From assembly GCF_001886615.1 (NCBI RefSeq), contig NZ_CP018139.1, positions 930,001 through 994,000 of the forward strand: a stretch of DNA of 64,000 nt, in the 5' to 3' direction. Under the pieces are notes generated by a model. That model did no database searches. It was not told the DNA's origin and worked only from the letters and a program-made list of their open reading frames with translations. The position numbers and the translations under genes were made by a program. This stretch comes from Halomonas aestuarii (GTDB lineage Bacteria > Pseudomonadota > Gammaproteobacteria > Pseudomonadales > Halomonadaceae). Shown here piece after piece: positions 1-64,000 of this stretch (the first letter of the stretch is position 1; each line of letters begins with the position of its first letter).

Positions 1-113
1 ACATGGCGGGGCCCACCCCGCTGGGGACGGCGCTCGACCAGGTGGCCGAGGCGCTGCGGGCCTTCGAGGCGGGGGCGCCGATCGATACCGTCGACCCGGA
101 GGCCGGTTACTGA
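1..113 (+). CDS. C-terminal end of a probable D-isomer-specific 2-hydroxyacid dehydrogenase (partial)
   Basis: Only the last 36 codons are inside the window; the gene runs in from the left. The visible frame ends in ...TVDPEAGY followed by TGA at 111-113. A short tail with a final V-D-x-x-x-G-Y is typical of glyoxylate/hydroxypyruvate reductase-type NAD(P)-dependent 2-hydroxyacid dehydrogenases, where it follows the last helix carrying an A-L-R-A-F-like stretch, also visible here. No catalytic residue is in view, so the family call is an inference from the tail alone. The gap to pncA is about 90 bases and shows no terminator, so co-transcription with pncA is possible. Confidence 0.45.
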   Translation, partial: MAGPTPLGTALDQVAEALRAFEAGAPIDTVDPEAGY

Positions 114-205
114 GCGGGGCGCGCCCCGCGACCCCCACCGCGGCCACAACCGCCACACTGCCCTACCCTGAGAAGAGACACCCAACGACCTGCGGGAGGT
201 GAGTG

Positions 206-772
206 ATGACCCTGGATGTGGAATATGGCCCCCATGACGCGCTGCTCGTCGTGGACATGCAGAACGACTTCTGCGAGGGCGGCGCCCTGGCGGTCAGGGG
301 CGGCGCGGCCCTGGTGCCGGGCATCAATGCTGAGATCGAGGCGGCCCGGGCGGCCGGCGCCCTGGTGGTCGCCTCGCGGGACTGGCACCCCGTCGACCAC
401 GTGAGCTTCGCGCATCGCGGAGGCCCCTGGCCGGTACACTGCGTCCAGGACACCGAGGGGGCGGCCTTCCATCCCGACCTCGCGCTGCACGACGACACCC
501 TGCGCGTCAGCAAGGCCACGGCCTTCGATGCCGACGCCTACTCCGCCTTCGAGGGCACGGGCCTGGCCGGCTACCTCAAGGAAAAGGGCATCGAGCGGGT
601 GGTCGTCTGCGGCCTGGCGCTGGACGTCTGCGTGAAGGCCACGGCCCTGGAGGCCCGTCGGAGGGGCTTCGACGTGCTGCTGCTGGAGGCCCTCACCGCC
701 CCGGTGGACCCCGACGCCGTGGATGACTGCCGCTGCGAGCTAACGGACGCCGGCGCCAAGGTCCGCCCATGA
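206..772 (+). CDS. pncA: Nicotinamidase/pyrazinamidase
   Basis: Hydrolyses nicotinamide to nicotinate and ammonia, feeding the Preiss-Handler NAD salvage route in the cytoplasm. The 188-residue protein has the isochorismatase-type fold: catalytic D17 in VVDMQNDF, K103 in RVSKAT and nucleophile C142 in ALDVCVKAT, plus metal ligands D59, H61 and H65 in SRDWHPVDH. I chose ATG 206 because a GGGAGGT ribosome site ends about 6 bases upstream; a GTG sits directly before it at 203. The stop overlaps the start of pncB (ATGA), so the two enzymes of consecutive steps are translationally coupled. Length is slightly short for the family (about 200-215) but all key residues are present. Confidence 0.93.
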   Translation: MTLDVEYGPHDALLVVDMQNDFCEGGALAVRGGAALVPGINAEIEAARAAGALVVASRDWHPVDHVSFAHRGGPWPVHCVQDTEGAAFHPDLALHDDTLRVSKATAFDADAYSAFEGTGLAGYLKEKGIERVVVCGLALDVCVKATALEARRRGFDVLLLEALTAPVDPDAVDDCRCELTDAGAKVRP

Positions 773-2115
773 CGTCGACGGCGCCGCTTCAGGTGGCGGA
801 GGGTGAGCTCGCCCTGCTCACCGACCTCTACCAGCTGACCATGACCCAGGCCTACTGGAAGGAGGCCATGCACGAGCGGGCCACCTTCAGCCTCTTCTTC
901 CGCCGGCTGCCACCGACGCGCCGCTTCATGCTGGCCTGCGGACAGCAGCACGCCGCCGCGCTGCTCAGCCGGCTGCGCTTCGGCGACGACGCCCTGGCGC
1001 GACTGTCGGGCACCGGGCTCTTCGACCCGGACTTTCTCGACTGGCTCAGCACATGGCGCTTCGAGGGGGACATCTGGACCCTGCCCGAGGGCACGCCGGT
1101 GTTCGCCAACGAGCCGCTGATGGAAGTGGAGGCACCCATCGCCCAGGCCCAGCTCCTCGAAAGCCTGATGATGAACCTGGTGCAGCTGGAGACGGTGCTG
1201 GCCTCCAAGGCGGTGCGCGTGGTGATGGCGGCGCGGGGCCGGCCGGTGGTGGACTTCGGCATGCGTCGCATGCACGGCGTCGACGCCGCGGTGCGCGGGG
1301 TCCGCGCCTACCGCACCGCGGGGCTTGCCGGCACCAGCAACGTGCTCGGCGGCCTGCGCCACGACCTGGCGCTCAACGGCACCATGGCCCACAGCTATAT
1401 CCTCGCCCACGGCAACGAGCGGGAAGCCTTCCGCGCCTTCGCCCGCCACTATCCCGGCACCACCCTGCTGGTCGACACCCACGACACCCTGGAGGGGGTG
1501 CAGAAGGTGGTCGAGCTGATGCGCGAGGAGCCGGGACTCGGGGTGAAGGCCATCCGGCTGGACTCCGGCGACCTGGGGGAGCTGGCCAGGGGCTCGCGCC
1601 GGCTGCTCGACGATGCCGGCCACGAGGAGGTGAAGATCGTCGCCAGCAGCGGCCTCGACGAGATGCAGATCGACACCCTGCTCGAGGACGGGGCCCCCAT
1701 CGACGCCTTCGGCGTGGGCACCCAGATGGGGGTGTCGGCGGACGCCCCGGTGATCGACCTCTCCTACAAGCTGGTGGAGTACGCGGGCGAACCTCGCGTC
1801 AAGCACTCCCCGGGCAAGATCAACCTGCCCTGTCGCAAGCAGCTCTATCGCCGCCAGGACGACCGGGGCCGCTACCTCGGCGACATCCTCGCCCTGCGCG
1901 ACGAGCCCGTCGACGCCGGCGAACCGCTGCTGCGGCCTCTGGTGCAGGCCGGCCGGCTGGTGGAGGCCGAGATGGCCCTGGCCGACGACGCCCGGGAGCG
2001 GGTCGCGGACGCGCTGCCGCGTTTCCCCGAGGACGTCAGGCGCCTCGAGGCGGGCGAGAGCGACTACCCGGTCACGCTGAGCCCGGGCCTGGAGCGCCTC
2101 GCGTCACGCGCCTGA
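769..2115 (+). CDS. pncB: Nicotinate phosphoribosyltransferase
   Basis: Converts nicotinate and PRPP (with ATP) to nicotinate mononucleotide, the step after PncA. The 448-residue protein shows family landmarks: LLTDLYQLTM at residues 16-25 near the N-terminus, FGMRRMHG at 163-170, the G-T-x-A-H-S motif at 204-209 with the probable phosphorylated/catalytic His208, then a RLDSGD motif and GVGTQMG in the phosphoribosyl-binding C-terminal half. It overlaps pncA by 4 bases (ATGA). A strong rho-independent terminator follows within 50 bases of the stop, closing a two-gene NAD-salvage operon. The sequence resembles the shorter PncB2-like branch rather than E. coli PncB; this does not change the reaction. 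Confidence 0.93.
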   Translation: MTSTAPLQVAEGELALLTDLYQLTMTQAYWKEAMHERATFSLFFRRLPPTRRFMLACGQQHAAALLSRLRFGDDALARLSGTGLFDPDFLDWLSTWRFEGDIWTLPEGTPVFANEPLMEVEAPIAQAQLLESLMMNLVQLETVLASKAVRVVMAARGRPVVDFGMRRMHGVDAAVRGVRAYRTAGLAGTSNVLGGLRHDLALNGTMAHSYILAHGNEREAFRAFARHYPGTTLLVDTHDTLEGVQKVVELMREEPGLGVKAIRLDSGDLGELARGSRRLLDDAGHEEVKIVASSGLDEMQIDTLLEDGAPIDAFGVGTQMGVSADAPVIDLSYKLVEYAGEPRVKHSPGKINLPCRKQLYRRQDDRGRYLGDILALRDEPVDAGEPLLRPLVQAGRLVEAEMALADDARERVADALPRFPEDVRRLEAGESDYPVTLSPGLERLASRA

Positions 2116-2160
2116 GCGACGACGCCCGCCATGGGGCGGCTTCCCATGGCAGGGACCGTG

Positions 2161-2200
2161 AGAGAGGGCACACCGCCTGGCGGTGTGCCCTCTCTCTTTT
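2161..2200. terminator. Bidirectional intrinsic terminator between pncB and yghU
   Basis: A perfect inverted repeat (arms 2161-2177 and 2181-2197, three-base loop TGG) reads AGAGAGGGCACACCG...CGGTGTGCCCTCTCT and is followed by TTTT on the plus strand. The A/T-rich ends let it work in both directions, for pncB from the left and for the convergent yghU from the right. Confidence 0.9.
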
Positions 2201-2224
2201 CCGGGCGAGCCGAAGGCCGCGCCG

Positions 2225-3088
2225 CTAGACCTTGTCCTGGGTGCGTGTCTCGAAGTCGCTGGCCGCGTGACGCTCGTGCAGCTGCTCCGAGGGGGCGCCC
2301 CAGGTGCGGTTGACCATGCGGCCCCGCTTGACCGCCGGGCGCTCGGCGACGGTCCGCGCCCAGCGCTGCAGGTGCGGGTACTCGTCGACGGACAGGAATT
2401 CTCCGGCGTCGTAGAGCAGTCCCTGGACCAGGACGCCATACCAGGGATAGATGGCGATGTCCGCGATGGTGTACTCGTCACCGGCGATGTACTCGCGCTC
2501 GGCCAGGGTGCGGTCCAGCAGGTCGAGCTGGCGCTTGGTCTCCATGGTGAAGCGGTTGATCGGGTATTCGAGCTTCTCCGGGGCGTAGGCGTAGAAGTGG
2601 CCGAAGCCGCCGCCGACGTAGGGCGCAGACCCCATCTGCCAGAACAACCAGTTCAGTGTCTCGGTGCGCGCGCCGGTCTCCTGCGGCAGGAAGGCCCCGA
2701 ACTTCTCGGCCAGGTAGAGCAGGATCGAGCCGGACTCGAAGACCCGCTGCGGCGCGTCCCCGCCGTGATCCACCAGGGCTGGGATCTTGGAGTTGGGGTT
2801 GGCCTCTACGAAGCCGCTGGAGAACTGGTCCCCCTCGCCGATCCGGATCAGCCAGGCGTCGTATTCGGCGCCCTGGTGGCCCAGCGCCAGCAGCTCCTCC
2901 AGCAGGATGGCCACCTTGACCCCGTTGGGCGTGGCCAGCGAGTAGAGCTGCAGCGGGTGCTCGCCGATGGGCAGGCTCTGGTAGTGAGTGGCTCCGGCCA
3001 CCGGGCGGTTGATGCTGGCGAACTTGCCGCCGCTCTCGCCTTCCCAGGTCCAGACCCGGGGAGGCTGGTACTGCGTCTTGTCCGTCAT
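2225..3088 (-). CDS. yghU: YghU-type glutathione S-transferase / disulfide-bond oxidoreductase
   Basis: Cytoplasmic glutathione-dependent disulfide-bond reductase of the Nu-class GST family. The 287-residue protein begins MTDKTQYQPPRVWTWE and carries LYSLATPNGVKV, the conserved SGFVEANPNSKIPAL and FESGSILLYLAEKFG in the thioredoxin-like half, then the helical half, ending ASDFETRTQDKV; this follows E. coli YghU (288 residues) almost throughout as I remember it. ATG at 3088 is preferred over an upstream in-frame start at 3118 because AGGAACG lies just before it and homologues start here. It lies 88 bases downstream of the SDR gene, same strand. A NemR-like operator at 4015 precedes the pair, suggesting induction by electrophiles. 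Confidence 0.93.
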   Translation of the reverse strand: MTDKTQYQPPRVWTWEGESGGKFASINRPVAGATHYQSLPIGEHPLQLYSLATPNGVKVAILLEELLALGHQGAEYDAWLIRIGEGDQFSSGFVEANPNSKIPALVDHGGDAPQRVFESGSILLYLAEKFGAFLPQETGARTETLNWLFWQMGSAPYVGGGFGHFYAYAPEKLEYPINRFTMETKRQLDLLDRTLAEREYIAGDEYTIADIAIYPWYGVLVQGLLYDAGEFLSVDEYPHLQRWARTVAERPAVKRGRMVNRTWGAPSEQLHERHAASDFETRTQDKV

Positions 3089-3176
3089 GATCGTTCCTCG
3101 CTGTCGTGTCGATGACATGGCCTGCCCCGGCGGCGACCCGCCGGGGACCGCCCGCTGTGCTCGGCGGACGAGGGGC

Positions 3177-3914
3177 TTACAGCGGCTGCTTGGTCGGCCG
3201 GATGATCAGCTCGTTGACGTCGACGTCCGCCGGCTGCTCGATGGCGTAGACGATCGCCCGGGCGATGGCATCGGCGTCGATGGCCATCTCGTAGAGCTCG
3301 TTCACGCCCTTGGCGGTCTCCTCGTCGCTGATGGTGGAGGTGAGCTCGGTCGCCACCGCCCCCGGCGAGATGTTGGTGGAGCGGATCTCCTCGCCGCCTT
3401 CCTGGCGAATACCCTCACTGAGCGCCTTGACCGCGTACTTGGTGGCGCAGTAGACGGCGGCGGAGGGGAATACCACATGGCCGGCCACGGAGGAGAGGTT
3501 GATGATATGGCCGGCATGCTGCTCGCGCATGGTCGGCAGCACCGCGGCGATGCCGTAGAGCACGCCCTTGATGTTGACGTCGACCATCTGCTCCCACTCG
3601 TCGACCTTGAGCTGGTCGAGCGGCGACAGCGGCATCAGACCGGCGTTGTTGATCAGCACGTCAATGCGGCCATAGGCCTCCTTGGCGGACTGCGCCAGGG
3701 CCTCGACCTGGTCGCGCTCGGTCACGTCGGTGACGTGGTAGATCGCCTCGCCGCCCTGCTCGACGATGGCGTCACGCAGGGCCTGCAGACGGTCCTCGCG
3801 GCGTGCGCCGAGCACCAGTTTCGCCCCGGCCTTCGCCAGGCGGTGGGCGGTGGCTTCGCCGAGGCCGCTGCTGGCCCCGGTAATGATCACGACCTTGCCG
3901 TTGATCTCGGACAT
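3177..3914 (-). CDS. Classical short-chain dehydrogenase/reductase (SDR)
   Basis: A 245-residue NAD(P)-dependent oxidoreductase of unknown substrate. The cofactor motif TGASSGLG lies at residues 12-19, NNAG at 89-92, and the catalytic set is Ser141/142, Tyr155 and Lys159 (NLSSVAG...YCATKY). The family resembles YdfG/YMR226C-type serine or 3-hydroxy acid dehydrogenases, but substrate cannot be read from the sequence. It is the first gene of a likely two-gene unit with yghU. The palindrome TAGACCAGTCTA at 4015-4026, about 100 bases before the start codon, matches one next to the TetR gene upstream, so the pair is probably repressed by that regulator. Confidence 0.9.
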
Positions 3915-4014
3915 GGAAACGTCTCCTGTAAGGGTAATCGTGGTGTTGGCCCCGACCGGTCCGGCCGGGGTCGTGGGAATGTCGGGCCGTCACATGAGGC
4001 TCGCGCCGCGCGTA

Positions 4015-4026
4015 TAGACCAGTCTA
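4015..4026. promoter_or_regulatory. Putative NemR-type operator upstream of the SDR-yghU operon
   Basis: TAGACCAGTCTA is an inverted repeat (TAGAC, 2-base spacer, GTCTA). It lies between the TetR-family gene and the SDR gene and shares the ten bases TAGACCAGTC with the site at 4683. As I recall, E. coli NemR binds a TAGACC/GGTCTA palindrome, so the match supports a NemR-like regulon. Confidence 0.65.
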
Positions 4027-4068
4027 CTATGAACAGGGCGCACGAATCTGACGGGGAGGTAACGTGCG

Positions 4069-4671
4069 TCAGATCACCGCGGGAACCTCGCGAGACAGCA
4101 CGTGGCGGAACAGGACCTGCTCGAAGGATTCCATCGGCACCAGCGACTTGGCCGTCTTGGCGCGCAGCATGGCGCCCTGCCAGCCAGCCAGGATAAAGCC
4201 GGCCAAGACCTCGACGTCGAGGTCTTCCGACACCTCGCCGGCGGCTATCGCCTCCTCGAGGCAGGCCACCAGATGACGCTCCCAGCGACGGAACACCTGG
4301 TCGAGGCGAGCGCGGAACACCTCGCTGCGCGACGACAGCTCCTGCCCCAGGTTACCGATCAGGCAGCCGCGGGCGTGGTCGCAGGAGAGCATGTCGGCCC
4401 TGCCCGCGTCGAAATAGCGCCGCAGACGGCCCAGCGGCGTCAGCTCCGGGTCCTGGAAGATGGCCGCCAGCCGGGCATCGTACTGCTCGGCGAAGGCATC
4501 AATCACGGCCAGGCCGAAAGCCTCCTTGCTCGAGAAGTAGTGATAGAAGGAGCCCTTGGGGACCCCTGCCCGGCTCAACACTGCGTTGATGCCGGTGGCG
4601 TTGAAGCCCTGCTCGGCAATCAGCTCGGCGCCGATCTGGATCAGCTTGTCACGGGTGGCTTGCGTCTTCAT
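4069..4671 (-). CDS. TetR/AcrR-family repressor, NemR/AcuR-like
   Basis: A 200-residue DNA-binding repressor. The N-terminal helix-turn-helix includes GINAVLSRAGVPKGSFYHYFSSKEAFG (residues 27-53), the signature of the NemR/AcuR branch. Cys97 and Cys103 (in CDHARGCL) sit where E. coli NemR has its redox-reactive Cys98/Cys106 pair, suggesting sensing of reactive electrophiles such as quinones, aldehydes or hypochlorite. I chose ATG 4671 over an in-frame start at 4707 because the operator-like palindrome at 4683-4697 would otherwise be inside the coding region. Two palindromes, one before its own gene and one before the SDR-yghU unit, suggest autorepression and control of the neighbouring detoxification genes. 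No strong ribosome site is visible. Confidence 0.85.
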   Translation of the reverse strand: MKTQATRDKLIQIGAELIAEQGFNATGINAVLSRAGVPKGSFYHYFSSKEAFGLAVIDAFAEQYDARLAAIFQDPELTPLGRLRRYFDAGRADMLSCDHARGCLIGNLGQELSSRSEVFRARLDQVFRRWERHLVACLEEAIAAGEVSEDLDVEVLAGFILAGWQGAMLRAKTAKSLVPMESFEQVLFRHVLSREVPAVI

Positions 4672-4682
4672 GCCGGACAGAA

Positions 4683-4697
4683 TAGACCAGTCGTCTA
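4683..4697. promoter_or_regulatory. Putative NemR-type operator at the TetR gene's own start
   Basis: TAGACCAGTCGTCTA is an inverted repeat of TAGAC/GTCTA with a 5-base spacer, 12 bases before the chosen start codon at 4671. It repeats TAGACCAGTC of the site at 4015-4026. The position suits autorepression by blocking the promoter or early transcript. Confidence 0.6.
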
Positions 4698-4724
4698 GTG
4701 TCGTCAAACCGGGCCGCGGCTGAT

Positions 4725-5285
4725 TCAGTCCAGGATATCGGCGAACTGCTTCAGCCAGGCCGGGGGCGCGGGCCAGGCGGGTGCCGACACCAGCTTGCCG
4801 CTGGTCACGGCCTGGTCGACCGGGATCTCGGCGAAGTCGCCGCCGGCCAGGCGCACCTCCGGGGCACAGGCGGGATAGGCCGAGACCCGGCGCCCCTCGA
4901 GGGAGACCGCCGCCGCCAGCAGCTGGGCGCCGTGGCAGATGGCGGCCACCGGCTTGTCATGATCGAAGAAGTGGCGGACCATTTCCAGCACACGTTCGTC
5001 GAGACGCAGGTACTCCGGGGCGCGGCCGCCGGGCACGACCAGGCCCTCGTAGTCGCCGGCATCCACCTAGGAGAAGGTGGCGTTCATCGTGAAGTCGTGT
5101 CCGGGCTTCTCGGAGTAGGTCTGGTCGCCCTCGAAGTCGTGGATGGCGGTGCGCACCTTGTCGCCCTCGCGCTTGTCGGGACAGACGGCATCGACCGCGT
5201 GCCCCATCGCCTGCAGGGCCTGGAAGGGCACCATGATCTCTTAGTCCTCGACATAGTCACCGGCAATCAGCAAGAGTCTGGCCAT
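4725..5285 (-). pseudogene. DJ-1/PfpI-family protein gene broken by two in-frame stop codons
   Basis: One reading frame of 186 codons from MARLLLIAGDYVED at 5285 down to ...LKQFADILD at 4725 aligns with intact DJ-1/PfpI 'protease I' proteins throughout. A TAA at 5241-5243 replaces the residue after GDYVED, and a TAG at 5067-5069 falls after NATFS. Both are substitutions, not shifts: the spacing is 174 bases and the frame is kept. The nucleophile-elbow motif [10 protein letters not shown], with its Cys, is intact in the last segment. This family covers deglycase, chaperone and glyoxalase-type proteins. It sits upstream of the NemR-like gene, fitting an electrophile-defence locus. Either it decayed recently or the two codons are sequence errors; the otherwise unblemished frame favours recent events. 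Confidence 0.8.
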
Positions 5286-5452
5286 GGGAGTCTCCTCGTT
5301 GGGGCGGCGGCGACGGAAGCGCCACCCTGTCAGGGGAAGCCTAGCAGCCTCACCCCGCCGCGCCGAGGCACTGGACTTCGGCGGACTCCCGGGAACCCCA
5401 AGGCCCGCGAGGACTCTCAGCCCTGCCCGCTCGAAGGCCATGGAGCCCCGTC

Positions 5453-6118
5453 ATGCCATCACTGCCGCGCCGTTGCACCGCCCTCCTGCTGCTGCCGCTT
5501 TTCCTGCTGCTGGCCGCCGGCAGCGCCCTCGCCATGGAGCCGCGCCCCTTCGACGCCCGCTACCGCCTGGAGGTCAAGGGCTGGCCGAATGCCACCATCG
5601 AGCACCGTCTCTCCCATGACGGCGCGGAGTGGCGAAGCGAGATGAGCGCAGACATCGCGGTGGCCCGGGGCAGCGAGCGCAGCCGCTTCCTCGCCGGCCC
5701 GGCCATCCGCTCGCTGCACTACGCCAGCGGCTACACCCTGATGGGGTTCGGCAAGGAGTACGAGCTCGATCGCGAGTCGCTGGACGGGCTGCCCGACCGC
5801 CAGGCCGCCCTGTTCGAGCTCTCCCGACGCGCCTCGGCGGCCGACTGCGCCGCTCCCTGCCGACTGCGCTACCTGGACCACCGGGGCCGCGAGAAGGAGG
5901 TCGAGTACCGGGTCCTCTCCCGCACCGACCTCTCGCTGCCAGCCGGGGAGTTCGAGGCGGTCCGGGTGGAGGTTACCGAGCCGGACGAGCCGGGTCGCCG
6001 GATGATCTTCAGCTTCCATCCCGAGCTGCCCGGCCTGCTGCTCGCCATGGAGTACCAGCGCGATGGCGAGCGCCGCAGCCGCCTGGCCCTGACCGAGCTC
6101 GCCCTGGGCCCGCGCTGA
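5453..6118 (+). CDS. Periplasmic DUF3108-family protein
   Basis: A 221-residue exported protein. Residues 1-27 form a signal peptide (basic start, LLLLPLFLLLAAG core, cleavage near ALA-MEP). The mature part begins RPFDARYRLEVKG and contains repeated beta-strand-like segments, SRFLAGPAIRSLHYASGYTL and two Cys (DCAAPC) that could form a disulfide, consistent with DUF3108 proteins of the outer-membrane/periplasm whose role is unknown. A GGAG motif lies about 10 bases before the ATG. It stands apart from the convergent broken DJ-1 gene and is followed 83 bases later by lysO. Function is not inferred. Confidence 0.75.
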   Translation: MPSLPRRCTALLLLPLFLLLAAGSALAMEPRPFDARYRLEVKGWPNATIEHRLSHDGAEWRSEMSADIAVARGSERSRFLAGPAIRSLHYASGYTLMGFGKEYELDRESLDGLPDRQAALFELSRRASAADCAAPCRLRYLDHRGREKEVEYRVLSRTDLSLPAGEFEAVRVEVTEPDEPGRRMIFSFHPELPGLLLAMEYQRDGERRSRLALTELALGPR

Positions 6119-6201
6119 GCGCGCTTCCTACCCGAAGGGAATTTGACTAGAGTGGGCGGCTTTCGGTCGCCGCCGGCGGCCCCGACGGTAAGGGAAACGC
6201 G

Positions 6202-7128
6202 ATGCTGAGCGGTCTGTTGATCGTCCTGTTGCCCCTGGTGCTGGGCTATCTGGTCCCGGTGCAGGATGCCCGGCTGATGGCCCTGGTCAACCGCGGCGTG
6301 AACGCCTCGATCTACGTGATCCTGCTGCTGATGGGCGTGAGCCTGGCCGGCCTCGACAACCTGGCCGGCCAGCTCTCGCGCCTGGGCGGCCAGGCCCTGC
6401 TGCTGTTCGCGGTGATCTCGGCCTGCAACCTGGTGGCGCTGGGGTGGCTCTCCCACCGGCTCGGCCTCACCGCCGGCACCTCGACGGTGGTGGCCGGGGC
6501 CCCCACCAGCAAGCTGGCCGCCATGGTCGGCTCGCTGTCACTGGTGGGCGTGGTCGTGGCCGGCGTGGTGATCGGCCTACTGCTGGAGTGGCTGGCCGGC
6601 AGCGGCCTGTTCGGCGCCGCCGAGGCTCTGGCGGAATGGGTGCTCTACGCCCTGCTGGGGCTGATCGGCTGCCAGCTGCGCAACTCCGGCATGCCGCTGC
6701 GCCAGATCGTGCTCAACCGCTTCGGCCTGGCCATCGCCCTGACCCTAGGCGGAAGCTCGCTGGTGGGCGGCCTGCTCTCGGCCCCGCTGCTGGACCTCAC
6801 CTGGAACGAGGGGCTGGCCATGGCGGCCGGCTTCGGCTGGTACTCCCTCTCCGGCATCCTGATCGGCGACCAGCTCGGCCCGCTGCTGGGCGGGGTGGCC
6901 TTCTTCAACGACCTGGCCCGAGAGCTCCTCGCCTTCGTGCTGATCCCGCTGGTGATCCGTCGCCATGCCGCGCTGGCCATCGGCTACGGGGGCGCCACCT
7001 CCATGGACTTCACCCTGCCGGTGATCCAGCAGCACGGGGGGGTGGCCTGCGTGCCGGTAGCCGTGGTCTCGGGCTTCATCCTCTCGCTGCTGTCGCCCCC
7101 GTTGATCCTCTTCCTGCTCTCGCTGTGA
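6202..7128 (+). CDS. lysO: Lysine exporter LysO family (DUF340)
   Basis: An inner-membrane protein of 308 residues with about eight to ten hydrophobic segments. Family-defining stretches are GAPTSKLAAMVGSLSLVGVVVAG, GFGWYSLSGILI, AFFNDLARELLAF and GYGGATSMDFTLP in the C-terminal half, which hold the acidic membrane residues reported to matter for L-lysine (and thialysine) export in E. coli LysO (YbjE). AAGGGAAA lies 8 bases before the ATG. It stands alone between the DUF3108 gene and baeS. Substrate assignment follows the family; no local evidence adds to it. Confidence 0.88.
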   Translation: MLSGLLIVLLPLVLGYLVPVQDARLMALVNRGVNASIYVILLLMGVSLAGLDNLAGQLSRLGGQALLLFAVISACNLVALGWLSHRLGLTAGTSTVVAGAPTSKLAAMVGSLSLVGVVVAGVVIGLLLEWLAGSGLFGAAEALAEWVLYALLGLIGCQLRNSGMPLRQIVLNRFGLAIALTLGGSSLVGGLLSAPLLDLTWNEGLAMAAGFGWYSLSGILIGDQLGPLLGGVAFFNDLARELLAFVLIPLVIRRHAALAIGYGGATSMDFTLPVIQQHGGVACVPVAVVSGFILSLLSPPLILFLLSL

Positions 7129-7180
7129 GGCGCGCGCGGCCTTGCCGCCACCCTCGGAGTGCGCGAGGCTGGCGACAACC

Positions 7181-7218
7181 TGCACATTGCCTGCACAGAG
7201 CCTGACCGATGGCTGCAC
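7181..7218 (+). promoter_or_regulatory. Array of 11-bp-spaced TGCAC half-sites upstream of baeS (probable BaeR operator)
   Basis: TGCAC occurs at 7181, 7192 and 7214, and a degenerate TGACC at 7203, so four half-sites lie exactly 11 bases apart; each is preceded by C. Tandem half-sites one helical turn apart are how OmpR/PhoB-type regulators usually bind. The same four-site pattern, with the third site again degenerate, precedes the spy-like gene at 9433-9470, and the 20 bases after the last half-site are also similar in the two promoters. See findings. Confidence 0.7.
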
Positions 7219-7274
7219 GCCGAGCGGCGACAATCGGCGATCGTCCCGCCGCCCCTCTACCCTGGAGCCTGCCC

Positions 7275-8714
7275 ATGCGCGTGCCACGCCTCCCCCGCCT
7301 GGCCGTCTCGCGACTCGGCATCAAGCTGTTCGCGATCATCCTGGTGGTCAACGTGGCCATCTCCGGGCTGGTGTTCCTGGCGGTCTCACGCAGCCTCGAC
7401 CAGGGCTTCATCGAGTACCTCGACCAGACCCAGACCCGCCGCGCCGAGACCCTGGCCGAGGGGCTCGCCGAGGAGTGGGCGGGCCGCGGCGACTGGCAGT
7501 GGCTGCGCCAGTCGCCGCGCGCCTGGCATCGCCTGGTGCGACGCCAGCTATGGCCCGGCGACACGCCGCCGCCGGAGGGCATCGAGCGGCGCCTCGGCAA
7601 CCCCAGGGACTTCGTGCTGCATGACGCCGGCGGCCTGCCGGTGATCGGGCTGCCGCCGGACGGCGACCAGGAGGCGGCCGAGCTGCGCTGGCTGCCCATC
7701 GTGAGCGAAGGCGAGCAGGTCGGCATCCTCGGCTACCGTCCTCCCCAGCAGCTGATGGCGCGGATGGACCGCATCTTCCTCTCCCGCCAGCAGCGCAACC
7801 TGGGCATCATCGTGGCCGCGCTGGGGCTGGCCTCGCTGCTGCTGGCCGGCGGCCTCTCCTGGTGGCTGGGAAGGCGGACCCGCGGCATGGCCCAGGCCAC
7901 CCGGCGTCTCACCGAGGGAGACTACAGCACCCGCCTGGCGGAGCACGGCCGGGACGAGCTCGCCAGCCTGGCCCATGACTTCAACGTGCTGGCCGCCACC
8001 CTGGAGGCCAGCCGCGAGGCGCGCAATCGCTGGGTGTCCGACATCGCCCACGAGCTGCGCACGCCGCTGGCGGTGCTGCGCGGGGAGATCGAGGCGATGC
8101 TGGACGGCATCCGCGCCCTCGACCGGGACAACCTGCATTCGCTGGCCCAGGAGGTCGGCCAGCTGGAACGCCTGGTAGCCGACCTGCGACTGCTCTCCCA
8201 GAGCGATGCCGGCGCCCTGGAGGTCCAGCTGGCCCCGCTGGACCTGGCCGAGAGCCTCGCCTCGCGACTCGACGAGGCCACCGGCTGGCTGGACGACAGC
8301 GGCATCCGCCTGGAGCGCGAGATCGACGGGCCGGCCTGGATCCGCGGCGACGCGCAGCGATTGCGCCAGCTGTGGAACAACCTGATCGACAACACCTGCG
8401 CCTATACCCAGCCTCCCGGGCGACTCCGCGTACGCCTGGCCTGCCATGACGACCGGGTGCAGGTGACCTGGGAGGACAGCGCTCCAGGCGTGCCCGACGC
8501 CGAGCTGCCGCGACTGACCGAGCGACTCTACCGGGTCGAAGGGTCCCGCAACCGCGCCAGTGGCGGCAGCGGCCTGGGGCTGTCCATCGCCACGGCCCTG
8601 GCCCGCGCCCACGGCGCCCGAATGGAGGCCTCGCCCTCCGCGCTCGGCGGGCTATGCTGGACCCTGACCTTCACCGCCATCCAGGATCACACGCTCACGG
8701 AGGACGCGACATGA
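7275..8714 (+). CDS. baeS: BaeS-like envelope-stress sensor histidine kinase
   Basis: Inner-membrane sensor kinase of 479 residues. Membrane segments lie near residues 15-37 and 176-198, enclosing a periplasmic sensor region of about 135 residues. A HAMP linker (about 200-248) leads to the dimerisation/phosphoacceptor motif SDIAHELRTPLAV with His259, then N-box LWNNLIDNTC and G-box GGSGLGLSI. ATG 7275 is preceded by CTGGAG and begins MRVPRLPRL; an earlier in-frame start at 7209 would add 22 unlikely residues and put the operator array in the gene. The stop overlaps baeR (ATGA), so sensor and regulator are coupled. By homology it responds to envelope stress or toxic compounds and phosphorylates BaeR. 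Confidence 0.88.
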   Translation: MRVPRLPRLAVSRLGIKLFAIILVVNVAISGLVFLAVSRSLDQGFIEYLDQTQTRRAETLAEGLAEEWAGRGDWQWLRQSPRAWHRLVRRQLWPGDTPPPEGIERRLGNPRDFVLHDAGGLPVIGLPPDGDQEAAELRWLPIVSEGEQVGILGYRPPQQLMARMDRIFLSRQQRNLGIIVAALGLASLLLAGGLSWWLGRRTRGMAQATRRLTEGDYSTRLAEHGRDELASLAHDFNVLAATLEASREARNRWVSDIAHELRTPLAVLRGEIEAMLDGIRALDRDNLHSLAQEVGQLERLVADLRLLSQSDAGALEVQLAPLDLAESLASRLDEATGWLDDSGIRLEREIDGPAWIRGDAQRLRQLWNNLIDNTCAYTQPPGRLRVRLACHDDRVQVTWEDSAPGVPDAELPRLTERLYRVEGSRNRASGGSGLGLSIATALARAHGARMEASPSALGGLCWTLTFTAIQDHTLTEDAT

Positions 8715-9421
8715 GCCACCAGGACCTCGATCAGGCACAGGTCCTGATCGTCGAGGATGAACCCAAGATCGCCCGCCTGGTCGCCGACTACCTGCAGGGC
8801 AGCGGCTTCACCAGCCATCACCTGGCGCACGGCGATGCCGTGCTGCCCTGGCTCGAGGCCCGCTCCACGCGCCCCGAGCTGATCCTGCTCGACCTGATGC
8901 TCCCGGGCACCGACGGTCTGACGCTCTGCCGGGAGGTCCGCCAGCGCTGGCCGGGCATCGCCATCATCATGCTGACCGCCCGGGTCGAGGAGGTCGACCG
9001 CCTGCTCGGCCTGGAGCTCGGCGCCGACGACTACATCTGCAAGCCCTTCAGCCCGCGCGAGGTGGTGGCAAGGATCAAGGCCGTGCTGCGGCGCAGCCGG
9101 GCGGCCAGCGACCCCGCCACCGCCGGCGGCAGCGACCTGGTCCTCGACGAGGAGGGCTGGCGGGCCCTGGCCGATGGCCAGGACCTGGGGCTGACCGCGG
9201 TGGAGTTCCAGCTGCTCAAGGTGATGATGCATTCGCCGGGTCGCATCTTCACCCGCGAGCAGCTGATGGATCACATGTACCGCGACCACCGCATCGTCTC
9301 CGAGCGCACCGTGGACAGCCACGTCAAGAAGCTGCGCCGCAAGATTGCCGAGACCTGGCCGGAACGCGAGGTGATCCGCTCGGTCTACGGGGTAGGCTAC
9401 AAGTATCAGCCGGAGGAGTGA
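8711..9421 (+). CDS. baeR: BaeR-like OmpR-family response regulator
   Basis: A 236-residue transcription regulator. Receiver domain: acidic pocket VEDEP, phosphoacceptor Asp61 in LLDLMLPGTDGLTLCRE, and Lys111 in YICKPFSPREVVARIK, a run very close to E. coli BaeR. The C-terminal winged helix includes LTAVEFQLLKVM, SERTVDSHVKKLRRK and VYGVGYKY. It overlaps baeS by 4 bases. In E. coli BaeR activates spy and drug-efflux genes; here a Spy-like gene lies just downstream, and both promoters share an 11-bp-spaced TGCAC array that is unlike the E. coli BaeR box I remember. This is the best candidate protein to bind that array. Confidence 0.9.
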   Translation: MSHQDLDQAQVLIVEDEPKIARLVADYLQGSGFTSHHLAHGDAVLPWLEARSTRPELILLDLMLPGTDGLTLCREVRQRWPGIAIIMLTARVEEVDRLLGLELGADDYICKPFSPREVVARIKAVLRRSRAASDPATAGGSDLVLDEEGWRALADGQDLGLTAVEFQLLKVMMHSPGRIFTREQLMDHMYRDHRIVSERTVDSHVKKLRRKIAETWPEREVIRSVYGVGYKYQPEE

Positions 9422-9432
9422 GTCTCCGCGGA

Positions 9433-9470
9433 TGCACGGCCTTTGCACCGTCGCTGAATGCCGCTTGCAC
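9433..9470 (+). promoter_or_regulatory. Array of 11-bp-spaced TGCAC half-sites upstream of the spy-like gene
   Basis: TGCAC occurs at 9433, 9444 and 9466, with TGAAT in register at 9455. Spacing and order match the baeS promoter array (TGCAC, TGCAC, TGAcc, TGCAC). The following bases, CCGAGCG(A)CGA, also match those after the baeS array (CCGAGCG(G)CGA), suggesting equal placement of the array relative to a -10 element. Confidence 0.7.
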
Positions 9471-9531
9471 CCCGAGCGACGAGACTGGCAACGTCCGCCC
9501 CGGCCCGCCTGGGTCCCCAAGGAGTCCTGCC

Positions 9532-10203
9532 ATGAGACGCTCACTCACCCGCACCCTGCTCGCCCCTGCCCTGCTGGCCGTGGCCATCGCCCCTCTCGCG
9601 CTCTCGGCCAGCGCCTCGTCCGGTAACGACGGCCACCACTGCTGGCACGACGGACTCCGGCCTTGTCAGGAGCACCGACAGGCCCTCCTCGACCGGGCCA
9701 GCATCGACGACGAGACCCGCCAGGCACTGGAAGCGGCCCGCACCGAACATCGCGAGGCCGTCCGAGAACTGCGCGCGCAGCACCGCCAGCGCATGGACGA
9801 GATCCTCGGCGAGCAGCAGCGGGAGGCCCTGGACACCGCCCGTCGGGAGATGCGCGAGGAACGTCGCGCCGAGCGCCGCGAAGCCATGCAGCAGCGCATG
9901 AACGCCCTGGTCGATTCCTGGCAGCTCCCGGACGCCAAACGCGAGGCACTTCGCGAGGCGCGTGAGGCGATCTATGCCGACATGCAGGCCCTGCGCGAGG
10001 GCGACGTCGACTCCCGTGAGGCGCGCCGCGAGGCGATGCGCGAGCTGCGCGAGGAGCATCAGGCGACGCTCACCCGCCTGCTCAGCGACGAGCAGATCGC
10101 GGACATGCGCGCCCTCCTCTCCTCCCGAGATGGCCGGCACCATGGCAGCAAGGGGCATCGGCACAGCCACCGCGCCGACAGGGACGAGCGCTGCGCCGAC
10201 TGA
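9532..10203 (+). CDS. Spy/CpxP-like periplasmic chaperone
   Basis: A 223-residue secreted, highly charged helical protein. The signal peptide ends near SASAS at about residue 29. The mature protein is rich in Arg/Glu/Ala heptads (REMREERRAERREAMQQRM, REARREAMRELREEHQ) and has L-x-DEQ-type motifs (LLSDEQIADMRALL) reminiscent of the LTxxQ motifs of Spy/CpxP, which shield unfolded periplasmic proteins or metal-stress targets. Histidines cluster at both ends (HHCWH; HHGSKGHRHSH), which may bind metal. AAGGAG precedes the ATG. It lies directly after baeSR with its own promoter carrying the same repeat array, so BaeR control is likely, as for E. coli spy. Confidence 0.75.
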   Translation: MRRSLTRTLLAPALLAVAIAPLALSASASSGNDGHHCWHDGLRPCQEHRQALLDRASIDDETRQALEAARTEHREAVRELRAQHRQRMDEILGEQQREALDTARREMREERRAERREAMQQRMNALVDSWQLPDAKREALREAREAIYADMQALREGDVDSREARREAMRELREEHQATLTRLLSDEQIADMRALLSSRDGRHHGSKGHRHSHRADRDERCAD

Positions 10204-10221
10204 TCACGCCGGCTCATCCCC

Positions 10222-10257
10222 ACAACGGCGACGCCCATGGCGTCGCCGTTGTCGTTT
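10222..10257 (+). terminator. Intrinsic terminator after the spy-like gene
   Basis: A perfect 14-bp stem (10222-10235 with 10239-10252) with a CAT loop is followed by CGTTT. The T tract is short, but the stem is strong and it lies 19 bases after the stop. Confidence 0.7.
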
Positions 10258-10268
10258 CCGGCCGCCCT

Positions 10269-10290
10269 CGGGAGGGCCATGGCCCTCCCG
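10269..10290. repeat. Perfect 22-bp palindrome between the spy and porin terminators
   Basis: CGGGAGGGCCA followed by its exact reverse complement occupies 10269-10290 with no loop bases. It lies between two convergent terminators and has no T tract of its own; it may strengthen termination or be a protein site. Confidence 0.5.
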
Positions 10291-10314
10291 CAGGCGCGGC
10301 ATGGGACGGACGAG

Positions 10315-10344
10315 AAAAAGCCCGCGGCCATCACGGCCGCGGGC
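10315..10344 (-). terminator. Intrinsic terminator for the porin gene
   Basis: Read on the minus strand, stem GCCCGCGGCC (10335-10344 with 10320-10329) and a 5-base loop are followed by TTTTT (A run at 10315-10319). It lies about 50 bases beyond the porin stop codon. Confidence 0.85.
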
Positions 10345-10395
10345 AAGGATCGGAACAGCAGACGAGGCAGGCCCGTCAGGCGCCGGGCCTGGCCA

Positions 10396-12004
<1,609 letters not shown>

Positions 12005-12012
12005 AGTCGATC

Positions 12013-12037
12013 ACAAAAAGTTTTTGTAATATTACAA
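12013..12037. promoter_or_regulatory. A/T-rich nested palindromes in the porin-aldo/keto reductase intergenic region
   Basis: Two perfect inverted repeats overlap: ACAAAAA-G-TTTTTGT (12013-12027) and TTGTAATATTACAA (12024-12037). They stand in a strikingly A/T-rich patch of an otherwise 68 % G+C window, upstream of the porin. They may be the promoter core, or a second regulator's site. Confidence 0.45.
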
Positions 12038-12147
12038 CTTATGTCTAAGAGTCGGACGAGAAAAAACGAATAATTGCGTAATAAACCTACAAATCATCCT
12101 CGGTCCTGACATACCCTGCCTCGTTTGACCGCCCATGAGGACACGCG

Positions 12148-13002
12148 ATGAGTCCCGACACGCCCCCGCTCATGCTGGGCATGATGCGCCTGCACGAGAC
12201 ACCCGACCTTCACGCTCCCGAGCGCCTGGCCGACTGGATCGAGGCTCGCCTTGATCAGGGACTCGACTGGTTCGACCACGCCGACATCTACGGTGGCCAG
12301 GGCGAGAACGAGCACCTTTTCGGCGAGGCGCTGCGCTGCCGCCCCGGCCTGGCCAGGCGGGTCCGGGTGATCACCAAGGCCGGCATCCGGATGGACCGGG
12401 GGGACACCAAGCACTACGACAGCTCGCCGGACTGGCTGGCCGGTGCCATCGACCGCGCCCTGTCGCGGCTGGGCGTCGAGCGTCTCGACGTCTTCCTGAT
12501 CCACCGCCCCGACCCGCTGATGGAGGCCGATGCCACCGCCCGGGTGCTGGATGATGCCGTGCGCGACGGTAAGGTGGCGGCCCTGGGGGTCTCCAACTTC
12601 CTGCCCGACCAGTGGCGTCGCCTCCAGTCGGCGCTATCCCGGCCGCTGAGGCACCACCAGTTGCAACTCTCTCTGAACCATTCGAATCCGCTGTTCGATG
12701 GCCACTTCGATGCGCTGCGCCAGGACAGCCTAGCCCCCATGGCCTGGTCACCACTGGGGGGTGGCGAGCTGTTCGAGGGGCAGGCCGGCCGGGCCCTGGA
12801 GACCGTCGCCGCCCGCCATGGGGTCAGCCCGGCCGGGGTGGCCCTGTCCTGGCTGCGCCACCTGCCGGGCGCGCCGGTGCCGGTGATCGGCACCCTGAAG
12901 CCCGCCCGCATCCAGACCCTGAGGGACGAGGCCGGGCTGAACCTCTCCCGACGCGAGTGGTACGCGCTGCTGGAGGCCACCCGGGGCCATGAGGTGGCAT
13001 GA
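12148..13002 (+). CDS. Aldo/keto reductase, YdhF-like
   Basis: A 284-residue NADPH-dependent oxidoreductase of the AKR superfamily with unknown substrate. The catalytic tetrad is visible: Asp and Tyr in WFDHADIYGG (near residues 43-50), Lys in VITKAGIRM and His in FLIHRPDP. GVSNFLPDQ, LQLSLNHSNPL and the C-terminal VPVIGTLKPARIQ cofactor loop fit the E. coli YdhF type (FMN-free, NADPH). It lies between the divergent porin and the sugar ABC operon, about 200 bases before thuE, and may be unrelated to sugar uptake. A ribosome site is weak (GAGGACAC about 8 bases upstream). Confidence 0.87.
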   Translation: MSPDTPPLMLGMMRLHETPDLHAPERLADWIEARLDQGLDWFDHADIYGGQGENEHLFGEALRCRPGLARRVRVITKAGIRMDRGDTKHYDSSPDWLAGAIDRALSRLGVERLDVFLIHRPDPLMEADATARVLDDAVRDGKVAALGVSNFLPDQWRRLQSALSRPLRHHQLQLSLNHSNPLFDGHFDALRQDSLAPMAWSPLGGGELFEGQAGRALETVAARHGVSPAGVALSWLRHLPGAPVPVIGTLKPARIQTLRDEAGLNLSRREWYALLEATRGHEVA

Positions 13003-13093
13003 CGGCCCAAGCCTGCATCGCCGGGGCGTGACCGCCTGCGACCAACGTCTAGGTTGATGTCGGACGGGGGCGACGACTACCTTGGCGGCACGA

Positions 13094-13109
13094 ACTTAAT
13101 CGTTTAAGT
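13094..13109. promoter_or_regulatory. LacI-family operator upstream of the alpha-glucoside ABC operon
   Basis: ACTTAATCGTTTAAGT is an inverted repeat (ACTTAA, 4-base spacer TCGT, TTAAGT) with the central CG of LacI-type operators. It lies 94 bases before the binding-protein gene and shares 13 bases with the site at the porin promoter. Confidence 0.75.
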
Positions 13110-13202
13110 CCAGGGGTCGAACGACTCTCCGGTGCCCTGGGTGCCGGCGGGACCGACCCTCGGTTCGTCCCATCGACAACAACAAGCGACGAGGAAGCCA
13201 GC

Positions 13203-14471
<1,269 letters not shown>

Positions 14472-14483
14472 CCGGAGGTCGTC

Positions 14484-15454
<971 letters not shown>

Positions 15455-15458
<4 letters not shown>

Positions 15459-16297
15459 ACCGATATCAGCAGATCAAGCTTGGCAAGCAGGTCGGCAAGT
15501 GGGCCCTGATCGCGGTGATCATGGTCTATGCCATCTTCCCCTTCTACTACGCCGTGATCACCTCCCTGAAGCCCTCGAGCGAGCTCTTCCAGGTCGACTA
15601 CTGGCTCTCCTCTGTGGACTTCGGAAACTACGTGCAGATCTTCGCCCAGGACAGCTTCGTGCAGGCCATCGGCAACTCGATCCTGGTCGCCATCAGCGTG
15701 GTGTTCATCGCCCTGCTGCTGGGCGTGACCGCCTCCTATGCGCTGGGGCGGGTGCGCTTTCGCGGCCGTACCACGGTGATGCTGGTGGTGCTCGGCGTGT
15801 CGATGTTCCCGCAGGTCGCGGTGCTCTCGGGCCTGTTCGAGGTCATCCGCACCCTGAACCTCTACAACAGCCCGGGCGGGCTGATCCTGAGCTACACCAT
15901 CTTCACCCTGCCCTTCACCGTCTGGGTGCTGACCACCTTCATGCGTCAGCTGCCGATGGAGCTCGAGGAAGCCGCCATCATGGACGGCGCCACCCCCTGG
16001 GTGACCCTCACCCGGGTGTTCCTGCCGCTGATGTGGCCGGCCATGGCGACCACCGGCCTGCTGGCCTTCATCGCCGCCTGGAACGAGTTCCTGTTCGCCC
16101 TGACCTTCACCCTCACCGACAGTCAGCGCACCGTGCCGGTGGCCATCGCGCTGATCTCCGGCGGCAGCCAGCACGAGCTGCCCTGGGGGCCGATCATGGC
16201 GGCCTCGGTCACGGTCACGGTGCCGCTGGTCATTCTGGTGATGATCTTCCAGCGCCGCATCGTCTCCGGCCTCACCGCCGGCGCGGTCAAGGGATAA
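15455..16297 (+). CDS. Sugar ABC transporter permease, ThuG/AglG-like (MalG type)
   Basis: Second inner-membrane permease, 280 residues, six membrane segments. The EAA loop is EEAAIMDGATPWVTLTRVFLP, which contacts the ATPase; a typical MalG-family opening IFPFYYAVITSLKPSSELF follows the first membrane helix. Its start overlaps the stop of the first permease (ATGA), and the alpha-glucosidase follows after about 25 bases, supporting a single transcript. Confidence 0.9.
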
Positions 16298-16323
16298 GCC
16301 TCATGTCATCGATGGAAGCCAAG

Positions 16324-17940
<1,617 letters not shown>

Positions 17941-17954
17941 CCCCCTACAAGAAA

Positions 17955-17973
17955 GCCGGCCCGAGAGGCCGGC
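17955..17973 (+). other. Intercistronic hairpin between alpha-glucosidase and ATPase genes
   Basis: Stem GCCGGCC (17955-17961) pairs with GGCCGGC (17967-17973) around a 5-base loop. There is no T tract, so it is more likely a transcript-stability or partial attenuation element than a terminator. Confidence 0.45.
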
Positions 17974-17986
17974 GAGGAGTCGCAAG

Positions 17987-19093
<1,107 letters not shown>

Positions 19094-19224
19094 CGGGCGT
19101 CGCCTCCTGTCGGGCGGCCCGCGGGTCGTCCGGCAGGGGCGATCCGGACGACCGGGCATCGACGCTGTCCCGTCGCGCGGTCAGTGGGTATCCTAGTCGC
19201 TGCACTGCCTAGCAAGGAAAGCTC

Positions 19225-20273
19225 TTGACTCCGCCACGTCGCATCACGCTCAAGGACCTGGCTCGCGAGCTCGGCGTCTCCACCGCCAGCGTCTCCAACG
19301 CCTTCAACCGGCCCGACCAGCTCTCGCCGAAGCTTCGCGAGCGCATCCTCAGCGAGGCGAGGCGACTCGGCTATTCGGGCCCCGATGCCATGGCCCGCAG
19401 CCTGCGCACCGGCCGCTCGCGGATCATCGCGGTGATCCTCGCCGAGAGCCTCACCTACAGCCTCAACGATGCCGTCTCCAGCGAGCTGCTCTCCGGCATC
19501 GCCGAGGTGCTCGACACCCGGGGCCATACGCTGCTTCTGCTCTCGGGTCGACAGAGCAGCGCCAGCGTGCCCGGCGCCTCGAGCATCGCCGACGGCTTCA
19601 TCATCTATGGCCTGATGCCGAGCATCAGGCTGCTCTCCGACCTCCCCCCGAGCGCCCCGTGGTGGCCGTGGACTTCAGCCTCGAGGGCCATGCCAAGGTG
19701 CACGTCGACAACGAGCCGGCGAGCTTCGCCATCGCCCGCCATGCCCTCAAGACGCCGCCGCGACGCCCCGCGGTGATCAACCTGCGGCTGACCGAGCAGC
19801 CCTGCAACGGCCGCATCACGGACGACCAGCCGCTGCTCTCGGCCGACCGCACCATCACCCGCGCGAGACTCGCCGGCTTCCAGCGCGCCTTCGTAGAGGC
19901 CGGCATCGACCCGGACGAGGTGCCGATGTGGAACATCGAGGAAAACACCTTCGACGTCTGCACGCCGGTCATAGAGGAGATCCTCGACCTGCCGGACGAC
20001 CAGCGCCCCGACCTGCTGCTGTGCATGTCCGATCGCATCGCCCTCACGGCGGTGACCCTGGCCGAGGAGCGCGGGTTGCGCATTCCCGAGGACCTACGCC
20101 TGACGGGCTTCGACGGCATCGCCGAGGGGCAGTATCGCGCGCCCCGCCTGACCACCGTCCGCCAGGACAGCACCGAGAAGGGGCGCATCGCCGCGCGCAT
20201 GATCCTCGGCATGGAACCCGCCGAATCCCGGTTGATGACCACCGAGCTGCTGATCGGCGACAGCTGTCCCTGA
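19225..20273 (+). pseudogene. LacI-family transcriptional regulator (AglR-like) interrupted by a frameshift in a C tract
   Basis: Frame 1 from TTG 19225 (AAGGAAA upstream) gives the DNA-binding domain ITLKDLARELGVSTASVSNAFNRPDQ and half of the sugar-binding domain up to IRLLSDLP, then turns into nonsense. The remainder, from VVAVDFSLEGHAKVHVDNE to TTELLIGDSCP, continues in another frame. Adding one C to the run of six at 19644-19649 restores a 349-residue protein (…SDLPPERPVVAVDF…). As written the inducer-binding half is lost. The full-length protein would repress the porin and transporter operons through the ACTTAA-TCGT-TTAAGT sites. Causes: sequencing error in a homopolymer, a real null mutation, or slippage-based phase switching. 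Confidence 0.85.
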
Positions 20274-20409
20274 CGCCCGGCCGGGGGCATGGACCTTGCC
20301 GCCCTCCTCCAATCACGGCGCGCCCCATCCCGCGCCGCTATAGTGAAGGTCAGGACAGTGCCCGTGACAAGCGCCCTTCGGCGCCCGCACCGCGCACGAG
20401 GACCCTGCC

Positions 20410-21351
20410 ATGGCCACGAACGTCGCGGTGATCCAGAAGCCTCCGGTCCTGCTGCAGCGTGACGCGACGCTGCAGCAGATGCTGGCCTCCATCGACGAGG
20501 CAGTCGGCGCCGGGGCGACCCTGCTGGTGTTTCCGGAGGCCCACCTCCCCGGCTATCCGACCTGGATCTGGCGACTCTCGCCGGGCGGCGACATGGCGCT
20601 CACCAGCGAGCTGCACGCCCGGCTGCGCGAGAATGCCGTCGATCTGGACGGTGACACCCTCCAGCCCCTGCAGGACGCAGCCGCGCGGCACGGGGTGACC
20701 CTGGTGACGGGCCTCACCGAGATCGACCGCCGCTACAGCGGCACCACCCTCTACAACAGCGTGGTGGTGATCGGCCCGGATGGCCGCCTGCTGAACCGCC
20801 ACCGCAAGCTGATGCCGACGAATCCCGAGCGCATGGTCTGGGGCATGGGCGATGCCAGCGGGCTCAAGGTGGTCGAGACCCCCGCCGGGCGACTCGGCTG
20901 CCTGATCTGCTGGGAAAGCTACATGCCGCTGGCGCGCTATGCCCTCTATGCCCAGGACCTGGAGATCTTCATCAACCCGACCTGGGACTCGAGCGATGCC
21001 TGTCTCGCCAGCCTGCGCCACATCGCCCGGGAGGGGGGATGCTGGGTGATCGGCACGGCCACGGCCCTCCAGGGCAGCGACATTCCGGCGTCCTTCCCGG
21101 AGCGCGACCGGCTCTTCACTCCCGAGGAGTGGATCAACGTGGGCCATGCGGTGGTCATCGCGCCGTCGGGCGAGGTGGTGGCGGGCCCGCTGGACCGCGA
21201 GAAGGGCATCCTCTATGCCGAGATCAAGGTCGAGACCGCCCATCGGGCCCGCCGCTCGCTGGATGTCTGCGGCCACTATGCCCGGCCCGACCTCTTCTCG
21301 CTGACGGTGAACCGCTCGCCCCTGCCCCCCGTGGTGTTCTCGGACGACTGA
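20410..21351 (+). CDS. Nitrilase-family carbon-nitrogen hydrolase
   Basis: A 313-residue cytoplasmic enzyme of the nitrilase branch, expected to convert a nitrile to its acid and ammonia. The catalytic triad is E43 (LVFPEAHLPGYP), K133 (RHRKLMPT) and C167 (CLICWESYMPLAR); the C-W-E-S-Y-M-P form marks true nitrilases (aliphatic or arylacetonitrile type) rather than amidases. AGGAC lies before the ATG; TATAGT at 20339-20344 could be a -10 element. It stands alone, convergent with the Hen1-like gene. The natural substrate cannot be read from the sequence. Confidence 0.9.
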   Translation: MATNVAVIQKPPVLLQRDATLQQMLASIDEAVGAGATLLVFPEAHLPGYPTWIWRLSPGGDMALTSELHARLRENAVDLDGDTLQPLQDAAARHGVTLVTGLTEIDRRYSGTTLYNSVVVIGPDGRLLNRHRKLMPTNPERMVWGMGDASGLKVVETPAGRLGCLICWESYMPLARYALYAQDLEIFINPTWDSSDACLASLRHIAREGGCWVIGTATALQGSDIPASFPERDRLFTPEEWINVGHAVVIAPSGEVVAGPLDREKGILYAEIKVETAHRARRSLDVCGHYARPDLFSLTVNRSPLPPVVFSDD

Positions 21352-21396
21352 CGCCTCAATGGCGCCTCGGCGCTTCGGGAGACTGGAACGGCCGGA

Positions 21397-22026
21397 TCAG
21401 CTCGACCCCGGCGCGGGGTGGCGGGTGAACAGCGCCACCTGGGTCGGCTGGCCGAGGTGGTCATCCATCTCGCCGATCCCCGAGAAGCGCACCCGGTAGC
21501 CGTTGCGCCGGCCGACCCCCTGCCCCCAGTCGCGGAAGCGCGCCCGGTCCCACTCGAACTTGTGGTCGGGATCCCGGAACTCGCCGCGCGCCAGGCCGTA
21601 GAGGGGGTTGTACTCGGCGTTGGGGGTGGTCATCACCAGCAGCTGCGGCCGCAGCCCGGCGAAGACCGCGCGTTCCACCCGGGAGAGCGCCTCGGGGGGC
21701 ACATGCTCGATGGTCTCCACCATGGCCGCGGCATCGAAGCCCGCCAGCGCCGGGTGCGCATCGGCGTAGGAGCCACAGATCAGCTCGAGGCGCCCCGCCC
21801 GCGCGGCGGGCAGGTGCTCCAGTCTCAGCTTGGCCTGGGCGAGCAGCTCGCCGGAAAGCTCCAGGCCCACCACCCGTTCGAACTGCCCATCCCGCAGCAG
21901 GTACTGCAGCAGTCCCCCGGAGCCACAGCCGAGGTCGAGGACCCGCCGCGCCCCGCTGCGCCGGATCAGCGAGGCCGCACGCTGCAGTCGCGCCTGGTGG
22001 AGGTCGGGGGCTTCGAGGTCGGTCAT
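21397..22026 (-). CDS. Hen1-type 3'-terminal RNA ribose 2'-O-methyltransferase domain protein
   Basis: A 209-residue SAM-dependent methyltransferase. SAM-binding DLGCGSGG is at residues 31-38. The diagnostic Hen1 metal site is present: E104, E107 and H108 in ETIEHV and H155 in DPDHKFEW, together with VMTTPNAEYN (132-140). Bacterial Hen1 methylates the 2'-OH of a 3'-terminal RNA nucleotide, normally as the second half of a longer protein paired with the repair enzyme Pnkp. Here only the methyltransferase domain exists and no Pnkp gene is in the window. ATG 22026 is chosen because upstream in-frame residues look non-coding and overlap a terminator; no clear ribosome site is seen. A generic small-molecule or protein methyltransferase is less likely given the E-x-x-E-H...H set. 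Confidence 0.8.
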   Translation of the reverse strand: MTDLEAPDLHQARLQRAASLIRRSGARRVLDLGCGSGGLLQYLLRDGQFERVVGLELSGELLAQAKLRLEHLPAARAGRLELICGSYADAHPALAGFDAAAMVETIEHVPPEALSRVERAVFAGLRPQLLVMTTPNAEYNPLYGLARGEFRDPDHKFEWDRARFRDWGQGVGRRNGYRVRFSGIGEMDDHLGQPTQVALFTRHPAPGSS

Positions 22027-22097
22027 CGACGAGGCATCTGCGCAGGGAGTGGGCGACCGATGATGACGCAAAGCGGACGGGGCTTGTAGCACCGACC

Positions 22098-22124
22098 AAA
22101 AAAAGGCGCGACTCGCGTCGCGCC
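22098..22124 (-). terminator. Intrinsic terminator downstream of exaC
   Basis: On the minus strand, stem GGCGCGAC/GTCGCGCC (22117-22124 with 22105-22112, 4-base loop) is followed by seven T residues (A run at 22098-22104). A second 8-bp hairpin CCGGCTCG/CGAGCCGG lies between it and the exaC stop (22163-22185). Confidence 0.85.
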
Positions 22125-22199
22125 CAACTTGCCTGCTCGGTGCTCGCCGAGGCGTCTTAGGGCCGGCTCGGTCATCACGAGCCGGTCGGAACAAGCCGG

Positions 22200-23720
22200 T
22201 CAGAAGAAGCCCAGCGGGTTGATGTCGTAGCTCACCAGCAGGTTCTTGGTCTGCTGGTAATGCTCAAGGGCCACCTTGTGGGTCTCGCGACCGACGCCGG
22301 ACTTCTTGTAGCCGCCGAAGGCGGCATGGGCCGGGTACTGGTGGTAGCAGTTGGTCCAGACGCGCCCGGCCTGGATGCCGCGGCCCATGCGGAAGGCGAC
22401 GTTCATGTCGCGGCTCCAGACGCCGGCGCCGAGGCCGAACTCGGTGTCATTGGCGATGGCCAGGGCCTCCTCCTCGTCCTTGAAGGTGGTCACCGCCACC
22501 ACCGGACCGAAGATCTCCTCCTGGAAGACGCGCATGCTGTTGTTGCCCTTGAGCAGGGTCGGCTGGATGTAGAAGCCGTTGTTGATGGCCGGGTCCAGGG
22601 TCTCACGCTGGCCGCCGGTCAGGAACTCGGCGCCCTCCTCGCGGGCGATGTCCATGTAGGACATGATCTTGTCGAACTGCTCCTGGGAGGCCTGGGCCCC
22701 GACCTGGACGTCGGTATCCAGCGGGTTGCCGCGCTTGATCGACAGGGTGCGCTCCATGACCCGGGCCATGAAGTCCTCGTACATGCTCTCCTGGATCAGG
22801 GCGCGGGACGGGCAGGTGCACACCTCGCCCTGGTTGAAGAAGGCCAGCACCAGGCCTTCCACGGCCTTGTCGATGAAGGCCGGCTCGGCGTTCATGATGT
22901 CGGCGAAGTATATGTTCGGCGACTTGCCGCCCAGTTCCACGGTGGAGGGGATGATGTTGTCGGCGGCGCACTTGAGGATATGCGCGCCCACCGGGGTGGA
23001 GCCGGTGAAGGCGATCTTGGCGATGCGCTTGCTGGTGGCCAGCGCCTGGCCGGCCTCGGCGCCGTAGCCGTTGACGACGTTGAGCACGCCGGGCGGCAGC
23101 AGGTCCCCTACCAGCTCCATCAGCTTGAGGATGGAGGCCGGGGTCTGCTCGGCGGGCTTGAGCACGATGCAGTTGCCCGCCGCCAGCGCCGGCGCCAGCT
23201 TCCAGACGGCCATCAGCAGCGGGAAGTTCCAGGGGATGATCTGCCCCACCACCCCCAGCGGCTCGTGGAAGTGGTAGGCCACGGTGTTGGCGTCGATGTC
23301 CGCGGCGGTGCCTTCCTGGGCGCGGATGCAGCCGGCGAAGTAGCGGAAGTGGTCGATGGCCAGCGGCAGGTCGGCGTTCAGGGTCTCGCGCACCGCCTTG
23401 CCGTTGTCCCAGGTATCGGCCACGGCGAGCATCTCGAGGTTCTGCTCCATGCGGTCGGCGATCTTGAGCAGGAGGTTGGAGCGCTCTGCGGCGGAGGTCT
23501 TTCCCCAGGCCGGGGCCGCCTCATGGGCGGCGTCCAGGGCGAGGTCGATGTCCTCGGCGGTGGAGCGGGGGATCTCGCAGAACACCTCGCCGTTGACCGG
23601 GCTGACGTTGTCGAAGTACTGGCCCTTCACCGGGGGGACGAACTTGCCGCCGATGTAGTTGCCGTAGCGCGGCTCGAAGCTGACGACCGAACCGGCCTGT
23701 CCAGGGTTGGAATAGATCAT
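22200..23720 (-). CDS. exaC: NAD-dependent acetaldehyde dehydrogenase, ExaC/AldB type
   Basis: Oxidises acetaldehyde and related aldehydes to acids, as the second step of ethanol oxidation. The 506-residue protein starts [25 protein letters not shown] and ends [13 protein letters not shown], closely following P. aeruginosa ExaC as I remember it. The NAD-binding loop is FTGSTPVG, the general base lies in VELGGKSPN and the nucleophile in [11 protein letters not shown], around residues 265-305. GGAGTCACGCC precedes the ATG. A LuxR-type response regulator is divergent from it, as in ethanol-oxidation loci where AgmR/ExaE-type regulators control such genes, so that regulator is a fair candidate controller. 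Confidence 0.93.
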
Positions 23721-23856
23721 GGCGTGACTCCTGAATGTTGTCGTTGTGGAGATGCACCCCCCAGTCTTGGTGAGTCAGGCCTTCTGCGACATACTCCGGT
23801 GGCAGGAGACGGCCTCCTCCTTCGGTAGGAGGCGAGACGATGCCAGGAGGAATGCC

Positions 23857-24537
23857 ATGCACACCCTGATGGTCGCCGACGACCATCCGCTGTTCCGCGA
23901 GGCCATCGCGACGGTGATCGAGGCGGGCCTCCCCGACAGCCGCCTGCTGGAGGCGGAGAGCCTGGCCGAGGCCCTGGGCCACGCCGCGGACTGCGAGGCG
24001 CTCGACCTGGTGCTGCTCGACCTCGGCCTGCCCGATGCGAGCGGGCTGGAGGGACTCCGCGCCCTGCGCGAGGCCCATCCCGCCCTGCCGGTGGCGATAC
24101 TCTCCGCGGACCAGGAGCGACGCACCATCCTCGAGGCCATCGACCTCGGCGCGGTGGGCTACATCCCCAAGTCGACGCCCCGCCGGGACCTGCTCACGGC
24201 GCTGGCCCGGCTTTTGGAGGGGCAGCTCTACCTGCCCCCGGACATCATGCGTCGTCCGCCGGCCCCGGCTCACCGGCCCCCCTCCGCCGACGAGGCCGAC
24301 CGGGAGCGCCTGTCGGAGCTGACCGACAAGCAGCTCGAGGTACTGATCCGCCTGACCCGCGGCGCCTCCAACAAGGTGATCGCCCGGGAGCTCGGCATCG
24401 CCGAGACCACGGTGAAGACCCATGTCTCGGCAATCCTGCACAAGCTCGGCGTACCGGGACGCGTCCAGGCGATCCTCGCCGCCGGCGCGGTCGACCTCGA
24501 TGCCCTGCTGGCCGACCGGCACGCCGCCTCACGCTGA
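23857..24537 (+). CDS. LuxR/NarL-family response regulator
   Basis: A 226-residue two-component regulator. Receiver: acidic pair VADDHPLFRE, phosphoacceptor Asp55 in LVLLDLGLPDASGLEG and Lys in GYIPKSTP. The LuxR-type helix-turn-helix (about residues 155-215) reads LTDKQLEVLIRLTRGASNKVIARELGIAETTVKTHVS. CAGGAGGAA precedes ATG 23857; an earlier in-frame ATG at 23746 would add 37 unlikely residues. It is divergent from exaC and convergent with the NahK-type kinase, whose last 9 bases overlap it. It resembles ExaE/AgmR-type regulators of alcohol oxidation. The overlapping hybrid kinase is a possible partner, though it carries its own receiver. Confidence 0.88.
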   Translation: MHTLMVADDHPLFREAIATVIEAGLPDSRLLEAESLAEALGHAADCEALDLVLLDLGLPDASGLEGLRALREAHPALPVAILSADQERRTILEAIDLGAVGYIPKSTPRRDLLTALARLLEGQLYLPPDIMRRPPAPAHRPPSADEADRERLSELTDKQLEVLIRLTRGASNKVIARELGIAETTVKTHVSAILHKLGVPGRVQAILAAGAVDLDALLADRHAASR

Positions 24538-25929
24538 GCCGCCCTCCTGCAGGGCGATGAGCTGCATGCGCAGCCGCAGCGGCTTGAGGGGCTTGAGCAG
24601 GCAGCCGTAGCCCTGCTGGCGTGTCAGGCTCTTGATCGCCGCATCGTGATTGGCGGTGATCACCACCACCGCCAGTCCGGGCTGGCGCTCGCGAAGCCGC
24701 GCCGCCACCGCCAGGCCGTCGGGGGCCTCGTCGCCCAGGTGGTAGTCGACCAGCAGCACATCCGCGGTCTCGCCGTCCGCCTCGGCTTCCAGGGCGCCCG
24801 GGGATGTCGCGGTCCGCACCCGGCAGCCCCACCCCGCGAGCAGCGCCGCCATGCCCTCGCAGATCCCGGGATCGTTGTCGACGACCCAGACCCGCATGCC
24901 CGCCAGGGCGTCTCCCTGCCAGGACGGCGCCGCGGCCGGGGAAGAGCGCGGCGACGCCGGAGGCCGACCGTAGGGCACCCGCACCGAGAAGAGCGAGCCG
25001 CGACCCGGCACGGAGGCCAGCCGCAGGGGATGCTCGAGCATGCCCGCGATGCGATCGACGATGGCCAGTCCCAGCCCCAGGCCGCGATCCTCGGCGTCGC
25101 GGCTGACGCCCAGGCGCTGGAACTCCTGGAAGATCGCCTCGCGCTGCGCCTCGGGAATGCCGGGCCCGCTGTCGCCCACCAGGATCTCGAGCCCGTCGGG
25201 GTGACGCCGGCAGCCCAGCAGGATGCTGCCACGCTCGGTGTAGCGGATGGCGTTGGTCAGGAAGTTGCGCACCACCCGGGCGAGCAGCGCCAGGTCCGAG
25301 GCGACCACCGCCCCACTTCTGACGTAGTGGAAGTCGAGCCCCCGCGCCGCGGCCATCTGGCGGTACTCCTCGGCCAGCACGTCGAGCAGCCGGGCGACGG
25401 GGAACGGGGCGATGTCCGGCGCCAGCACGCCGGCATCGAGCCGCGAGATGTCCACCAGGGTGCCGAGCAGCGCCTCCACGTCCTTGAGGGAACGCCCGAC
25501 GTGGCCCACCAGCCGGCTCGAGGGCTCGGGAAGGTCGTGATCCTCCAGGGCGCTGGTGAAGAGTCGGGCGGCATTCAGCGGCTGCATCAGGTCGTGGCTC
25601 ACCGCGGCCAGGAAGCGGGTCTTGGAGAGGTTGGCCGCCTCGGCCTCGGCCTTGGCGACATGCAGCTCGGCCAGGGTCTGCTGCAGGGTCTCGGTGCGCT
25701 CGCGCACCTGTTCGGCGAGCAGCACGGCATGCTCGAAGGCGGCATAGGGGGCCCCGCCCGCCACGCCCGCGGACTCCACCCGCTCCATCAGCGCCGTGGT
25801 GATCCGCCGCAGGCGAGCGTTCTCCTCCAGCAGCTCCCGCTCGCGGGCCGAGGCGTCCTCGGGGATCGCCCGAGACCGGGCGAGATCCAGCGGCGACCCC
25901 GGTGACGATCCGGTCGATGTGCGCGCCAT
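24529..25929 (-). CDS. NahK-type (NosP-associated) hybrid histidine kinase with C-terminal receiver
   Basis: A soluble 466-residue kinase. A coiled coil at about 27-55 leads to the phosphoacceptor motif FLAAVSHDLMQPLNAARLF with His112 (the H-D-L-x-Q-P-L-N-A-A-R-L form is characteristic of NahK/ErcS' kinases), N-box VRNFLTNAIRYT (N222, N226), G-boxes DSGPGIPE and GLGLGLAI, and a receiver at about 345-465 with Asp395 (LLVDYHLGD). No PAS or membrane segment is present, so input must come from a partner; in P. aeruginosa and others that partner is the NO-sensing FIST protein NosP. Here nosP lies 5 kb upstream and a remnant of a nosP 3' end overlaps this start. No clear ribosome site is seen, consistent with a start evolved inside another gene. 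Confidence 0.85.
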   Translation of the reverse strand: MARTSTGSSPGSPLDLARSRAIPEDASARERELLEENARLRRITTALMERVESAGVAGGAPYAAFEHAVLLAEQVRERTETLQQTLAELHVAKAEAEAANLSKTRFLAAVSHDLMQPLNAARLFTSALEDHDLPEPSSRLVGHVGRSLKDVEALLGTLVDISRLDAGVLAPDIAPFPVARLLDVLAEEYRQMAAARGLDFHYVRSGAVVASDLALLARVVRNFLTNAIRYTERGSILLGCRRHPDGLEILVGDSGPGIPEAQREAIFQEFQRLGVSRDAEDRGLGLGLAIVDRIAGMLEHPLRLASVPGRGSLFSVRVPYGRPPASPRSSPAAAPSWQGDALAGMRVWVVDNDPGICEGMAALLAGWGCRVRTATSPGALEAEADGETADVLLVDYHLGDEAPDGLAVAARLRERQPGLAVVVITANHDAAIKSLTRQQGYGCLLKPLKPLRLRMQLIALQEGGSA

Positions 25930-25985
25930 GAGGCTGCTCCCAGGGGTTGACGCCGATCTCCCGCCGGCGGGCCGCCGCGGGAGGC
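25866..25985 (-). pseudogene. Remnant of the 3' end of a FIST/nosP gene overlapping the kinase start
   Basis: On the minus strand, out of frame with the kinase, about 35 codons read EIGVNPWEQPHGAHID, then IVTGVAAGSRP. This matches the C-terminus of the intact FIST protein (VIGFNTYGEQHHGTHINQ, then TFTGVAIGSRP, near 31172-31280). The DNA match covers roughly 100 bases (25874-25972 against 31192-31293), about 80 % identical in the better half, with one 3-base gap. It records a former arrangement in which nosP ran directly into the kinase gene. Confidence 0.75.
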
Positions 25986-26010
25986 GAACCGTCGACGGGG
26001 TGGCGCAGGC

Positions 26011-27120
26011 TCAGTACATGCGGTGGCGGAACAGCCAGCCGGCTAAGGCCAGCGTCGCCACGCCGATGACCGCCATGGGCCAGAACTGGTCGATCAGCAG
26101 GTGGAACGGCGTGCCCTCGAGAAAGACCCCCCGCAGCACCACCATAAAGTAGCGCATCGGATTGATCAGGGTAAGGTCCTGCACCAGCGGCGGCATGTTG
26201 GCGATCGGCGTGGCGAACCCCGACAGGATCACCGCCGGCACCAGGAACAGGAAGGACCCCAGCACGGCCTGCTGCAGCGTCGCCGACAGGGCCGAGATCA
26301 TCAGCCCCACGCCGACCGCGGAGAGCAGGAACAGGCCGAGACCGACGTAGAGAGTGGCCAGGTGCCCCCTCAGCGGGATGTCGAACCCCCACACGGCCAC
26401 GGCGATGATCGCCGTGGCCTCCAGCAGGCCGATGACAAGCCCCGGCATGGCCTTGCCGACCAGGATCTCCATGGGGTGCATCGGGGTGACCAGCAGCTGG
26501 TCGAAGGTGCCCTGCTCGCGCTCGCGGGCCACGGACATGGAGGTGACCACCATCACCACCACCAGCACCAGCAGCCCGACGATGCCCGGCACGATGAACC
26601 AGCGACTGACCAGGTTCGGGTTGAACCAGGCCCGGGTGACCAGGACCGACGGGGGCGTTGGTCCGCCGTGCGCCTCCAGCCAGTCCTCGCCGAACCCGCC
26701 GACGATGCTGCGCGCGTAGCCAAGCGCAATGGCGGCGGTGTTGGAGTTCCGTCCGTCGAGGATCAGCTGCACCCCGGCCCCGTCGGCCGAGCGCAGGTCA
26801 TGGGAGAAGCGCGGCCCGATCGACAGCACCATCAGCGCCTCGCGGTCGTCGATCAGCCGGGCGATCTCCTCCTGGCGGTGGACCCGGGCGACCAGCTCGA
26901 AATGCTCGGAGCCGGTGAAGCGCGCCACCAGGGCCCGCGCCTCCGGACCGCCATCGCGGTCGTAGACCGCCATTGGCACGTGGTTGAGGTCGAAGGTGGC
27001 GGCGAAGCTGAACACGATCAGCTGGATGATCGGCGGTACGACGATCACCACGCGCGCCCGCGGGTCGTGCAGCAGGGCGAGGAATTCCTTGATCATCAGG
27101 GCATGGATGCGCTGCCACAT
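26011..27120 (-). CDS. ABC-2-type efflux permease, YhhJ-like (second permease)
   Basis: Inner-membrane permease of 369 residues. One N-terminal membrane helix (VVIVVPPIIQLIVFSFAATFDLN) is followed by a large extracytoplasmic domain (about 45-165) and five more membrane helices with the ABC-2 motif MSVAREREQGTFDQLLVTPM near residues 194-213. It begins 3 bases after the first permease and is the last gene of the HlyD-ATPase-permease-permease operon. Proteins of this YbhR/YhhJ type export drugs, antimicrobial peptides or other hydrophobic compounds. Substrate unknown. Confidence 0.87.
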   Translation of the reverse strand: MWQRIHALMIKEFLALLHDPRARVVIVVPPIIQLIVFSFAATFDLNHVPMAVYDRDGGPEARALVARFTGSEHFELVARVHRQEEIARLIDDREALMVLSIGPRFSHDLRSADGAGVQLILDGRNSNTAAIALGYARSIVGGFGEDWLEAHGGPTPPSVLVTRAWFNPNLVSRWFIVPGIVGLLVLVVVMVVTSMSVAREREQGTFDQLLVTPMHPMEILVGKAMPGLVIGLLEATAIIAVAVWGFDIPLRGHLATLYVGLGLFLLSAVGVGLMISALSATLQQAVLGSFLFLVPAVILSGFATPIANMPPLVQDLTLINPMRYFMVVLRGVFLEGTPFHLLIDQFWPMAVIGVATLALAGWLFRHRMY

Positions 27121-27123
27121 GGG

Positions 27124-28284
27124 TCACTCCAGCCGCTTGTGCAGGCGTCGGCGGCTGACGCCGATGAAGAAGACCGCCATCGCTGCCAGCGCCAGGGCGT
27201 TGGGAAGGATGATCGACCAGACGTTGCCGGCGAGGAAGAGCGTGTGCAGCAGCACGACGAAATAGCGGGCGGCGATCACGTGGGTCAGCACCTGCAGCCA
27301 GCCGGGCATGCTGCCGATGTCGAAGATGAAACCTGAGAGGATGAAGGCCGGCAGGAAGGTGGTGATGATCGCGAGGATGCCGGCGACGAACTGGTTTCGC
27401 GCCACGATCGAGATCAGCAGGCCCATGCCCAGGGCCGCCAGCAGGAACAGCGCGGAGACGCCGACCAGGACCAGCAGGCTGCCGCGCAACGGCACCTCGA
27501 ACAGGAATAGCGCCATGCCCACCGACAGCGCCATGCCGCCCATGCCGAGCACGAAGTAGGGAATCAGCTTGCCGAGCAGGATCTCGCGCAGGGTGATGGG
27601 GGTGACCATCAGCGCCTCCAGCGTGCCGCGCTCCCACTCCCGAGCCATCACCAGCGCGGTGAGCAGCGCCCCGATCAGGGTCATGATCACCGCGATCAGG
27701 CCGGGCACCAGGTAGTCGCGGCTGCGCAGCTCGGGGTTGAACCAGACGCGCCCCTCGAGCACCACCGGCACGGGCAGCGTCAGCCCGCGGTCCCGGGCCA
27801 GGCTGGCCTGCCACTCCTGCCAGGTGGCCGCGACGTAGCCCTGGATCAGCCGGGCGTGGTTGGCGTCCACGCCGTTGACGATCAGCTGGACCGGGGCCTG
27901 GGTGCCGTCGAGCAGCCGCGTGCCGAAATCCGCCTGCAGGTGAAGGATGGCGTCGACCTCCCCGGCGCGCAGCGCCGCCTCGGCCGAGGGCATGTCGGGC
28001 AGCACCACGGGGCTGAAGTAGGTGGAATGGCGGAAGGCCCCCACCAGGCTCTCGCACTGGGGGCAGGGAGCGTCGGCCACGAAGGCGACCGGCACGTGCT
28101 TCGCATCCAGGGAGACCCCATAGCCGAACAGCAGCAGCAGCACCACCGGCATCACGAAGGCGATGGCGATGCTCGAGGGGTCGCGCAGGATCTGCAGGAA
28201 CTCCTTGCGCAGCAGGCCGCGCAGCCGCTGTGCGCTGCCACCGCGGGGGGCATCCTGTCGGGGCCGTGCCGGATCAGGTCGCAT
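27124..28284 (-). CDS. ABC-2-type efflux permease, YbhS/YhhJ-like (first permease)
   Basis: Inner-membrane permease of 386 residues with the same layout as its neighbour: first helix IAIAFVMPVVLLLLFGYGVSLD, external domain with a C-x-x-C pair (CPQC, near residue 74), then five helices including VMAREWERGTLEALMVTPIT. The start overlaps the ATPase stop by 11 bases. Two unequal permeases probably pair as a heterodimer under the tandem ATPase. No key motif is missing. Confidence 0.88.
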   Translation of the reverse strand: MRPDPARPRQDAPRGGSAQRLRGLLRKEFLQILRDPSSIAIAFVMPVVLLLLFGYGVSLDAKHVPVAFVADAPCPQCESLVGAFRHSTYFSPVVLPDMPSAEAALRAGEVDAILHLQADFGTRLLDGTQAPVQLIVNGVDANHARLIQGYVAATWQEWQASLARDRGLTLPVPVVLEGRVWFNPELRSRDYLVPGLIAVIMTLIGALLTALVMAREWERGTLEALMVTPITLREILLGKLIPYFVLGMGGMALSVGMALFLFEVPLRGSLLVLVGVSALFLLAALGMGLLISIVARNQFVAGILAIITTFLPAFILSGFIFDIGSMPGWLQVLTHVIAARYFVVLLHTLFLAGNVWSIILPNALALAAMAVFFIGVSRRRLHKRLE

Positions 28285-30091
28285 CGCGGGCGGTCCCCTC
28301 GGTCTGCTCGATCAGCGCCACGAAGGCGTCCTCCATGGACGGGTGGGGGCGATCCTCCCGGCGCGCGTCCCGCCGGATGGCCTGCGGCGAGCCCTCGGTG
28401 AGGATGCTGCCCCGCGACATGATCACCAGCCGGTCGCAATACTCGGCCTCGTCCATGAAATGCGTGGTGACCATGATGGTCACGCCAGCGTCGGCCAGCG
28501 CGCTGATGCGGTTCCAGAAGGCGCGTCGCTCCAGCGGGTCGACGCCGGAGGTAGGCTCGTCGAGAAACAGGATGTCCGGCTCGTGCATCAGGGCGCAGGC
28601 CATCGCCAGGCGCTGCTTGTAGCCCAGCGGCAGGTTGTCCGCCTCCTCGTCGGCAAGGGGGCCCAGGTCGAACTCGTCGACCGCCCAGTCCAGGCGCTCG
28701 CGCAGGCGGGCCCCGCGCAGGCCGTAGCTGCGGGCGAAGAAGCGCAGGTTCTGCTGCACGGTCAGCACGCCGTAGAGCGCAAAGGTCTGGGACATGTACC
28801 CGAGCCGGGCCCGGGCCCGTGCGGCGGCCTGGCGCAGGTTGACCCCGGCGACCGACAGCCGGCCCTCGCTGGCGGGCAGGAGCCCGCTGAGCATGCGAAA
28901 GGTGGTCGACTTGCCGGCGCCATTGGCCCCCAGTAGCCCGAAGATCTCGCCGCGGCGGACCGCAAAGGCGATACCCCGGACCGCCACGAAGTCGCCGAAG
29001 CGCCGGGTAAGGTCGCTGACCTCGATCATCGGGGTGTCGTCGCCGGGCGGAGACTGCCCGTTCCCATCGGACGCCGCCGGGCGGCAGGAACCGCCCGCGT
29101 GGGACGCCTCGGGCTTGCCCCTTCCCGATGCCCGCAGCCGGGCGACGAAGGCGTCCTCGAAGCGGTGGTCGACCGGCTGCCAGTCGACGGCCGGCAGAGT
29201 CGGCGGCTGCCCGGACGCCTCGAGGAGGGTCCGCACGCCGTCGCCGTCGATCACCGCATCGAGGACACCAGGCATGGCCGCGATGTCGACCTGCAGGTGA
29301 CGCCGCAGGCGCTGCTGGCTCTGCGCGTACCAGACCCGTCCGCTCAGGTCGGCCCCGAAGCGCTCCGGCGCCTGCTGCCCGAGCACCCGGCCCTCATGCA
29401 TCAGCACCACCTCGGCGCAGCGTTCGGCCTCGTCGAGGTAGGCCGTCGAGAGCAGCACGCTCATGCCCTCCTCCTCGACCAGCCGGTAGACGATGCGCCA
29501 CAGCTCACGGCGCGAGATCGGGTCGACTCCGACGGTCGGCTCGTCAAGCAGCAGCAAGCGGGGCGGACGGACCAGGGTGCACGCCAGGCCGAGCTTCTGC
29601 TTCATGCCGCCGGAGAGGCGACCGGCGAGCCGCTCCGTGAAGGGCTCGAGACCGGTCATCGCGAGGAGCTCACGGTAGCGCCCCGGTCGTTCGGCGGCGG
29701 CGAGCCCCTGAAGGTCGGCGTACAGGTCGAGGTTCTCCTGCACGGAGAGGTCCTCGTAGAGGCCGAAGCGCTGGGGCATGTAGCCGATGCTGGCCTGCAC
29801 ACTGAGCGGGTCGGCCACGACGTCGATGTCGAGCACCGAGAGGCTGCCCCGGTCCGGCACCAGCAGGCCGGCGATCAGGCGCATCAGGGTGGTCTTGCCG
29901 GCACCGTCGGGGCCGATCAGGCCGGTGACCTGCCCCGTGCGGAGGCGAAATGCGGCGCCGTCGACGGCGCGGATCTCGCGGGGGCCGCTGCGGAAGGTCT
30001 TGCAGAGACCCTCGACGACCAGGGCGTCGCGCGCTGCGGAGGCACGCGACGCTGCGGGAGGTGGCGCGTCCCCGGCATGGCTCACGGGCAC
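28274..30091 (-). CDS. Tandem ABC ATPase of a drug-efflux system (RbbA N-terminal/YbhF-like)
   Basis: A 605-residue protein with two nucleotide-binding domains in one chain. Domain 1: Walker A GPDGAGKTT, signature LSGGMKQKLGLAC, Walker B LLLLDEPTVGVD. Domain 2: Walker A GANGAGKST, a degenerate signature LPLGYKQRLAMAC and FLDEPTSGVD. A roughly 60-residue linker with PEASHAGGSCRP separates them. It lacks the membrane domain of full RbbA. It overlaps the HlyD-type gene by 10 bases upstream and the first permease downstream, so the complete exporter is encoded in one tight unit. Confidence 0.9.
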   Translation of the reverse strand: MPVSHAGDAPPPAASRASAARDALVVEGLCKTFRSGPREIRAVDGAAFRLRTGQVTGLIGPDGAGKTTLMRLIAGLLVPDRGSLSVLDIDVVADPLSVQASIGYMPQRFGLYEDLSVQENLDLYADLQGLAAAERPGRYRELLAMTGLEPFTERLAGRLSGGMKQKLGLACTLVRPPRLLLLDEPTVGVDPISRRELWRIVYRLVEEEGMSVLLSTAYLDEAERCAEVVLMHEGRVLGQQAPERFGADLSGRVWYAQSQQRLRRHLQVDIAAMPGVLDAVIDGDGVRTLLEASGQPPTLPAVDWQPVDHRFEDAFVARLRASGRGKPEASHAGGSCRPAASDGNGQSPPGDDTPMIEVSDLTRRFGDFVAVRGIAFAVRRGEIFGLLGANGAGKSTTFRMLSGLLPASEGRLSVAGVNLRQAAARARARLGYMSQTFALYGVLTVQQNLRFFARSYGLRGARLRERLDWAVDEFDLGPLADEEADNLPLGYKQRLAMACALMHEPDILFLDEPTSGVDPLERRAFWNRISALADAGVTIMVTTHFMDEAEYCDRLVIMSRGSILTEGSPQAIRRDARREDRPHPSMEDAFVALIEQTEGTARDAT

Positions 30092-31119
30092 GGATCGGCG
30101 CCCTGGTCGACCGGCTCCGCCGCCAGCGGCACATGCACGGTCACCGGCATGCCGAGGCGCAGCCGGCCCTGCGGATTGCAGGCGTGGACGTGCACCTGGT
30201 AGACCAGTTCGGAGCGCACCCGCGTGGTCTCCACCGACTTCGGCGTGAATTCCGCCGTCGGGGAGATGTAGCCGATCCAGCCATCGACCGGCTGGTCGGG
30301 GAAGCTGTCGCTGACGATGGTGGCCGGCAGGCCGGGGCGGACGTGGCCGAGGTCCTGGCCGTCGACGTAGACCCGCGCCCAGATCGGTTCGACGGGCGCG
30401 AGGCTGAAGACCGGCTGGCCGGGCGACGCTATGTCGCCCGGCTCGAGGATGCGGTTGCGGACGATGCCGTCGGCGGGGGCCTCGAGTTCGGTATCGGCGA
30501 CGGCGATCTCGGCCAGTTGCAGACGCGACTGGGCGGCGGCGACCCCGGCGCGCGCCTCGGCGATGTCCTCCTGGCGCGGCCCGGCGATGGCCAGCGCCAG
30601 GGCCTGCTGGTCGGCGTGCAGCCGCCCCAGGGCGGCGTCGCGGGTGGCCCGTGCCTGGTCGGCGCTCTGACGGGAGGCCATGTCCTGACGGGCCAGTCGC
30701 GCGGTGCGCTGATAGGTCAGGCGGGCGGCGGTGAGGTCGGCCTCGTCGGCCTCCACCACCGCGCGCAGGCGCTCGATCTCCTCGGGACGCGAGCCCGCGA
30801 GCAGCCGATCCAGCGCCGCCTGGCGGGCGTCGAGCTCGGCGCGGCCGGCGGCGAGGTTGGCCTGGAAGCGGCGGTCGTCCAGGGTGGCGAGCAGCTCGCC
30901 CTGCTCGACCCGGTCGCCGGCCTGCACCAGGATGCGCTCGATGCGCGCGCTCTGGTCGAAGGCGAGCTGGACCTGGCGCAGGTCGATGTTGCCGAAGAGG
31001 GTCAGTCGGTCGGATGGCGCCTGTTCGCGACTGGCCTGCCAGGCCACCGCCAGGCCGATGCCGACCACGAGGGCCAGTGCGGCCAGGATGAGAAGGCGCC
31101 GCTTGCCCGGCTTCGTCAT
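30082..31119 (-). CDS. HlyD-family membrane-fusion (periplasmic adaptor) protein
   Basis: A 345-residue adaptor anchored by one N-terminal membrane helix (LLILAALALVVGIGLAVAW). The biotinyl-lipoyl half-motifs flank a long helical hairpin: IERILVQAGDRVEQGELLATLDD before it and ELEAPADGIVRNRILEPGDIASPG after it, with Ala/Arg/Leu-rich coiled coil between (about 85-200). It links the inner-membrane exporter to an outer-membrane channel not encoded nearby. It is the first gene of the four-gene efflux operon, 52 bases downstream of nosP; GGAGAGACCTGATCC precedes the ATG. YhiI/YbhG is the closest E. coli arrangement. Confidence 0.88.
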   Translation of the reverse strand: MTKPGKRRLLILAALALVVGIGLAVAWQASREQAPSDRLTLFGNIDLRQVQLAFDQSARIERILVQAGDRVEQGELLATLDDRRFQANLAAGRAELDARQAALDRLLAGSRPEEIERLRAVVEADEADLTAARLTYQRTARLARQDMASRQSADQARATRDAALGRLHADQQALALAIAGPRQEDIAEARAGVAAAQSRLQLAEIAVADTELEAPADGIVRNRILEPGDIASPGQPVFSLAPVEPIWARVYVDGQDLGHVRPGLPATIVSDSFPDQPVDGWIGYISPTAEFTPKSVETTRVRSELVYQVHVHACNPQGRLRLGMPVTVHVPLAAEPVDQGADPCP

Positions 31120-31171
31120 GGATCAGGTCTCTCCTGCAATCCGTGCGGGGTGTCGAGGCCGGGGCATGGCG

Positions 31172-32365
31172 TCATCGGGCCGGGCCCACGGTCGGGCGAG
31201 AGCCGATGGCGACCCCGGTGAAGGTCTGGTTGATGTGCGTGCCATGATGCTGCTCCCCGTAGGTATTGAAACCGATCACCCGCGAGCGGGCCAGCAGGCG
31301 AGAGGCCGAGGGCACCTGTCCCAGCGTCTCCAGCTCCAGCCGACGCAGGAAGCAGTCACAGCCGATGATCAGGGCGGGCTCGCCGAGACGCTCGTTGAGC
31401 CCGGCGAGGACCGTCGCCAGGTCCTCCATCATGGGCGCCGGCTGCATGGCGGTCAGCACGATGCCGTTCTCCACCGCACAGTAGAAGCTCAGGCTGCCGT
31501 CGTCGTTGACGCGCTGGATGGACCGCACGAAGTGGGCCTCGCCCAGCCGTACCGCCAGTGGGTGACGGGCGAAGACCTCGGGGGCCAGGGCCTCCACCGG
31601 CAGGCCCACCAGCCGGGCATACTCCTCTGCCGCCGGCAGGGCGTTGAGCTCCAGGACCCGACGGCGCTCACGGTCGGCCCGGGTGACCACGAGCTTCTCG
31701 TCGCGCGGGCGCAGATGATGGGTGGTGAAGACCTCGAAGGGCAGCCGGGTATTGACCATGACCACCACCGCGGCCTGTCCATGGAAACGGCCTCCGGCAT
31801 TCACGTGGGTATGGGCCAGGCGGTTGTCGTCGCCGGCGGAGCCTCCGAAGCTGGGGATGCGTCCCAGGGCGGCATCCAGGGTCGCCAGCACCTGTTCCTC
31901 GCAGCTCGACAGGCCATCGAGCAGGGTCAGGGCGAAGCTGTGCTCCCCGACCGGGGCCAGGGCCCGGTCGCGACAGTCGTCGAGCAGGCCGTCGACGATC
32001 CGCTGGGCGCGGATCAGGTCGAAGCCGCCCAGGTCCTCGACCAGGGCACAGGAGACGGCGAAGTGGCGCCGATCGAGGCCGATGGCGACGATGCAGCCTC
32101 GCCCGTAGCCCTCGGGGGTGATCTCGCCGGCGGTGGTGCAGCCCGCCACCGGGACGCCCTCGAAGGCCCCGTTCAGGGCATCGGAGAGCGCCGCCAGAGG
32201 ATACTCGGCACTGCAGAAGAACAGCACGAAGCCGAGCTCGGGGTGGCAAAGGGCCTCGGCCAGCTCCCGGGCCGCGGCCGCGGGCTCGCGCTGACGGCTC
32301 ACGGCCGTGCGCAGCGGCGCATCCGTGTCGGCCATGGCGTGAGCGGCGGGGGAGGAATCGAGCAT
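31172..32365 (-). CDS. nosP: FIST-domain protein, NosP-type nitric-oxide sensor
   Basis: A 397-residue cytoplasmic sensor with FIST_N (about 40-230: FVLFFCSAEY, VAGCTTAGEITPEGYGRG) and FIST_C (about 240-385: LIIGCDCFLRRLELE, FNTYGEQHHGTHINQTFTG). In P. aeruginosa and other bacteria NosP is a His-ligated haem protein that binds NO and inhibits the kinase encoded next to it, affecting biofilm and c-di-GMP signalling. His residues are plentiful in FIST_C (THHLRP, HHGTH) but I cannot name the haem ligand. Instead of the kinase, an efflux operon follows directly; the NahK-like kinase is 5 kb further on. Out of frame, its 3' end still encodes a ghost of the kinase N-terminus (MARTSTRPSPGSP, from 31245). 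Start 32365 is weakly supported; 32335 is an alternative. Confidence 0.85.
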   Translation of the reverse strand: MLDSSPAAHAMADTDAPLRTAVSRQREPAAAARELAEALCHPELGFVLFFCSAEYPLAALSDALNGAFEGVPVAGCTTAGEITPEGYGRGCIVAIGLDRRHFAVSCALVEDLGGFDLIRAQRIVDGLLDDCRDRALAPVGEHSFALTLLDGLSSCEEQVLATLDAALGRIPSFGGSAGDDNRLAHTHVNAGGRFHGQAAVVVMVNTRLPFEVFTTHHLRPRDEKLVVTRADRERRRVLELNALPAAEEYARLVGLPVEALAPEVFARHPLAVRLGEAHFVRSIQRVNDDGSLSFYCAVENGIVLTAMQPAPMMEDLATVLAGLNERLGEPALIIGCDCFLRRLELETLGQVPSASRLLARSRVIGFNTYGEQHHGTHINQTFTGVAIGSRPTVGPAR

Positions 32366-32591
32366 GTCGGCCTACTGTCGCGTTTCCCGGGAGTGTATGC
32401 CCCGGGACGGTAGGCGACAACGCCGGCCCTGGCGCCGGGACAAACCTGACCGAAGGGCGGTCATGCTGACTGGTACTTTCTGCTGATCCGGGAACGAAAT
32501 TGACCGGCATCAAAGGTGGCCATGAACTGATGCGGCTACCTTATTCAGACGGTGCCCGGAAGAGGCCCGGATGATAACCAAGGAGATGCCC

Positions 32592-33092
32592 ATGCCTGCC
32601 TGCCTTCCCGGAGGGAATTCCCGCCCGGGCCCCGCGGATGAGCCGCTGTCTCTCGCCCATGACCACGAGTCTCGCGAGATGGAGCGCTACCGCGGCCTGG
32701 CCCTCAGCTTCCTTCCCACCCGCCCCCACGTCAGCCGCCTGATGGCCGCGCTCGGCATCGAGTGCGAGCAACGCCTCGGTGCCCTGGAGAGCCTCGCCGA
32801 GCAGCTTCAGCTGCGCCACTGCCTGCCGACCCTGTCCACACGGCGCCGCGCCCTCGCCGATGAGCGCCGCCTCCACCTGTTCATCACCGACGACGCCATG
32901 GCCTGCGAGACCCTGGGCTACGCCCTCGCCTTCGCCCAGCATTCGAGACAGTTCAGCGAGCTGATGGCCCGCTACTGCCACCTGCCGACCCTGGACGCCG
33001 TGCTGGCTCAGTTCGTGGCCAGCAAGCGCAACGAGTGCCGCCTCCTCGAGGAGATGCGGGACCGGACCTATCGGGCCGCGGCCCTGATCTGA
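32592..33092 (+). CDS. Small helical protein of unknown function, possibly ferritin-like
   Basis: A 166-residue soluble, mostly helical protein that I do not recognise. ATG 32592 is chosen because AGGAG lies 6 bases upstream; in-frame ATGs at 32571 and 32586 fit worse. Residues about 25-75 (ESREMERYRGLALSFLP, MAALGIECEQRLGALESLAEQL) have E-x3-Y and E-C-E-x-R patterns like helices of ferritin/rubrerythrin-type proteins, but the usual E-x-x-H pairs are absent. The C-terminal half (LPTLDAVLAQFVASKRNECRLLEEM) is also helical. It is divergent from nosP and convergent with the hybrid kinase gene. A TGACCG/CGGTCA inverted repeat at 32447-32463 lies in its upstream region. Confidence 0.6.
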   Translation: MPACLPGGNSRPGPADEPLSLAHDHESREMERYRGLALSFLPTRPHVSRLMAALGIECEQRLGALESLAEQLQLRHCLPTLSTRRRALADERRLHLFITDDAMACETLGYALAFAQHSRQFSELMARYCHLPTLDAVLAQFVASKRNECRLLEEMRDRTYRAAALI

Positions 33093-33104
33093 GATCACGC
33101 CGGC

Positions 33105-35294
33105 TCACGCCGAATCGGACCCCCTGCTCGCCCGCCCCGAGGGGCCTCGCGCCCCTGGCGACCAGGTCTCCAGCGAGACCAGGCTATGAGCCAGGCAGCG
33201 ATGCAGGGCCCCCAGGGTGACCGCGACCTCGTCCAGCCGGCCCTCGCGACCCAGCTGTTCCAGTCGGCTCGCGAGGGCCGCCACCTTCACCGCGCCGAGG
33301 CTCGAGGACTCCCCCTTTAGCCGATGGGCGAGATATTCGACCTGGTGCGCCAACCCATCGGCCACGGCCTGCTCGAGGCCCGCCAGGTGGTCCGCGGCCT
33401 GGCGACGATAGAGGATGATCAGGGCTGTCAGCCCCTGTTGGCCCAGGCTATCCCCCAGGGCCGACAGGGTCGTCGAATCGAGCGGCGGGTCGGCCTGGGG
33501 AGCGGATCCCGCGCGGCGCAGGTGTCGGCGCAACACCGCCACCAGGGCCTGCTGGAAGAGCGGCTTGGTCAGATAGCCGTTCATGCCGGCGGCGAGGCAG
33601 CGTGCCTGGTCCCCCCTCGCCCCCCCCGCGGTCATGGCCAGGACCGGTACCTCCGAGGCCCCGTCGCCGCGGGCGCGCAGCCGCCGGGTCGCCTCGAGAC
33701 CGTCCATGCCGGGCAGCTGCACATCCATGAAGATCAAGTCGAAACGCTCCGCGGCCGTCAGACGGAGCGCCTCCTCAGCGGTCTCGGCGACGCTGACCCG
33801 GCAGCCGAGTCGCTCGAGCATGGCCCGGGCGACCTGCTGGTTGACCGCGTCGTCCTCGACCACCAGCAGCCGGGCATCGATCAGTTGCCCCTCGGGGAGC
33901 TGCCGCGTCTCGTTGCCCGCCTCCTCGACACAGGTCCCCGTCGCCAGCGACAGCACGAACCAGAACCGGCTGCCGATGCCCTCCTCGCTCTCGAGGTCGA
34001 GCCGTCCGCCCTGGGCCTCGATGAGCCGCTTGCTGATGGCTAGCCCCAGCCCGGTGCCACCGAAGCGTCGCGCCGTGGACGGGTCGCCCTGCTGGAAAGG
34101 CTCGAACAGCTGGGCCCGGCAATCGGGCGCGATGCCAATACCCGAGTCGATGACCTCGAACAGCACCTGCCCCTCGCCGTGGCGACGCACGCCCAGCCTG
34201 ACCTCGCCCTGCTCGGTGAACTTGATGGCGTTGGAGAGCAGGTTGAGCAGCACCTGGCGCAGGCGGCCGGCATCCCCCCGCAGGCAGGCCGGCAGGCCCG
34301 GATCCAGTTCGCTCTCCAGGCGCAGCCCCCGGGCCTGGGCCCGGGGCACGAACAGCGAGACCGCGCCATCGACCAGCTCGGCCAGGTCGAAGGGGTGCTC
34401 CTCCAGCTCGAGGCGCTGCGCCTCGATCTTGGAGAGGTCAAGGATGTCATTGATCAGGTCCAGCAGCCGCCGTGCACTTTCATGGAGGGTATCGGCAAAG
34501 TGGCGCGCCCGGCTGGGCAGCGGCTGATCCTGCAGCAGGTCGCTCATGCCGATCACGCCGTTGAGCGGCGTGCGAATCTCGTGGCTGACGGTGGCCAGGA
34601 AGTCCGACTTGGCCCGGCTCGACGACTCGGCCCGCCGTGCGGTGACCTCCAGCTCCCGGCTCAGGGTTTCCAGTTCGCGCCGGGCGGCGGCGTTGTCGCG
34701 GGCCTCGCGGAACAGGAAGGCGACCACCAGCGACGCCGCCAGGCTCATGGAGAGGATCAACAGCAGCAGCACGCCATACAGGATCTGCAACTCTTCCCGT
34801 TCCTGGATGGTGACTTCCGCCAGGTGGCCATTGATAGCAACGAGCAGCCGCTCGGTCACGCCCCCCAGGAGCCCCAGCCGCGAGGCCAGCGCGGTCCTTG
34901 CCTCGTCATCGAGCCGCTGGAGCCCCTGGATCCGCTCGTCCAGGGCCTCGAGATGGAGATCGATCTGCGCCAGCAAGGGGTCGGCGAGGTCGATGTCCTC
35001 CAGCAGGCGGGTGATGTCGCCCTCCTGGAGCAGGTTCATCCGGCTGTAGAGGAGATCGAAGCGAACGCGCAGGGTCGACAGGGCCCCGTCGGGGAGGTCG
35101 GGACGACCCAGGAAGCTTCGCAGCTGCACGGTATCGCGATCGAGCTTGTAGGCATGCCAGGCGGCATCGCCGCCCACGCTCTCGGCCAGGCTGGCCTGGC
35201 GCCAGGCGACCAGGCCGACCACCACCAGCGCGGCAGCAAAGAACACCAGCGCGGCGATGGCGCCCAGCTTGAGACGCAGGGGATAGTGCAGCAC
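33105..35294 (-). CDS. Membrane hybrid sensor histidine kinase (HK-REC-Hpt)
   Basis: A 729-residue phosphorelay kinase. Membrane helices near residues 8-30 and 172-195 enclose a helical periplasmic sensor; a coiled coil (about 198-228) leads to DFLATVSHEIRTPLNGVIGM with His238, then N-box NLLSNAIKFT, DSGIGI and GGTGLGL. The receiver has Asp524 (FMDVQLPGMDG) and Lys in YLTKPLF; the Hpt domain has His657 in LAHRLKGESSSLG. GTG 35294 is chosen because GGCGGAGG lies 6 bases upstream and it follows the stop of the preceding gene by 14 bases; an ATG at 35339 would overlap that gene by 31. The output regulator is not in the window. The co-encoded periplasmic protein is the likely sensory partner. Confidence 0.88.
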   Translation of the reverse strand: MLHYPLRLKLGAIAALVFFAAALVVVGLVAWRQASLAESVGGDAAWHAYKLDRDTVQLRSFLGRPDLPDGALSTLRVRFDLLYSRMNLLQEGDITRLLEDIDLADPLLAQIDLHLEALDERIQGLQRLDDEARTALASRLGLLGGVTERLLVAINGHLAEVTIQEREELQILYGVLLLLILSMSLAASLVVAFLFREARDNAAARRELETLSRELEVTARRAESSSRAKSDFLATVSHEIRTPLNGVIGMSDLLQDQPLPSRARHFADTLHESARRLLDLINDILDLSKIEAQRLELEEHPFDLAELVDGAVSLFVPRAQARGLRLESELDPGLPACLRGDAGRLRQVLLNLLSNAIKFTEQGEVRLGVRRHGEGQVLFEVIDSGIGIAPDCRAQLFEPFQQGDPSTARRFGGTGLGLAISKRLIEAQGGRLDLESEEGIGSRFWFVLSLATGTCVEEAGNETRQLPEGQLIDARLLVVEDDAVNQQVARAMLERLGCRVSVAETAEEALRLTAAERFDLIFMDVQLPGMDGLEATRRLRARGDGASEVPVLAMTAGGARGDQARCLAAGMNGYLTKPLFQQALVAVLRRHLRRAGSAPQADPPLDSTTLSALGDSLGQQGLTALIILYRRQAADHLAGLEQAVADGLAHQVEYLAHRLKGESSSLGAVKVAALASRLEQLGREGRLDEVAVTLGALHRCLAHSLVSLETWSPGARGPSGRASRGSDSA

Positions 35295-35308
35295 GGCCGG
35301 CCTCCGCC

Positions 35309-35824
35309 TCAGGGCACGATGATCCGCTCGACGTGCCATACCGAGCGGAAGCGCACGACCTCGTTCAGCAGCTCGGGATGGGCGTCGAAGGGATAGAGTA
35401 CGAACAGCGGGCCAAATTCGCGGATGCCCAGCGGCCTGCCATCGCGGGACATGGCGAGGATCACGTCGTGGCGATGGAAGTCGGCCACCGGCACCTCCGC
35501 CTCATAGTCGTTGAGGGCCCTGACGCGGACGCTTTGCCCGGCGGCACCGACAGTGGCGAGCAGGGCCCGCACCAGGGGGCCCTCGAAGCGTCCCTTACCG
35601 CGATGCCAGGGGGTATGGGTCTCGATGACCCTGGACGGCATGGCCTCGAGCATGGCGCGATCGAAGCGGGCCTCGTCCCCCACGTTGGCGTGGGCGATGT
35701 CCCCGCTGAGGGTCAGGATCACCCTCCCCGAGGGCTCCGGCAGCGTCGCGCCCTGGGCGGTGGGCAGCGACACCAGCAGCCACAGCAGCGGTGCAAGAAG
35801 TCGATGGGGCAAACCGGTCGGCAT
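35309..35824 (-). CDS. Periplasmic molybdopterin-oxidoreductase-fold protein lacking the Mo-ligand cysteine
   Basis: A 171-residue exported protein: signal peptide to about residue 25 (LLAPLLWLLVSLPTAQGA-TLPEP), then a sulfite-oxidase/YedY-like (Oxidored_molyb) fold with LVRALLATVGAAG, VRALNDYEAEVPVADF, LAMSRDGRPLGIREFGPLFVLYP. True enzymes of this fold hold molybdenum through a conserved Cys; this protein contains no cysteine at all, and the expected place (near ETHTPWHRG, residues 68-75) has other residues. It is therefore probably a ligand-binding or sensory protein rather than an oxidoreductase. ATG 35824 has AGGACCCC upstream. It is followed after 14 bases by the hybrid kinase, whose periplasmic loop it may contact. 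Confidence 0.75.
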   Translation of the reverse strand: MPTGLPHRLLAPLLWLLVSLPTAQGATLPEPSGRVILTLSGDIAHANVGDEARFDRAMLEAMPSRVIETHTPWHRGKGRFEGPLVRALLATVGAAGQSVRVRALNDYEAEVPVADFHRHDVILAMSRDGRPLGIREFGPLFVLYPFDAHPELLNEVVRFRSVWHVERIIVP

Positions 35825-35959
35825 CGGCAGGGGTCCTGGGAACGGGAAAGCTGACCACAGACTACGCGACTCGTCGCCCGAGGTCAGGAGAGGGGCAGGC
35901 ACAACGCACAGGGGGCGCCGAGCGCCCCCTGAGTAGCCGGTGCCGATCAAGGCATGGGA

Positions 35960-36775
35960 TCAGCTCTTGAGTTCCTCCACCGGCTCGATGCGAACCAGAT
36001 CCTCGTAGGCATGCCAGCTGGCATGGCCCAGCACCGGCAGGATCAGCGCCAGGCCGATGTAGAAGGTCATCACCCCGACCAGCACGGACCCGGTCAGGAT
36101 GGCCGCCCACAGCAGCATCGGACGGAAGTTCTTGGCCACCGAGCGGATGCTCGCCTCGATGCCCTCCATGAAGGTGAGCTCCTGGTCCATCAGGGTGGGA
36201 ATGGCCACCACGCTGATGGTGAAGGCCCCGAAGGCCAGGACGGCTCCGATCGCGGTCCCGACCAGCAGCATCGTGAGTCCGTCGCCGGTGGTCAGCAGCG
36301 TCGAGTAGAGGGTCTCGGGGCTGGGGGCCGCGAAGCCGAAGAACAGCGCAAACAGCAGCGTGGCAAGGCGTATCCAGGCGAGGAAGAAGATCATCATCAT
36401 CACGCCCATCATCGCCAGCTGGCCCGCATGGCCCTTCCAGGCGCCGAAGGCGTCCCCCAGGTTGGGCGCGCGCCCGGCCTCGATCGCCTTGCTGATCCCG
36501 TAGGAGCCCACCGCCACCAGCGGGCCGAGGAACATGAACCCGGCAATCAGTGGCAACAGCCAGTGCCATAGCCCCAGCGTGAAGGCGCCGGCCGTGATGG
36601 CGATGCTCAGCCCCACCCAGAACATGCCATAGGCCAGGCTGACCGACGTGGCCTGGCGAAAATCCTCGAACCCTGCCGCCAGCCAGGCTCGCGGCTTGTC
36701 CATGCCCACTGGCCGGATAGTGATCCGGACATTGGGCGCAGCATTCTTGTCATGCTCTCGTGTTGCCGCATTCAT
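35960..36775 (-). CDS. DUF2189-family inner-membrane protein
   Basis: A 271-residue integral membrane protein with about six membrane helices starting near residue 45 (TSVSLAYGMFWVGLSIAITAG) after a soluble N-terminus containing VRITIRPVGMDKPRAWLAAGFEDF. LWHWLLPLIAGFMFLGPLVAVGSYGISKAIEAG is the DUF2189 landmark. Function is unknown; the family often accompanies cytochrome c oxidase or other respiratory genes, though not here. ATG 36775 has AGGGGTG upstream and replaces a longer frame opening at 36901. It probably has its own promoter in the 310-base gap upstream. Confidence 0.8.
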   Translation of the reverse strand: MNAATREHDKNAAPNVRITIRPVGMDKPRAWLAAGFEDFRQATSVSLAYGMFWVGLSIAITAGAFTLGLWHWLLPLIAGFMFLGPLVAVGSYGISKAIEAGRAPNLGDAFGAWKGHAGQLAMMGVMMMIFFLAWIRLATLLFALFFGFAAPSPETLYSTLLTTGDGLTMLLVGTAIGAVLAFGAFTISVVAIPTLMDQELTFMEGIEASIRSVAKNFRPMLLWAAILTGSVLVGVMTFYIGLALILPVLGHASWHAYEDLVRIEPVEELKS

Positions 36776-37085
36776 GGTCACACCCCTGTTTGCCGCCTTT
36801 TGTGTCCCGGTTCTGCCGGGTCGGTTCAGGGTCGCATCCCGGCACATGGCCCGGATGCCCCCCTCATCTCTTAACTCCTGATTAATGTAGACGACGGCCA
36901 CCGTTCCCGCAGGGGACGTTACCGGGCGGCACTCAACGCAGAGTGTCCTGACGGCAGGGGGTTCTGGCCCCGGAAGCCGACGCGATCGAAGAACCGCAAC
37001 GTCGAGCGTCTTGCTCCGCCCAGAACCGCGAACGCCTCCCTTGAGGAGAGGCGTTCGCAGGGCTCTACAGTGGAGGGTGAAGCGC
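36776..37085. other. 310-base intergenic region between DUF2189 gene and universal stress gene
   Basis: Holds the promoter region of the DUF2189 gene (A/T-richer patch around 36867-36890) and, at its right end, a hairpin below the universal stress gene (37028-37058: stem CGAACGCCTC/GAGGCGTTCG, 9-base loop, no clear T tract). I see no coding frame or other element. Confidence 0.55.
37028..37058 (-). terminator. Possible terminator hairpin after the TAXI transporter-usp operon
   Basis: An 11-bp inverted repeat (37028-37038 with 37048-37058) lies 28 bases beyond the stop of the universal stress gene. No run of T follows on the minus strand, so it may need Rho or only protect the transcript end. 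Confidence 0.45.
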
Positions 37086-37514
37086 TCAGCGCACGATCAT
37101 CACCGACATCTTCGAGTGATGAACGACGTGCTCGGCATTGGGCCCGAGCACGTAGTCGGCAAACTTGCGCTTGTTATGGGAGGCCATGACGATCAGGTCC
37201 ACCTCCAGCTGCTTGGCCGCCTTGATGATCGCCTCCCACGGCGAGCCATCGACGATCACGCTCTGGACGGTGACGTCCTCCGGCACGTGCTCACGGATGA
37301 ACTCGTGCTGGGCCTGGGAGACCGCCTCATGGGCCTTCTCGGCGAAGTCCTTGGGGAAGTAGGACCCCACCAGGGGCATGCGGTAGTCGGGCAGGACCGT
37401 CACCACATGCAGCGAGGCACCGAAGCTGTGACACAGTGCCAGCGCCGTGGGCAGGGCCTTCTCCCAGGATGCCTCCTCATTGAGGTCCACCGGCAACAGG
37501 ATCTTGGTGTACAT
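37086..37514 (-). CDS. Universal stress protein, TeaD-like, linked to a TRAP transporter
   Basis: A 142-residue UspA-fold protein (MYTKILLPVDLNEEASWEKAL...). It sits 13 bases downstream of the fused TRAP permease, as TeaD sits beside the ectoine TRAP transporter TeaABC of Halomonas elongata, where it regulates transport activity. The ATP-binding signature of TeaD-type proteins (G-x2-G-x9-G-S/T) is degenerate: residues around 112-128 read MASHNKRKFADYVLGPNAE, keeping the second half only in part, so nucleotide binding is uncertain. ATG 37514 has AGGAGGCAC upstream and is preferred over an in-frame start at 37553 inside the permease gene. Confidence 0.85.
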   Translation of the reverse strand: MYTKILLPVDLNEEASWEKALPTALALCHSFGASLHVVTVLPDYRMPLVGSYFPKDFAEKAHEAVSQAQHEFIREHVPEDVTVQSVIVDGSPWEAIIKAAKQLEVDLIVMASHNKRKFADYVLGPNAEHVVHHSKMSVMIVR

Positions 37515-37527
37515 GGTTGTGCCTCCT

Positions 37528-40122
37528 TCAGGCTTGGGCCAGGGCGGCTTCACGATCGCGCCGCCGCCGTTGCAGCATCAGGATCAGGCCGAACACCAGG
37601 AAGGCGGGAATCCACATCCACTCCTTGGTCCAGCGATCCACCGGGGCCAGGACCTGGATGATCTCCTGGTCGAAGTCGAAGCCCATGTCGGCGGCCTGGC
37701 TGCCATAGGCCACCATGTCGACCACGGCCCTGCCATCTTGGACGAGCAGTTCCAGCCCGAGGTTCTCCAGGCGTTCCTGCCCGTCGGCCCCCTCCGGCAC
37801 CGGCAGCGTCATGTAGGTGGTCATAGGGTCGCCGTAGGCGTCCAGGCCCGCGATCTGAAGCCGCAGGGTGGTCTCGTCGCTGACACTGCCCAGCGCCTCG
37901 ACGAACTGCGCCGGCGGGATCTCGCGATAGGGATCGTGGATGATGTCCATCCAGAACCCGGGCCGGAACAGCGTGAAGGCCACGAGCAGCAGCAGGATCG
38001 ACTCGTACCAGCGGCTGCGGGTCACCATGAAGCCCTGGGTCGCCGCCGCGAAGATCAGCATGGCCACCGTGGCCACCACGAAGATCAGGATGCCCTGCAA
38101 CCAGGACACGTCGATCAGCAGCAGGTCGGTGTTGAAGATGAAGAGGAACGGCAGCGCCGCGGTCCGCAGGCTGTAGTAGAAGGCCTGGAAGCCGGTGCGC
38201 ATGGGATCACCCCCCGAAACCGCCGCCGCGGCGAAGGAGGCCAGGCCCACCGGGGGGGTCACGTCGGCCATGATGCCGAAATAGAACACGAACAGGTGCA
38301 CCGCGATCAGCGGGACCAGCAGGCCGTTCTGCTCGCCCAGCTGGACGATCACCGGGGCCAGCAGCGCCGAGACCACGATGTAGTTGGCCGTGGTGGGCAG
38401 GCCCATGCCGAGGATCAGGCTGAGCACCGCGGTGAGCAGCAGGATCAGCATGAGGTTGCCCATCGAGAGGACCTCGACCACGTCGGCCAGCACCAGGCCC
38501 ACCCCGGTCTGCGAGACCGCGCCGACGATGATGCCGGCGGTGGCCGTGGCGATGCCGATGCCGATCATGTTACGCGCACCGGTCACCAGGCCGCTCCACA
38601 GGTCCAGCACCCCTTCCCGGAGATCCGCCGCCATGTCGCCACGGCCGCGGAAGATCGAGGTGATCGGACGCTGGGTCAGCATGATGAAGACCATCAGTAC
38701 CGTCGCCCAGAAGGCCGACAGCCCGGGCGAGAGGCGCTCCACCATCAGGCACCAGATCAGCACCACGACCGGCAGGATGAACTGCAGGCCGACCATCACC
38801 GTCGGGCGCGTCTGCGGCAGGCTATAGACCGGCTCGTTGGGGTCGTCGAGCTCGAGTTCGGGATAGCCGGCGGCCACCTTCAGCAGGCCCACATAGACCG
38901 CCGCCAGCACCACGGCGACCAGCCAGGGGGTGGCATCGCCAAGCAACGGCTTGATCCACCCCAGTCCGTAATAGACCACCATGGCCGTGATCATCATCAG
39001 CAGCAGGCCGCCGAGGAAACCGATCACCTTGCGCACCAGGGGCTTGGGCGGATTGCTGCTTTCCAGCCCCTGCATGTTGGCCTTCAGGGCCTCGAGGTGG
39101 ACGATGTAGATCAGGGCGATATAGGAGATCAGCGCCGGCAGGAAGGCGTGCTTGATGACATCCACGTAGGAGATGCCGACGTATTCGACCATCAGGAAGG
39201 CCGCGGCCCCCATCACCGGCGGCATGATCTGGCCATTGACCGAGGAGGCCACCTCAACGGCACCGGCCTTCTCGGCGGAGAAGCCGACGCGCTTCATCAT
39301 CGGCACGGTAAAGGTGCCCGTGGTCACCACGTTGGCGATCGAGGAGCCCGAGATCAGACCGGTCATGCCGGACGCTACCACGGCGGCCTTGGCCGGCCCG
39401 CCCTTGTAGTGGCCCAGCAGGGAGAAGGCGACCTTGATGAAGTAGTTGCCCGCGCCCGCCTTGTCGAGCAGGGCACCGAACAGCACGAAGAGGAAGACGA
39501 AGCTGGTCGAGACCCCCAGCGCGATACCGAAGACGCCCTGGGTCGTCAGCCACTGGTGGTTGACCAGGCCATACAGGCTCACGCCGCCGTGGGCCAGGAT
39601 GCCGGGCATCCAGGGGCCGGCCAGGCTGTAGAAGAGGAAGACGATGGCCACGATCATCAGCGGCGGCCCGAGGGCCCGCCGGGTGGCCTCGAGGAGCAGC
39701 ACGATGCCTACCACCCCGATGATCACGTCCTGCAGGATGGGCGCGCCGGGGCGCTGGGCCAGCTGCTCATAGAACATGAACATGTAGGCGCCGCAGAAGG
39801 CCGCGGCCGCCGCCAGCACCCAGTCCTGGATGGGGATGCGGTCACGGGGGGAGCGCTTCAGCGCCGGATAGGCCATGTAAGCCAGGAAGAGCGCGAAGGC
39901 CAGGTGAATCGATCGGGCTTCGGTGGCATTGAAGACCCCGAAGCCCAGTATGAAGGGGATCGGAGAGGCGATCCACAGCTGGAAGAGGGACCACACCGCG
40001 GCGATGCTGACCAGCAGCTTGCCCGGCATCCCGGCCGGCTTGCGAGCCCCCGAGTCGGTGGAGGCGACCAGATCCTCCAGATCGACCTCGTCTCCGGGAG
40101 ACCTCATCTTGTCCTCGGTCAT
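37528..40122 (-). CDS. TAXI-type TRAP transporter fused permease (4TM/12TM)
   Basis: An inner-membrane protein of 864 residues that fuses the small (DctQ) and large (DctM) TRAP membrane subunits. About 18 hydrophobic segments are visible; SGSSIANVVTTGTFTVPMMKRVGFS and GLPTTANYIVVSALLAPVI are conserved large-subunit stretches. Residues about 690-820 form an extra soluble insert (DPYREIPPAQFVEALGSVSDETTLRLQ) seen in TAXI fusions. Fuelled by an ion gradient it imports a carboxylate or amino-acid-like solute delivered by the TAXI binding protein. ATG 40122 is preferred to a GTG at 40155. The substrate is not known; glutamate, alpha-ketoglutarate and succinate have been suggested for TAXI systems. 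Confidence 0.9.
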   Translation of the reverse strand: MTEDKMRSPGDEVDLEDLVASTDSGARKPAGMPGKLLVSIAAVWSLFQLWIASPIPFILGFGVFNATEARSIHLAFALFLAYMAYPALKRSPRDRIPIQDWVLAAAAAFCGAYMFMFYEQLAQRPGAPILQDVIIGVVGIVLLLEATRRALGPPLMIVAIVFLFYSLAGPWMPGILAHGGVSLYGLVNHQWLTTQGVFGIALGVSTSFVFLFVLFGALLDKAGAGNYFIKVAFSLLGHYKGGPAKAAVVASGMTGLISGSSIANVVTTGTFTVPMMKRVGFSAEKAGAVEVASSVNGQIMPPVMGAAAFLMVEYVGISYVDVIKHAFLPALISYIALIYIVHLEALKANMQGLESSNPPKPLVRKVIGFLGGLLLMMITAMVVYYGLGWIKPLLGDATPWLVAVVLAAVYVGLLKVAAGYPELELDDPNEPVYSLPQTRPTVMVGLQFILPVVVLIWCLMVERLSPGLSAFWATVLMVFIMLTQRPITSIFRGRGDMAADLREGVLDLWSGLVTGARNMIGIGIATATAGIIVGAVSQTGVGLVLADVVEVLSMGNLMLILLLTAVLSLILGMGLPTTANYIVVSALLAPVIVQLGEQNGLLVPLIAVHLFVFYFGIMADVTPPVGLASFAAAAVSGGDPMRTGFQAFYYSLRTAALPFLFIFNTDLLLIDVSWLQGILIFVVATVAMLIFAAATQGFMVTRSRWYESILLLLVAFTLFRPGFWMDIIHDPYREIPPAQFVEALGSVSDETTLRLQIAGLDAYGDPMTTYMTLPVPEGADGQERLENLGLELLVQDGRAVVDMVAYGSQAADMGFDFDQEIIQVLAPVDRWTKEWMWIPAFLVFGLILMLQRRRRDREAALAQA

Positions 40123-40177
40123 AAGTGTGCCCTGTTCTCGTTTGTCGATTGACACGGGTGACCAGGCGTCAGAACCA

Positions 40178-40213
40178 GAGTGCGCGGCCCCTTCTCAGGA
40201 TGACCGCGCACTC
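40178..40213 (-). other. Intercistronic hairpin between TAXI binding protein and permease genes
   Basis: Stem GAGTGCGCGG (40178-40187) pairs exactly with CCGCGCACTC (40204-40213). It lies after the binding-protein gene and before the permease with no T tract, a common way to keep more binding-protein transcript than permease transcript. Confidence 0.5.
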
Positions 40214-40247
40214 CACACCTGGATAAGGTGATCTCAGACTACGGAGA

Positions 40248-41225
40248 TCACTCGATCCATCCCTGCTCGCGGTAGTAGCGTGCAGCACCCTCGTGCAGCG
40301 GTGCAGAGAGGCCGGAGCTGACCATTTCCTGCGGGTCGAGGTTCTCGAAGGCCGGGTGCAGGCGCTTGAAACGGTCGAAGTTGTCGAAGATCGCCTTGAC
40401 GGTCTGGTAGACCACTTCGTCGTCGGTGCCGGTGTCGGTCACGAAGGTGGCCGCCACACCGAAGGTGGGTACGCCATCCGGGTTGCCCTTGTAGAGGCCG
40501 CCGGGGATGACCACCTTGGAGTAGTAGGGGTGCTCCGCGACGATCTCGTCGATGACCGGGCCCTCCAGCGGGACGAGTCTGGCGTCGACGGTGGTGGTGG
40601 CCTCCTGCAGGGAACCGTTGGGGTGACCGACCACATAGACCATGGCGTCGATGTTGTTGTCGGACAGGGCCGCGGCCTGCTCTGCGGCATCCAGCTGGGA
40701 GGCCAGGGAGAAGGTATCCATGGTCCAGCCCTTGGCCTCCATGACCACTTCCATGGTGTTGCGCTGGCCGGAGCCCGGGTTGCCGATGTTGACGCGCTTG
40801 CCTTCCAGGTCGTCGAGGCCGTTGATGCCGGCATCCGCGCGGGCCAGCATGGTAAGCGGCTCGCCGTGGACACGGAAGACGGCCCGCAGGTCCCCGTAGG
40901 CATCACCCTCGAAGTTGCCGGTACCGTTGTAGGCCTGGTACTGGACGTCGGACTGCACCACGCCCATGTCCAGCTCGCCGGACTTGATGCCGTTGATGTT
41001 GGCCACCGACCCGCCGGTGGACGGAGCGTTGCACTTGATGTTGGCGTCTTCCAGACGGTTCACCAGGCGGCAGACGGACTGGCCGACCACGTAGTAGACG
41101 CCGGTCTGGCCACCGGTACCGATGGTGATGTACTGCTCTTCCTGGGCCATGGCCGGCGATGCGAACATCGCTGCCCCCAGGAGGGCGCCAGAAAAGGCAG
41201 CGGCGGAGAAAGCATGGCGTTTCAT
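40248..41225 (-). CDS. TAXI-family TRAP transporter solute-binding protein
   Basis: A 325-residue periplasmic receptor. Signal peptide MKRHAFSAAAFSGALLGAAMFASPAMA, then the TAXI landmark ITIGTGGQTGVYYVVGQSVCRLVN with GG-x-T-G, APSTGGSVANINGIKSGELDMGVVQSD and RVNIGNPGSGQRNTME. Two Cys (SVCRL and IKCNAPS) probably form a disulfide. AAGAGGTG lies before ATG 41225. It is the first gene of the TAXI TRAP-usp operon on this strand and its abundance is probably set by the hairpin that follows. Confidence 0.92.
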   Translation of the reverse strand: MKRHAFSAAAFSGALLGAAMFASPAMAQEEQYITIGTGGQTGVYYVVGQSVCRLVNRLEDANIKCNAPSTGGSVANINGIKSGELDMGVVQSDVQYQAYNGTGNFEGDAYGDLRAVFRVHGEPLTMLARADAGINGLDDLEGKRVNIGNPGSGQRNTMEVVMEAKGWTMDTFSLASQLDAAEQAAALSDNNIDAMVYVVGHPNGSLQEATTTVDARLVPLEGPVIDEIVAEHPYYSKVVIPGGLYKGNPDGVPTFGVAATFVTDTGTDDEVVYQTVKAIFDNFDRFKRLHPAFENLDPQEMVSSGLSAPLHEGAARYYREQGWIE

Positions 41226-41601
41226 GAATACACCTCTTGTGTTGTGCAAACAGATTCCAGAATGGCGGCCCTCATCCGGGGACGCCGACGGTGCTATGTC
41301 GCTCCCCCCTACTTTAGCGAAAAAAGCAGTCACTTGATGAGGCCTTTTTCGTTAAGGGAAGTCTAGACCCAGCTTACGGGTAACGAGCGTTAATTTTCAG
41401 CGGCACAGTCCACGCTCTGGCTACCGCGGGGGGAACGGCAGGCCCTGGATCGTCGCCAGTGCGTCTCTGCATAGGAGGCCACCGGCGCCGATGGCCGTGA
41501 AGGGCAAGGGACATCGAGGCGGCCAAGGGAATAGACTATGCAACAGCCTGCCTGCGTCGCGGGCGTCACTCAGGCCTCCGCGCATTGCCCCAGGAGACAC
41601 C
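41226..41601. other. 376-base divergent intergenic region
   Basis: Carries the promoters of the TAXI operon (left) and of the C-N hydrolase/macrodomain pair (right). An imperfect inverted repeat, TTAGCGAAAAA (41314-41324) and TTTTTCGTTAA (41345-41355), lies about 90 bases before the TAXI binding-protein start and could be a regulator site for that operon or, read as RNA, a hairpin ending in T. No gene is seen. Confidence 0.5.
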
Positions 41602-42432
41602 ATGCAGATACTCGCCGGCCAGATCGACATTCCCGTCACCCGACGTCGCGATGACCAGCTCGCCCATCTGCGCCAGCTGGCAGCACGCATGCGGGCGGCC
41701 TGTGACGATGGCGTGCCCGACCTCATCGTGCTGCCGGAACTGGCCGCCCAGGAGTATGGCGACGAGGCCTTCGCCCACCTCGATGAGCTGGACGACGACC
41801 TCACCGGCCCGGTGTTCGAGACCTTCGCGGCGCTCGCCGGGGAGCTCGGCTGCCCCATCGCCTTCGGCATGGCCCGCCGCGCGGCCGGTCGCCGCCACAT
41901 CAGCCAGGTCCTGGTCGGAGCCGACGGCCGCCTGGCCGGCGTCTACGACAAGCTCCACTGCGCCCAGTTCGGGGCCTCGGGCGAGGCCGCCCACTTCTCG
42001 CCCGGCGATCACCTGCTGGTCACCGAGATCGCCGGCTGGCGGGTCGGCGTGGTCATCTGCTACGACCTGCGCTTCCCTGAGCTGGCGCGGCGGCTCGCCG
42101 CCGAGGGGGCCGAGCTCATCCTCCATCCCGTTGCCTTCACCCGCGACTTCAGCTTCGCCAGCTGGCACGCCTTCGTCACCACCCGTGCCATGGAGAACCA
42201 GTGCTACTGGCTGAGCCTGAATCGCGCCGGCGCCGAGTGGGGCCATTCGCTGCTCTGCCCTCCCCTGATGGACGATGACCACCCTGCCCTGGCCTTCGGC
42301 AGCCGCGAGGAGTGGCAGTGGCTGACCCTGGACAAGGCGGCGCTGAGGGAAGCGCTCCACCGCCTGCCGCTGGAACGGGACCGTCGGGCCGACCTTGATG
42401 CCCTGCCGCTCTGGACGCCAGACTTGTCCTGA
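41602..42432 (+). CDS. Nit-type carbon-nitrogen hydrolase (omega-amidase-like)
   Basis: A 276-residue enzyme of the nitrilase superfamily, amidase branch. Catalytic E46 (IVLPELAAQEYG), K117 (VYDKLHC) and C153 (VVICYDLRFPE); the C-Y-D-L-R-F-P form is that of Nit1/Nit2/YafV-type amidases acting on omega-amides or deaminated glutathione. CAGGAGACACC precedes ATG 41602, preferred to an in-frame start at 41491. It is 23 bases upstream of the macrodomain gene and likely co-transcribed. Exact substrate is open. Confidence 0.87.
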   Translation: MQILAGQIDIPVTRRRDDQLAHLRQLAARMRAACDDGVPDLIVLPELAAQEYGDEAFAHLDELDDDLTGPVFETFAALAGELGCPIAFGMARRAAGRRHISQVLVGADGRLAGVYDKLHCAQFGASGEAAHFSPGDHLLVTEIAGWRVGVVICYDLRFPELARRLAAEGAELILHPVAFTRDFSFASWHAFVTTRAMENQCYWLSLNRAGAEWGHSLLCPPLMDDDHPALAFGSREEWQWLTLDKAALREALHRLPLERDRRADLDALPLWTPDLS

Positions 42433-42455
42433 TCAGGGTCAGGAGGAGAGACGCC

Positions 42456-42995
42456 ATGATCGAGCGCATCGAATGCGTCCAGGGCGACATCGCCCGACAG
42501 TGCGATATCGACACCGTGGTCAATGCCGCCAATGCGCAGCTGCGCAGCGGCGGCGGCGTGGCGGGCGCCCTGCACCGGGCCGCCGGCCCGGGGCTCGCCG
42601 AGGAGTGTCGGCCGCTGGCGCCGATCCGGCCCGGCGAGGCGGTGATCACCGGGGCCCATGGGCTGCCCAACCGCCACGTGATCCACTGCCTGGGGCCGGT
42701 CTACGGTGTCGACGAGCCGGCCGACGAGCTGCTGGCGGCCTGCTACCGAAACGCCCTCGAGCTGGCCGAGCGCCACGGCATCCGCTCGATCGCCTTCCCG
42801 GCCCTCTCCGCCGGGGCCTTCGGCTATCCCCCGGCCGAGGCGGCCCGCATCGCGCTGTCGACGGTGGTGTCCACCCTGCCCCGCTGCCCCGGCATCGAGC
42901 GCGTGCGCTTCGTGCTCTTCGATGCCACCAGCCGGGACCTGCATCAGCGCACCCTGGCCACCCTGGAGAGCGGCACGGCGTCACAGAGGGAGTGA
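42456..42995 (+). CDS. Macrodomain protein, O-acetyl-ADP-ribose deacetylase (YmdB-like)
   Basis: A 179-residue MacroD-type macrodomain that binds ADP-ribose and can remove the acetyl group from O-acetyl-ADP-ribose or mono-ADP-ribose from proteins. Key motifs: DTVVNAANAQLRSGGGVAGALHRAAG (residues 19-44, with the catalytic Asn/Gly-rich loop; E. coli YmdB has an equivalent N and D region), CLGPVYG, and SIAFPALSAGAFGYP for the second ADP-ribose loop. GAGGAGAG precedes the ATG. It follows the C-N hydrolase after 23 bases; a joint role is possible but not shown. In E. coli YmdB also modulates RNase III; that is not evident here. Confidence 0.9.
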   Translation: MIERIECVQGDIARQCDIDTVVNAANAQLRSGGGVAGALHRAAGPGLAEECRPLAPIRPGEAVITGAHGLPNRHVIHCLGPVYGVDEPADELLAACYRNALELAERHGIRSIAFPALSAGAFGYPPAEAARIALSTVVSTLPRCPGIERVRFVLFDATSRDLHQRTLATLESGTASQRE

Positions 42996-43050
42996 GTGCA
43001 CCGACAGGCATGGCCGGTCGCGGGCAGCGGGAGAGCCGCCCGCGACGGCC

Positions 43051-44358
43051 TCAGACGTTGTAGCCCAGCACCCGGGGCAGCCACAGGGCGATCTCGGGGA
43101 AGAGCGCCACCAGCGCCAGGGCGACCGCCATGGCGACCACGAACAGCAGCGCCCAGCCCACGGTCTGTTCCAGGCGGATCTTCGCCACCTCGGTGGTCAC
43201 CATCAGGTTCACCGCCACCGGCGGGGTGAACTGGCCGATGGCGATGTTCATGGCCAGCAGGATGCCGAACCACACCGGGTTCCAGCCGAAGTGCTGCATC
43301 ACCGGGATCAGGATCGGCATCATGATCAGGTAGATCGAGATGGCATCCAGCACCATGCCGGCCAGCAGGACCGCCAGCATGATCAGGATCAACAGCAGCG
43401 TGCCGTTGTCGGTGAGTCCGACGATCCACTCCGCCAGGTGACGGAAGGTGCCCAGCATGGTCCCGGACCAGGCGAAGATGCCGGCCAGGGCGATGATCAG
43501 CATCACCACCCCGGAGATCACCGCCGCCTCGCCCAGCAGCTCCCAGAGATCCCGCCAGCGCATCTCCCGGGTCAGGAAGAGTCCCACTAGGGCCCCATAG
43601 GCCACCGCCACCACGGCCGCCTCGGTGGGCGTGAAGAGGCCGCTGCGCAGCCCCCCCAGGATCAGCACGGGGGCGAAGAGCGCCGGCAGCGCCTGCCGGA
43701 AGCTCTCGCCCACCCGGGGCCGCGCCGCGGCCTCCCCGCCTCCGACTCCGCCTTCCCAGCCGTGGCGGCGGGAGACCAGCACCGCCGGCCCGAGTAGCGC
43801 CAGCCCGGCCAGGATGCCGGGGAAGAGACCCGCCGCGAACAGGGCCCGCAGGTCCACCCCGGGCACCACGATGGAGTAGAGGATCAGTGCCACCGAGGGC
43901 GGGATCAGGATCGCCGTCGACGCCGAGGCGGCGATCAGGGTGGCCGAGAAGGGCTTGGGGTAGCCGGCCCTGGTCATGCTCGGCAGCATCACCATGGCCA
44001 CCGCCGCGGCGTCGGCGGGGCCCGAGCCGCTCATGCCCCCCATGATCATGCAGACCAGCACCGCCACCACGGCCAGGCCGCCGTGACGCGGGCCGATCAG
44101 CGCCTGGGCGAAGCGTACCAGCCGCGCCGCCACCCCGGCCCGCTCGAAGATCAGGCCGGTGAGGATGAACAGCGGGATGGCGATCAGCGGGTACTTGGCG
44201 ATGCCGTTGTAGGTATTGGTGCCCAGCGTCGCCAGCATGGAGGGCGAGAGGCCGGCCAGGATGCCAACGGCGCCCCCCAGGCCCAGCGCGAAGGCCACCG
44301 GGACCCCGCTGATCAAGAGGCCCACGAAGGCGAGCAGCATCCACAGATCAGGACTCAT
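43051..44358 (-). CDS. dctM: TRAP dicarboxylate transporter large permease
   Basis: A 435-residue inner-membrane protein with about twelve membrane segments, the ion-coupled transport subunit of a TRAP system. GGMSGSGPADAAAVAMVMLPSM, ASASTAILIPPSVALILYSIV and GLFTPTEAAVVAVAYGALVG are hallmark DctM/SiaM large-domain sequences. It overlaps the small-subunit gene by 11 bases. A loop near residues 200-220 is Gly-rich (GGVGGGEAAARP). The substrate is an unknown carboxylate or amino acid. It is convergent with the macrodomain gene. Confidence 0.92.
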   Translation of the reverse strand: MSPDLWMLLAFVGLLISGVPVAFALGLGGAVGILAGLSPSMLATLGTNTYNGIAKYPLIAIPLFILTGLIFERAGVAARLVRFAQALIGPRHGGLAVVAVLVCMIMGGMSGSGPADAAAVAMVMLPSMTRAGYPKPFSATLIAASASTAILIPPSVALILYSIVVPGVDLRALFAAGLFPGILAGLALLGPAVLVSRRHGWEGGVGGGEAAARPRVGESFRQALPALFAPVLILGGLRSGLFTPTEAAVVAVAYGALVGLFLTREMRWRDLWELLGEAAVISGVVMLIIALAGIFAWSGTMLGTFRHLAEWIVGLTDNGTLLLILIMLAVLLAGMVLDAISIYLIMMPILIPVMQHFGWNPVWFGILLAMNIAIGQFTPPVAVNLMVTTEVAKIRLEQTVGWALLFVVAMAVALALVALFPEIALWLPRVLGYNV

Positions 44359-44824
44359 CCTCTAGCCCCCCGCGCAGGCGATCCAGGGTCTGCTGCACCT
44401 GGCGCAGCAACATCAGCCCCGAGAGCAGCGGCAGCCAGGCCAGGTACCACCATTGCGGCAGGCCGAGTCCCGGCGAGAGCGAGCCCCACTGGATCTCCTG
44501 CCAGGTCATCCTGGCGCCGTACCAGGTGATCAGCCCCAGCACGGCCAGTCCGCAGGCCCCCTGGAAGAGGATCAGGGCCCGGCGCGGCGCCCACGGCAGG
44601 GCCCGCTCCAGCATGGCGATGCGGATATGGCCATTGCGGCGCAGGGCCACCGAGGCGCCGCCGAAGGTCAGCACCACCAGCAGGAACACCGAGAACTCCT
44701 CGGTGAAGGCGAAGGAGCCGCCGGTGAGGTAGCGCACCACCACGTTGGCCAGGCTGATCAGGCTGATGATCAGGATCGCCAGGGTCGCCAGCAGGCGTTC
44801 GAGTCTTGCGTCGGGACGTTTCAT
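44348..44824 (-). CDS. dctQ: TRAP transporter small permease
   Basis: A 158-residue, four-helix inner-membrane subunit. FLLVVLTFGGASVALRRNGHIRIAMLERALP is the DctQ signature region (E/R-rich loop after the second helix). It lies 97 bases after the binding-protein gene and overlaps dctM by 11 bases, so the order dctP-dctQ-dctM on the minus strand is complete. Confidence 0.9.
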   Translation of the reverse strand: MKRPDARLERLLATLAILIISLISLANVVVRYLTGGSFAFTEEFSVFLLVVLTFGGASVALRRNGHIRIAMLERALPWAPRRALILFQGACGLAVLGLITWYGARMTWQEIQWGSLSPGLGLPQWWYLAWLPLLSGLMLLRQVQQTLDRLRGGLEDES

Positions 44825-44921
44825 GGGCGTCGGATGTCAGCGGAGTCGATACGAGATCGGCCCCGCCAGGGGCCGATGAGAAGGGCCGATGAGCGGGGCC
44901 GAAGGGACGGAGGACTAGGGG

Positions 44922-45941
44922 TCAGTCCGGCTGCATGTCGGTACGGGCGGCCTCGACGATCGCCTCGCCGATGCGCGGCACCCATTCGTCATGAACGCTC
45001 TCGGTGGCCTCGACGAAGGCCTGGTGCTGGGCCTCGTCGAGCTCGGTGACCGTGACGCCGCGTTCCTTGATCGCCGCCAGCCGCGCGGGCTCCTCCTCGC
45101 GGGTCATGGCGATCTCCCAGGCACCGGCCTCCTCGGCGGCTTCGCGCAGGAGGGTGCGCTCCTCTTCGGAGAGGGAATCCCAGACCTGCCGGTTCACCGC
45201 GAAGACCAGGGGGTCGTTCATGTAGTTCCAGAGGGTCAGGTGCTCCTGTCCCACCTGGTCGATCCGGGCCACGTCGAACACCGACAGCGGGTTCTCCTGG
45301 CCGTCCACCGCCCCGGTGGTCAGCGCCGGCTTGGCATCGGCCCAGCTCATCTGGGTAGGGTTGGCGCCCAGCGCCGTAAAGGTGTCCTGGAACAGCGGCG
45401 AGCCCACCACGCGGATCTTCAGGCCGTCGAGGTCGGCCGGCTCATCGATGGGACCCTGGGAGTTGGAGAGCTGGCGGAAGCCGTTCTCGCCCCAGGCCAG
45501 CGGCACCACGCCACGCGACTCGATGGCCTCGAAGACCATCTCGCCGGCCGACCCGCCGGTCACGGCGTCGATCGCGTCCACGTCGGGCATGAAGAAGGGC
45601 AGCGAGAAGAGGTTGAGCTCCGGCACCTGGGGCGACCAGTTGATGGTCGAGCCCACGGCCGCGTCGATCAGCCCCGAGCGCATGGCCGAGAACTCGCGGG
45701 TCTGATCCCCGTTGACCAGCTGGGAGTTGGGGTAGACGCGCAGGGTCAGGTCCCCGCCGGAGCGCTCGGCCACCAGCTCGGCCCACTTCTCGGCGGCCTG
45801 TCCCCAGGGGAAGGCGTCGGGGAGCACGGTGGAGACGGAGAGCTCGCGGGCCTGTACTGATGAAGAGACGGAGAGCGAGGTGACGAGGATGGCACCGGCC
45901 AGGGCGGCGGCCACCCGGGGAATGGGGCGAGATAAGATCAT
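44922..45941 (-). CDS. dctP: TRAP transporter solute-binding protein (DctP family)
   Basis: A 339-residue periplasmic receptor. Signal peptide MILSRPIPRVAAALAGAILVTSLSVSSSVQA. The conserved arginine that salt-bridges a substrate carboxylate is likely in LDGLKIRVVGSPLFQ, followed by the family stretch GANPTQMSWADAKPALTTGAVDGQENPL. This pattern predicts a carboxylate-bearing ligand, but the ligand itself cannot be named. CAAGGACACGCC precedes ATG 45941; a longer frame to 46058 is ignored because it lacks a signal peptide. First gene of dctPQM. Confidence 0.92.
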   Translation of the reverse strand: MILSRPIPRVAAALAGAILVTSLSVSSSVQARELSVSTVLPDAFPWGQAAEKWAELVAERSGGDLTLRVYPNSQLVNGDQTREFSAMRSGLIDAAVGSTINWSPQVPELNLFSLPFFMPDVDAIDAVTGGSAGEMVFEAIESRGVVPLAWGENGFRQLSNSQGPIDEPADLDGLKIRVVGSPLFQDTFTALGANPTQMSWADAKPALTTGAVDGQENPLSVFDVARIDQVGQEHLTLWNYMNDPLVFAVNRQVWDSLSEEERTLLREAAEEAGAWEIAMTREEEPARLAAIKERGVTVTELDEAQHQAFVEATESVHDEWVPRIGEAIVEAARTDMQPD

Positions 45942-46141
45942 GGCGTGTCCTTGGTGTGTTGGCTCGGGGCCCGTCGGCGGCCTCCCCGGCGTTGTTGTTG
46001 GCGGGGCGTCATCGACGCCCAGAGCCTCAAGATGCCCTGTCATCCGCGGTTCATGCAAGGCGAGGCTGGCCCACGCCTGTCCCGGGATTCAACGAGCTTG
46101 TTATGCTGTGACGCTTTCCCTTCCCCCCTCGAGGAGACGCC

Positions 46142-47008
46142 GTGCCGCTCCGTGACCTGGCCCTGGGCCTCGCCGTCATCATCATCTGGGCGCTGAACAT
46201 CATCGTCATCAAGCTGGGGGTGGCCGAGCTTCCCCCGCTGCTGCTGACCACGCTGCGCTTCGCCCTGGTGGCCTTACTGCTGGTGCCCTTCCACCCGGTG
46301 GCCCGACACCAGCTGCCCTTCCTGCTGCTGCTCTCGGTGACCTTCGGCTCGCTGCACTTCGCCCTGCTGTTCATCGGCCTGGGACAGGCCGAGGCAGGCA
46401 CCGGCGCCCTGCTGGTGCAGATGGGCACGCCCTTCGCGACCCTGCTGGCCGTGGTGTTCCTCAAGGAACGCCTGGGGCCGCGCCGACTGGTCGGGCTGGC
46501 GCTCTCCTTCGCCGGGGTCGCGGTGCTGGCCGGGGGGCCCACGCTCCCCTCCCCCCTGCCCACCGCCCTGCTGCTGGCCAGCGCCCTGGGCTGGGCCATC
46601 TCGCAGCTGCTGATCAAGCGCGGCCCCCCGGTCCCCCCCCTGGCGCTGGCCGGCTGGATCGCGCTGTTCGCCACGCCCCAGGTGGCGCTGGGTTCCTGGT
46701 GGTTCGAGCAAGGCCAGTGGCAGGCCCTCGGCACGGCCGGGTGGGCCGGATGGGGCGCGGTGTTCTACACCGCGGTGATGTCCTCCATCGTGGCCTACGG
46801 CCTCTGGTACGGGCTACTGCGGCGCCACCCTGTCAATCGCGTGGTGCCGCTGACCCTGCTGATGCCGGTGCTGGCGGTGCTGCTGGGGGTGGTGGTGCTG
46901 GGCGACAGCCTGGGCGTGCACAAGCTCGCCGGCGGCGGGCTGGTCATCGCCGGGCTGGCCCTGATCGTGCTGCGGTTCGGGGCGCGTCGCCCCGAACCGG
47001 CCTCATGA
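46142..47008 (+). CDS. EamA/DMT-superfamily transporter
   Basis: An inner-membrane protein of 288 residues with ten membrane helices arranged as two EamA repeats (about 5-130 and 148-280). MPLRDLALGLAVIIIWALNIIVIKLG, LVQMGTPFATLLAVVFLKERLG and VNRVVPLTLLMPVLAVLLGVVVLGDSL (E. coli RhtA/YdcZ-like helix ends) mark the family; substrates include amino acids and metabolites, usually by export. It starts with GTG 46142 after GAGGAGACGCC. Its last bases overlap the convergent DUF192 gene by 6. Confidence 0.88.
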   Translation: MPLRDLALGLAVIIIWALNIIVIKLGVAELPPLLLTTLRFALVALLLVPFHPVARHQLPFLLLLSVTFGSLHFALLFIGLGQAEAGTGALLVQMGTPFATLLAVVFLKERLGPRRLVGLALSFAGVAVLAGGPTLPSPLPTALLLASALGWAISQLLIKRGPPVPPLALAGWIALFATPQVALGSWWFEQGQWQALGTAGWAGWGAVFYTAVMSSIVAYGLWYGLLRRHPVNRVVPLTLLMPVLAVLLGVVVLGDSLGVHKLAGGGLVIAGLALIVLRFGARRPEPAS

Positions 47009-47536
47009 GCCCTCCCGCCCCGCGCAGAGCCCGCCGCCTCCCGGCCAGCTGACGCAGTCCCCCGCCTTCACGCCCATCGCCTCGAAGGCGCCGGCGTTGA
47101 CCTCCAGGGCCGCCCGGTAGGGCACGCCGGGACGGGTGACCGGGCAGTCGCCGGGCTGCCCGCTCGTGCAGGGCGTCATGTGGTGGATCTCGGCGATGCG
47201 CCCCGTCTCGTCGATGAAGGCGATATCCAGCGGGATCAGGGTGCGGTACATCCAGAAGCCGTTGCGCGAGGGCTGACGCTGGCCGTAGAGGAAGAGCATG
47301 CCGGCATCCTCGGCCAGCCGCTCACGGCCCATCAGGCCGCGGCTGCGCTTGCGGATGCTGTCCGCCACCTCCACCCGAAGACGCCGGGGCCCCCGATCGC
47401 CATGGATGACCAGCGGGACGATCTCGAGTGAGGCGGAGGTCGGTTCGGGCTCGGCAGCGGCCAGGCAGGTCGGCAACAGGGCGGCGGTGGGCAGCAGGGC
47501 CAGGCCCAGCAGCAGCCGGCGACGGGGCAGGTTCAT
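47003..47536 (-). CDS. DUF192-family exported protein
   Basis: A 177-residue exported protein with twin arginines in MNLPRRRLLLGLALLP, so export could be by Tat or Sec. The core RSRGLMGRERLAEDAGMLFLYG...RNGFWMYRTLIPLDIAFID is the DUF192 signature; residues CTSGQPGDC form a likely disulfide loop. Function of the family is unknown. It is 10 bases downstream of modC on the same strand, so it may be the last gene of the modABC operon. Confidence 0.85.
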   Translation of the reverse strand: MNLPRRRLLLGLALLPTAALLPTCLAAAEPEPTSASLEIVPLVIHGDRGPRRLRVEVADSIRKRSRGLMGRERLAEDAGMLFLYGQRQPSRNGFWMYRTLIPLDIAFIDETGRIAEIHHMTPCTSGQPGDCPVTRPGVPYRAALEVNAGAFEAMGVKAGDCVSWPGGGGLCAGREGS

Positions 47537-47546
47537 GGTGATCTCC

Positions 47547-48704
47547 TCAGCGGTCGGGGGGGTCGGGGGGCATGCCGGAGGCGTCCGGCATCAGGTGGAT
47601 CCCGGCGGCCAGCAGCGAGACGCCCACACGCTCGTCCCGGGCCAGGGCGTTGCGGCGCGCCGCATGGGTGGGCAGCTCGAAGCGCAGGGTGTCGTCGCAG
47701 TGGTCGAAGGCCAGCGCCACGGAGGTGATGCTCCCCATCACCGCCATCTCCACCACCCGTCCCTGGACGGGGTTCTCGTGTTCTCCCCGGGAGGGGCGGC
47801 CGCGGCGATGCAGCACCACGTCCGAGGGCGGCAGGTACCAGCTGACCCGCCTTCCGGAGGCCAGGCGCTCCAGGCCGTGAGCCACCTCCAGGCGCCAGGG
47901 GCCCCAGCGCAGCCATCGACCCTCCTCGTCTTCCACCACGCGACCGGAGAAGATGTTCTGTCGGTCGAGCAGCCGCGCCACCTCGGGGCTTGCGGGACGG
48001 CGGAAGAGCTGCTCCGCCGGGGCCTGCTGGAGGCTGCGACCGCCGTGCAGGACGCAGAGCCGGTCGGCCAGGGCGGCGGCCTCGTCGAGGTCGTGGGTGA
48101 CCAGCAGGATGGGAATGCGGATCTCCTCGCGCAGCAGGGCCAGCTCCCGCTGCAGGCGACGGCGGGTGACCTGGTCCACCGCCGAGAAGGGCTCGTCGAG
48201 CAGCAGCACCCGGGGGTTCCTGGCGAGGGCGCGGGCCAGGGCCACACGCTGACGCTGCCCGCCGGAGAGCTCGGCGGGCAGCCGGTCGGCGAGCCCCTCG
48301 AGCCGCACCCGGGCGAGCCACTGCTCGGCGGCCCGGCGACGCTCGGGGGCGGGCAGGTGGTCGAGGGCGACCATGACGTTGGCGCGCGCGGTCAGGTGGG
48401 GGAAGAGCGCATAGTCCTGGAACACCAGGCCCACGCGCCGCTGCTGGGGGCGCAGCGAGCGCCCCGCCGTCGCATCGAACCAGGTCTCCCCGGCACAGCG
48501 GATGACGCCCCCGGCCGGCCGATAGAGGCCCGCGATGGCCCGCAGCAGGGTGGTCTTGCCGCTGCCCGAGGGGCCCACCAGGGCCAGCAGTTCCCCCGCC
48601 TCGCAGTGGAACTCCGCCGCCAGCGGGATCGGCCCCGGCTGGTGAAGGCTGACCGACAGCCGCTGACGGCTCGCCTCCGGCACGGTCGCTCTCCCCTCAG
48701 CCAC
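47547..48704 (-). CDS. modC: Molybdate ABC transporter ATP-binding protein
   Basis: A 385-residue ATPase. Walker A GPSGSGKTT near residues 44-52, signature LSGGQRQRVALARALARNP, Walker B VLLLDEPFSAVD, and switch LVTHDLDEA. The C-terminal part (about 250-370) has the mop/TOBE fold (IFSGRVVEDEEGRWLRWG, NPVQGRVVEMAVMGSITSVALAFD) that binds oxyanion and ties ATPase activity to molybdate supply. Start is GTG 48704, preceded by AGGTGGCG and overlapping modB by 8 bases. Tungstate is an alternative substrate that sequence alone does not exclude. Confidence 0.9.
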   Translation of the reverse strand: MAEGRATVPEASRQRLSVSLHQPGPIPLAAEFHCEAGELLALVGPSGSGKTTLLRAIAGLYRPAGGVIRCAGETWFDATAGRSLRPQQRRVGLVFQDYALFPHLTARANVMVALDHLPAPERRRAAEQWLARVRLEGLADRLPAELSGGQRQRVALARALARNPRVLLLDEPFSAVDQVTRRRLQRELALLREEIRIPILLVTHDLDEAAALADRLCVLHGGRSLQQAPAEQLFRRPASPEVARLLDRQNIFSGRVVEDEEGRWLRWGPWRLEVAHGLERLASGRRVSWYLPPSDVVLHRRGRPSRGEHENPVQGRVVEMAVMGSITSVALAFDHCDDTLRFELPTHAARRNALARDERVGVSLLAAGIHLMPDASGMPPDPPDR

Positions 48705-49365
48705 GACGCCACCTGCGACGCCCGGCCAGCCCGTAGACCACGCCGATGGTCAGGAAGGAGACCAGCAGCAGCATGGCCGACATGACGGCCGCCCCGGACT
48801 CGTCGAAGGCCTGCACCCGGTCGTAGATGGCGATGGCCAGGGTGCGGGTCTCGCCATCGATGGCGCCGCCGACCATCAGGATCACCCCGAACTCGCCGAG
48901 GGTATGGGCAAAGGTCAGCGCCAGGGCCGAGACCATCCCCGGCCACACCAGCGGCAGCTCGATGCGCCAGAGCGTCTGGGCCGGCGAGAGGCCGCTGCAC
49001 CAGGCCGCCTCGCGCAGGTTGGGAGGGATCGTCTCGAAGGCCCGCTGGATCGGCTGGACGGCGAAGGGCAGGTTGGCCACCAGTGAGGCGAGCAGGATGC
49101 CGGTGAAGGTGAAGTTGAGCCCGCCCCCGGTCAGCGATTGCCAGAAGGCACCGAAGGGCGCCTGGACGCCGAAGGACTGCATCAGGTAGAAGCCCAGCAC
49201 CGTGGGCGGCATCACCAGCGGCAGCGCCACCAGCGCCTCGGCGAGCGCCCTGCCGCGAAAGCGCGACAGCGCCAGGGCGCGCCCCAGCCAGAGCCCCACC
49301 GGCAGCAGCAGCAGGCAGGTCAGGGCCGACAGGCGCAGCGAGACCGACAGCGCCGTCCAGTCCAT
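48697..49365 (-). CDS. modB: Molybdate ABC transporter permease
   Basis: A 222-residue inner-membrane permease with five or six helices. VALPLVMPPTVLGFYLMQSFG is the ModB hallmark and the ATPase-docking EAA loop is EAAWCSGLSPAQTLWRIELPL; GEFGVILMVGGAIDGETRTL follows it. Its start shares a base with the modA stop (TGATG), showing translational coupling in the order modA-modB-modC. Confidence 0.92.
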   Translation of the reverse strand: MDWTALSVSLRLSALTCLLLLPVGLWLGRALALSRFRGRALAEALVALPLVMPPTVLGFYLMQSFGVQAPFGAFWQSLTGGGLNFTFTGILLASLVANLPFAVQPIQRAFETIPPNLREAAWCSGLSPAQTLWRIELPLVWPGMVSALALTFAHTLGEFGVILMVGGAIDGETRTLAIAIYDRVQAFDESGAAVMSAMLLLVSFLTIGVVYGLAGRRRWRRG

Positions 49366-50165
49366 CAGTGCGCGTCCGCCGGGTCCGGCGACTGGAAGCC
49401 GAAGCGCGCGAGGACCGCCCGGGCCTCCTCGCTCTGCAGCCACGCGAAGAGCGCGCGGGCCGCGTCGCCGGCATCGGGCATCAGCACCATGCGCTGGCGC
49501 AGGGGGGCATGCCAGTCGGCAGGGACAAGCACGTGCTCGGACTGGTCGGCCAGGGCCGGCGCCAGGGCCAGGGAGTAGGCCACCAGGCCGCCGCGGGCCT
49601 CGTCCGCCAGGGCGAAGCGGGCGGCCTGGGAGACGTTCTCTCCCATCACGCGCAGCGGCGCCGAGGCCTCCCACAGGTCGGCTCGCCGGAGCGCCTGCCG
49701 CGCGGCGATGCCGTAGGGGGCGTGCTCCGGGTTGGCCAGGGCCACCCGCGGGCGCCCCTCGCCTTCCAGGTAGGTCGCGATGGCCGCCTCCACGGCGGAG
49801 AGCGGGGCCTCGTCGCTTGGCAGCGCGCCGCGTCCGGGGGGCTGGATCCAGGCCAGCCGCCCGACGGCATAGATCACCCCCGCATCCCGAGCGAACCCCT
49901 CGTCATGCAGCGCCAGCACGCTCTCTTCGTCCGCCGAGAGGAAGAGGTCGAAGGGCGCGCCCTGGGCGATCTGTCGACGGAAGTTGCCGGACGCGCCGTA
50001 GTTGACCCGCACCGGCGCCCCGCCCTGGGCTCGGAAGCGCTCCAGCAGTTCGGGAAAGGCGAACTGCAGGGACGAGGCCACGGCCACGGTGGCCTGCCCG
50101 GCCGTCGCCAGCGGGGCGATCGCCAGCAGCCAGCAGGCCAGGGCAAGGCGGAGCAAAGCGTTCAT
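49365..50165 (-). CDS. modA: Molybdate-binding periplasmic protein
   Basis: A 266-residue receptor. Signal peptide ends near residue 23 (LLAIAPLATAGQA); VAVASSLQFAFPELLERF, YGASGNFRRQIAQGAPFDLFLSAD, ALANPEHAPYG and GENVSQAARF are the oxyanion-binding stretches of ModA. It is first in modABC. Upstream, a TTGAT-GCGC-ATCAA palindrome (50256-50269) matches the FNR/Anr consensus and could link molybdate uptake to low oxygen, but it also forms part of a hairpin below the GntR gene. No ribosome site is obvious before the ATG. Confidence 0.9.
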   Translation of the reverse strand: MNALLRLALACWLLAIAPLATAGQATVAVASSLQFAFPELLERFRAQGGAPVRVNYGASGNFRRQIAQGAPFDLFLSADEESVLALHDEGFARDAGVIYAVGRLAWIQPPGRGALPSDEAPLSAVEAAIATYLEGEGRPRVALANPEHAPYGIAARQALRRADLWEASAPLRVMGENVSQAARFALADEARGGLVAYSLALAPALADQSEHVLVPADWHAPLRQRMVLMPDAGDAARALFAWLQSEEARAVLARFGFQSPDPADAH

Positions 50166-50248
50166 GAGGAGGTCCCGAACCCGGTTCGACGTGCGGGCAT
50201 TGTCGGCCAGGTCCCCCGGCGGGACAAGGCATGCGCCACGGCGACGCC

Positions 50249-50276
50249 GCCGGCCTTGATGCGCATCAAGGCCGGC
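50249..50276. promoter_or_regulatory. 28-bp perfect palindrome with an exact FNR/Anr-type box upstream of modA
   Basis: The core TTGATGCGCATCAA (50256-50269) is a perfect match to the FNR/Anr consensus TTGAT-N4-ATCAA; flanking GCCGGCC and GGCCGGC extend the symmetry to 28 bases. It lies directly after the gntR stop and about 85-115 bases before modA. It could be a regulator site, a transcript hairpin for gntR, or both. Confidence 0.55.
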
Positions 50277-51008
50277 TCAGCTCCCCGGCTCGCCGGCCTG
50301 CCCCAGGATCGCCATCAGGTCGATGCGGCTCTCCCGGGGACTCAGGTCCAGCAGCCCCTCGAGGCTCTCCAGGTGGCGCAGGATGGCCCGTCGTGCCGCC
50401 TCCGCCTCGCCCGCCTCCAGGGCCGCCAGCAGCGCCGTGTGATCGCCCTCCAGGAAGCAGGAGGCCAGGTTCGGCCGCTTGTAGAGGGCGATGACGATGG
50501 AGGTCCGCAGGATCAGGTCGGTGAGCAGGGTCCCCAGCACGCGGTTGGGCGAGAGCTCGGCCAGCAGGTGGTGGATGGCCAGGGAGTGCTCGATGCGGGC
50601 CGGCTCGTCGCCCCGCCCGTGGGCCTCGATCTCGGCTCGGGCCTCTGCCGCGAGCCGGGCCCGCGCGGCGGCGTCGAGGCGACCGGCCAGCAGCGCGGCG
50701 ACCTCTCCCTCCACCAGGCGGCGGGCCGCGAAGGTCTCGCGGGTCTCCTCGATGCTCGGCGCGCGGACCCGCGCCACCTGGTTGGGACGCTGGTCCACCA
50801 CCTGCTCGGAGGCCAGCCGGGTGAGGGCCTTGCGCACCACCGAGCGACTCACCCCGAAGACTTCTCCCAGCGTCACCTCCGGCAGCCGGGTGCCGGGTGG
50901 CAGGCGCTGCATCAGCACCGCCCGGCGTACCTTGTCGACGATGTCCCGGTCGCTGATGCGCCGCCCGGCGCCGACCTCGGCCAGCACCTCCTCCTGCCAC
51001 TCGTGCAT
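50277..51008 (-). CDS. GntR-family (FCD/FadR type) transcriptional regulator
   Basis: A 243-residue repressor-type protein. The winged helix (about 20-80) contains PGTRLPEVTLGEVFGVSRSVVRKALTRLASEQVV, and the all-helical FCD ligand domain follows with the metal-binding D/H pattern (ARRLVEGEVAALLAG ... HSLAIHHLLAELSPN). ATG 51008 is chosen because GAGGA lies 8 bases upstream; an ATG at 51014 is too close. It follows pyk on the same strand, with a GTATAC palindrome (51079-51088) between them. It is one of two FCD regulators flanking the purine/glyoxylate island, and either might bind the shared TTGTATACAA-like sites. Confidence 0.88.
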   Translation of the reverse strand: MHEWQEEVLAEVGAGRRISDRDIVDKVRRAVLMQRLPPGTRLPEVTLGEVFGVSRSVVRKALTRLASEQVVDQRPNQVARVRAPSIEETRETFAARRLVEGEVAALLAGRLDAAARARLAAEARAEIEAHGRGDEPARIEHSLAIHHLLAELSPNRVLGTLLTDLILRTSIVIALYKRPNLASCFLEGDHTALLAALEAGEAEAARRAILRHLESLEGLLDLSPRESRIDLMAILGQAGEPGS

Positions 51009-51078
51009 GATCATTCCTCAAGGGGTTTGCCGACAGCTTCTCATCCCGCCACCGGAATGGCCACAGCAGACGGACCTA

Positions 51079-51088
51079 TCGTATACAA
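51079..51088. promoter_or_regulatory. GntR-type palindrome between pyk and the GntR gene
   Basis: TCGTATACAA (51079-51088) is one of five TTGTATACAA-like sites in the island. It lies about 70 bases before the GntR start codon, as expected for autoregulation. Confidence 0.6.
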
Positions 51089-51091
51089 GGA

Positions 51092-52582
51092 TCACGCATC
51101 GGCCTGGTGCTCCCTCCCCACGTCCAGGACCTTCAGGGTATTGGTGCCGCCGTGGGCATTCATGTGGTCGCCCCGGGTGAGGATCACGTGGTCGCCGGGC
51201 GCGGCGATGCCCTGGCGGACCAGCAGCGCCAGGGCCTGGTCGTTGAGCTCGGTGGCGCCCATCTCGCTGGTGTCGAAGGGCAGCGAGACCACCCCGCGGT
51301 AGAGCGCCATGCGCCGCTGGGCGATCGGGTTGTGGGCCAGCCCGACGATGGGCAGCCCCGAGCTGATCCGCGAGGCGATCAGCGGCGTGTAGCCGGAGGC
51401 GGTCATGCAGGCGATGGCGGCCACCCCGGCGAGGTGGTTGGCGGCGTACATGGCGGACAGCGCGATGGTCTCGTCGATCCGGCTGAAGCCCTCGTGGATG
51501 CGGTGGCCGGACTCCTGGATGCGCCGTTCGCGCTCGGCGCCCAGGCAGACCCGGTCCATCGCCTCGACGGTCTCCACCGGGAAGTCGCCGGCGGCGGTCT
51601 CGGCGGAGAGCATCACCGCATCGGTGCCGTCGAGCACGGCGTTGGCCACGTCGAAGACCTCGGCCCGGGTGGGCAGCGGCGAGTCGATCATCGACTCCAT
51701 CATCTGGGTGGCGGTGATCACCGCGCGGTTCAGCGTGCGGGCGTGCTTGATGATGCGCTTCTGGGTGCCGATCAGCTTGGCGTCGCCGATCTCCACGCCC
51801 AGGTCGCCGCGGGCCACCATCACCGCCTCGCTGGCGCGGATGATGCCGTCCAGGGTGGCGTCGTCGGCCACGGCCTCGGCGCGCTCGAGCTTGGCCACCA
51901 GGCCGATCTCGGCGCCTGCCTCGCCGAGCAGCTCGCGGGCCTCGACCATGTCGGCGGCGCTGCGCGGGAAGGAGATCGCCAGGTAGTCGACGCCGATCGC
52001 CACGGCGGTGGCGAGGTCGGCCTTGTCCTTGGCGGTCAGCGCCGGGGCGGAGAGGCCGCCGCCCTGCTTGTTGATGCCCTTGTTGTTGGAGAGCCGGCCG
52101 CCCACCACCACGCTGGTGTGGATCAGGTGGTCGGCGACCCGGTTGACGTCGAGCACCAGCCGGCCGTCGTCGAGCAGCAGGCGGTCGCCGGGGCCGACGT
52201 CGTCGGCCAGGGTCTTGTAGTCGCAGCCGACGCGGGTCTCGTCGCCCTGGTCGCTGCCCAGGCCCATGTCGAGGATGAAGGACTGGCCCTCCTCGAGGGT
52301 CACGGCGCCCTCCCTGAAGCGGGCGATGCGGATCTTGGGGCCCTGGAGGTCGCCGAGGACGGCGACACTGCGCCCCAGGCGCTCGGCGATCTCGCGCACC
52401 CGGGTCAGGCGCTGGCGGTGGTCGTCGGGGCTGCCGTGGGAGAAGTTGAGGCGCACCACGTCGACGCCGGCTTTGAGCATCGCCTCCAGCACGCCCTCCC
52501 GGTCGCTGGCCGGGCCCAGGGTGGCAACGATCTTGGTGCGGCGGATGGGGATGCGGGGAGGAGCGGTTTGTGGCTGCGTCAT
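51092..52582 (-). CDS. pyk: Pyruvate kinase
   Basis: Converts phosphoenolpyruvate and ADP to pyruvate and ATP. The 496-residue protein has the pyruvate-kinase barrel: [28 protein letters not shown], the catalytic Lys region [13 protein letters not shown]...[12 protein letters not shown], the Mg-binding E-x-A-D-D-A stretch, [12 protein letters not shown] and the signature [11 protein letters not shown]. Its ATG overlaps the glycerate kinase stop by 4 bases (ATGA), so this copy is tied to glycerate use: 2-phosphoglycerate made by the kinase becomes PEP and then pyruvate. It is probably a pathway-dedicated isozyme rather than the main glycolytic one; that needs the rest of the genome. Confidence 0.93.
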
Positions 52583-53919
52583 GGGGTCCTCGGCAGTACC
52601 AGGATGGCACGGAAATCGTTGACGTTGGTGCGCGTCGGTCCGGTGACGATCAGGTCGTCCAGGGCCGCGAAGAAAGTATACGCGTCATTGCGTGACAGAT
52701 GGTCGAGGACATCGAGGCCCGCGGCACGGGCACGCGCCCAGTCCTCGGGCGAGAACAGTGCCCCGGCATTGTCCTCGAACCCATCGATGCCGTCGGTATC
52801 GATGGCCAGGGCATGGATGCCCTCGGCACCGCGCAGGGTCTCGAACAGCCCCAGCAGGTACTCGACATTGCGCCCGCCCCGGCCGTCGCCCCGCACGGTG
52901 ACGCTGGTCTCGCCCCCCGAGAGCAGCAGCAGGGGGGCACGGCGTCCGTCGCGGGCGGCCAGCGCCAGGCGTCCCTGGGCGCGTCCCAGTTCCCGCGCCT
53001 CGCCTTCCAGGTCGTCGCCGAGCAGGCGAACCTCGATACCCGCGGCCTCGGCGGCGATACGGGCCGCCTCGAGGGCATCCCGGGCCCGGGCGAGGATCTC
53101 GCTCCGGTCGCCGGCGAAGGCCGGCTCCCCGGGATACGGGGCCGGGGCATCGGCCGCCAGGTGACGGCGCACCCCCGAGGGCACCGCGATGTCGTGGCAC
53201 TCGAGGATCGCCAGGGCCTCGGCCGGCGTCGTGGCGTCCGGCAGGGTCGGCCCCGAGGCCACCAGCGAGGCCTCGTCGCCGGGCACGTCGGAGATCAGCC
53301 AGGTCAGCACCCGGGCCGGGTGGGCCACCGCGGCCAGGCGGCCGCCCTTGATGGCGGAGAGGTGGCGGCGCACGGCATTGATCTCGCGGATCGGCGCACC
53401 GCAGCGCAGCAGGGCCTGATTGATCGCCTGCTTCTCGGCCGGAGTGATCCCCGGCGCCGGCAGGCTCATCAGCGCCGAGCCGCCGCCGGAGATCAGCGCG
53501 ATGACCAGGTCGTCCTCGCCCAGGTCGGCCACCGCCTCGAGCATGCGACGAGCCGCCCGCTCGCTCAGGTCATCGGGCATGGGATGGGAGGCCTCGAGGA
53601 CCTCGATGTGGCGACAGTCGCCTCCCTGCCCTTGCGGGCCTTGGCCTTGTAAACCATGGCCATGACGGGTCACCACCAGGCCCTCGAGGGGCGCCTCGGG
53701 CTGGCGGGCCTGCCAGGCGCGCTCCAGCGCCGCGGCCATGGCGGCGGCGGCCTTGCCCGCGCCGACCACCACGGTGCGCACTCGCGGCGGCTCGGGGAGC
53801 CGGTCGGGCAGCAGGGTATCGGGATGCACGGCCGCGATCGCGATCTCCGCCAGGTGCCGAAGCCAGGAGCGCGGCGTCTCGACCGGGTCGCAGGCGACCC
53901 GAGGCGTCAGGGTGTTCAT
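52579..53919 (-). CDS. ttuD: Glycerate 2-kinase (MOFRL family, TtuD/GckA)
   Basis: Phosphorylates D-glycerate to 2-phosphoglycerate. The 446-residue protein has the MOFRL-family layout: [58 protein letters not shown], and the C-terminal [26 protein letters not shown]...[23 protein letters not shown] precedes ATG 53919. It lies after a strong terminator-like hairpin that separates it from glxR by about 200 bases, so it may have its own promoter. It overlaps pyk. It takes glycerate from the glyoxylate carboligase route into central metabolism. Confidence 0.92.
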
Positions 53920-53935
53920 GGGGATCTCCTTCACG

Positions 53936-53987
53936 AAAAAGGCCCGGTGGCGCGCGGGGTGCTTCAGGGGGAAGCCCGCCACCGGGC
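53936..53987 (-). terminator. Intrinsic terminator/attenuator inside the glyoxylate operon, before glycerate kinase
   Basis: On the minus strand an 11-bp stem (53977-53987 with 53942-53952: GCCCGGTGGCG/CGCCACCGGGC, 24-base loop) is followed by TTTTT (A run at 53936-53940), just 17 bases before the glycerate kinase start codon. It should cut or attenuate read-through from gcl-hyi-glxR. Confidence 0.75.
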
Positions 53988-54120
53988 AACGATCGCCAGG
54001 GGCGACCTGGCAGGCGACGACCCGACGCCTGCCGTCAGGGAGCAGTCATCTCCCCGTCGCCCGCCGGCTCGGGAGAGCGGCCGGCGAGCAGAACTCACGA
54101 CCCGTCGAGAGGATCGTCGC

Positions 54121-55008
54121 TCAGTCCTGGCCGACCTCGTGGTCGGCCAGGGCCTCCAGGGCCCGGACCATGCCGGCGTGATCCCAGTCGGCACCGCCGT
54201 GGGCGGCACAGGCCTGGAACAGCTGCTGGGCGTTGGCGGTACCGGGCAGCGCCAGGTTGAGGCTGCGTGCCCCGTCCAGGGCCAGGTTGAGGTCCTTCTG
54301 GTGCAGGCGGACCTTGAAGCCCGGGTCGAAGGAACGGCTGATCATCCGCTCGCCGTGGACGTCGAGGATCTTCGACTGGGCGAGGCCCCCGAGCAGCGAC
54401 TCACGCACCTTGGCCACGTCGGCGCCGGCCTTGGAGGCGAACAGCAGGCCCTCGGCCACCGCCTCGATGGTCAGCGCCACCACGATCTGGTTGGCCACCT
54501 TGCAGGTCTGGCCCGCGCCATGGCCACCGATGTGGGTGATGGTCTTGCCCATCACCTCGAGGATCGGTCGGGCACGCGTGAAGCCATCCGGGGTGGCGCC
54601 CACCATGATCGTCAGCGCCGCGTTGATGGCGCCCCCCTCGCCGCCGGAGACCGGGGCATCGACGTACTCGCCGCCGGCCTCGTGGATGCAGCGCGCGAAG
54701 TTCTGGGTGGCCAGGGGGGCGATGGAACTCATGTCGATCACCAGGGTGCCGGGCCTCAAGCCCTCGGCGACGCCGCCCTCGGCGAACAGCACCTCCTCGA
54801 CGTCGGGGGTGTCCGGAACCATGGTGATGATCACCTCGGCCTCGGCGGCCACGGCGGCGGGGGTCTCCAGCTCGCGCATGCCCTTGTCGGCGAGGGTGGC
54901 ATCGAGGGTGCCGCGCCTGACCGTCACCAGGTCATGGCCGGCGTCCAGCAGGTGGCCGGCCATGGGGCGACCCATGATGCCGAGGCCGATGAATCCGATC
55001 TTGCTCAT
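54121..55008 (-). CDS. glxR: 2-hydroxy-3-oxopropionate (tartronate semialdehyde) reductase
   Basis: Reduces tartronate semialdehyde to D-glycerate with NAD(P)H. The 295-residue protein is a beta-hydroxyacid dehydrogenase: nucleotide loop GFIGLGIMGRPMAGHL (residues 5-20), substrate loop DAPVSGGEGGA, catalytic Lys in GHGAGQTCKVANQIVV, and C-terminal KDLNLALDGAR. AAGGAGAGAGATC lies before the ATG. It follows hyi by 32 bases and gcl before that, so all three steps from glyoxylate to glycerate are in one unit. Confidence 0.92.
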   Translation of the reverse strand: MSKIGFIGLGIMGRPMAGHLLDAGHDLVTVRRGTLDATLADKGMRELETPAAVAAEAEVIITMVPDTPDVEEVLFAEGGVAEGLRPGTLVIDMSSIAPLATQNFARCIHEAGGEYVDAPVSGGEGGAINAALTIMVGATPDGFTRARPILEVMGKTITHIGGHGAGQTCKVANQIVVALTIEAVAEGLLFASKAGADVAKVRESLLGGLAQSKILDVHGERMISRSFDPGFKVRLHQKDLNLALDGARSLNLALPGTANAQQLFQACAAHGGADWDHAGMVRALEALADHEVGQD

Positions 55009-55040
55009 GATCTCTCTCCTTGTGAATGGGGTGGGCGCGG

Positions 55041-55820
55041 TCAGCGCCGGGCCGCGTCCAGCCAGCCCAAGCCTTCCCGGGTGCCCGCCAGGGGCTTGTA
55101 CTCGCAGCCGACCCAGCCCGCGTAGCCCAGGCGGTCCAGGTGGGCGAACAGGAAGGGGTAGTGGATCTCGCCGGTGCCCGGCTCGTGACGCCCCGGGGTG
55201 TCGGCGATCTGGACGTGGGCGATGCGATCGAGGTGCCTCTCGATGGTCGGCGCCAGGTCCCCTTCCATGATCTGCATGTGGTAGATGTCGTACTGCAGCT
55301 TCAGGTTGTCGCTTCCCACCTCGTCGAAGATCGCCAGCGCCTGCTCGGTGCGGTTGAGGAAGAAGCCCGGGATGTCGCGGGTGTTGATCGGCTCGGCGAC
55401 CAGCAGGATGCCCTCGGCCTCGAGCCTCTCGGCGGCGAAGCGCAGGTTCTCGACCAGGGTCAGGCGCGCCTCGTCGTCGCTGACGCCCTGGGGCTGGATG
55501 CCGGCCAGGCAGTTCACCTGAGTATTGCCCAGCACCCTGGCGTAGGCGATCGCCGTGTCGACCCCGGCACGGAACTCCTCGACGCGGTCCGGGTGGCAGG
55601 CGATGCCCCGCTCGCCCGCGCCCCAGTCGCCCGCCGGCAGGTTGAACAGCACCTGGGTCAGCCCAAAGGCGTCGAGACGCCGCTTGATCTCGGTGGCCTC
55701 GACCTCGTAGGGGAAGAGGTATTCCACCCCCGTGAAGCCCGCCTCGGCGGCAGCCTGGAAGCGGTCGAGGAAGTCCTCCTCGGTGAACAGCATGCTGAGG
55801 TTGGCGGCAAACCTGGGCAT
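55041..55820 (-). CDS. hyi: Hydroxypyruvate isomerase
   Basis: Interconverts hydroxypyruvate and tartronate semialdehyde. The 259-residue TIM-barrel enzyme starts MPRFAANLSMLFTEEDFLDRF and carries GFTGVEYLFPYE, the metal-ligand motifs LLVAEPINTRDIPGFFLN (catalytic Glu) and QYDIYHMQIMEGDL, then HVQIADTPGRHEPGTGEI and GCEYKPL with a second catalytic Glu. It is 50 bases after gcl and 32 before glxR. Confidence 0.92.
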   Translation of the reverse strand: MPRFAANLSMLFTEEDFLDRFQAAAEAGFTGVEYLFPYEVEATEIKRRLDAFGLTQVLFNLPAGDWGAGERGIACHPDRVEEFRAGVDTAIAYARVLGNTQVNCLAGIQPQGVSDDEARLTLVENLRFAAERLEAEGILLVAEPINTRDIPGFFLNRTEQALAIFDEVGSDNLKLQYDIYHMQIMEGDLAPTIERHLDRIAHVQIADTPGRHEPGTGEIHYPFLFAHLDRLGYAGWVGCEYKPLAGTREGLGWLDAARR

Positions 55821-55870
55821 CTCGAACTCCTTGCGTCTTGTCGTCTGGATAGTGACTCGAGGGGCGGCCG

Positions 55871-57646
55871 TCAGACGGCGGTGGCGATCGCACTGGGGGC
55901 ATCGGCGACGCTGCCGGCCAGTTCCTCGAACTCGTTGATGGCGTCGATCTCGGTACCCATGGCGATGTTGGTCACCCGCTCGAGGATCACCTCGACCACC
56001 ACCGGCACCCGGTGCTCGGCCATCAGCTCGCGGGCCTGGGCCAGGGCCGGGCCGATCTGCTCGGGCCGCGTCACGCGCAGCGCCTTGCAGCCCAGCCCCT
56101 CGGCCACGGCGAGGTGGTCGACGCCGTACTCGCCCAGCTCGGCGGCGTTGACGTTCTCGAAGGAGAGCTGCACGCAGTAGTCCATGTCGAAGCCGCGCTG
56201 GGCCTGGCGGATCAGCCCCAGGTAGGCATTGTTCACCAGGACGTGGATGAAGGGCAGCTTGAACTGGGCGCCGACGGCCAGCTCCTCGACCATGAACTGG
56301 AAGTCATAGTCGCCGGACAGCGCCACGATCTCGGCCTCCGGGTCGGCCCGCCGCACGCCCAGCGCCGCCGGAATGGTCCAGCCCAGGGGGCCGGCCTGGC
56401 CGCAGTTGATCCAGTGGCGCGGCTTGTGGACGTGCAGGAACTGGGCGCCGGCGATCTGCGACAGGCCGATGGTGCTGACGTAGCGCGTGTTCGGGCCGAA
56501 GGCCTTGTTCATCTCCTCGTACACGCGCTGCGGCTTCACCGGCACGTCGTCGAAGTGGGTCTTGCGCAGCAGGGTCCGCTTGCGCTCGCGGCACGCTTCC
56601 GCCCAGGCCGTGCGTTCCCTCAGGCGGCCGTCGGCCTGCATCTCCCGGGCCACCTCGAGGAAGAGGTCGAGCGCCGCCCCGGCGTCGGAGACGATGCCGT
56701 AGTCGGGCCCGAACACCCGGCCGATCTGGGTCGGCTCGATGTCGACGTGGACGAAGGTGCGCCCGCGGGTATAGGTCTCCACCGAGCCGGTATGCCGGTT
56801 GGCCCAGCGGTTGCCGATGCCCATCACGAAGTCCGCGGCGAGCAGGGTCGCGTTGCCGTAGCGGTGGGAGGTCTGCAGGCCGACCATGCCGGCCATCAGG
56901 GGGTGGTCGTCGGGAATGGTGCCCCAGCCCATCAGGGTCGGGATCACCGGCACCCCGGTGAGCTCGGCGAACTCGACCAGCCGGTCCGAGGCATCGGCGT
57001 TGATGATGCCGCCGCCGGCCACGATCAGCGGCCGCTCGGCCGCCTGGAGCATGGTGATGGCCTTCTCGGCCTGGGCCCGGGTGGCGGCGGGCTTGTAGGC
57101 CGGCAGCGGCTCATAGGTGTCCGGGTCGAACTCGATCTCGCTCATCTGCACGTCGATGGGCAGGTCGATCAGCACCGGTCCGGGCCGTCCGCTGCGCATC
57201 AGCTGGAAGGCGTGCTGGAAGGCGCGGGGCACCTGGGCCGGCTCGAGCACCGTGACCGCCCACTTGGTGACCGGACCGGCGATCGCCTGGATGTCCACCG
57301 CCTGGAAGTCCTCCTTGTGCAGCCGGGCGCGGGGCGCCTGGCCGGTGATGCAGAGGATCGGGACGGAATCGCCGGAGGCGGAATAGAGCCCGGTGATCAT
57401 GTCGGTGCCGGCGGGGCCCGAGGTGCCGATGCACACCCCGATGTTGCCGGCCCGCGTGCGGGTGTAGCCCTCGGCCATGTGCGAGGCCCCCTCGACGTGA
57501 CGGGCCAGGACATGGTCGATGCCGCCGAGCTGGCGCATCGCGGCATAGAAGGGGTTGATGGCGGCACCGGGCACCCCGAAGGCGACCTCGATGCCCTCCT
57601 TGCGGAGCACGTGAACGGCGGCTTCAGCGGCAGTCATGCGGGACAT
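55871..57646 (-). CDS. gcl: Glyoxylate carboligase (tartronate-semialdehyde synthase)
   Basis: Joins two glyoxylate molecules to tartronate semialdehyde and CO2, using ThDP, Mg and FAD. The 591-residue protein has Val51 ([14 protein letters not shown]) where other ThDP enzymes have the conserved Glu, a known peculiarity of this enzyme that fixes its identity. The ThDP/Mg motif is [34 protein letters not shown] and an FAD-type middle domain is present. A GGAGTAAGTGCC-type ribosome site lies before ATG 57646. Its promoter region holds a perfect TCTGTATACAGA palindrome (57689-57700). First gene of gcl-hyi-glxR; receives glyoxylate from the allantoin branch next door. Confidence 0.95.
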
Positions 57647-57688
57647 GGCACTTACTCCTGTGAGGTCTTGTTGTTTTTGGAAAACATT

Positions 57689-57700
57689 TCTGTATACAGA
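57689..57700. promoter_or_regulatory. GntR-type palindrome at the gcl promoter
   Basis: TCTGTATACAGA is a perfect 12-base palindrome 43 bases before the gcl start codon. It is the most symmetrical of the five related sites. Confidence 0.7.
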
Positions 57701-57737
57701 GATTAGGCACCCCGCCGCGGGCCGTCAATATTTTATG

Positions 57738-57749
57738 GAAAATATTTTC
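57738..57749. promoter_or_regulatory. A/T-rich palindrome upstream of gcl
   Basis: GAAAATATTTTC is a perfect 12-base palindrome. The related stretch TGGAAAACATTT lies at 57678-57689, next to the GntR-type site. Both are in an A/T-rich segment (57671-57768) unusual for this window. They could be a second regulator's operators or promoter elements. Confidence 0.45.
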
Positions 57750-57768
57750 AAATAATTTACAAATAAGA

Positions 57769-57798
57769 ATACCCAAGCCTATTCAAGGGCTTGGGTAT
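57769..57798 (-). terminator. Terminator between allA and gcl
   Basis: Stem ATACCCAAGCC (57769-57779) pairs exactly with GGCTTGGGTAT (57788-57798). On the minus strand it is followed by a T-rich stretch (TCTTATTTG), so it ends the allE-allA transcript before the gcl promoter. Confidence 0.8.
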
Positions 57799-57836
57799 CA
57801 TTAAAAGAGGAAGACCATCTCCGCCGAGGGGATGGC

Positions 57837-58322
57837 TCAGAGGGTCACGCGAACTGCCAGCGGATGCTCGTCGCAGTTCTCCCCTTCTCCCCCGCGGTCG
57901 ACCACCAGGAACTCCCCTTCCCGCTCGAGCACCGACTGGATGGCGTGCCAGGTGCCGGCACGGTAGTTGACCCCCTGGCGACCGTCGGTGACGAAGGCGC
58001 GCACCTCGTCGGGGTCGATCCGCTCCCCCGGCGGCGCCACCACGATCACGAAGCGCTCCTCGTGCAGTGGCATGAAGGCCTGGCTGCCCAGCGGGTGGCG
58101 CTCCAGGAAATCGAGAGCCAGCGGGATCTCCACCGGCTGGCTGACGAAGATGCTGATCAGCGCCCTCGCCCCCTCTCCCAGCGTCTCGACCCTCGCCAGG
58201 TCGTGATAGCGCCGGGTACGACCGGCGTTGATGGGAAACCCGTCGGCCGTGCGCGTATCGATGACCTCGCCGAAGGGGGCGAAGGCCTCGGACGTCAGCG
58301 GTTCGGCTTTCAGTTCCAGCAT
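57837..58322 (-). CDS. allA: Ureidoglycolate lyase
   Basis: Splits ureidoglycolate into glyoxylate and urea, the last step of allantoin breakdown. The 161-residue cupin starts MLELKAEPLTSEAFAPFGEVID and contains HEERFVIVVAPPGERIDPDEVRAF and GVNYRAGTWHAIQSVLEREGEFLVVDRGG, the AllA family core. It lies 10 bases after allE. The glyoxylate it makes is the substrate of Gcl encoded immediately downstream. Confidence 0.93.
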   Translation of the reverse strand: MLELKAEPLTSEAFAPFGEVIDTRTADGFPINAGRTRRYHDLARVETLGEGARALISIFVSQPVEIPLALDFLERHPLGSQAFMPLHEERFVIVVAPPGERIDPDEVRAFVTDGRQGVNYRAGTWHAIQSVLEREGEFLVVDRGGEGENCDEHPLAVRVTL

Positions 58323-58332
58323 GTCGACCTCC

Positions 58333-59166
<834 letters not shown>

Positions 59167-59255
59167 GGTGTGTCCTGAAGCGTCAGATCCAAAGGTTTTG
59201 CGCCGCGGCGCCCCTCGGTCGGCCGGGTATCGAGCCCGTTCGAGTGCCCACGGTT

Positions 59256-60194
59256 TCAGCGGCCAGGCGCCGGATGGTGCTCCGCCCAGTGGCGGGCGAT
59301 ATCCACGCGGCGCGCCACCCAGACCCGGTCGTGGGCCTCGATGTGGTCGAGGAAGCGCTGCAGGGCGCGGAAACGCCCGGGGCGGCCCAGCAGGCGGCAG
59401 TGCATGCCCACCGAGAGCATCTTCGGCGACTCCTCCCCCTCCGCATAGAGCACGTCGAAGGCGTCACGCAGGTAGGTGAAGAAGTGCTCGGCGGTGTTGA
59501 ACCCCTGTGGGGCGGCGAAGCGCATGTCGTTGCTGTCCAGGGTATAGGGGACGATCAGGTGGTCGTGCTCCACGCCCTGGCTGTCCGCCTCGCGGGTCCA
59601 GAACGGCAGGTCGTCGCCGTAGTAGTCGCTGTCGTAGAGGAAGCCGCCCTCGTCGAGCACCAGCCGGCGGGTGTTGGGGCTGTCGCGACCGGTATACCAG
59701 CCCAGCGGCTTCTCGCCATAGAGGCGCTGGAAGATCGCCATCGCCTTCTTCAGGTGCTCACGCTCGACGTCTTCCGGCACCTCCTGGTAGTGGATCCAGC
59801 GGTAGCCATGGCAGGCGACCTCGTGGCCCAGTTCCTTGAAGGCGTGGGCCACCTCGGGATGGCGCTCCAGGGCCATGGCCACGCCGAACACCGTGAGCGG
59901 CAGGCCGCGGCGCTCGAACTCGCGCAGGATGCGCCACACCCCGGCCCGGGAGCCGTACTCGTAGATCGACTCCATGCTCAGGTGGCGATCGGGAAAGGCG
60001 GGGGCCCCGATGATCTCGGAGAGGAACTGTTCGGAGCCGGCGTCGCCGTGCAGCACGCAGTTCTCGCCGCCTTCCTCGTAGTTGAGCACGAACTGCACGG
60101 CGATTCTCGCCCCGCCCGGCCAGTGGGCGTGGGGCGGGGTGCGGCCGTAGCCGATCAGGTCACGGGGATAGTCGGATGAGGCGAGGTGCGTCAT
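59256..60194 (-). CDS. puuE: PuuE-type allantoinase (polysaccharide-deacetylase-like)
   Basis: Hydrolyses (S)-allantoin to allantoate without the binuclear metal centre of the amidohydrolase-type enzymes. The 312-residue protein has the PuuE landmarks YPRDLIGYGRTPPHAHWPGGARIAVQFVLNYEEGGENCVLHGD, YEYGSRAGVWRILREF, GHEVACHGYRWIHYQ and GWYTGRDSPNTR. ATG 60194 follows CAGGACG; an in-frame start at 60266 is rejected. A TGTATACA site (60258-60265) lies 64 bases upstream. It heads the puuE-allE-allA direction of transcription. An allantoate-splitting enzyme (AllC or allantoicase) is not in the window. Confidence 0.92.
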   Translation of the reverse strand: MTHLASSDYPRDLIGYGRTPPHAHWPGGARIAVQFVLNYEEGGENCVLHGDAGSEQFLSEIIGAPAFPDRHLSMESIYEYGSRAGVWRILREFERRGLPLTVFGVAMALERHPEVAHAFKELGHEVACHGYRWIHYQEVPEDVEREHLKKAMAIFQRLYGEKPLGWYTGRDSPNTRRLVLDEGGFLYDSDYYGDDLPFWTREADSQGVEHDHLIVPYTLDSNDMRFAAPQGFNTAEHFFTYLRDAFDVLYAEGEESPKMLSVGMHCRLLGRPGRFRALQRFLDHIEAHDRVWVARRVDIARHWAEHHPAPGR

Positions 60195-60257
60195 GGCGGA
60201 GCGTCCTGGTTGTTCTGGTGCCGCCTGCGGCGAGAAGGCGCCGCCAGCTGGCTTTCG

Positions 60258-60265
60258 TGTATACA
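60258..60265. promoter_or_regulatory. GntR-type palindrome upstream of puuE
   Basis: TGTATACA, in the context TTCGTGTATACAATAT, sits in the divergent puuE/hpxA-like intergenic region, 64 bases before puuE. Confidence 0.6.
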
Positions 60266-60414
60266 ATATAAAGATAGAGTGTACTCAGCACATCCGCAAC
60301 CCCTCGCGGCGCCCCGAGGAATCAAGGGTCAAGGTCCTGACGCGCGACTCGCCGATCTCGCCGCATCGACTGTCTCGTGCATCGAGACTTGCGGCCTGAG
60401 AAATCGAGCGCTAT

Positions 60415-60426
60415 TTTGTGTACAAA
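60415..60426. promoter_or_regulatory. GntR-type palindrome upstream of the racemase gene
   Basis: TTTGTGTACAAA is a near-palindrome (one step from TTTGTATACAAA), 45 bases before the racemase start codon in the same divergent intergenic region. Confidence 0.55.
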
Positions 60427-60470
60427 GTTATTTATCTTTGTTCACGAAATCAACCGGGAGGGCCCACGAC

Positions 60471-61217
60471 ATGCACATCCGCGTCATCAACCCCAACACG
60501 ACCGCCGGCATGACGGCGACGATCGGCGAGGCCGCCAGCCGCATCGCGGCCCCCGGCACCCGCATCACGGCGCGCCAGCCCGACCATGGCCCGGTCTCCA
60601 TCGAGAGCCACTTCGACGAGGCCGTGAGTGCGGTCGGCGTGCTCGAGGAAGTGCTGGCCGGGGAGCGCGAGGGCGCCGATGCCTACGTGATCGCCTGCTT
60701 CGGCGACCCCGGCCTGCTGGCGGCCCGCGAGCTGACCCGGGCGCCGGTGATCGGTATCGCCGAGGCTGCCTTCCACATGGCGACCCTGATCAGTACCCGC
60801 TTCTCGGTGGTCACCACCCTGGGCCGAACCGGCATCATCGCCGAGCACCTGCTCGACCAGTACGGCTTCACCCACCACTGCCGGCGGGTGCGCGCCGCGG
60901 AGATCCCGGTGCTCGACCTGGAGGAGAACGGCGATGCCGCCCTGGTGAGGATCATCGACGAGTGCCGGCGGGCCCGCGACGAGGACAGCATCGGCGCCAT
61001 CGTGCTGGGCTGCGGCGGCATGGCCGACCTCACCGACACCATCAGCCGCGAGGTAGGCCTGCCGGTGGTCGAGGGGGTGACCGCCGCCGTCAAGCTGGCC
61101 GAGGCCCTGGTCGGCCTGGGGCTTTGCACCAGCAAGCATGGCGACCTGGCCTTCCCCCGGCCCAAACCCTTCACGGGGCGCTTCGAAGGCTTCTCCCAGC
61201 TGACGCCGGAGCGCTGA
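60471..61217 (+). CDS. Asp/Glu/hydantoin racemase family protein, probable allantoin racemase
   Basis: A 248-residue racemase likely to convert R- and S-allantoin, so that PuuE receives its stereoisomer. It opens MHIRVINPNTTAGMT, a hydantoin-racemase start. The two-base catalytic cysteines are in VIACFGDPG (near residue 76-82) and VLGCGGMADL (near 180). GGGAGGG lies 12 bases before the ATG. It is divergent from puuE and followed by the NCS1 permease, the setting of HpxA. Hydantoin racemase of a different pathway is the alternative, made less likely by the allantoin genes on both sides. Confidence 0.85.
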   Translation: MHIRVINPNTTAGMTATIGEAASRIAAPGTRITARQPDHGPVSIESHFDEAVSAVGVLEEVLAGEREGADAYVIACFGDPGLLAARELTRAPVIGIAEAAFHMATLISTRFSVVTTLGRTGIIAEHLLDQYGFTHHCRRVRAAEIPVLDLEENGDAALVRIIDECRRARDEDSIGAIVLGCGGMADLTDTISREVGLPVVEGVTAAVKLAEALVGLGLCTSKHGDLAFPRPKPFTGRFEGFSQLTPER

Positions 61218-61360
61218 CCGGCACGCTTCGTGCATCGATAACCGTAACGAACAACCACAACGCATCGCGCCACAGGCGCACGCCACGCCGCAAGCCTTCC
61301 ACGGCAGCGTCCTGCCGGAAGACAACCACAAGCACAGAAACGACTTGCGAGGACATCACC

Positions 61361-62740
61361 ATGAGTCATCCCACTCCCGACAGCACGACCGCGGGGATCG
61401 CCGCCTCCCCCTCACCCGTCGCCGACCACGGCACCAAGGCCCCCGGCGAGGAGTCGCTGGCCCCGCAGCGAACCCGGATCATGGGGCGCGGCTCCTACTT
61501 CCTGGCCTGGTTCGGCGGCTGTGTCTCCATCGGCACCTTCACCATGGGCTCGAGCGTCGTCGGCACGCTGAACCTGGTCCAGGCCACCCTGGCCATCGCC
61601 ATCGGCTGCTTCATCATCGGCATCGCCCTGGCCCTCAACGGCGCCGCCGGCTACAAGTACGGCATTCCCTTCATGGTCCAGGCCCGCAGCGCCTTCGGCT
61701 TCACCGGCACCCGGCTGCCGGGGCTGGTGCGCGCCGTGCCGGCGGTGGTGTGGTACGGCTTCCAGAGCTGGATCGGCGCCGGCGCCCTGAACATGGTCTC
61801 GGCCACGCTGTTCGGGTTCGACAACCTGGTCTTCTTCTTCATCGCCTTCCAGTTCCTGCAGATCGGCCTGTCGGTGATGGGCTTCCAGGGCATCAAGTGG
61901 CTGGAGAACATCGGCAGCGCCTTCATCCTCGCCTCGCTGGTCTACATGTTCTACAGCACCGTGGTGCGCTACGGCGACGTGCTGTCGGCCAACCTGCTGA
62001 CCATGGAAGGCTCCTGGGGCATGCCCTTCTGGGGCGCCACCATGCTGTTCCTCGGCATCTACAGCACCATGATGCTCAACGTCGGCGACTACGCCCGCGA
62101 GCACAAGCAGGGCACGCCGACGAGCCTGCTGACCACCATCTATGCCATGTCGATCCTGCCCTGCACCCTGTTCATGGGCCTGATCGGCTTCATGGTCTCC
62201 GAGGCCACCGGCGTCGCCGACCCGATCCAGGTCTTCGCCAACGCCGTCGACAACACCCCGCTGCTGATGACCACCCTGCTGTTCATCGCCTTCGCCCAGG
62301 TCACCACCAACGTGCTCAACAACGTGGTGCCGCCGACCTACGTGCTGATGGACGTCTTCAAGATGAAGTTCCGCACCGCCACGGTGCTGGTCGGCCTGCT
62401 CGCCTTCGCGACCTTCCCCTGGAAGCTGGTGCAGCCGGGTTCCGCCGACGGCTTGCAACTGTTCGTGCAGACCTACTCCGCCTTCCTCGGCCCGATCTTC
62501 GCCATCCTGGTGGTCGACTACTACCTGATCCGTCGTCGCACCCTGGACCTCGGCCAGCTGTATGACGCCCAGGGCCCCTACCGCGGCGTCAACCCGGCCG
62601 CCCTGGTCGCCACCGCGGTGGGCATCGCCTCCGCCCTGACCTTCTCCTCCGTCTCCTGGTACGCCAGCCTCATCCCGGCCGGCCTCACCTACTACCTGCT
62701 GATGAAGACCTGGGCGCCCTGCCAGCGCTTCTGCCACTGA
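61361..62740 (+). CDS. NCS1-family purine/allantoin permease
   Basis: A 459-residue inner-membrane transporter with twelve membrane helices. NCS1 landmarks: YFLAWFGGCVSIGTFTMG (helix 1), PFMVQARSAFGFTG, VRAVPAVVWYGFQSWIGAGALNM (helix 3) and NVLNNVVPPTYVLMDVF (helix 8). Substrates of this family are cytosine, hydantoins, allantoin and purines; the context favours allantoin or a purine. GCGAGGACATCACC precedes ATG 61361, 143 bases after the racemase. A long perfect hairpin closes the unit. Confidence 0.9.
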   Translation: MSHPTPDSTTAGIAASPSPVADHGTKAPGEESLAPQRTRIMGRGSYFLAWFGGCVSIGTFTMGSSVVGTLNLVQATLAIAIGCFIIGIALALNGAAGYKYGIPFMVQARSAFGFTGTRLPGLVRAVPAVVWYGFQSWIGAGALNMVSATLFGFDNLVFFFIAFQFLQIGLSVMGFQGIKWLENIGSAFILASLVYMFYSTVVRYGDVLSANLLTMEGSWGMPFWGATMLFLGIYSTMMLNVGDYAREHKQGTPTSLLTTIYAMSILPCTLFMGLIGFMVSEATGVADPIQVFANAVDNTPLLMTTLLFIAFAQVTTNVLNNVVPPTYVLMDVFKMKFRTATVLVGLLAFATFPWKLVQPGSADGLQLFVQTYSAFLGPIFAILVVDYYLIRRRTLDLGQLYDAQGPYRGVNPAALVATAVGIASALTFSSVSWYASLIPAGLTYYLLMKTWAPCQRFCH

Positions 62741-62756
62741 GGCGCCTTCGGCAGCC

Positions 62757-62798
62757 CCTGAAAAGACGCGCCCCGTGCCGATGGCACGGGGCGCGTCT
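62757..62798. terminator. Bidirectional terminator between NCS1 permease and GntR gene
   Basis: A perfect 16-bp stem (62764-62779 with 62783-62798, AGACGCGCCCCGTGCC and its complement, 3-base loop) is preceded by AAAA, giving TTTT on the minus strand for the GntR gene. On the plus strand the stem alone probably stops the permease transcript. Confidence 0.8.
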
Positions 62799-62825
62799 AG
62801 TTGGGGCAAGGGGGGTGGATCAGTG

Positions 62826-63557
62826 CTAGCCGGAGAAGATCTCGAACAGGTTCGGGGCCTCGTCCTCTTCCTCATGGATCGAAAGCGAGGCCTCGATGGC
62901 CTTGAGGTGGCGGCTCATGAAGGCCTGGGCTCGCTCGCCATTGCCGGCCTCGAGAAAGCCCACCAGGTCGTCGTGATCGTGGGATTCGCAGCCCAGGTGG
63001 CCGGCGTTGCCGTAGACGGCGAGGATCAGCGAGGAGCGCGAGCAGAGCCGCTCGACGAACTCGGCCAGGGTGGCGTTGCCGGAGATCTGCGCCAGCCGCC
63101 CGTGAAAGGCGGCGGAGAGCTTGATCGCCGTGCTCTGCTCCCCGGCCTTCAGGGCCTGGCGCTCGCGCCGGGCCATGTCGCGCAGTGCCTCCGCCTCCTC
63201 GGCCGTGATGCGCCGGGCCACCTCGGGCATCAGGCCGCACTCGATCATCTGGCGGGCGTCGAAGACGTCCTTGGCCTCGTCGGCGGTGGGTCGCGTCACG
63301 CTGGCGCCGCGGCGGGGCGTCAGGGTCACCAGCTGCTCCAGGGCCAGGCGCTGCAGGATCTTGCGGATCCCGGTGCGGCTGATGCCGAACACCTCGGCCA
63401 GGGCGTCCTCGCGCAGCCGGGCACCGGGCTTCAGGCGATGCTCGATGATGGCATCGCTGATGGAATGGTAGATCGCCTCGTGACGCTCGGCGCCGTCCCC
63501 GTTCTTGCCGGGTCGGCTCGCGCCGCCACGTTCGGCGACCGTCTGGCGCTGGTTCAT
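62826..63557 (-). CDS. GntR-family (FCD) regulator of the purine-degradation genes
   Basis: A 243-residue regulator. The winged helix (about 25-85) includes PGARLREDALAEVFGISRTGIRKILQRLALEQLV; the FCD domain shows DARQMIECGLMPEVARR, AAFHGRLAQISGN and a metal/ligand His pattern (AFMSRHLKAIE). GGAGGGACG precedes ATG 63557. A TGTATACA site lies 43 bases upstream, consistent with autoregulation. It sits between the NCS1 permease and puuD and is the better candidate of the two GntR proteins to read all five palindromes, by analogy with HpxS-type regulators. Confidence 0.9.
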   Translation of the reverse strand: MNQRQTVAERGGASRPGKNGDGAERHEAIYHSISDAIIEHRLKPGARLREDALAEVFGISRTGIRKILQRLALEQLVTLTPRRGASVTRPTADEAKDVFDARQMIECGLMPEVARRITAEEAEALRDMARRERQALKAGEQSTAIKLSAAFHGRLAQISGNATLAEFVERLCSRSSLILAVYGNAGHLGCESHDHDDLVGFLEAGNGERAQAFMSRHLKAIEASLSIHEEEDEAPNLFEIFSG

Positions 63558-63599
63558 CGCGTCCCTCCTGCCGTGATCGTCACCGGACTGCGCCATCAT

Positions 63600-63607
63600 T
63601 GTATACA
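63600..63607. promoter_or_regulatory. GntR-type palindrome at the second GntR gene
   Basis: TGTATACA, in the context CATTGTATACACAT, lies between puuD and the GntR gene, 43 bases before the latter's start codon. Confidence 0.65.
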
Positions 63608-63636
63608 CATCGGCGGCCTCCCGGCGACCGCTCAGT

Positions 63637-64000
63637 TCACTCCTCCCAGGCGGCGATGACCGCTCGCTCCTCGTCGGTCATGCCGGTCATGTTGCCCAGC
63701 GGCATGTAGCCGCTCGCCACCACGGCCTTGATCCTCGCCTGATGGGCCCGCAGCTGTTCGACGGAGTCATAGGCCATGCCGGCCGGCGGCGCGGTGAAGC
63801 CCGGCTGGGTCGGCTCGCGGGAATGGCAGGCCACGCAGCGCGACGCGACGATCGCCTGCACCTCCTCCAGCTCGGGGGCCAGCGAGGCCGTGGCCTGGCC
63901 ACTGCTCGCGGGAGCCGCCATCCAGAACGCCACCAGGATCAGGACCGCCCCGGCGGCCGGATAGGCCGGACGCCGGTGGCCGGCATGCATCAGCACGAAG
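63637..64000 (-). CDS. puuD: Urate hydroxylase PuuD, C-terminal cytochrome c part (partial)
   Basis: The gene enters from the right edge of the window; only about 121 codons are seen. A membrane helix (AGAVLILVAFWMAA) leads to a c-type haem motif RCVACHSREPTQPGF and the distal stretch YMPLGNMTGMTDEERAVIAAW with the probable Met ligand. This tail matches membrane-bound urate hydroxylase PuuD, which oxidises urate to 5-hydroxyisourate and passes electrons to cytochrome c. A stand-alone cytochrome c is the alternative, since the DUF989 membrane half lies outside the window. The setting, two genes from the allantoin permease, favours PuuD. Confidence 0.8.
   Translation of the reverse strand, partial: FVLMHAGHRRPAYPAAGAVLILVAFWMAAPASSGQATASLAPELEEVQAIVASRCVACHSREPTQPGFTAPPAGMAYDSVEQLRAHQARIKAVVASGYMPLGNMTGMTDEERAVIAAWEE

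Follow-up and report, generated by a model that had tools for sequence, protein, structure and literature searches.

Diverged copies of a nosP-nahK gene overlap flank an ABC exporter in Halomonas aestuarii

The window is a stretch of 64,000 nucleotides of Halomonas aestuarii DNA (contig NZ_CP018139.1, positions 930,001 to 994,000), and positions below are counted from its first letter. It holds a nosP gene and a nahK-type kinase gene on one strand, with four exporter genes between them and two copies of a short sequence at the edges of this cargo. The features are as follows.

22200..23720, minus strand: exaC acetaldehyde dehydrogenase, a neighbour (NF050026, 966.3 bits, cut-off 900)
23746..24537, plus strand: LuxR-type response regulator, a convergent neighbour (coordinates of the longest frame; translation may truly begin at the ATG at 23854)
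24529..25929, minus strand: nahK-type hybrid histidine kinase with HisKA, HATPase_c and receiver domains (domain scan; NF041832)
25844..25985, minus strand: copy 2 of the overlap, kinase side, a decayed nosP 3' remnant (alignment, nosP C-terminus profile, repeat search)
26011..27120, minus strand: cargo gene 4, ABC-2 permease (PF12698)
27124..28284, minus strand: cargo gene 3, ABC-2 permease (PF12698)
28274..30091, minus strand: cargo gene 2, ABC ATPase with two nucleotide-binding domains (PF00005, two stretches)
30082..31119, minus strand: cargo gene 1, HlyD/YbhG-like periplasmic adaptor (domain scan; NF002939)
31160..31306, minus strand: copy 1 of the overlap, on the nosP side, still read as nosP and with a ghost nahK N-terminus in another frame from 31245 (alignment and frame test)
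31172..32365, minus strand: nosP (FIST N and FIST C), intact, its 3' end carrying copy 1 (Pfam PF08495, PF10442; NCBIfam NF041558)

NosP scores 564.3 bits with its model NF041558 (cut-off 450). The kinase scores 499 bits with the NahK/ErcS C-terminal family NF041832 (cut-off 400) and 482.5 bits with NahK proper, NF041831, which is below the cut-off of 1500; only positions 479-850 of the 854 in that model are matched. In Pseudomonas (PA1975-PA1976; PP_2663-PP_2664), the same two genes lie side by side, close to a regulator of alcohol oxidation of the LuxR type (PMC12997753). The kinase of the window differs from Pseudomonas NahK in being shorter and matching the C-terminal part of the NahK model only, and the pair is split here. 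Homologues of the LuxR-type regulator and of exaC are found in 78 and 75, respectively, of 80 related loci.

The cargo genes are arranged as HlyD adaptor, ATPase with two nucleotide-binding domains and two ABC-2 permeases, an order also seen in three other exporter neighbourhoods (L154-L156). We take this to be a YbhG-F-S-R-type ABC-2 exporter; the adaptor scores 318.8 bits with the YbhG-like model NF002939, below its cut-off of 393. The first cargo gene begins 52 nt after nosP, the following junctions are overlaps of 10 and 11 nt and a gap of 3 nt, and 81 nt precede nahK. The exporter may be co-transcribed with nosP, which fits this spacing; it may also respond to NO, and NosP may still act on this kinase. 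A sigma-70-type scan lists no site anywhere in 23500-32900, and thus says nothing on co-transcription. The kinase gene is presumably still expressed from its kept start. HlyD matches at E 1e-40 are present in three of 90 genus genomes, the other two being 50% and 43% identical, and the closest database proteins of the four genes are 88, 82, 80 and 75% identical, the last named Guyparkeria. Since the exporter is absent from most congeners, it was probably acquired horizontally. No plasmid source emerges: HlyD has matches in 716 plasmid records, but none reaches 60% identity. Exporter neighbourhoods elsewhere (L113-L156; 44 stretches, of which 41 span only about 3-4 kb) contain no nosP or nahK match of at least 70 bits. 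For one genome (G968), relatives drawn from the family and then from the order were the same five genomes.

The best local DNA alignment joins 25844-25985 and 31160-31306 with a score of 69, whereas the top score in 574 comparisons with background (287 other window stretches on both strands) is 26; chance similarity is thereby ruled out. From the score and two gaps of 2 and 3 nt, 110 of 142 aligned pairs are identical (about 77%), and the longest direct repeat listed in a repeat search is the same pair (98 nt, 78% identity). The two segments are diverged copies of the nosP 3' end/nahK 5' end, flanking the four-gene ABC exporter. An earlier note, made from the window's letters, had proposed this arrangement, with a four-gene exporter operon at 26011-31119, and had called for the alignment; the similarity and the four genes on one strand bear it out. 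The repeat is wider than that note supposed: at one end it continues past the nosP stop at 31172 as far as about 31160, and at the other it begins 56 nt, or perhaps 70 nt, before the nahK ATG, as copy 2 may reach as far as about 25999 (GTCGACG). Copy 2 includes the nahK start codon and, by eye, its Shine-Dalgarno-like stretch. The kinase starts at the ATG at 25929, within a FIST remnant that is out of frame and reads IGVNPWEQPHGAHIDRIVTGVAAG; a nosP C-terminus profile built without this remnant finds it again genome-wide (G000:C1:955877-955972, E 3.8e-4). Reciprocally, the intact nosP 3' end encodes, out of frame from 31245, the ghost kinase N-terminus MARTSTRPSPGSPSALARPWARPDDA. Both readings are as the note had described them.

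Related loci were drawn by nosP, the best 80 of 569 being kept. The kinase gene follows nosP on the same strand in all 80, which says little about such kinases elsewhere because the sample was drawn by nosP; other genes lie between the two in four loci, and the exporter in none of the 80. The earlier note had named a kinase that never pairs with FIST proteins as evidence against its reading, and these loci do not bear that out. A possible nahK start lies inside nosP in 72 of the 80, by mechanical calls of which 42 fall at a CATGG box and 30 elsewhere, and the median overlap is 62 nt. Long gaps in three Marinobacterium loci (L106, L107, L110) were considered as insertions and are in fact a kinase frame of 889-917 codons.

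The same junction carries other cargo in two further lineages. Halomonas korlensis/jincaotanensis (L039/L040) has a DUF3422 gene between two overlap copies, and Salinicola (L051, L062) has an SDR and LysR pair. Repeat scores are 100 in L039 (129/158 identical), 83 in L040 (105/127), 88 in L051 (103/118) and 86 in L062 (102/118), against backgrounds of at most 17, 16, 19 and 16, respectively, in 156 comparisons each. Interrupted pairs thus show the repeat, the reverse of the arrangement without similarity that the note had listed against itself, and its view that nosP and nahK once overlapped and were opened with both copies kept gains support from the relatives and from these two openings. Five of 81 loci are positive in a local screen, in which no doubled overlap without cargo is seen. 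A wider screen covered 275 family genomes, 182 with a match and 27 with two or more; of these 27, 19 were re-searched and eight, each with a second FIST gene, were left aside. Six genomes of this screen have a partial second match beside nosP, all in these three clades.

The copies differ in what they have lost. In the nosP frame, nosP-side copies have one nonsynonymous and seven synonymous changes versus 23 and four in kinase-side copies (Fisher p 0.0003). In the kinase frame, the respective numbers are 8/0 and 15/12 (p 0.03). With one polymorphic site (34) omitted, whose ancestral base is uncertain, the p values are 0.0007 for the nosP frame and 0.06 for the kinase frame. Changes of two members of one clade were merged, and ancestors were taken from one relative (L047) for the Salinicola pair and from 12 loci for the others. 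By these counts, decay in each copy after opening falls in the frame that has no remaining role there. Kinase-frame codon 3 is TGC in 65 of 70 uninterrupted loci and in none of five kinase-side copies; the triplet was counted whether or not a kinase starts there, and six of the 76 uninterrupted loci were dropped for want of a recognisable core. A T-to-C change at this codon is common to both window copies and occurs in 0/70 uninterrupted loci, which suggests a common source of the two.

On the tree, the window falls in a set of nine rows (SH-aLRT 98), the other eight being uninterrupted and L039/L040 lying outside it. The fewest changes of state are three, and the tree thus requires three openings. 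The separation of the window from L039/L040 rests on NahK and on NosP plus NahK, as the NosP-only tree has no well-supported set holding the window. The left edge of the repeat within nosP is almost identical in the window and L039/L040, a coincidence that independent events would not require. Loss of cargo between direct repeats could have restored the pair, and fewer duplications with reversions are possible.

Of the three cargos, the DUF3422 gene has a traceable origin. Genomes G179 and G039 have one match each, sited between nosP and nahK. In seven of seven relatives' genomes with both on one contig, DUF3422 is found 141-247 kb upstream on the same strand. By these positions, the gene at the H. 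korlensis/jincaotanensis junction is a native gene that has been relocated. The moved piece runs from about 80-95 nt before the ATG to about the stop, and nothing else of the old neighbourhood was found beside it. The old home in G039 is not within C23:1-160000 and therefore lies on another contig. Relocation from near neighbours is rejected for all three genes: in relatives' loci, which reach about 19 kb, DUF3422 is matched in L039 and L040 alone, LysR has only distant matches (29-42%, in L043, L062, L068 and L103), and SDR has only a distant match of 54%, in the window at 3192-3896.

Segmental duplication followed by asymmetric gene loss is known as the SNAP model (Brandis and Hughes, PMC7055797), which PMC8046335 applies to an operon cluster. 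We favour this known route as the probable way in which the pair was opened, with the dual-coding overlap as the scar, and it presumably applies to all three openings. An ancestral overlapping nosP-nahK pair would have had a stretch across its junction duplicated, leaving a first copy with nosP and a useless nahK start and a second with a useless nosP end and nahK. Cargo would then have been placed between them: the ABC exporter in the window, DUF3422 in H. korlensis/jincaotanensis and SDR/LysR in Salinicola. Redundant halves would have been deleted down to the remaining needs, which are the nosP 3' end on one side and, on the other, the start codon and ribosome-binding site of nahK, and each copy, released from its second frame, would drift in that frame. 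The same ancestral stretch is present on either side of the cargo, as expected under SNAP and tandem duplication-random loss. No intermediate with two full nosP-nahK pairs was recognised in the family genome screen, where second FIST genes are diverged. Absence of such a short-lived state is weak evidence. In one genome (G175), two nosP-like genes lie about 9 kb from each other and share 74% and 62% identity with that of the window; their order, nosP-nahK...nahK-nosP (L056), shows that this is not a fresh tandem copy.

Debris beyond the overlap bears on a possible though doubtful alternative, a one-step insertion with duplication, in which repair synthesis or template switching departed from the nosP end, took in the cargo by copying or joining and re-entered about 150 nt upstream, selection keeping only such inserts because others broke nosP or nahK. 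The repeats are short (118-158 nt) and only slightly exceed the overlap together with the nahK ribosome-binding site. No nahK debris past the repeat was detected in the window, L051 or L062 (scores within shuffles), L040 has none of significance (15.8, with shuffles reaching 23.0), and a search of the window for longer nosP debris gave nothing above shuffles; all shuffles were of single letters, not dinucleotides. In the window and Salinicola, a one-step insertion that duplicated about 120-160 nt would therefore leave the same picture as duplication and loss. Against it, L039 (H. korlensis), sister of L040, retains codons 85-110 of nahK on its nosP side (score 47.7, against at most 21.5 in 300 shuffles), so that the copied stretch there was longer than the overlap and exceeds what a one-step insertion needs; moreover, a further step is needed to lose the original DUF3422 copy. 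It is unlikely that the exporter came from a Halomonas-like donor already joined to an overlap-nahK stretch, which then recombined into the resident nahK. By the counts and identities given above, the exporter is foreign to the genus, but the NahK of the window, and NosP plus NahK, group with Halomonas loci without exporter, the shared codon-3 change points to a common source, and the opening is merely shifted to an unseen donor. A transposon or site-specific element at a hot spot, with the repeat as target duplication, might explain three different cargos at one junction, yet it is very improbable: no transposase or integrase is among the scanned cargo genes (four exporter genes, DUF3422, SDR, LysR), no inverted repeat pairs the ends of the cargo in the window, where this was searched, and transposon target duplications are far shorter than 100 nt, a length that these repeats exceed.

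Duplication with asymmetric loss shares with SNAP the initial duplication, complementary loss in two copies and a resulting new gene order. As presented in the parts consulted, the SNAP papers work at whole-gene scale and do not use overlap debris, whereas here the dual-coding overlap itself is the scar; PMC8046335 proposes duplication-loss as one route of gene insertion into an operon cluster, and states that it is impossible to say exactly how its own cases arose. In animal mitochondria, tandem duplication-random loss likewise alters gene order through duplication and loss, whereas the present cases concern a bacterial chromosome, with single genes or an operon as cargo and no intermediate seen. 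A study of the separation of overlapping genes in Salmonella (PMC3843671) counts overlapping pairs that came apart; the stem 'duplicat' is absent from its main text, which thus holds no doubled-overlap mechanism. No description of a doubled overlap around inserted genes was found among the papers listed in searches of open-licence PMC literature.

Gene entry into operons is mostly inferred from gene orders before and after; here there are three cases at one junction with internal scars, and the donor site is known for one of them (DUF3422). Such an opening leaves part of the 3' end of the upstream gene, copied out of frame, immediately ahead of the downstream gene; this signature is searchable in any genome set, and such a search would make the duplication-loss model countable. 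The scar in three bacterial lineages is a direct trace of gene-order rewiring in bacteria. We suggest, tentatively, that plain insertion cannot open overlapping pairs and that junction duplication would hence be an obligatory gateway; the doubled overlap might then be a general fossil of duplication and loss that can be searched for in bacterial operons at large, a natural experiment in which dual-coding constraint is lifted, a direct repeat for clean cargo excision and a reversible cassette site. The two copies reveal, base by base, what the overlapping frame had forbidden, and NahK Cys3, tied to a NosP codon, is absent in all three lineages.

The nosP and nahK genes, a FIST gene and a hybrid histidine kinase gene, are separated in the window (G000:C1:930001-994000 of a 3.54-Mb genome) by a four-gene ABC exporter. 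By both NosP and NahK, the closest relatives of the window are Halomonas. Both proteins pass their curated models, and the 466 aa kinase matches the C-terminal part only of the NahK model. The features, in the order of the minus strand, are:

minus strand, nosP, with the nosP-side overlap copy at 31160-31306
minus strand, hlyD
minus strand, two-domain ATPase gene
minus strand, permease gene
minus strand, permease gene
minus strand, nahK, with the kinase-side overlap copy at 25844-25985
beyond nahK, convergent LuxR-type regulator gene
beyond the regulator, exaC
21397-22194, minus strand, adjoining exaC, methyltransferase similar to bacterial Hen1, to its C-terminal half (score 211.5 bits, below the cut-off of 340)

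The earlier note proposed that segments 25866-25985 and 31190-31300 are remnants of one former overlap between nosP and nahK. The two segments are indeed mutual copies, with an alignment score of 69 vs at most 26 in 574 comparisons with other stretches. The gene spacing, with a 52-nt gap after nosP, then overlaps of 10 and 11 nt, a 3-nt gap and finally an 81-nt gap before nahK, fits a predicted single six-gene transcript. Promoter and terminator scans of the locus gave nothing above shuffles.

Adjacency of the pair in relatives, also expected in the earlier note, is borne out in the best 80 of 569 loci found by nosP: nahK lies downstream of nosP in the same orientation in 80/80, with the exporter between them in none and other genes in four. 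In 72 of these 80 loci, the kinase frame extends upstream without a stop as far as a possible start within nosP (median overlap 62 nt); the eight without such a start include the four interrupted ones. In the nearest relatives of the window, the nahK start is MACTSTRPSPGSPLDL or nearly so, within nosP HGMHINQTFTGVAIGS. As the nahK start lies inside nosP in related loci, the overlap preceded the opening in the window's lineage.

At E 1e-40, three of 90 genus genomes have a match to the exporter HlyD: that of the window, and two others with homologues of 50% and 43% identity. In a database search that scored the 7998 candidates with most shared words, 5007 proteins passed E 1e-40; among the 120 listed, the closest after HlyD itself are 88, 82, 80 and 75% identical, the last being named Guyparkeria. 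The four-gene order recurs in three other loci (L154-L156). The exporter is read as a ready-made unit that was horizontally acquired.

Two further openings are found in related loci. A DUF3422 gene (PF11902) separates nosP from nahK in H. korlensis (L039) and H. jincaotanensis (L040), and an SDR gene plus a LysR gene do so in Salinicola tamaricis (L051) and S. endophyticus (L062). All four likewise show a doubled overlap, the copies being identical at 129/158, 105/127, 103/118 and 102/118 positions, respectively, with scores of 83-100 vs a background of at most 19. A local screen of 81 loci detected a second overlap copy in five, and no doubled overlap without cargo. A profile of the NosP C-terminus matched 182 of 275 family genomes, though remnants weaker than the E-value limit would be missed. 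Two or more matches were present in 27 genomes; eight, each with a known second FIST gene, were set aside, and the other 19 were re-searched together with one single-match genome. A partial second copy lies 1.4-5.2 kb from nosP in six of those re-searched (G000, G039, G179, G101, G116 and G137), which represent the same three clades as the window, L039/L040 and Salinicola; G039, G179, G116 and G137 correspond to L040, L039, L062 and L051, respectively. G101 has LysR at the same place as the Salinicola cargo, 98% identical. In L051 (12079-15916), L088 and L096, nahK and/or exaC matches are broken into several pieces, as is the upstream kinase in L088 and L096; these are either sequencing errors or real breaks.

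The DUF3422 gene was matched in 17 of 22 Halomonas genomes searched. In G179 and G039 (H. korlensis and H. jincaotanensis), the sole match is that between nosP and nahK; in the other 15, the gene is at another place. Seven of these 15 (G000, G052, G145, G153, G191, G197, G230) have both genes on one contig, and in all seven DUF3422 is 141-247 kb upstream of nosP, in the same orientation; its neighbourhood is partly common to G145, G000 and G199. Alignments with four other genomes place the 5′ edge of the moved piece at the ATG in one case and some 80-95 nt ahead of it in the other three. The 3′ edge coincides with the stop codon or lies as much as roughly 21 nt past it, where flank similarity is weak. 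No other part of the old neighbourhood was found beside the moved gene.

The nosP-DUF3422 gap of L039 contains, after the ghost (out-of-frame) nahK start, a further ghost piece, corresponding to nahK codons 85-110 (score 47.7 vs 21.5 for the best of 300 shuffles). The copied stretch therefore spanned at least about 107 nahK codons, beyond the overlap. The debris joins the DUF3422 flank at CCTGGCCGCCG, a word also in the G199 flank and absent from G000 and G145; it may be a short homology used for the join, and the last few bases of the debris may belong to the flank. No comparable nahK debris above shuffles was detected in L040, L051, L062 or the window. Taking L039 as the least worn case, we infer that its duplication reading extends to the other openings.

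On a joint NosP+NahK tree, built with a quick method, the window falls in a nine-row set (SH-aLRT 98) with eight uninterrupted loci. L039/L040 are outside this set, and L051/L062 are far away, beside the uninterrupted Modicisalibacter coralii (L047). The NahK-only tree has starred sets of four and nine rows around the window; the NosP-only tree has none. The minimum number of uninterrupted/interrupted changes on the joint tree is three. Fewer duplications with later reversions could also be envisaged, as the overlap repeats are direct and cargo between them might be excised by recombination. Left edges in nosP are nearly equal in the window and L039/L040: the nosP remnant starts at about 25990-25999 in the window, 11595 in L039 and 11581 in L040, almost the same nosP codon. 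This shared start in two openings separated on the tree is either a hotspot, a needed sequence or coincidence.

Duplication would release the overlap from dual coding. Over 48 nt compared in the three clades, with uninterrupted relatives as the ancestral state, nosP-side copies have eight changes, of which one alters NosP and all eight alter the ghost kinase. Kinase-side copies have 27, of which 23 alter the ghost NosP and 15 the kinase (Fisher p 0.0003 for the nosP frame and 0.03 for the kinase frame; 0.0007 and 0.06 without one polymorphic site). A GGAG-like stretch ahead of the nahK start is, by eye, retained in kinase-side copies. This decay pattern and the kept stretch are what would be expected of two working genes, each keeping its own half. 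Of 70 uninterrupted loci, 65 have TGC as kinase-frame codon 3, where it overlaps a NosP Met codon; the kinase-side copies have CGC (window) or GGC (L039, L040, L051 and L062) at this codon. The window nosP-side copy is also CGC, changing NosP Met to Thr. This T-to-C change, common to both window copies and present in 0/70 uninterrupted loci, may be older than the duplication or may come from conversion between the repeats.

Changes of bacterial gene order have been modelled as duplication followed by asymmetric loss (PMC7055797, PMC8046335), and PMC8046335 states that the precise mechanism of its own cases could not be determined. Separations of overlapping genes have been counted in Salmonella, in passages that give no duplication mechanism (PMC3843671). 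No description of a doubled overlap around inserted genes was found in the literature searched. In Pseudomonas, NosP is described as modulating NahK, which phosphorylates HptB, the signal reaching RsmA (PMC12997753).

Other kinases of this type were also seen. In Marinobacterium (L106, L107, L110), nosP is followed by a kinase frame of 889-917 codons. Halomonas alkalisoli (L056 9001-19224, G175:C42) has a second, diverged pair about 6 kb past the first, in the reversed order nahK-nosP; its nahK and nosP are 44% and 52% identical in the part covered, and the second nosP is 62% over its length. Elsewhere in the window's genome, a long open frame (G000:C1:2408929-2410065) encodes another NahK-like kinase, with 49% identity over residues 83-458.
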